From positions 35,380-62,052 of the forward strand of contig NW_003145287.1 of NCBI RefSeq assembly GCF_000003605.2: a stretch of 26,673 bases of DNA, written 5' to 3'. Every line of letters begins with the position of its first letter. Position 1 is the first letter of the stretch. Source of the DNA: Saccoglossus kowalevskii (Eukaryota; Hemichordata; Enteropneusta; Harrimaniidae). Under the pieces are notes generated by a model. The model was not told where the DNA came from. It searched no databases and saw nothing but the letters and a program-made list of their open reading frames with translations. The position numbers and the translations under genes were made by a program. Below, in pieces: positions 1 to 26,673 of the stretch.

Positions 1-2360
1 TTTTTTTATTTCCCATGTTGGCTACGCCGTAATATGCAACCACTTCCCCGTTTTATTGTGATTTTGAGAGTGTTTAATGATGTCTTCCTCGCCCGTCACG
101 CCATGACCCACATTTCAACCACACGGCCATTTTGCAACAAGTACGTGACACTCAGCGTGACCCGACTGACTATATGATCGTTCTGTTCAACTGTTAAGCT
201 AGGATTTATTACCGTTATTATCATTATATTGTCACATGATTTGTTTTACCTTATGTGTAATGTCTTAAGTATCTTTATTGTAATTTGTATATACCAATTC
301 GTATATACCAAGGAAACGACCCCGATTGAAGGTCATGTATTTTGTGACGTCACCAATTCGTGTGTAGGTACGGCTTCTAGATCCGTGCCGAACAATATGG
401 CGGTGACAGCAACAGCTATTCAGAGTTAGTGAGTGACACCACAGAATAACTGATCCTTACCAGAATATCGTATATTTATTCGATCCGTCCGGAGTTCTAC
501 AGCAAGTGTAACTTCATATGTCCCAAATCACACTGAATTATATTTTCAAATGCAAGCCAGAAATGACAGTGCTGGCAGTAGAATGAATACTGGTCTGATT
601 CGACGTTTACTATTTTAGTATTGCGAGTCGGTACAGTCTTGCACAAGAATTTCATACTGCGCTCATATGAATGAGTCAGGTCGGTGTAGATTGCACAACT
701 TGATTATTCTGGGAGTCCGCGCGACTCACTGAAAAGTATTAATATCACGCGTATAAATCCTGTGTCAATACGTTTTATGACGCGCACATGTCCCCATGCT
801 TTTGTTTATCTCTTACCTGTAAATTCCTTGTTACCACCGCTGGATCAATATGTACTGAAGTCGCTCAAACTTGCAATGTATTGTTAAAAAGTGGGGTGTG
901 TATTCTTTCAATTTTTCGATGAATCCGCTGTTTTGACATATGTGTGTTTGTTGGCTGTGTCTTTTCTCACACGTCTCTCGGTATGCCCGCGTTTGGCGTA
1001 CTAGTACTTATGCGAACGCTCACAACTGACGTCACAACTACTAGACTGATTCGGGATTGTTTTGCTAAAACATTGGATTTTACAATCGAATGTAATAATA
1101 TTTAGTAACATTAGTAATGTGTATTTTCCCACTCGCAATGTGCGCTTTCTACGTCTTTGATAATAATACTTTAGTTTTTATTTTACATGTAAGTGCGCCA
1201 CCATATGTTGGAAAGTATGAAATAATCGTACACATTTTCCCCGAGTCTATACTATTTGCCACAACTATGGATACCACTGAATAGCGGTGAAAGCATAGTC
1301 GCCCTCTCGTGATGTGAGGATGCGTGTCCAACCTTATTAAAATCCGATTCTGGTTGCGACGCACATGTACTAGAAGTTGAAGAGTTAACCCGACTGGGCG
1401 TGTAGTCAACGGTAGTAAATGATTTCGCAACAATATCTCAAAATTGTGTCCGGGTACATATGATGGGTACTCGTGGTTGCCCGAATTATTGTAAAGTTTT
1501 GAAATTTGAAATACTGTTGATTTTTCATGAAATAATTTCAAAACTGATGGCCACTTATCATAAAAATGCTTATATAAACATGCCTAACTTAGGAGCTATA
1601 TGTCCAGTCTGTCAGAATATTCATTCACTAGAAATCGTTAGCAAACTGTCGATCTGAATAAATGTATTTCTTTATTTGTTGTTATTTTGGTATATTTATG
1701 ACTAATTCCTTGATTTCACTTGCCGTTATAAAGTTTGTTTATACACGGTAGCTCGACCGTCTTAACCAGTCATAAATAAACAAAAATAAATAAACTGCAA
1801 TAAATAAAATTTTAAATTAAACAAATGAAATCTATATCTACATCGGATTTTAATAAGATTGCGCATGCGCTTGAAGGAGATCAATGATCGTGCCAAGTCG
1901 CTGATTTGCCGTAACAGTACTGGTATCCTTTGAACAGAATCACTCTCTGTTTTAAGGTATTATCGTAACCAGTATAATTAATAAATTTGAGTCTATAGTT
2001 CTAGGTGAACGTGCCGGTCTCTGACCGCGATCATTTAAAAGACACATTCAGCTTAATATCTGGGGCACACGTTTGAAATGTGTGAATAAATTTGCTAAGA
2101 AAAACGTGTTTATATTTTATCTTGATTAGAGAATCAGGAAACGGACAACTTAAATCGAATAGTTTGTCTCAATATTATTATTTTCAACATATGCCACTTT
2201 ATACCCAGAAGCAAAGATAGCGGGCGCATACAGTTTTCGAAATAAAATAAGGAGCGTGTCACATATATATGATCCGTGAAATAATTATCATTTATTAGAC
2301 ATATTAACACAGTTACTGTCTTCAGGAAAAAAACAACAGTGAGATCACGGGTAGACTTTA
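1..2360. other. intergenic, no gene recognised
   Basis: I see no supported gene in this stretch. The longest open frames are 60-130 codons. The one near 229 opens on TTG rather than ATG, and none has a recognisable domain or splice-site support. The DNA is AT-rich with scattered homopolymer runs. Regulatory or repeat content cannot be excluded. Confidence 0.6.
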
Positions 2361-2367
2361 GACCATC

Positions 2368-2441
2368 GAGATCTCGTTGGTAGCGAGAGAACAAAGGGGA
2401 CAACAAGTCAAGTGACTCTCTCGCTCTCTAAACGAGATCTC
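2368..2441. repeat. hairpin-forming inverted repeat
   Basis: The left arm at 2368-2389 (gagatctcgttggtagcgag...) is nearly the reverse complement of the right arm at 2418-2441 (...aaacgagatctc). The arms are separated by about 28 bases. They are 22-24 bases long with a few mismatches. The structure resembles the centre of a small foldback element or MITE. No protein-coding signal is associated with it. Confidence 0.6.
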
Positions 2442-3418
2442 AGCGGCCATTTGCTTCTAATGCCAATCACAAGTAAAACGCAACAAACAACTATTTGAAA
2501 GCAAAATAAAAGACGCCAGATATATAAGTACAGTTTCATTTTTCATTGGCAAATCTTTGAATTTAAATTATGAATAGATGGAATTTAGTAATATTATTTA
2601 TAATTGAACTAAATTAGCATAGCTGCTGCAAAACACACGAGCCACATGCATTTGTTGGTGTTGTGTGCGTAATTCAGAAAAATCATGTAATCATGAACTC
2701 AAAATACCAGAATGTTCTCCATTAAGCTCGATGTCTGTAGCGCAAAACACAATTCCATTTTTTTTATTCAAGTTTAGGGCCTACTACTAAACAGTCCCTC
2801 GCCCAATCATCAGAACGTATTCATGCAATTAAAATGCTGCCATATTATATGAACAAACATTTGTTGTAAAATTTTCGTACGTCGTATCGGAATGACTTGA
2901 GAAAAAAATCAATTGCTTCAACTTTAATTTGTCGAGTCTGACTCGTATTAATTTTAAATAAAGACCGTAAACCATTAATTTCTGCGTGTGCCTATCAGTT
3001 TCTAATTTGTACATGTAACACACACTTTTAGCGAACTTAACTCTGAATGTGAATACAATTTGTCAACGTGTTTCCTGAAAAGGGTCGCGAGCATAGGAGA
3101 TTTCAATATAATATTAAAAAACCATGAGTAGTCTACGTTAGATGATTCTGATATTCTGCATGTTGGCAATCAAATTGGATTTGTGTTTTACCGTTAAATA
3201 CAATGTTATTTTCGCAACACATGACGAATGTGCGTATTTTATCGAAAAAAAAATGTTTAGTTGTGTGCTATAAGAAGATTGTTTTTAGTTAAATGATAAA
3301 TCGTAATCAAAACAACAATAAAAACCAGACAAAATGTCATTTGCAATAAGATATTTACTTCGAACGACTTTAAGCACTGGTCGAGTCACGTCCATGACGA
3401 GATCTGGTTAGGACCTGG
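2442..3418. other. intergenic, no gene recognised
   Basis: AT-rich sequence with only short open frames. No splice-supported exon, RNA gene or clear repeat is visible here. Confidence 0.55.
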
Positions 3419-3940
3419 GCGCACTGATTGGGCGAACTCGAAAGAATAAGCGCGCACTGATTGGGCGAACTCGAAAGAATAAGCGCGCACTGATTGGGCG
3501 AACTCGAAAGAATAAGCGCGCACTGATTGGGCGAACTCGAAAGAATAAGCGCGCACTGATTGGGCGAACTCCAAAGAATAAGCGCGCACTGATTGGGCGA
3601 ACTCGAAAAAATAAGCGCGCACTGATTGGGCGAACTCGAAAGAATAAGCGCGCACTGATTGGGCGAACTCGAAAGAATAAGCGCGCACTGATTGGGCGAA
3701 CTCGAAAGAATAAGCGCGCACTGATTGGGCGAACTCCAAAGAATAAGCGCGCACTGATTGGGCGAACTCGAAAGAATAAGCGCGCACTGATTAGGCGAAC
3801 TCGAAAGAATAAGCGCGCACTGATTGGGCGAACTCGAAAGAATAAGCGCGCACTGATTGGGCGAACTCGAAAGAATAAGCGCGCAGTGATTGGGCGAACT
3901 CGAAAGAATAAGCGCGCACTGATTGGGCGAACTCGAAAGC
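3419..3940. repeat. 33-bp minisatellite, about 16 copies
   Basis: Near-perfect tandem copies of a 33-bp unit with the core gcgcgcactgattgggcgaa followed by ctcgaaagaataa. Copies differ at single positions, for example ctccaaag in two copies, gattaggc in one and gcgcagtg in one. Because 33 is divisible by three and the unit lacks stops in two minus-strand frames, long repetitive open frames arise by periodicity. I do not treat those as proteins. Every unit carries ATTGG, the reverse complement of a CCAAT box (ATTAGG in one copy). Confidence 0.95.
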
Positions 3941-4130
3941 AGAGGCGGCGGCACGAAATTTTGCATGAAGAGCGATATCTGAAATCTAGACCCTCTGAAA
4001 CGCCATTTCCTGCATTTTGAGGTGCAAATTTTGCTGACGCAAAGGGTTTCAGCTTGATTTGGGGCGACGCCCAAACATTTTATTTCGGGAGGGCTCTATC
4101 CCCCCCCCCTCCGATGCCACCGGTACTGAC
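3941..4130 (-). mobile_element. probable old repeat/transposon fragment beside the minisatellite
   Basis: The minus strand here contains a C-rich run followed by a segment reading roughly gcaggaaatggcgtttcaga then gggtctagatttc. This resembles a dispersed repeat I recall from several marine invertebrate genomes, but I cannot name its family. The minisatellite abuts it directly, so the array may have expanded from the edge of this element. Recognition is from memory of the pattern only. Confidence 0.35.
4076..4086 (-). terminator. possible polyadenylation signal for the glycosyltransferase
   Basis: TTTATT on the + strand reads AATAAA on the minus strand, about 360 bases downstream of the glycosyltransferase stop codon. 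It is the nearest such hexamer I noticed and is only positional evidence for a 3' end. Confidence 0.3.
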
Positions 4131-4437
4131 AAGTCCTTGACCGAACCTCTTGGATGTCTCCAAACACAATCATTGGGACAATAGTATATGGAGATACGAA
4201 ACTGCGGAAGTGAGATAATAAATGAATTCTAAAGTCACTGGTATTCTATACAATGTGTTTGTAAAATATTGAGTGTGGCGCCGAGAAAGCTGAAGTTAAA
4301 ACAAAGGGTGCGAGATTGCCAGTTGTTAATTGATGTATCATTTGAAATGAACAAGGGTGGCTGTTAGTTCGAAGCCAACCCTGGTCCGATGTGAATTAAG
4401 GGATGTTGGGCATTCCTTTTCCTATTTGTCAACGATA

Positions 4438-5838
4438 TCATACATCCAGTCTGTGCCATATTGTCCATGTATCATCGGTAATTACGTCTTTAGTTCCATA
4501 GTAGATATAACGTGCGATCTCCCCGACCGTATTGTTCATGGTTTTAATGTTTTCAGAATTTGGAAGTGGCTGTCTGTTCGCTACTGTTTGTTTATGGTAA
4601 AAATGTATACTATATCTAGGGAGATCCCAGTCCATGGGACTGAAATATTCCATCACCCAGTCATCACAGTGGTTGATATTCCGGTTAAAGCTGAAGAGCT
4701 CTATGTGTAGTAGATCCCGGTGTTTAAACGCCATATTATTAGCATCCCATACTGATGTGCAGGCGAAACAGCGAGGTTGGAAATTCCGGTAGCTCTCGTA
4801 GTACATGCGCAGATACTCTGAGTTTTTATTCGCTAAAATGACGTTGTTGCTGAGTCTGCCGTCACCGGGCCGGTTTGCGACATAATCGTAGTAGCGTAGC
4901 GATTCGAACGGTTTAAACAACCATATATCAAGGTCGAAATACACGCCACCGTACTGCAATAAAGCCTGCAAGCGCAAAACATCTGATTTGTGGTTGATTA
5001 TTCTAATTTTAATCCCAAAAATGGATTCCGGCGTTTCGTGGTGAACGATCTCCAACACGGGGATACGTTTCGCTTCGTTCCACCAGTAACCTTGCGGCTC
5101 AGGGTCACAGTCGGTGTGAAACAGCATTCTGTCTGGCTTCATTGTACGGTATACACTAACGATACTGATTAAGTTGTAGAATTCGAAATCCGGGCACCCG
5201 ACCCACGTGAAATGGGCAATATTGGGTACTACTGGGTGATCATTCGGTTTGAGCTTCCCGAGAAACCACTGAATAGATTCCGGTTCAAAATTTGTTGACG
5301 TGTTCCATTTTAATATCCGCTCTGTCGCACTACCTTCGAGAGAGAACAAGTTTCGCCGTGGACATACCCTCCCTTTTTTGAACTTTTTAACAGAAACGTC
5401 TTTCGTTTTCCCGGTTTCTGTCTGTTTGGTGTGTTTTGAATTCGTTTTCACTACAATATTTCGCTGCATTCCATCGTCTTCAATGATACCCTCGTCAGAA
5501 TCACCATCGCTGACGTCATTTTCCAACACATCACCCGGATAACCAACATCGGAACGAACCGTCGACGTGCTCTCAGTCGTCGGCGTTGCTATTATCGTAG
5601 AAAAGTCTTCCTCAGTGTTCCATTGTGACCCAACGTGATACGTCCTCTCAGTTGAATCCGCCCCGTGTTGTTCCATGTCTGTCCGCTCCATCTCAGTGTT
5701 ATCCTGTTTCGGTTTATGTCGTCTGTGTAACAATGAACCAATCACCAACATCACAATAACCCCAATACACAATAAGATGTTGAATCTCCTGCCGATAGAG
5801 AAATACCTGGCCACTGCGCGTCGTGGCGAAGACATCAT
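4438..5838 (-). CDS. type II membrane glycosyltransferase with DXD motif (Gly_transf_sug / GT32-like)
   Basis: An intronless 466-residue open frame opening on two ATGs in a row. Residues 1-18 are basic and cytosolic-like. Residues about 19-37 form a single hydrophobic anchor followed by basic residues, typical of a Golgi type II enzyme. Residues about 40-165 are a Ser/Thr/Asp/Glu-rich stem with an acidic run near 107-122. The catalytic part starts near 203 (VPNIAHFTWVG), which matches the opening strand of OCH1-like sugar-binding-DXD transferases. The core SDVLRLQALLQYGGVYFDLD at 285-304 holds the metal and nucleotide-sugar binding DXD (D302-L-D304). Likely N-glycosylation sequons lie at N179 and N435. 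The family transfers a sugar from a nucleotide sugar to glycans or lipids in the Golgi. The donor and acceptor cannot be told from sequence; alpha-1,4-galactosyl/GlcNAc transferase-like and bacterial-type GT32 are both possible. Lack of introns suggests retroposition or a lineage-specific single-exon family. Confidence 0.88.
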   Translation of the reverse strand: MMSSPRRAVARYFSIGRRFNILLCIGVIVMLVIGSLLHRRHKPKQDNTEMERTDMEQHGADSTERTYHVGSQWNTEEDFSTIIATPTTESTSTVRSDVGYPGDVLENDVSDGDSDEGIIEDDGMQRNIVVKTNSKHTKQTETGKTKDVSVKKFKKGRVCPRRNLFSLEGSATERILKWNTSTNFEPESIQWFLGKLKPNDHPVVPNIAHFTWVGCPDFEFYNLISIVSVYRTMKPDRMLFHTDCDPEPQGYWWNEAKRIPVLEIVHHETPESIFGIKIRIINHKSDVLRLQALLQYGGVYFDLDIWLFKPFESLRYYDYVANRPGDGRLSNNVILANKNSEYLRMYYESYRNFQPRCFACTSVWDANNMAFKHRDLLHIELFSFNRNINHCDDWVMEYFSPMDWDLPRYSIHFYHKQTVANRQPLPNSENIKTMNNTVGEIARYIYYGTKDVITDDTWTIWHRLDV

Positions 5839-5839
5839 T

Positions 5840-7057
5840 CAAGGCGTGTACTTGTCTAAAATAGTGTCTGTACAGGTTTACACATTCAGATAATGGGCAC
5901 GGAACCGTCCATACACATAACAGCCACTCTATCACGAATGTAGCAGCTTGCACCCGGAGTGCGACCCTGCATCATATAGCATATTAAAAAGGATTATATT
6001 TCGGTGAATGGTTTAGTTATTAAAAAAAAAGCCTAATTATTATGTTTATCTACAACTGTAGATTTTTTTTTGGGGCGGGAGTCACAATCACCTCTCCAAT
6101 AAAACGATACCTGTCCATGCTGGTAGATCATGTTCCCGGGAGGGCAGATTTTTTTTTTATTTTGTGGGCGGGGCTTCAACTGTCAATCTCTAATCGCGTG
6201 TGTTGCGTTACTGTAAAGGCATTTATTTCACCAACATTTTAATATAACTATGTTGATATTTTTAACTTATTAACTGGGTTGTAAGTTCATGAATTTTCCA
6301 GAAAAACAATGAGTTGTATTGTTATTTTACATACTAGTAATCACCGTGACGTGGATTTAATTTAGCGGATTTTACTAATCAACGAGCGAAAATAAAACCC
6401 AGTGAATAATTAATGCATTCACAGTATATTATGTATTGAATTTGAGGAATGGTATTTAAAAAAAGCAGGAATTCATAACCTACGAATCTCCAAATTGAGG
6501 AGATAAAAACAACGCATAAGCGTGTTTTCTCTGTTTCACGGCTTTAGAATAGACTGGGATGTAGACGATAAACGTCTTCATTTCATCGTAATTTCACCTC
6601 CAGAGGGCGTGACTAAATTGATAGACAAATTCATTTTATCAGTTCTCTAATAGTGGGTAAGTGCACAGTTTCTTCAATTTAAGTGCTATTACATTTATGG
6701 TAGATTTGTTTACATTAATATTTTTAGTGTTATTACATTTATGATTACTTTTCTATTACATTCAGGTGCATTATGGGTAGTAATGATAAGAAGCTAATAA
6801 TGGGTCGAATACAATACGCACATGTCGTATTACAGTGCATTACATTGTAGATTTGACCCACGTGTTGTATGAAATGTACTAACATCAGAATTGGAATTTG
6901 TTTCAAAAAAAGTACTGCAGCTGGAGCTGATATTGTAAATTACGACATCTTGATTTAGCACAATTACAATTTAGCTACAATAACATGCTAGTTAAAGGGT
7001 GGTAGTCGTCGCGCCACGCATGCTAGATATATACTTATGTGTCTCATATAAACACAG
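5840..7057. other. upstream region of the glycosyltransferase; no gene recognised
   Basis: No supported coding sequence. Several poly-T runs are present (for example 6062-6070 and 6150-6160). The interval from 5840 to about 6000 would hold the promoter and 5' UTR of the minus-strand glycosyltransferase, but I see no clear core promoter element. Confidence 0.5.
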
Positions 7058-7346
7058 ATGGCGACTTTGACTGTTGCGCAGATCAACGAGTACAAACTGA
7101 GTCGTTACCAAGCTTTAATGGGGTATTTTTAGGTGATTGGAACGAAGGTATCAAAGTATTCACCGACGGTAATTAGTGCAAGTCGCGCTCAGATCAAACC
7201 TCATACTTGTGATTTTCATTAGAAGAGCGCCTTGGATTGTGGAAAAATCAATGTTTATCAACACAAATGTCGCACATGCGCAGCGCGACGACCACCGCCC
7301 TTTACAAGACATGTTTTACAGAACTCCAAAGCACACACCAAAAGTG

Positions 7347-7415
7347 ATGGCCAACATCCTCGACGTTTTTGATTGGATCATGAAATACAAGAAAGCACTT
7401 CACGGATGGAGGACG
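7347..7415 (+). CDS. candidate first coding exon of an unidentified gene
   Basis: The ATG at 7347 has a strong initiation context (G at -3, G at +4). It opens a 23-codon stretch beginning MANILDVFDWIMKYKKALHG, with balanced codon use unlike the surrounding AT-rich DNA. It ends at a GTATCT splice donor in phase 0. The same frame is open upstream to about 7176 and downstream to a stop at 7436, so the unspliced alternative is a short ORF from 7251 or 7347 to 7436. I do not recognise the peptide and see no partner exon downstream in the window. It could also be a chance ORF. Confidence 0.3.
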
Positions 7416-7436
7416 GTATCTTCATTTCCCGTTTGA

Positions 7437-8640
7437 ATTATAGTTCAATGTAGGCAAATTTTGGAAAATCCATTGAAATTTGGAAAACGTTGTTTATTAT
7501 ACTGTTTTATATCGATATTATACATGTAAATATAATGATATGAAAAGTATATGCATTATTAATATGACGGGGAGGTACATCCAAACTAACGAAATGCTTG
7601 CACGACTTATTTTTTAGTTACATTTTTCTCATAAATTAATTCTATATGGCCATTCAAATTATATTATAAATATTCTTTTACTGTGACGAATATCAAATGA
7701 TTTCCGAATTTAGTCTAGACGCTGTTATTTATATAACAAAAATATTCCCAAAAAAAGAGTAAAAAATAAAAAAAAACTTAAAATCACACCTATCAAAAAT
7801 TATTGTGCACTGTTGTGCGCGTAGCATGCAGCAAGATAGGTAATGGTGTGTCTGTGCAAGCAAAATCTTAAAAACCTCTGAGCGAATTTTCATAAAATTT
7901 GGTGCATAGGTGCAGAAATGATTCGTTTTAGGGTCATGTATGTGCGATTAAGTTTTAGCATGTGTGATCACAATCTCAAAAAACCTCAGAGCGGATGTAA
8001 ATCAAATTTTGGTACACAGATGGGGAAAATGTGCATATTAAGTAGCTAATTTGCATACCAATTTTTCCATGCAGCCTAATTTAAAAACTGCTTTAGGGAT
8101 TTCACCGAAATTTACTAAATAGTTAGATTTGATGAATTTTCAGACTTTTTTTAAGAGAATATTCGTATATTCTATTTTTCCAGTTTGAAAACCTGTCGAG
8201 GTGTGACTCAGTAGAAAATTGAAATTTAATGTATGCTTGAATTTGATAAAATAGTTTTGTTTTATATGAAACACCAATGAGTGTACATTTTCTGTTTTCA
8301 CTTGAGAACATGAATTACGGTCGCTCATTGTCCCATCCATCAATAGATCATACTTGCCATGACTACGTTTTATGCAGGATCGATGAACAGTTTAATTATC
8401 ACAATAAGCAATTTTCAAAAATTATTTTTATTCTACATATGTACATACGATTGAAAAGTGACACTATTGAATGATTTTTACATTTTAAGAATGAAGTACT
8501 ACATTTTTATGACTTCAATGTATTGTCTGTGTGAGAGAACGATGCAACGTAAGATTGTTTTGGTTTGAACATGTTGTATGTAAGTAATAGTCTTTATTGG
8601 AGTCGTATCTTAAAAATGGACATAGATCTAAGTACGATAA
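7437..8640. other. non-coding AT-rich stretch with degenerate direct repeats
   Basis: No gene recognised. Two related segments at about 7862-7918 and 7972-8029 share the pattern aatcttaaaaacctc-gagcg-aaatttggtRcaYag. They look like remnants of a dispersed repeat. The rest is AT-rich with short open frames only. Confidence 0.5.
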
Positions 8641-9245
8641 AAACACTTTATTTTTTCAAAATGGAATTATTTTGTCCATGTTTATTTCATTTATGCACGA
8701 AATGTGTGATAATGTAGTATTGTTATGATAATACAGCAGGAAAACGTGTTATCGTGGGATATGCCTTCTGAAGTCAAAAACAAGACGCCATCTACGGCGA
8801 AATTTGGAGAATGGCGTGAAAAGACAAGCGGTGGGCTTCACGAACAGTATTTTTTTTACCGTTTTTTATCAAACAATATTCATGGGAATGACTGGGTCAG
8901 AGAGAGATAACACTATTTGCCAGTGAGTCACCAGTGGCACTGGGTAGACCAGTGAGTCGATATTATATCCACTGGTGCACTGGGCTTACCAGCGAGTCAG
9001 TGAGATAATATTATCTCCACAGTGGCACTGGGCGGACCAGCTAGTCAGTGAGATAATATTATCTCCACAGTGGCACTGGGCGGACCAGTTAGTCAGTGAG
9101 ATAATATCATCTCCACAGTGGCATTGGGCGGACCAGCGAGTCAGTGGGATAATATTATCTCCACAGTGGCACTGGGCGGACCAGCTAGACGGTGAGATAA
9201 TATTATCTCACAGGTGCACTGGGCGGACCAGCTAGACAGTGAGAT
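8641..9245 (+). repeat. left terminal inverted repeat
   Basis: The outer about 290 bases are unique sequence and pair in reverse complement with 12740-13036. The inner part is a tandem array of 48-bp units. A short frame open in both arms (near 8725-8910 and 12745-12951) reflects arm identity and is not taken as a gene. Confidence 0.8.
8921..9245 (+). repeat. 48-bp subterminal tandem repeat, about 6 copies
   Basis: Units read approximately cagtgagataatattatctc then cacagtggcactgggcggac then cagctagt. Each contains the palindrome gagataatattatctc. The first copies are more degenerate. The unit length is a multiple of three, giving an artefactual open frame across the array. Confidence 0.9.
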
Positions 9246-9939
9246 GCCGGCATGAGGGATCGACCATTTGGTATCGTTGGGTTAGCTGGAAGATTTGTTT
9301 GAACAACACAGAAAAACAATTACACTGGTCACACTCTTTCACCACCCCACCCCCATGATTTCAAATATTTGACTCTTAGTGCATTTTTGTAATAAAGGTA
9401 AGGAGCTCAGTATGTTAATAAACTCCCTAAGTTTATAGTAGTTTGTCGCATGATATGCTTTTATTCGCCATGTTCAATTATGTTAGGCATGTGTGTGTGT
9501 GCAAAGAACAGCATTTACATCTAACTAAGGTAATAATTTCATTGCTAAGGGATTAGCTCCAAATGTTAGTAAATCAACAGGTATATATTGAATGAGGTCT
9601 TCATTGTAAGTTAATTTAACCTAAGACAGTTTACACATACATTAAAACTTGTATTCAGTTCAAACTTTATTGTATCATCCCAACAATGGTCAGTTGAAAA
9701 ACTGTTAAATAGTATTGAAAACAAATAAATTGTATTACAAAACTCTGATATTTCCAAGGAACTAAATAAATTATTTGAACAACAGTGAAACAATTGAAAA
9801 AAAAAAAAAAAAGCAGGGAGTAAAATCAAGGAAGTTGTAATGATTTGTTTAAATGAACAACTATGTAAAAAATTCAATCCAGCTGTAACATTTTTTTTAA
9901 TAATAGAAGTCAAGCAGAAAAGGATAACAACATTTTGGG
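9246..9939. other. interior of element, no gene recognised
   Basis: No supported coding sequence. TTTATT at 9666-9671 reads as AATAAA on the minus strand, about 270 bases past the stop of the minus-strand fragment that ends at 9940, and could be its polyadenylation signal. Poly-A runs occur near 9798-9812. Confidence 0.45.
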
Positions 9940-10300
9940 TTACACATTTTCATAAATTTGCTTAATTTTGTTCAATGTGTCCTTTCTTAACTGCGACCCT
10001 GCTGTTAAGTTAAACCCAAAGTCAATGATATCTTTCAAATCTACATCTTCTAACCATGGTTTTTTAGTTGCACCTTTTCCAATATACCAAGGCATAATCT
10101 TTGATGTATACGTTCTACTTTTATACCAGTGTATTCGGATCATATGACCATTCACAGACTGAACACATCCTATTTGAGGATAACATCCCTGATATGATAA
10201 TAAATTCGTAGCAACCATGTCTCCAACCTCAACACCAATGCTCTGTTTCTTGATTGCCGCTTTCAGTCATTTTGTAATAGGTTTTCCGAGGTTTACCTAA
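9940..10300 (-). pseudogene. tudor/SH3-like domain fragment, frame-broken
   Basis: The minus-strand frame from 10218 to the stop at 9940 encodes 92 residues beginning MVATNLLSYQGCYPQIGCVQ. It has the cadence of a small beta-barrel (GD-MVAT, IGCVQSVNGHMIRIHWY, then a PW motif) and a basic, helical C-terminus (LRKDTLNKIKQIY). The same frame is open slightly upstream. A different frame reading KPRKTYYKMTESG begins just after a possible acceptor (tattattag) near 10298. The two frames look like one coding stretch broken by a single extra base near 10265-10270. Such barrels often occur at the C-terminus of transposon proteins. I cannot name the family. Sequencing error rather than a true lesion is possible. 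Confidence 0.5.
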
Positions 10301-10855
10301 TAATAAAATATAGTTCAGAATAGTTATTTAAAATGAAACATGCTGTGTAAAAATAAATACAACAACCAACTGAGAATATATGTCATATAAAAACCTGTAT
10401 GTATACACACAGAGCAGTGTGTTGTCAAGTCACCTAAAATTATATCTCTTTTTTTGAATTTTCAAATCATATAGAATCTTTTATTTTATCATTTTTAGTG
10501 ATAAAAAGACTTTCTCACATCTTTTTGAAAACCACTAGACCATTGGATGAACAATTGTCAAATTGATTGATTCCTTCCTCTATCAGACTACAGTAATTCA
10601 TTTAAAATATTCTATTACTAGTATCCTGACTGATTGATTTTATATTGTTTTCTCATAATGCATCTGAAACAGCATAAATATGTCAGCTGACTGACTGGTT
10701 GAATTATACTTACTCCTTGTAATATTAATGTACTGGTAGTGGGAGAATAAGTATTTTTTTAATGATTCTTCATTTATATTTTCAAGGTTTACATTACTTG
10801 GATTGAGAACTAGTTCTGATAATTATTTATTTATTATTTGTTTGTTTTTTTACAG
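10301..10855. other. divergent interval between the two element genes; no exon found
   Basis: AT-rich sequence between the minus-strand fragment and the + strand methylase-like exon. Because the + strand exon at 10856 starts at a splice acceptor, a 5' exon should lie upstream, but I cannot identify one here. Confidence 0.4.
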
Positions 10856-11697
10856 CAAAACATGGTGTTTTTGTGAATATAAAGTTCCTGATGATGTGCA
10901 GAAAACAAATCTGTGGTTGAAAAAAGATTTAATGGATCAACTGTTGAAAGTATATACTAAACCTGGTGGTACTGTATTATGTGTTAATGTAGGAAATGGT
11001 ATGTTTCTTCACATTAACCTGATAGAAGTGTCTTCACTAACTAAATAGCAAAAATATTATAAACTATGATTAATAATTAATTCACTACATTAAGCCATAC
11101 TTACCTCACACCTTATTAGTAAAAAGATATCCATTGAAAATTTTGAGCATTACTCGATTCATGCCCAATTACATTTCATTTGAATCACAATTCAAAACAG
11201 ACTAACAGTGGGTAGATGTAGTTTGTATAGAACCCATTCTAACAATTTCAGGTATCAATGAGAGCATACTTTAATATAGTTTATCATTGTAATAACAGCT
11301 TAATCTTTTTTTTTATATTTCAGTGAGTGCAGTAAAATCATGCATAGAACACTATACCAATTGTATTTATTTGATGGAAGAAACCACTAACACACTTGAA
11401 TGTGCTAAAATGTATGAAATCCTGGATATTTATACCAAAAGCAGTGATGAGCCAGAAGACAGTGTGACAGAGCCTGAAGCCAGTGTGACAGAGCCTGAAG
11501 CCAGTGTGACAGAGACAGAAGCCAGTGTGACAGAACCAGAAGCCAGTGTGACAGAGACAGAAGCCAGTGTGACAGAGACAGAAGCCAGTGTGACAGAGAC
11601 AGAAGCCAGTGTGATAGAATCTAACAAAACAGTGAAAGAAGAAAAAAATGAAATATACAATTTCTATGATGACAGCGATGATCTATTCAACCAATAA
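10856..11697 (+). CDS. methylase-like C-terminal domain with acidic repeat tail (two exons, 5' end missing)
   Basis: Exon a is 10856-10998 (acceptor tttttttacag, donor GTATGT). Exon b is 11324-11697 (acceptor tatatttcag, stop TAA). They join in phase 1 and give about 171 residues. The pattern KKDLMDQLLKVYTKPGGTVL, then a hydrophobic strand, a helix, NCIYLME and an Ala-Lys-Met helix, matches the last third of beta-class N4-cytosine/N6-adenine DNA methyltransferases, which have LxxxLIxxYTxPGDxVLDPFxGSGTT then GRxxIGIE. The SAM-binding DPFxGSG is replaced by CVNVGN, so activity is doubtful. The catalytic (D/S)PP(Y/W) motif would lie in unseen upstream exons. The tail is eight 7-residue E-P/T-E-A-S-V-T repeats and an acidic C-terminus (DDSDDLFNQ). 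AATAAA at 12167 is a plausible polyadenylation signal. Confidence 0.6.
11449..11616 (+). repeat. 21-bp in-frame coding repeat, 8 copies
   Basis: Eight tandem copies of a 21-bp unit (gagcctgaagccagtgtgac plus a) encode E-P/T-E-A-S-V-T. The first unit has D for A and the last ends in I. Pro/Thr alternation is a CCT or CCA versus ACA change, so units have been shuffled by unequal exchange while the reading frame was kept. Confidence 0.92.
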
Positions 11698-11784
11698 GGA
11701 CTAGATGAATCTATGAATAATAGACTAGTGAATCGGTCTTAAATGCTGTAGGTGGGCCTTATAGTTATTATAGTCATCAGTGAT

Positions 11785-11972
11785 NNNNNNNNNNNNNNNN
11801 NNNNNNNNNNNNNNNNNNNNNNNNNNNNNNNNNNNNNNNNNNNNNNNNNNNNNNNNNNNNNNNNNNNNNNNNNNNNNNNNNNNNNNNNNNNNNNNNNNNN
11901 NNNNNNNNNNNNNNNNNNNNNNNNNNNNNNNNNNNNNNNNNNNNNNNNNNNNNNNNNNNNNNNNNNNNNNNN
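11785..11972. other. assembly gap (188 N)
   Basis: A run of undetermined bases inside the element. Open frames that cross it are meaningless. The true length of the interval is unknown unless the gap was sized by read pairs. Confidence 0.99.
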
Positions 11973-12166
11973 TGACCAATATTCACTTTAACTTGAATAA
12001 CTCATTCCTTAAAAATGTAGGAATTGAATTCTCTTTTTTTCAGTTTAGTTTTTCAGTTTTTTTATATTCTTTTCTTCAGCTGCTTCATTTCTATAATTTT
12101 CAATATTTAAATTAGGATAATCATCAGTTTTTCTACAACACTAATTTTAAATCTGTTATATGTTTC

Positions 12167-12172
12167 AATAAA
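12167..12172 (+). terminator. polyadenylation signal AATAAA
   Basis: AATAAA followed by a T-rich stretch, about 470 bases past the stop of the methylase-like gene (including the gap). Position and context fit the 3' end of that transcript. Confidence 0.5.
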
Positions 12173-12632
12173 AGTTTAATTTTTGTACAAGAAAAATTCT
12201 AATAAATGTAGTTACGTTATTTTATTGGTGTATAAACAGTCATATTATGTATAAATATACAAGTTTTATTTTAAACACAGTCTCCCGGGGATAGAATAAA
12301 CATAGTTTACATCGTGATTTAGAGAGGCCGTAATGCATACAACCACTTTCGATCGTAAATATACTCTCAACGCGACAAAGGGATTCCCTTCATCTTTATA
12401 AATATTTATATATTCAATGGTAGTTGAATCAAACTGGCAGCCAGTCAATAAATGATAACATAACAACTTGAAGCCCAATGACGTCATTTAAAAACATAAA
12501 ATTTATAAAGATAAAATAATGAGAGTAATGAAATCAAACTATAAAGATAAATAAGATGTTCATGTTGACATTCTGTTGTGTATACTGTGACATGTGCCAA
12601 TGATATATATTAAACATTCAAAACACGAACAA

Positions 12633-13036
12633 TCTCACCGTCTAGCTGGTCCGCCCAGTGCCACTGTGGAGATAATATTATCTCACTGACTCGCTGGTCC
12701 GCCCAGTGGATATAATATCGACTCACTGGTCTACCCAAATAGTGTTATCTCTCTCTGACCCAGTCATTCCCACAGGCGCCTGTGGTCATTCCCATGAATA
12801 TTGTTTGATAAAAAACGGTAAAAAAATACTGTTTGTGAAGCCCACCGCTTGTCTTTTCACGCCATTCTCCAAATTTCGCCATAGGTGGCGTCTTGTTTTT
12901 GACTTCAGAAGGCATATCCCATGATAACACGTTTTCCTGCTGTATTATCATAACAATACTACATTATCACACATTTCGTGCATAAATGAAATAAACATGG
13001 ACAAAATAATTCCATTTTGAAATAAATAAAGTGTTT
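12633..13036 (-). repeat. right terminal inverted repeat
   Basis: Reverse complement of the left arm. It carries only about two of the 48-bp units (12633-12730) against about six on the left. It has one small extra segment around 12763-12794 absent from the left arm, and scattered base differences elsewhere. The outer end is ...AAAGTGTT followed by TAAA. Confidence 0.8.
12763..12794. repeat. short duplication creating a palindrome in the right arm
   Basis: gtcattccca occurs twice, at 12763-12772 and 12785-12794. The junction between the copies forms the perfect 16-bp palindrome ccacaggcgcctgtgg (12770-12785). The left arm has a single gtcattccca here, so this is a later, right-arm-specific insertion. 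Confidence 0.8.
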
Positions 13037-13299
13037 AAAGCATGGTTGTCATTCCATGTTAGAAACATTCAGAATAAAAAAAGAAGATACATTAGTATAA
13101 AAAAAACTAAACTAAACAAAACTCCAACAACATGAAGGCTTTTCCAACTGATATTTGTCACTGTCACTGTACTCAACCTGGCATATATCGAAATATGAAC
13201 ATTGTCCATAATTTTGTGTCATTTTATCATTTCTAAGCTTTCCTGGCAACCGACTGCACAATGATAAATACTAGTATGCTTGTGAGTATTTGCCGTGGA

Positions 13300-13332
13300 G
13301 CGCCACCTCAGTGGTCTGCTGTATGGTGGCGC
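13300..13332. promoter_or_regulatory. inverted repeat upstream of the kelch-like start
   Basis: gcgccacc at 13300-13307 and ggtggcgc at 13325-13332 are exact reverse complements 17 bases apart. They lie 36-68 bases before the chosen ATG, so they fall in the promoter or 5' UTR. A dimeric factor site or an RNA hairpin are both possible. Confidence 0.35.
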
Positions 13333-13337
13333 TATTT

Positions 13338-13345
13338 TTTCCCGC
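13338..13345 (+). promoter_or_regulatory. E2F-like site
   Basis: TTTCCCGC matches the TTTSSCGC E2F consensus, 23 bases before the kelch-like ATG. An 8-base match is weak evidence, but the placement in a locally GC-richer patch is suggestive. Confidence 0.3.
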
Positions 13346-13367
13346 TTTGACCTTTTATCCACTTAAA

Positions 13368-15137
13368 ATGGCGGAAGAGTTGTTTCGTTGGGATGCACAC
13401 GGAAATAAAAAGAGAATGCCGTGGAGTGTTAAAGTTCTGTCACGTCTCAATGAACAGAGAGACAAAACTATGTTCTGTGACATGATTGTAACCGTTGATG
13501 GGCATGAATTCAACGCACACAAATGCATGCTGGCTGCTTGTAGTCCTTACTTCGAGTCACTTTTCCGTAGCAACTTAATGGAAGCCCGGACGGGTAAAGT
13601 TGACCTTCAATGTACTTCGGTTGAAGGGATGCAGTCCATTTTGAATTACATGTATACTGGTGAGATAGAACTTAGCATGGATACCGTGGAAGACATTATT
13701 AGCGGCGCAGACCATCTGTTATTGACAAGACTGAAGCGAATTTGTGAGAAATTCATCGTGCAAGGTACTGCATCCAGTTATCGTTGTTTGCGGGCCTTGC
13801 AGTTAGTAGAGGCATACAACCTTGAAAAATGGGTGAGTAACATGGCGAATATGGTCTTAGCCAGGCGATTTTCCGAGGTACTACAAGACAAACAGTGTCA
13901 GCCACTTATAATGGAGCTTTCTGCTGACAGATTGTGTGATGTATTGTCACATGATAAGATGACGGTCAAAAAAGAAGAGGATTTGTTTGAATTTATTGTG
14001 AAATGGACGAATCATGCACCCACAGAGCGAGCACAACAGTTTACTAAATTGCTGAGTAAATTACATCTCATTGATGTCGATAAAAGTTATCTGATTGACT
14101 GCATACAGGAAGAGCCTCTAGTTCAGCAAAGTATGGAATCTAGAAAGTACTTTACAGAAGCTCTTCGATACCATTTGTTGCCAAACAGAGTAGATGTCAA
14201 GGGAAAATTAAAGCCACAGTTAAAGCCTCGCACAACCAGATTGATGGATATAATTATTTGTGTTGATAAACTTGGTGGTTGTTTATATAGTTATGTACTT
14301 GAGGAAAATGAATGGATGTCCTGTGGTACAAGTTCAAGAACAGAACAGACACCCTGTTATGCTGGTGTAAAATTAGGAAATCTGCTCTTGTGTGCTAAGC
14401 AGAGAAGAACTTGCGGAGGGGAAAAAAATATGTATGATCCTTTGAGTAATAGTTTTATAGATGGTGCTGGCACAAAACACGAGTATGGACAAGGCTCTGC
14501 AGTTGTGTCTAATGGTAAGATATACACATTTGGGGGTGGTCCACATTGTCAATCAGTGGAAATGTTTGACCCTGATAATAACGGCTGGATAGAGAAACCA
14601 TCGATTCCTAGAGAACCAGGTTATATTCTACACACGGCTGCCACTAAGGATGGGCATATCTACGTCATATGTTATGAAAACAATCGTTTTCTGACAGTTT
14701 GGTGTCTTGATAGAGATGATATGTGGACTTGTGTACTTGAATATCGAGGCATTGAAATAAAAGAAGTTCAACCAACATCTTGCATTCAGCCATGCATTTC
14801 AATTGAATCGTTAAACGGGATTGAAGTGGAACTACCAGGTAAACAGAAAGTCGTCATCTCAAATGACCCTAACCATGAGGTATGCATCAAAGATTCCACA
14901 ATGCCGCAAATTCCTTTTCCGAGAATTAATGCTGGTATATGCAATGTAAATGGGGACATCTACGTCTGTGGTGGTCTTGCAAAGAGAGAACACTACACCA
15001 AGTTTGGTGACACTAACTCTGTGTGTATGTTTAATTCCTCCAAACAGATATGGAAGAATTTACCCAGCATGCCAAGGAGAGCAGAGATTGTAGGGTGTGC
15101 CTTGTTTCAGTCACCGCATGAAGTTTACTCTCCTTGA
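13368..15137 (+). CDS. kelch-like protein (BTB-BACK-kelch), putative CUL3 adaptor
   Basis: Intronless frame of 589 residues from the ATG at 13368 (context aaaATGG, A at -3). The frame remains open upstream to a TTG at 13290, and an ATG at 13323 has a poor context; the upstream residues are hydrophobic and unlike the family, so I place the start at 13368. The BTB domain is about residues 25-130 (FCDMIVTVDGHEFNAHKCML, then YFESLF, then ILNYMYTGEI). The BACK/3-box region is about 135-265. Kelch beta-propeller repeats run from about 293 to 580, with recognisable GKIYTFGG near 383 and GDIYVCGG near 529; central blades are degenerate. The usual length is 570-620 residues. Such proteins dimerise through BTB, bind cullin-3 and present substrates to the ubiquitin ligase, with the propeller giving specificity. 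The exact orthologue is not assignable. The single-exon structure is unusual but known in this family. Confidence 0.93.
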   Translation: MAEELFRWDAHGNKKRMPWSVKVLSRLNEQRDKTMFCDMIVTVDGHEFNAHKCMLAACSPYFESLFRSNLMEARTGKVDLQCTSVEGMQSILNYMYTGEIELSMDTVEDIISGADHLLLTRLKRICEKFIVQGTASSYRCLRALQLVEAYNLEKWVSNMANMVLARRFSEVLQDKQCQPLIMELSADRLCDVLSHDKMTVKKEEDLFEFIVKWTNHAPTERAQQFTKLLSKLHLIDVDKSYLIDCIQEEPLVQQSMESRKYFTEALRYHLLPNRVDVKGKLKPQLKPRTTRLMDIIICVDKLGGCLYSYVLEENEWMSCGTSSRTEQTPCYAGVKLGNLLLCAKQRRTCGGEKNMYDPLSNSFIDGAGTKHEYGQGSAVVSNGKIYTFGGGPHCQSVEMFDPDNNGWIEKPSIPREPGYILHTAATKDGHIYVICYENNRFLTVWCLDRDDMWTCVLEYRGIEIKEVQPTSCIQPCISIESLNGIEVELPGKQKVVISNDPNHEVCIKDSTMPQIPFPRINAGICNVNGDIYVCGGLAKREHYTKFGDTNSVCMFNSSKQIWKNLPSMPRRAEIVGCALFQSPHEVYSP

Positions 15138-15515
15138 TTTAGCAAATTGATTTTAAAAAGAGGTTGTCCCTATTGTTGTCGTATCTTATTCTATCAACTC
15201 TGAAAATTTGTGATTTTTTTAGATTTGGCAAGCAGTGCTGTGCATCATGTCTAAATCAATACGGAGAAGAAACATTGTCTTGTTGCCATAATCATGCATT
15301 ACATAAAGTATACATACAATATCTTGTGTATAATTAGGTAGTCACTACTAGAGCATGTGAATGAAATAGTTCTTAAAGTATTGATTAACACTGTCTTATC
15401 AGTGTTTATTTGCTGCCATAGTAACATCTGTCGGTAGATTTCATATGCATACTCTGAAGTTTCACCTGTTTGTATTTTAACATTTTCTGCATTCAAGGTA
15501 CATCTCAAATAGAGA
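15138..15515 (+). other. 3' UTR/flank of the kelch-like gene
   Basis: No further coding sequence. No AATAAA is evident close to the stop; an aaataaaa occurs only within the small foldback element that follows, near 15586. Confidence 0.45.
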
Positions 15516-15681
15516 TACAGTAGAATACTTTATTTTCGCTTTAATGGAATTAATTTTATCTATTTTCGCTGAAGAAATGATTCAGTGAAAATAAAATATA
15601 CCTTTTTTCCTATATTTTACATTCAACTTGTCAATTATCAGTGAAAATTAATTCCAGCTAAATTAAAGTATTTTACAGTAC
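15516..15681. mobile_element. MITE-like foldback element
   Basis: The left end tacagtagaatactttattt, followed by tcgc and then ggaattaatttt, is mirrored by the right end ggaattaattttcactg... read on the opposite strand, beginning tactgtaaaatacttta. The terminal 17 bases match at 15 positions, and the ggaattaatttt block is repeated inverted further in. Length is about 165 bp with no coding capacity. Confidence 0.65.
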
Positions 15682-17150
15682 ATAAATATACTGTTTTATA
15701 ACAGAATGTCAAATAATATATTAAAGCTAATACAGTATCTGAGAACCAGAAGATACAAAATATGAAGAAGTGCTTATTAGCGCAATATGTTTATTTATGT
15801 ATACAAATTGTAGCAACCCAGTGCTGTCATCTTTTATCTGAAAGCTAATTATGTTTTCTGACAAGGTGTTAGCAAAATTAGAACTTGTTTCATAATGGGG
15901 TGGTTATTTAGTTTTTAGAGCTAACTGTTCCATAATTTTGTTTTTCTTTTAAGAGCTGTTTTATAATTTCGTTTTTTTTTACTTTTTAGAGTTAACTGTT
16001 TCATATATACATATTAGTATTAAGTTTCATAATGGAGTGGGGTGTTTATGTAAGTAGTACAACCAATATTTACTGTGTTCACATCTGTTTTGTGCTTTAC
16101 ACTGAAGTAAATTACCTCAGTATATGGTTGCTAAAAAAGAACCACGCTTGTAGCATAAGAGAAAAACTGGTGTGAATACATTACATAAAGGAGTTTAAAC
16201 CTCGCTTGAAGCTGGATATCAGCATAGGTGAAACTGTTATGTAATAATTGTCATAAATGGGCTTAAATATGGAGGAGATGACCCCCAGCGACCATTCACA
16301 ACAGGTGATATACGCATTAGCATCTCAAAATGAATTTGAGTGTTACAGTCAACCGTAACTTTATTTAAGTTATTTTAAAGCAGGTGAGCTAGCATTGTTC
16401 GGCAAATTTTAGGCAGCTTAGATTGTTATTTTGACCTGTATACATTGTTAAACTCGAAATATACCGATTGGTTCTAAAATAGAATTGAAACAACATTAGC
16501 TCCATGTTCTAAAAAATTGATGTTACCGGGTACATTTGTAACTGTAATATTGTTAACTATTATTGCTCGATATATTGAAAAAATACACACAAGACAGAAA
16601 CGTGTGTACTCAAACCATGCCTCCCATACCATTTGACTCTGTTATCGCTGCGATAGTGTTATTGTTGGGAGTCAGGACCTATAACCCCGACTATGTGAAG
16701 AATTAGGTTGGGAATAGCTATACAAATGAAGTCGTGAATATTTATACTATTTCACTAATAGCAGTGTGAGCTATGTAGTGTGTATGACATATAAATTGTT
16801 ACCGTAATCATATCTTGTAGTAGTAGTTCTAAGTGTAACTGTCTTTATGGTCAGCAGGTGTCACAAGGCAAAATTTAATCACAGTTTGCCTGCTATTTGG
16901 CTGTGCCATATTTGTTCTGTTTTTTTCATAGTTATTCATAAATTTTATCTTTTTTATACATGTCTTCGATTAAAGGTATTATGGTTATTCATTATATTTA
17001 ATATCCAAAGCCTTCTGACAAATGTGTATTTCTATAAATATTCTATATAATAAAATTACAATCTTTTAAAACTGTTATTGTTAGATGTGTATGTTTTTCA
17101 CCGATCTCTTTCACCATTGTAGGTGCAATGTGACAGACATGCTCTGTGCG
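15682..17150. other. intergenic, no gene recognised
   Basis: AT-rich and poly-T-bearing sequence with short open frames only. No splice-supported exon, RNA gene or clear repeat seen. Confidence 0.5.
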
Positions 17151-17540
17151 ACATAATCTACCGTAATTAGTCCCCGTTCGAATGCAGTCTGAAAATGGTA
17201 ACCTCTGTGCGGCACCTGTTCAAAATTGTCAAGAACCAATCACAAGACTGGTTACGAACGAGTTGAGCTAGGCTAACCGAATCGTAATTGCGGTGTGGCT
17301 CGTAACATAATCTACCGTAATTAGTCCCCGTTCGAATGCAGTCTGAAAATGGTAACCTCTGTGCGGCACCTGTTCAAAATTTTCAAGAACCAATCACAAG
17401 ACTGGTTACGAACGAGTTGAGCTAGGCTAACCGAATCGTAATCTCTGTGGCTCGTAACCAGTCTTATGATTGGTTGTTGACACATTCTGAACAGGCCACG
17501 CCTCCAACTGTGCCGTGCGTTCGGGCCAACCGTTAATTAA
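17151..17540. mobile_element. foldback element with internal 154-bp tandem duplication
   Basis: 17151-17304 and 17305-17457 are near-identical direct copies, both starting acataatctaccgtaattag. The following arm, 17451-17540, is a diverged reverse complement of part of the same unit (ctcgtaaccagtcttatgat versus atcacaagactggttacgaa on the other strand). The whole fits a MITE with inverted ends whose left part has been duplicated. A gttcgaatgc segment resembles a pol III B box, but I find no matching A box. Confidence 0.7.
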
Positions 17541-18639
17541 TGGAGTCAATTTGATTTATTCTGCATATATAGGTAAAATATAGGTAAGGCTTTGGCGAAA
17601 TTTGAAAGAGCAACTAATATTCTTCAACCTGGTATTTTTTATAGATTTTATTTTTCATTCTGTTTCTGTTTTTTCCAGTTTAAAAAATATGAGCTCGCTG
17701 GAGCCTAAATCCCGTGTCTATTTCTTGCACTAGACCCCCCACTAGGGAGTGCGTACAGTTGATTATAGTTCCTGGGCTCCCTGTGGTTGTTTCTTGTAAT
17801 CTCAGCAAAGAGTAATTTTTAATTTCTGTTGCATAAACATATATGACTATAGCCACCAGGAGATGTACTGATAATCTTTCTGCGAGTTAGCAATTCCTGA
17901 CAAATTTATGGTACTATTTCTGCTGCGATCACATCAAAATTACAATGCATTAATTCCCTACAGGCGACACTCTATAATTCAACTGTCCATACAAGCTAAT
18001 AGTAAAGCCGAAAATCAGGGTTGTTGAACGAGTTCCCAATAAGTCATGTTCTCACAATTTGAAAATACCGGTAAGTAGAAAAGAATGATTTCTCTATTTT
18101 TAAAATCAAATAAAGTAAACCATACCATCACAGTAGCTAAATGTTCTAAAATCAAAGCTGAATCAACCTCTCTGATATTGACAATGATAGACAACTTGAC
18201 CAAGCTCAGCAAGTATTTCATAAAATTCCACTCACAAATTTGAAGGATTTGATATAATATTTAATAATATAATACAATTTTAATACAAGTATACCAACCC
18301 TTAGCAAAAAGTTGTTTTGAAACTCAAATGAATTTATTATTGTTCTATGTGACCATGTGCTTTCATACAAGCTACAATTGTAGTGTGAACACACCTACAG
18401 AATCAATATATTAATGGCATGGACACCATTCCTCCCATTCTGTGCAATTAACATGAAATTCTACATGACAGACTTTTAGAAAATATATAGTTATAAGATA
18501 TAAGGATTTGCACAAAATTCAGAATATATACAGATATAATCAATGATTGGTTAATTTGTTTTTTTCATTAAATAATTATTTCATTTTAAGAAAAAAAATA
18601 GCCAATGATATGCTTCTATTAACTACAATTTCTATGACA
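17541..18639. other. intergenic, no gene recognised
   Basis: AT-rich with short open frames only. A 68-codon minus-strand frame at 18015-18221 has no domain or splice support. Confidence 0.5.
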
Positions 18640-18912
18640 GAATCCAACCAATGCTGAGGCAGTTTAGATATCCATAAATGTAGTTACTTTTAGTATCCAA
18701 TCACAGCAGCTCTTACTGTTATGGTACAATCCAATCAATAGTGAGGCAGCTTAGATACTATCCAATCACAGCAGCTCTTACTGTTATGGTACAATCCAAT
18801 CAATAGTGAGGCAGCTTAGATACTATCTAATCACAGCAGCTCTTACTGTTATGGTACAATCCAATCAATAGTGAGGCAGCTTAGATACTATCCAATCACA
18901 GCAGCTCTTATC
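18640..18912. repeat. 65-bp tandem repeat, about 4 copies
   Basis: Period is exactly 65 bases, judged from gcagctctta at 18706, 18771, 18836 and 18901. A degenerate partial copy lies at the left edge. Internal copies differ at very few positions (for example tatctaatc versus tatccaatc). Each unit contains two CCAAT motifs on the + strand (atccaatca). Confidence 0.93.
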
Positions 18913-20130
18913 TTTACACCCCAACAGTCTTCCCAGTTATTTAAGAAGTTAACAGAGCATTTTAACTGGAACATGAAGTCTTGAAAATGATTGAAAAAGT
19001 AGGACTAATCATGATACAGAAATCCTGAAAATTGACAACTAAAAATATACACCTTATACAGACCAGTTAAAAGAACATGAAAAGAGGATATCATTTGCAA
19101 GCATGGTATTCTCAAACTAAAGATGTCTGTTTTCAATTTGTATTGCTCATTATCAACAATTTGTTTTCATAATTGTTTGTACAATTCATTCTCATTTATT
19201 TATTTACAATTTTACTCCCCATCACCAATAATACTTTTTTTTGTTTCTGAACTTAAATAATGTCAAAAATAGCTTATATATTGTTTTCAAAACAAGAAAA
19301 TTAACATAAACTAAAACATTTAAATTAGTCCAAAAAAAGTTTAAAAACAAAATATTTTTAGTACTGAAAAAATGACTTGTACATAATATAACAATATTAT
19401 TTTGGGATACTCAATAATGTATTCAGTTTGATAAAATTTAAGATAAATTAAATTTCATTGAAAGATTTTGCACATTATTTTCTGTAAAATTGTATTTGTT
19501 TATTTTTGGACCAAATGAACAAAACTTCTCATTGCCTTGATCAAATTATTCGAAAAAAAAATATAAGGAAAAAGTGTTTTGGTGGAAGGTGACAAGAGCT
19601 GACTTTGTTGTTCAAAAGGTTTCAGGGCGGTGGTTGGCACACAGCGCATATTCGAGTTTCATGTAAACAGTCAACTGTAATTTACACATGTTATATACTT
19701 CACTATGAGTTCTATTTGATTATCCTCTTTACTTTTTTTTTAATTTTACTTGACTATGTTCATCTGCTATAGAAAGAATAATGTCAATAAAGTTATCTTA
19801 TCTTATATCGAACAGGGCGCGGCATGACAACCGCCGTCCTTCATATAAGAATTGTTTTCTGGCGACTGTAAGAATGAGTAAATTGTGATGAAAAACAGAA
19901 AGTAAATTTTGTATGATGTACAATTTTTAAGTTTCCAGTTTAAATTTATTTTGACAAATTTACAAACTTCAATCAATCTGATATAGGTTTTGATATTCTA
20001 CAAATCATACAAAATAACAATAAACCTAAAATCAGATGTATTGCCTGAAAAATCATATATACAGATATAATATGTCCATGAATATGACAAATGAAAAAAA
20101 ATCTAACATTTTATGTAAAAATAAAAAATA
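18913..20130. other. intergenic; possible retroelement 3' tail near 19.8 kb
   Basis: No gene recognised. caataaagttatcttatctta at about 19785-19805 resembles the polyadenylation signal plus short-repeat tail of CR1/L2-type non-LTR retrotransposons, but no reverse transcriptase sequence precedes it. Confidence 0.4.
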
Positions 20131-20142
20131 ATCTAACATATT

Positions 20143-20275
20143 AAAGTGCGACAATAGTCACGCAACTCGTGTTAGATTTTTGTATAAAGAAACAATGTAT
20201 TATAAACGTGTTGCATACATGTACATCGCTATTGGTCAATTTCGAACACTGCGGCATGACGACTATAGCGCTTTA
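20143..20275. mobile_element. possible small foldback element
   Basis: ttaaagtgcgacaatagtca near 20143 is partly mirrored by gacgactatagcgctttaa ending near 20275. Match is imperfect, with TTAAAG-type ends. Both flanks carry related taacatat sequence. Confidence 0.3.
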
Positions 20276-20299
20276 AATAATATAGGGAAATGAAAATTG

Positions 20300-20880
20300 A
20301 TCTAACATATATTAAATGGACAAATGAAAAATGATATAAAATGTTATATAATATGGACATTTCAGTCAATCAATCAATCAAATATTTATTTTGCCTAATA
20401 ATGTACACTTGTAATTTACAAAACAAATTGAAAGAAACATTTGATCACATACTGATCTGGAATAAATATTTGGGGCAAAATAAACAAAATTACTCAGTTT
20501 ATTCTGACTCCATGGTGATTTTTGTTGTTAAAAATTTGATCGTATTTGCATGTAACAGTAAAAGTTTAATTTTGGTATTTAATAAATATTATTCAAAACA
20601 TCATGCTAATTATTTCTATGGCCATCTAATGTGATATTAATATAATAAATTTGCTTTTGATGTGAGATACAAGACACCAATGTTTACATAGCAACCATTT
20701 TTTTTAGAAGCTGAGCATTCATTTACAGGCAAGGAAGTAAATATACAAACATTTAACAAGTTACGTGTCAAGCCTGGTAAATAATTTATGTGAGGGACCT
20801 GATTACGATTGTTTTTGCAGATTTAGTGGGAACTGTTCAATGTTCAATGCAGATGTATCAAAAGTAAAATAATTACTGTA
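20300..20880. other. intergenic, no gene recognised
   Basis: A 97-codon + strand frame (20341-20634) is AT-rich in composition, lacks any family resemblance and is not called. Nothing else is seen. Confidence 0.45.
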
Positions 20881-21265
20881 GAGTTAGCCCGACATGTAGG
20901 TGTGAGTGGCGCCCTCACTACACCCCACTAACGCCGGACAGAATAGTGTATGTCTCGTCGTCAAGATGAATACTGCGAAATCCCAAATTTCATGCCTTCT
21001 TGCAATGAGTTTCAATGAATATTCATTTTTGTCGTCATGGTAACACCGCCAATAAAAGCCGTGTTTGCATTGTTGGCAAAAATCATAGACTGTTTTCAAC
21101 AAGATGATGAACATTGGGCGGAAATTTGAATGGTTACGCTTTGATGACGCTCCTGCAATTTGATTGATAGCAACAAAATATCGTTGGGGAAGTTCTGTCA
21201 GGCGTGTGTTGGGTTTTGAACACAGCGAAGAGCTTCACTCACACGACCTTGTCAGGCTAACTCTA
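20879..21265. mobile_element. foldback (MITE-like) element in the 3' UTR region of the espin-like gene
   Basis: The left end tagagttagcccgacatg... and the right end, read on the minus strand, tagagttagcctgacaagg..., match over 16 terminal bases with one difference; gtgtgagtg also recurs inside both. Length is about 385 bp. It ends only about 24 bases past the espin-like stop codon, so it probably forms part of that gene's 3' UTR or flank. Confidence 0.65.
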
Positions 21266-21288
21266 GATCAAATAAATCATGTGAGATG

Positions 21289-21454
21289 TCACACATATTG
21301 CTCTTCACTGCCCTCTCTGGCTTTCTGGATTTCTTTTTCCCAAGGTTTTAATGCTCCACTTCTGTTTTGCTTCTTTCTTTCCTTTTCCAATCTCGCTGCT
21401 CGCTGCCGGTCTTCTTCCAGTCTTCTCTTTCTTTCTTCCTCTTCTTTCCTCTCT
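21289..21454 (-). CDS. espin-like terminal exon
   Basis: The acceptor (ttattcttcag) precedes the exon. Its first base completes a Gln codon from the previous exon. The exon then encodes an Arg/Glu-rich helix (RKRRLEEDRQRAARLEKERK), then ALKPWEKEIQKAREGSEEQ and a stop. A different frame of the same DNA is also open but contains no family motif. Confidence 0.75.
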
Positions 21455-24400
21455 CTGAAGAATAAGTTTATTGAAATACATCAAAGTTTGAATATGAGAA
21501 CGAAGAAACAAAATGAAGACAAAAATTCCATCCTTTAATAGTCATCAACACTAATCCAATCACATTTGTTAATAATTCTAGTTCATTCCAGTATTCTGGA
21601 AAACAACGCCCTCAATCTTGTCTCATTAGTAAGACTAGGTTTATTCAAAATGATTGAAACACTTTTTAAGTCAATTTGGCTGAAAAATTTGAACAGCGCC
21701 CTCTATGGATTTATACACAATTCCAAAAACCTCAAGAACACAGATAAGAAAATCGTCATTAACCAAGCAATGATTTATCACTAGGATACTGGTAGTCTGC
21801 AATATAGCTTTATTGGGGTAATAGGACTCTTATGCAATATAATCGGTGGTCTGATGTTGTGCCAATCACAGAGGAAAACAGGATTGTGTCTTATTTTGAA
21901 ATATCAAAATTAAAAAAAAAACACTACACAAAAAATGCACTTAGCAAAACATGCAGCCTCGGCTGAGATAGCTGTTAGCAATGAACATATCAATTAAATA
22001 ATGTAAGATTTCATCACAAAATGAACAAATCTGAGAAAGGTCCAACTGCAGTGCCTGTATGTATAATATCAAAGCATTCAGACTGGTGATTTTCAACAAG
22101 ATGACGAAAATATCACTTACCAAAAATGGCAAAAATATTCACAATTAGAGAAATAAAAATATCACCAAGAAATAAACAAATCTGAGTGAGGTGAGGTGAG
22201 TATCAAAGCCATCAGACTTGTAGTTTTCAAGAAGTAGAAAAAGTAAAAAGTTGATGCGAACAACGATGGACACTCACTCGTATGATAATCATATGCATAT
22301 CAATCACATAGTCGACAGCGAAGATAAAAATGTGAAAAATGTGCTTACTGAGCTGCAGCTTCCTCTTTTTTTCTCAATAAATCAGCTTTCCAGGCGGGCA
22401 AATTCTTGTATTTATTTTCTTGCTCTTCCTCCTGGGTATGATAAGAAAATAAATATAGTCAATGGAATGTCTGTTTGTTGAAATATAAAACGAACAATTT
22501 GTTTTTAAAGATATACGTTTTTATACGTTAGTATGTCAGCTGAAGTTTTTTTCTTTATTAAGAGTGAGTGAGAAGAGACTCAAAAGTAATGAATTGGTTG
22601 TTACCTAGCAACCAAAAAACTTTTTGCAAGTTAGCCAGATGTTAAAGGGAAGCCATCAATCCCTGGGATTGCATCATGGGTCATTGTTTATGTTGTTTAC
22701 ACTGTTGATCTGTCTCTTGTTTTGCATTGTAATTTTAATCCAGTGTTAAAAGGTAACGGTAGTAATCATTGCATTGTATCGTGTTCGATATGGGTCCCAT
22801 AGCGATGGGTACAGCATGTGTAAAATACAATATTTGTTCACATGAGATTTGAACATGTGCTGCTATTTAAATAAATTTGCAGTGGAATTAAGCTTAACCT
22901 CTGTTCTTTTGTTTTTTATTGAAATTGTAATTTTGTATGTGAATTCGCTCCCAGAATAATCTGAGAAGCAATGTCCCAATAAAATACAATTTAGTACATA
23001 TACTGAGTATGTACTGAAATAATCATTTGCCTAAAAATTTTATGTATATTTAATTCACAGGACATTTCTGGCAATATCACAAAATTTAATCCTAATTTTT
23101 CCTTACATTTTCAAAGATTGCAAAATACCTCTTTCAAATGTCACTTGGTTTCCCTTGACAAAGTATGTCATAATTTTAAAGTGAGAAGTGCTCCAAGGCA
23201 CCTGATTGGTTACACACCTAGCCAATTACAAGATACATGAATAAATTAAATAATCAAGGTTTAATAACATCAAGGTACTTTAATAGCGAGAAAACTAACT
23301 ATGTTATACAAAGTATTATAGTCAGCTGTGAAACAAGGTCACACATTTCAAAATGGTCATTAGCAATAAGGCCCAGGCAAAAACACTTTTTGATAATTTT
23401 TTTTTTTAAATTACTGTACAAAGTACAGAAATTTATTTTAACTTGCATTTTCAACTTCTCATAAATTGTTTTTTTTTTATTATTTAATTTAACTGAAAAA
23501 AAAAACCGAGCATTGACCAAAAATATAAATTTGTTTGAGCCAACCTTTAGACTGGGCGGGAATCAATGGGGTCTGATAATACAGTGGTACAACTTTGACT
23601 TGTTATTCATGCAACCCATTTTACCCACATCCATGTACCAGCTGACACAGAGACATGGTGTCAGCAAATAGTACTTTTCATGTAAAATGTATGTTAATTT
23701 CACTTGACTCACAAACGATCACACAGAAAACATAGCGCACATGAACTAAATGAACCAAATAATAGCCTGGATTAATGCAATTTAATTTAATGAAATGTTT
23801 ATATTAGTAATGCCTGCTACAGAATTTCTAAGTCTAATGTTAATTATAATTTTAAAAATGAAAAATGCATAATGTATTGAAGTGTATGGAAATATTTAGA
23901 TATTATTATTATTTGTTTTCAGATACCTAGATACACAATTGTAATTTTCTTTTCTACATACTTTTTAAAGTGGCCAGGGTTGCCACCTGTGCTTGTGTGG
24001 GAATTGAGTTCTAAGTGACAATAACAGTGGATGATGAAATGCAAAGGCTTATAAGCAGATGCTTATTTGTAAATAGTAACACACTATAGTATGTGCGTGT
24101 GAGGATTCCCCATTGCCATGAAATATTAAAATTTCACACAATTTATAGAATCCCCAAACACTAACGTTCCCACAAGCATGAATTATACAAATTGTTTGTC
24201 ACTATATAGTAACACATTACGGTAATCTTATTGGTCAATGTGATCACCACGCTGTCTTCATGAATCATTTGGGCTATTCTCGTAATAAAAACATAATCTA
24301 GTTTTGATAAACATTCTTATTATATTTTTTACAAAAAAACAAAAACTGATGATTTAATCAATTGATAATAAGGTGATTAATGGTAATATAAAATGAATTT

Positions 24401-26673
24401 GGTATAAAGCATGAAATTACAGGACTATGATAAAAAACACAATTAGTCACTTATGAGGGAAACACAGAAGGTATTATCACACACAATATTTCTTTTTACC
24501 CTTGTTTCATAGAGTTTCCGTACAGCGGGTACAACTTTACCTTCCTCTAGCTGAGAATAATAAGACGCAGTGAGAAACAGAAAGAAACAGAGAAAGCGGT
24601 ATTATAGAAATATAAAGCAATACACAACATAGTTGAGACATTGCACACCTTGCAGATGTAACACAATGTGTGGAAATGAAAACAAGACAGTACAGAACAG
24701 AACGCAGACGTTGTGAAATATACCCTTCCCTATTCCATGATTTACTGCCAATACTTAGTTTACTCTAAATTCCATGATAATTTTTGATTAAACTGATAAA
24801 AAAAGACATTCAGATGTGTTGTGTAATAAATATAATTTCAACTGAATTTGTAAAAAACAATAAAAGTTATAAAAGTTTAAAGACAGCCGACTTTTACAAC
24901 TTTACCATTTATATTATTAGAAGAGGTGCATGCTGGGAAATAATGTCACCAAATTGTCATTGGTTCTTCTCATGATAATAAACAGCATACAATTGACAGT
25001 AAAATGCATAGAAATGAGGGAAATTTACATATACATAGACGACACACAGATATAAATACTAATGGATTAAGCAACGAAATCAAACAAATGAAAATACAAA
25101 GACAAATTGAAATAAAACAATGAACAAATTTGAGGGGATTTGGCTTGGAGCAATTAAAATACAGCAAATCTAGGGATGGCTCAGAGAAATAAAACAAACT
25201 AAGTTTTGTGGGACGGCATTCGATTTGATGCTTCAAAGTGCCCTGAGTGACAACGCAGTCCTGCTGCAATAAAAGTAATTGTATAAAAGAAAATGTAATT
25301 TTTAAAGTAAATTTTTATGCGATTGTATCAGTGAGAAGCTAAGCGAAGGAAACTTGTAAAAAATGTATACAATTTATTTGAAAAAAAACACACTGTTGCA
25401 TTTTATATTTTCCAAAAAAAAAATTGTCAACTTCTGCACTAAAACTCAGTTCCTAAACAACTATTTATTACTCAGTAATTTTGTTTTCCACCATTTTTTC
25501 GAGCAAGCAGTGGCAGTAAAAAACTTCATAAGTTGAATGAAAGCAGAGAAGTCTTAACGCACCCTGGGCCGCTACAAAACGTCAAATCGAATGCACCTGT
25601 GGAAACAGAATTATAGTTTGAGATGAAATAACCCACCTTCTTTTTCTTCATATTTTCAGCCGCTTCTTTAGTTGCTTGTTCGGCTGCTTTTCTCGCCATA
25701 ATCTGACGTTTCCATTCCGGGATGGGTCTACCACCATCATCTGTCTTCGGTATTTGATCTATTACATCCTTAGCTGAGAAGACTTTACCTCCTTCACCAG
25801 TTGGTGTGGCTGAATTTATATCAATATCCATCTAACAAAAGTGATGAAGAAATATTTCTCATTATTAGCCAATCAATCAATCAACCAACCACTCATTCTA
25901 TCCTCCTTATCTCATCACTTCCCTCTCACTCATCTTTCACTCACTACTTATTTCTCCCTACTCATCTCTTGTTACTCACCCCTCTCACTCATTATTCACC
26001 TCTCAATCACTACTCATTCACACATGCATTGACTCACTATTCACCCCTCTTTCATTATTCACTCACTCACTCACTCACGCACCTTTCACTACTCATTTAC
26101 TATTCATCTCAAACTCACTATAATACTCACTCACTCACTCACTCACATCTTACTCACATCTCACTCACTACTCCCCTTCCACTACTCATTTACTATTCAT
26201 CTCAAACTCACTATAATCATCACTCACTCACTCACCTTTCACTAATCATCTCAAACTCACTATAATCATCACTCACTCACCTTTCACTAATCATCTCAAA
26301 CTCACTATAATCATCACTCACTCACTCACTAACTCATTATAATTATCTCTCACTCACATATGCATTGACTCACTACTCATTTCTCACTTACTAGTTAATC
26401 ACTACTCACTTTGCATTCACTAAACTTTCACTCACCTCTTATTCACTACTCACATCCATGCACTTATTAATTCACTTACTACTCGCCTCACCCCACTCAG
26501 TTCTCACTCAAGCACTAACTCACCCAGTCCATTAACTAGGTAAAAAAAAGAATCAATTTAAAGGTCAATCAATCAATCAATCAAAATTTAACACATGCTT
26601 TTTGCACTTACCCGTTTACTGACAGCATTACTTCTTGGTTTATCTCTCTGCAGTGATTTTCCAGCTTTGATTT
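21289..26673 (-). CDS. espin-like actin-bundling protein, C-terminal exons (5' partial)
   Basis: Five exons joined on the minus strand: 26612-26673, 25637-25831, 24500-24550, 22349-22431 and 21289-21454. Introns use GT-AG, phases are compatible throughout, and the frame ends at an in-frame TGA (21289-21291). About 184 residues are visible. The segment GRPIPEWKRQIMARKAAEQ is closely like the espin/forked motif GRPIPEWKRQxMxRK. Related LPAWKADLLRKK and LKPWEKEIQKA segments follow, the last preceded by a charged helix rich in Arg/Glu (single alpha-helix or coiled coil). Espins bundle actin filaments in stereocilia, microvilli and other protrusions through this C-terminal region; N-terminal ankyrin repeats would lie beyond the right edge. 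Other WKxxLLxKK proteins (taperin, phostensin) are less likely. Additional small in-phase exons in the longer introns cannot be excluded. Confidence 0.72.
21455..22348 (-). other. espin-like intron
   Basis: No coding content. Contains two diverged direct repeats at about 22024-22105 and 22175-22240 (aacaaatctgag... tatcaaagc...cagact...gttttcaa). Donor is GTAAGC at its 5' end on the minus strand. Confidence 0.6.
22349..22431 (-). CDS. espin-like exon with LPAWK motif
   Basis: 83 bases: acceptor ...atacccag, donor GTAAGC, phase 0 in and phase 2 out. Encodes EEEQENKYKNLPAWKADLLR followed by KKEEAAA. The WKxxLLxKK pattern repeats that of the larger upstream exon. Confidence 0.75.
22432..24499 (-). 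other. espin-like intron
   Basis: About 2.1 kb, AT-rich. No convincing further exon found, though a small in-phase exon could be missed. Donor is GTAAAA, which is weaker than its neighbours. Confidence 0.5.
24500..24550 (-). CDS. espin-like small exon
   Basis: 51 bases, phase 0 at both ends, acceptor ttattctcag. Encodes LEEGKVVPAVRKLYETR. It is supported by splice sites, by keeping the frame between its neighbours, and by the protein-like codon use. Being phase 0-0, it could be alternatively spliced without changing the frame. Confidence 0.6.
24551..25636 (-). other. espin-like intron with a possible foldback element
   Basis: No exon recognised. A perfect 13-bp inverted pair, gcattcgatttga at 25216-25228 and its reverse complement at 25582-25594, with loosely matching flanks, may mark an old foldback element. 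Confidence 0.4.
25637..25831 (-). CDS. espin-like exon with GRPIPEWKRQ motif
   Basis: 195 bases (65 codons), acceptor ttttgttag, donor GTGGGT, phase 0 at both ends. It opens with an ATG codon immediately at the splice junction, so it could be mistaken for a start. It encodes an acidic/linker N-part, then RPIPEWKRQIMARKAAEQAT and a basic KKKK end. This is the most diagnostic exon of the gene. Confidence 0.82.
25832..26611 (-). other. espin-like intron containing a degenerate (TCAC)n array
   Basis: Begins with GTAAGT at 26606-26611 on the minus strand. Most of it is the short-unit repeat annotated separately. Long + strand open frames of Ser/Thr/His/Leu composition here are products of the repeat. 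Confidence 0.7.
25880..26530. repeat. degenerate tcactcac microsatellite with higher-order repeats
   Basis: Dominated by ctcactcac/actcactcatt words over about 650 bases. Longer units also repeat, such as ctttcactaatcatctcaaa then ctcactataatcatcactc, seen at least three times around 26170-26330. Confidence 0.9.
26612..26673 (-). CDS. espin-like upstream exon, cut by the window edge
   Basis: At least 62 bases ending at a consensus donor (gg|GTAAGT). In the frame that leads into the next exon in phase 0 it reads IKAGKSLQRDKPRSNAVSKR, basic and without stops. The other two frames do not join: one has a stop, the other gives the wrong phase. Confidence 0.6.

Follow-up and report, generated by a model that had tools for sequence, protein, structure and literature searches.

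A Saccoglossus kowalevskii transposon with long inverted arms that carries a methylase-like gene beside the end of a DUF7869-type gene

Eukaryotic transposons with a DNA methylase gene have precedents in algae and in viral transposons, as far as the available parts of the reports describe them (PMC12477816, PMC3627910). Sola1-1_Ec32 of the brown alga Ectocarpus, 21.5 kb long, encodes a ParB-like domain and a predicted N4/N6 methylase, the methylase-type gene lying on the strand opposite the transposase (PMC12477816). Virus-integrated transposon elements combine a methyltransferase gene with a Mariner transposase and an endonuclease (PMC3627910), and fungal DNA transposons can carry a DNA-modification enzyme of the TET/JBP dioxygenase type as their second gene (PMC12730594). 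The bdelloid N4CMT is an animal enzyme whose permuted N6_N4 order puts the AdoMet part after the catalytic one; it is an active host gene with an SPPY motif and a chromodomain, for which the accessible text records homologues in no other sequenced eukaryote (PMC8885841).

Here we analysed a 26,673-nt stretch of the Saccoglossus kowalevskii genome (the window), which contains a transposon with a methylase-like gene on the strand opposite its candidate transposase gene. It resembles the algal element in this layout, and differs in its animal host, in a degenerate AdoMet motif, in the lack of any ParB-like part in the pieces found and in having DUF7869 as sole transposase candidate. Mariner transposase and endonuclease set the viral elements apart from it, as dioxygenase, host and transposase groups do the fungal ones, and whereas N4CMT is a host gene, the gene described here is transposon-borne and degenerate. 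DNA-methylase-like genes borne by transposons, described so far chiefly in algae and viruses, would gain an animal example. A methylase-bearing eukaryotic element, which the sequence-only reading had thought possibly undescribed, is not new as a general idea given the algal and viral precedents; an animal DUF7869 element with an opposite-strand methylase-like gene may be.

Ends, arms and genomic copies

The window contains two near-identical inverted arms of about 300 bp each, in which 8651-8866 pairs with 12810-13025 (216 nt, 96%) and pairing reaches 8919/12736 through further perfect stretches of 42 nt and 37 nt, the right arm having a 22-bp insertion relative to the left. Local alignment of arm against arm scored 644, compared with a maximum of 29 in shuffles (n = 50). 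Searching the source genome (572 Mb) with the arm gave 47 matches; two fall in the window and the remaining 45 are spread over 36 further contigs, which rules out a local artefact. Alignment of other copies places the start of the repeat at AACACTTTATTT and so defines an element of 4,394 bp (8642-13035) between two TAAA duplications. Across seven complete elements, 4-bp duplications are perfect in four (TAAA in the window, GGGT in L105, AGAA in L117 and TATG in L120) and have one mismatch in three (scored by script for L113 and L121 and by eye for L115). The element thus shows two of the traits expected of a class II transposon, terminal inverted repeats with one fixed end in several copies and a target-site duplication of constant length. 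The matches elsewhere, together with the duplications at other complete copies, identify 8642-13035 as a member of a transposon family, and bear out the arms, the flanking TAAA and the unit of about 4.4 kb that had been described from the window alone.

Table 1. Coordinates of features within the window
Feature	Position	Strand	Basis
Left target-site duplication, TAAA	8638-8641		sequence; end set by other copies
Left terminal inverted repeat, 5' start AACACTTTATTT	8642-8919	+	self-alignment; other copies
Left subterminal 48-bp tandem array, ~6 copies	8960-9245	+	tandem-repeat and palindrome analysis
Candidate transposase gene, 3' part; its C-terminal domain is common to DUF7869 genes	9940-10266	-	homology
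Likely internal-deletion junction; C3288 relative has ~3.76 kb here including DUF7869	10720-10736		comparison
Methylase-like gene exon, shorter than in C3977 and C3288 copies	10856-10998	+	copy comparison
Methylase-like gene last exon and stop codon	11324-11697	+	ORF, tblastn, profile
Assembly gap, 188 N	11785-11972		equivalent stretch readable in C1415 copy (L103)
Right subterminal repeats, up to about two units	12632-12737	-	self-alignment
Right terminal inverted repeat	12736-13035	-	self-alignment; other copies
Right target-site duplication, TAAA	13036-13039		sequence

The subterminal 48-bp arrays noted earlier were also recovered, the right side matching the array over 77 nt (12632-12708, about 1.5 units). 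Five of the left units and one on the right contain a palindrome, GAGATAATATTATCTC, with one mismatch in two of these six; 0.01 occurrences would be expected in the window. Long inverted arms with tandem repeats are characteristic of foldback elements, and both are present here, the tandem repeats being internal to long inverted repeats. The likeness to foldback elements, of which Tetris is an example (PMC4079207), is one of class.

Interior copies were sought by protein, by arm and by 10560-10735. A near-identical second copy of the right third of the element was found on C1415 (99% over 662 bp, then arm). Complete copies other than that in the window are short (160-871 bp), and none of the copies recovered from the genome is a complete, arm-bounded one with both genes.

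A DUF7869-type gene end and the related copy on C3288

Both interior genes are decaying, as had been proposed: the minus-strand ORF (9943-10266, stop codon at 9940-9942) opens directly after an in-frame TGA, and the plus-strand gene is without part of an exon that the C3977 and C3288 copies have. Relatives of the minus-strand ORF were found in six other places, at 28-34% identity (best E 2.5e-9). On three of the four other contigs bearing such relatives (C3194, C1554 and C1340), DUF7869 (PF25273) lies upstream on the same strand, one exon on C1554 bearing it at E 7e-30; the fourth, C2261, has three C-terminal relatives and no DUF7869 match among the matches listed. By homology, then, the minus-strand ORF corresponds to the C-terminal portion of a protein of DUF7869 type, and the element probably does not lack its transposase altogether. 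A tudor-like barrel had also been suggested among the cargo and was not confirmed, the single-sequence AlphaFold2 model of the minus-strand ORF (mean pLDDT 43.5) being too low in confidence to use and too poor for a fold search.

DUF7869 itself is multicopy in the genome, and 12 of its 30 matches are interrupted by stop codons, some of which may reflect introns. None of the matches listed lies on the window's own contig, and the best piece in the window (E 0.20, in the terminal region at 8911-8976) was read as chance. Viral contigs searched with the DUF7869 exon gave no match, and we found no literature on this domain.

On C3288 the two genes form a divergent pair, with DUF7869 on the plus strand (157771-158676) and the methylase-like gene on the minus strand (155270-156145). 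This locus is collinear with the window on either side of a 3.76-kb difference, and the upstream collinear stretch has a near-full-length match on C3288 and nowhere else. No recognisable arm was seen within the 15.7 kb read on the transposase side, and the other side has just an inner piece of the arm; we regard C3288 as an older relative of the window element. Since the missing core is present in this related copy, its absence from the window is best read as an internal deletion, and the copy in the window most likely represents a non-autonomous derivative that has lost internal sequence. The lack of a recognisable transposase, which the sequence-only reading had taken as a property of the element, would on this evidence be one of the window copy.

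We consider it probable that the window holds a non-autonomous, internally deleted copy of a family of cut-and-paste type DNA transposons with two divergent genes. In the fuller element both would lie inside the long inverted arms. One strand would encode the candidate transposase, a DUF7869 protein whose C-terminal domain is distinctive, and the other a product similar to the half of an N4/N6 DNA methylase that binds AdoMet. The first of these proteins, putatively a DDE transposase, would bind to the arms and to the 48-bp repeats with their palindromes, cleave the element at its ends and integrate it with a 4-bp duplication. The window copy, having presumably lost about 3.8 kb spanning the DUF7869 core, would have moved in trans if it was mobile after that loss, and the methylase-like protein would probably be an accessory, DNA-binding or regulatory factor. 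This offers a testable origin, as a transposase, for a multicopy animal domain of unknown function.

The element might also fall within a described superfamily that makes 4-bp duplications, for instance Sola. The DUF7869 model would then be part of that superfamily's transposase, and the second gene would be an accessory methylase of the known algal type; we hold this as a tentative possibility, compatible with the two-gene transposon reading and not exclusive of it. The duplications fit Sola2 as described in the available text, a trait that is not Sola-specific (PMC3627910), and the opposite-strand N4/N6 methylase gene of Sola1-1_Ec32 points the same way (PMC12477816). Against it stand the lack of any ParB-like part in the pieces found and the arms of about 300 bp, compared with 12-21 bp in the Sola2 elements described (PMC3627910). 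A bolder and rather doubtful proposal is that DUF7869 proteins are the transposases of an unclassified animal DNA transposon superfamily, with a divergent methylase-derived partner as a non-catalytic or altered DNA-binding subunit. The traits of such a superfamily would be 4-bp duplications, long arms and palindromic subterminal arrays, the partner deriving from a bacterial N4/N6 DNA methylase.

The plus-strand methylase-like gene

The methylase-like gene was located in just four places (the window, C2444, C3288 and C3977). With tblastn its product matched 283 phage records, and all 30 among the matches listed are annotated as DNA methylases or methyltransferases, aligned in one register at E 0.07-4; as 271 of the 283 come from Mycobacterium phages, these matches are not independent. 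Shuffled queries (n = 2) gave two records each and no methylase. A methylase profile scored 19.4, compared with a maximum of 11.4 among 20,000 shuffles and of 9.2 among 627 window ORFs (the best of which contains the first exon of this same gene), a score biased by the profile having been made from relatives of the query's own matches. Copies outside the profile give a weaker signal: the scores of L101 and L099 are reached by three of 5000 shuffles of their own sequences, and L100 falls under the profile's reporting limit, which 1046 of its 5000 shuffles exceed.

Such figures leave room for the view that the plus-strand gene is not methylase-derived and that a fast-evolving protein has produced a chance match, which we judge unlikely and which would leave the transposon reading intact. 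It would account for the high single-match E values among the matches listed, for L100 scoring below many of its own shuffles, for the two plasmid records matched, neither of them a methylase, and for a Pfam scan of the gene copies with no methylase match, N6_N4_Mtase (PF01555) included. Weak matches to other proteins were SH2 (E 0.15, Pfam), cystathionine gamma-synthase (E 0.14, NCBIfam) and, in the PDB, Period protein (E 1.5) and methionine gamma-lyase (E 0.52), and PHROG methyltransferase families reached E 0.05-0.18 at best. NCBIfam, PADLOC and PDB searches with the element proteins gave nothing useful; viral contigs searched with both proteins and two DNA patterns, and genome contigs searched with a DNA pattern, gave no match. 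Chance is argued against by the uniform methylase annotation and single register of the 30 listed phage matches, by the shuffled queries, and by the divergent C2444 copy, which has 41% identity to a composite of the others and aligns with the methylases in the same register.

The comparison thus gives weak to moderate support to a resemblance between the plus-strand product and the AdoMet half of N4/N6 DNA methylases, and to this extent the methylase C-terminus recognised earlier stands. A working methylase is not supported: where the phage enzymes have PFAGSG as AdoMet glycine motif, each of the four copies has a degenerate form (CVNVGN in the window, CVNID in C2444, CMNARN in C3288 and CMYVNN in C3977), making catalysis doubtful and an inactive protein the more likely state in the genomic copies seen. 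No exons upstream of exon A, for the catalytic [DNS]PP[YFW] motif, were identified in any copy. If the partner is conserved without catalytic activity, it would act in transposition as a pseudo-enzyme, and would bear on why transposons retain methylase-like genes.

It is improbable, in our estimation, that the element is instead a foldback or MITE-like unit, moved by an unrelated transposase, that captured two pieces of host genes, one a DUF7869-type end and one a methylase-like end. The shortness of the other complete copies and the small number of places with the methylase-like gene would suit such captures, as would the C3977 and C2444 genes, which stand without DUF7869 and without recognisable arms in the stretches read; but C3288, an older copy, again has both genes in divergent orientation, which independent captures would not lead one to expect, and the multicopy state of DUF7869 with its interrupted matches also speaks against it. 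A DIRS-like element was ruled out on anatomy, as neither the ends nor the duplications nor the gene content agree with that group.

Two features come in addition to those first reported for the window, the gap of Ns and a 21-bp (7-aa) coding repeat at 11449-11618 in the last exon of the methylase-like gene. Pfam matches of this repeat-rich exon (ATG16 at E 0.0063 and six more) were set aside as uninformative, being below cut-offs and lying mostly over the 7-aa repeats.

Ends and copies of the inverted-repeat element

The stretch 8642-13035 is a genuine transposon copy. Its two inverted arms share an ungapped match of up to 216 nt at 96%, and their alignment scores 644 as compared to at most 29 in 50 shuffles. 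The 48-bp tandem units within the arms number approximately six on the left and 1.5-2 on the right, with a 16-bp palindrome in five of the left units and one right unit (one mismatch in two of these six; 0.01 expected), and TAAA lies at both flanks. Arms, subterminal units and TAAA are thus present as the sequence-only reading had them, and its proposed unit of about 4.4 kb measures 4,394 bp, since the base preceding AACACTTTATTT varies across other loci in an alignment of outer ends, which fixes the end of the element.

Features of the element and its surroundings (window positions)
Feature	Position	Strand	Basis or description
Left inverted arm	8642-8919		arm alignment
Right inverted arm	12736-13035		arm alignment
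Minus-gene ORF	9943-10266	-
Methylase-like gene, exons	10856-10998, 11324-11697	+
Dispersed repeat	10622-10701		12 other partial copies, 78-91%
33-bp tandem array	3419-3939		15.8 copies, 97%
Glycosyltransferase ORF	4438-5838	-	uninterrupted; sugar-binding DXD domain (Gly_transf_sug, E 8e-10)
BTB-BACK-kelch ORF	13365-15137	+	uninterrupted; starts ~330 bp right of element
154-bp tandem duplication	17151-17458		with adjoining inverted piece
65-bp tandem array	18694-18910		3.3 copies, 98%

The source genome (572 Mb, 4,830 contigs) was searched with a 260-bp arm query, a check suggested at the outset, and returned many copies rather than the window alone: at least 47 matches on 37 contigs, including the window's own two arms, a lower bound because 40 of 73 candidates were scored. 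Stretches from 34 of the 36 other arm-bearing contigs were examined (L102-L118, L119-L132 and L136-L138). Both ends were visible at six of the 34 loci, with an element of 871 bp at L105 and elements of ~160-195 bp each at L113, L115 (ends judged by eye), L117, L120 and L121. The remainder of the element is masked by N at L103 and L107; L103, on contig C1415, matches the window element at 99% over its right third, continues into the arm and is otherwise hidden in a long N stretch. Copy ends were also to define target-site duplications, and these proved to be 4 bp long, perfect in four of the seven complete elements, window included (TAAA, GGGT, AGAA and TATG), and differing by one base in the other three. 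Insertion thus duplicates 4 bp without an obvious target sequence; duplications of 4 bp are described for Sola2 in PMC3627910.

Many arm copies (L106, L108, L114, L116, L123-L132 and others) have one exact end, AACACTTT, with 92-99% identity, and pass into unrelated sequence at variable points within the arm, a pattern that suggests truncation from one side, or aborted repair, as a frequent event.

DUF7869 and the middle of the element

The minus-strand ORF matched nothing in Pfam, PHROGs, NCBIfam or PADLOC; its best PDB hit (E 0.089) is no better than chance, and the predicted structure of the C-terminal part of this gene has a mean pLDDT of 43.5, too low to assign a fold. Its relatives occupy six other places in its own genome, at 28-34% identity (best E 2.5e-9). 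On contig C1554, same-strand exons upstream of such a C-terminal relative match the Pfam domain DUF7869 (E 7e-30 and 3e-14), and on C3194, C1554 and C1340 DUF7869 is followed at ~1.6-7 kb by the C-terminal relative in the same orientation. Contig C2261 has no DUF7869 among the matches listed, despite three C-terminal relatives (L141, L144 and L145); two C-terminal domains at L144 are spaced by a little over 1 kb. Across the genome DUF7869 gave 30 matches, and 0 of 14 control genomes had one. Short motifs such as DGMD, LQLDN and THE[ND] could be the acidic sites of an RNase H-type transposase. The DUF7869 protein would be the one to move the element. Our search of the open-access literature found no paper on DUF7869, but its scope is too narrow to conclude that the element has never been described.

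Both genes meet on contig C3288 (stretch L100), an older relative with the methylase-like gene on its minus strand. DUF7869 pieces on its plus strand were detected by tblastn with the C1554 exons (E 3e-10, 7e-12 and 2e-6) and also match the Pfam model (E 7.5e-19), with stop codons inside; another DUF7869 place lies near 133.3 kb. Window 10578-10720 corresponds to L100 9611-9456 (86%) and window 10736-10882 to L100 5694-5550 (85%), and between these matches L100 carries an extra 3.76 kb with DUF7869 pieces and a tandem array. This array, of ~1 kb (L100 5817-6866), separates the methylase-like gene from the DUF7869 pieces. Within the upstream matching stretch lies a short dispersed repeat, which accounts for 12 further partial matches in the genome; the stretch as a whole is matched nearly in full on C3288 only, and there the match runs beyond the repeat on either side.

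Most simply read, an element with two divergent genes has lost its middle in the window copy, and TGTAGTGG, which borders the extra L100 stretch on both sides, is compatible with a microhomology deletion. Against this, the 15.7 kb read from C3288 contain a single inner fragment of one arm, lack a second arm and show nothing that matches the ORF on the window's minus strand. The earlier description of an element with no recognisable transposase is better replaced: the window copy is most likely deleted, rather than an enigma lacking a transposase. The DUF7869 connection is the bolder part of the finding.

The methylase-like gene

The plus-strand exons join across a GT-AG intron, and tblastn with the joined 86-aa peptide retrieved 283 phage records, 271 of them Mycobacterium phages (best E 0.07). 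All 30 records listed (best 30 of 283) are annotated as DNA methylase or methyltransferase; two shuffled-query controls gave two records each and no methylase, and a plasmid search with the peptide gave two records, neither a methylase. Against a profile of 34 of 80 viral methylase stretches, thinned at 90% identity, the peptide scored 19.4 bits versus at most 11.4 in 20,000 shuffles, the profile being biased because it was chosen through the query. The copies on C3977 and C2444 scored 7.0 and 5.8, and for each of the two 3 of 5000 own shuffles scored at least as high; C3288 was under the reporting limit, which 1046 of its 5000 own shuffles exceeded. Weak matches in other libraries were mostly non-methylase, and PHROG methyltransferase families match at E 0.05-0.18.

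The gene occurs in four genomic places (C3612, C3977, C3288 and C2444, the first being the window's contig). The phage match covers the sequence leading up to the AdoMet motif as well as the motif itself, where phage PFAGSG becomes CVNVGN, CVNID, CMNARN or CMYVNN in genomic copies. The methylase-like C-terminus first proposed has weak to moderate support in the resemblance to phage methylases; the AdoMet motif is degenerate, and a link to methylases is no more than plausible. The protein would be an accessory, and with its motif degenerate in all the copies seen a non-catalytic role is favoured, though these are relics, and functional copies may be different or missing from the assembly. Methyltransferase genes are described in viral Mariner elements (PMC3627910) and TET/JBP genes in fungal transposons (PMC12730594), and the type of bdelloid N4CMT is said to be absent from other sequenced eukaryotes (PMC8885841).

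No counterpart was detected in the window for an extra upstream exon on C3977 and C2444 (43% identical), and the exon that the window does have falls short of the length seen on C3977 (L099) and C3288 (L100).
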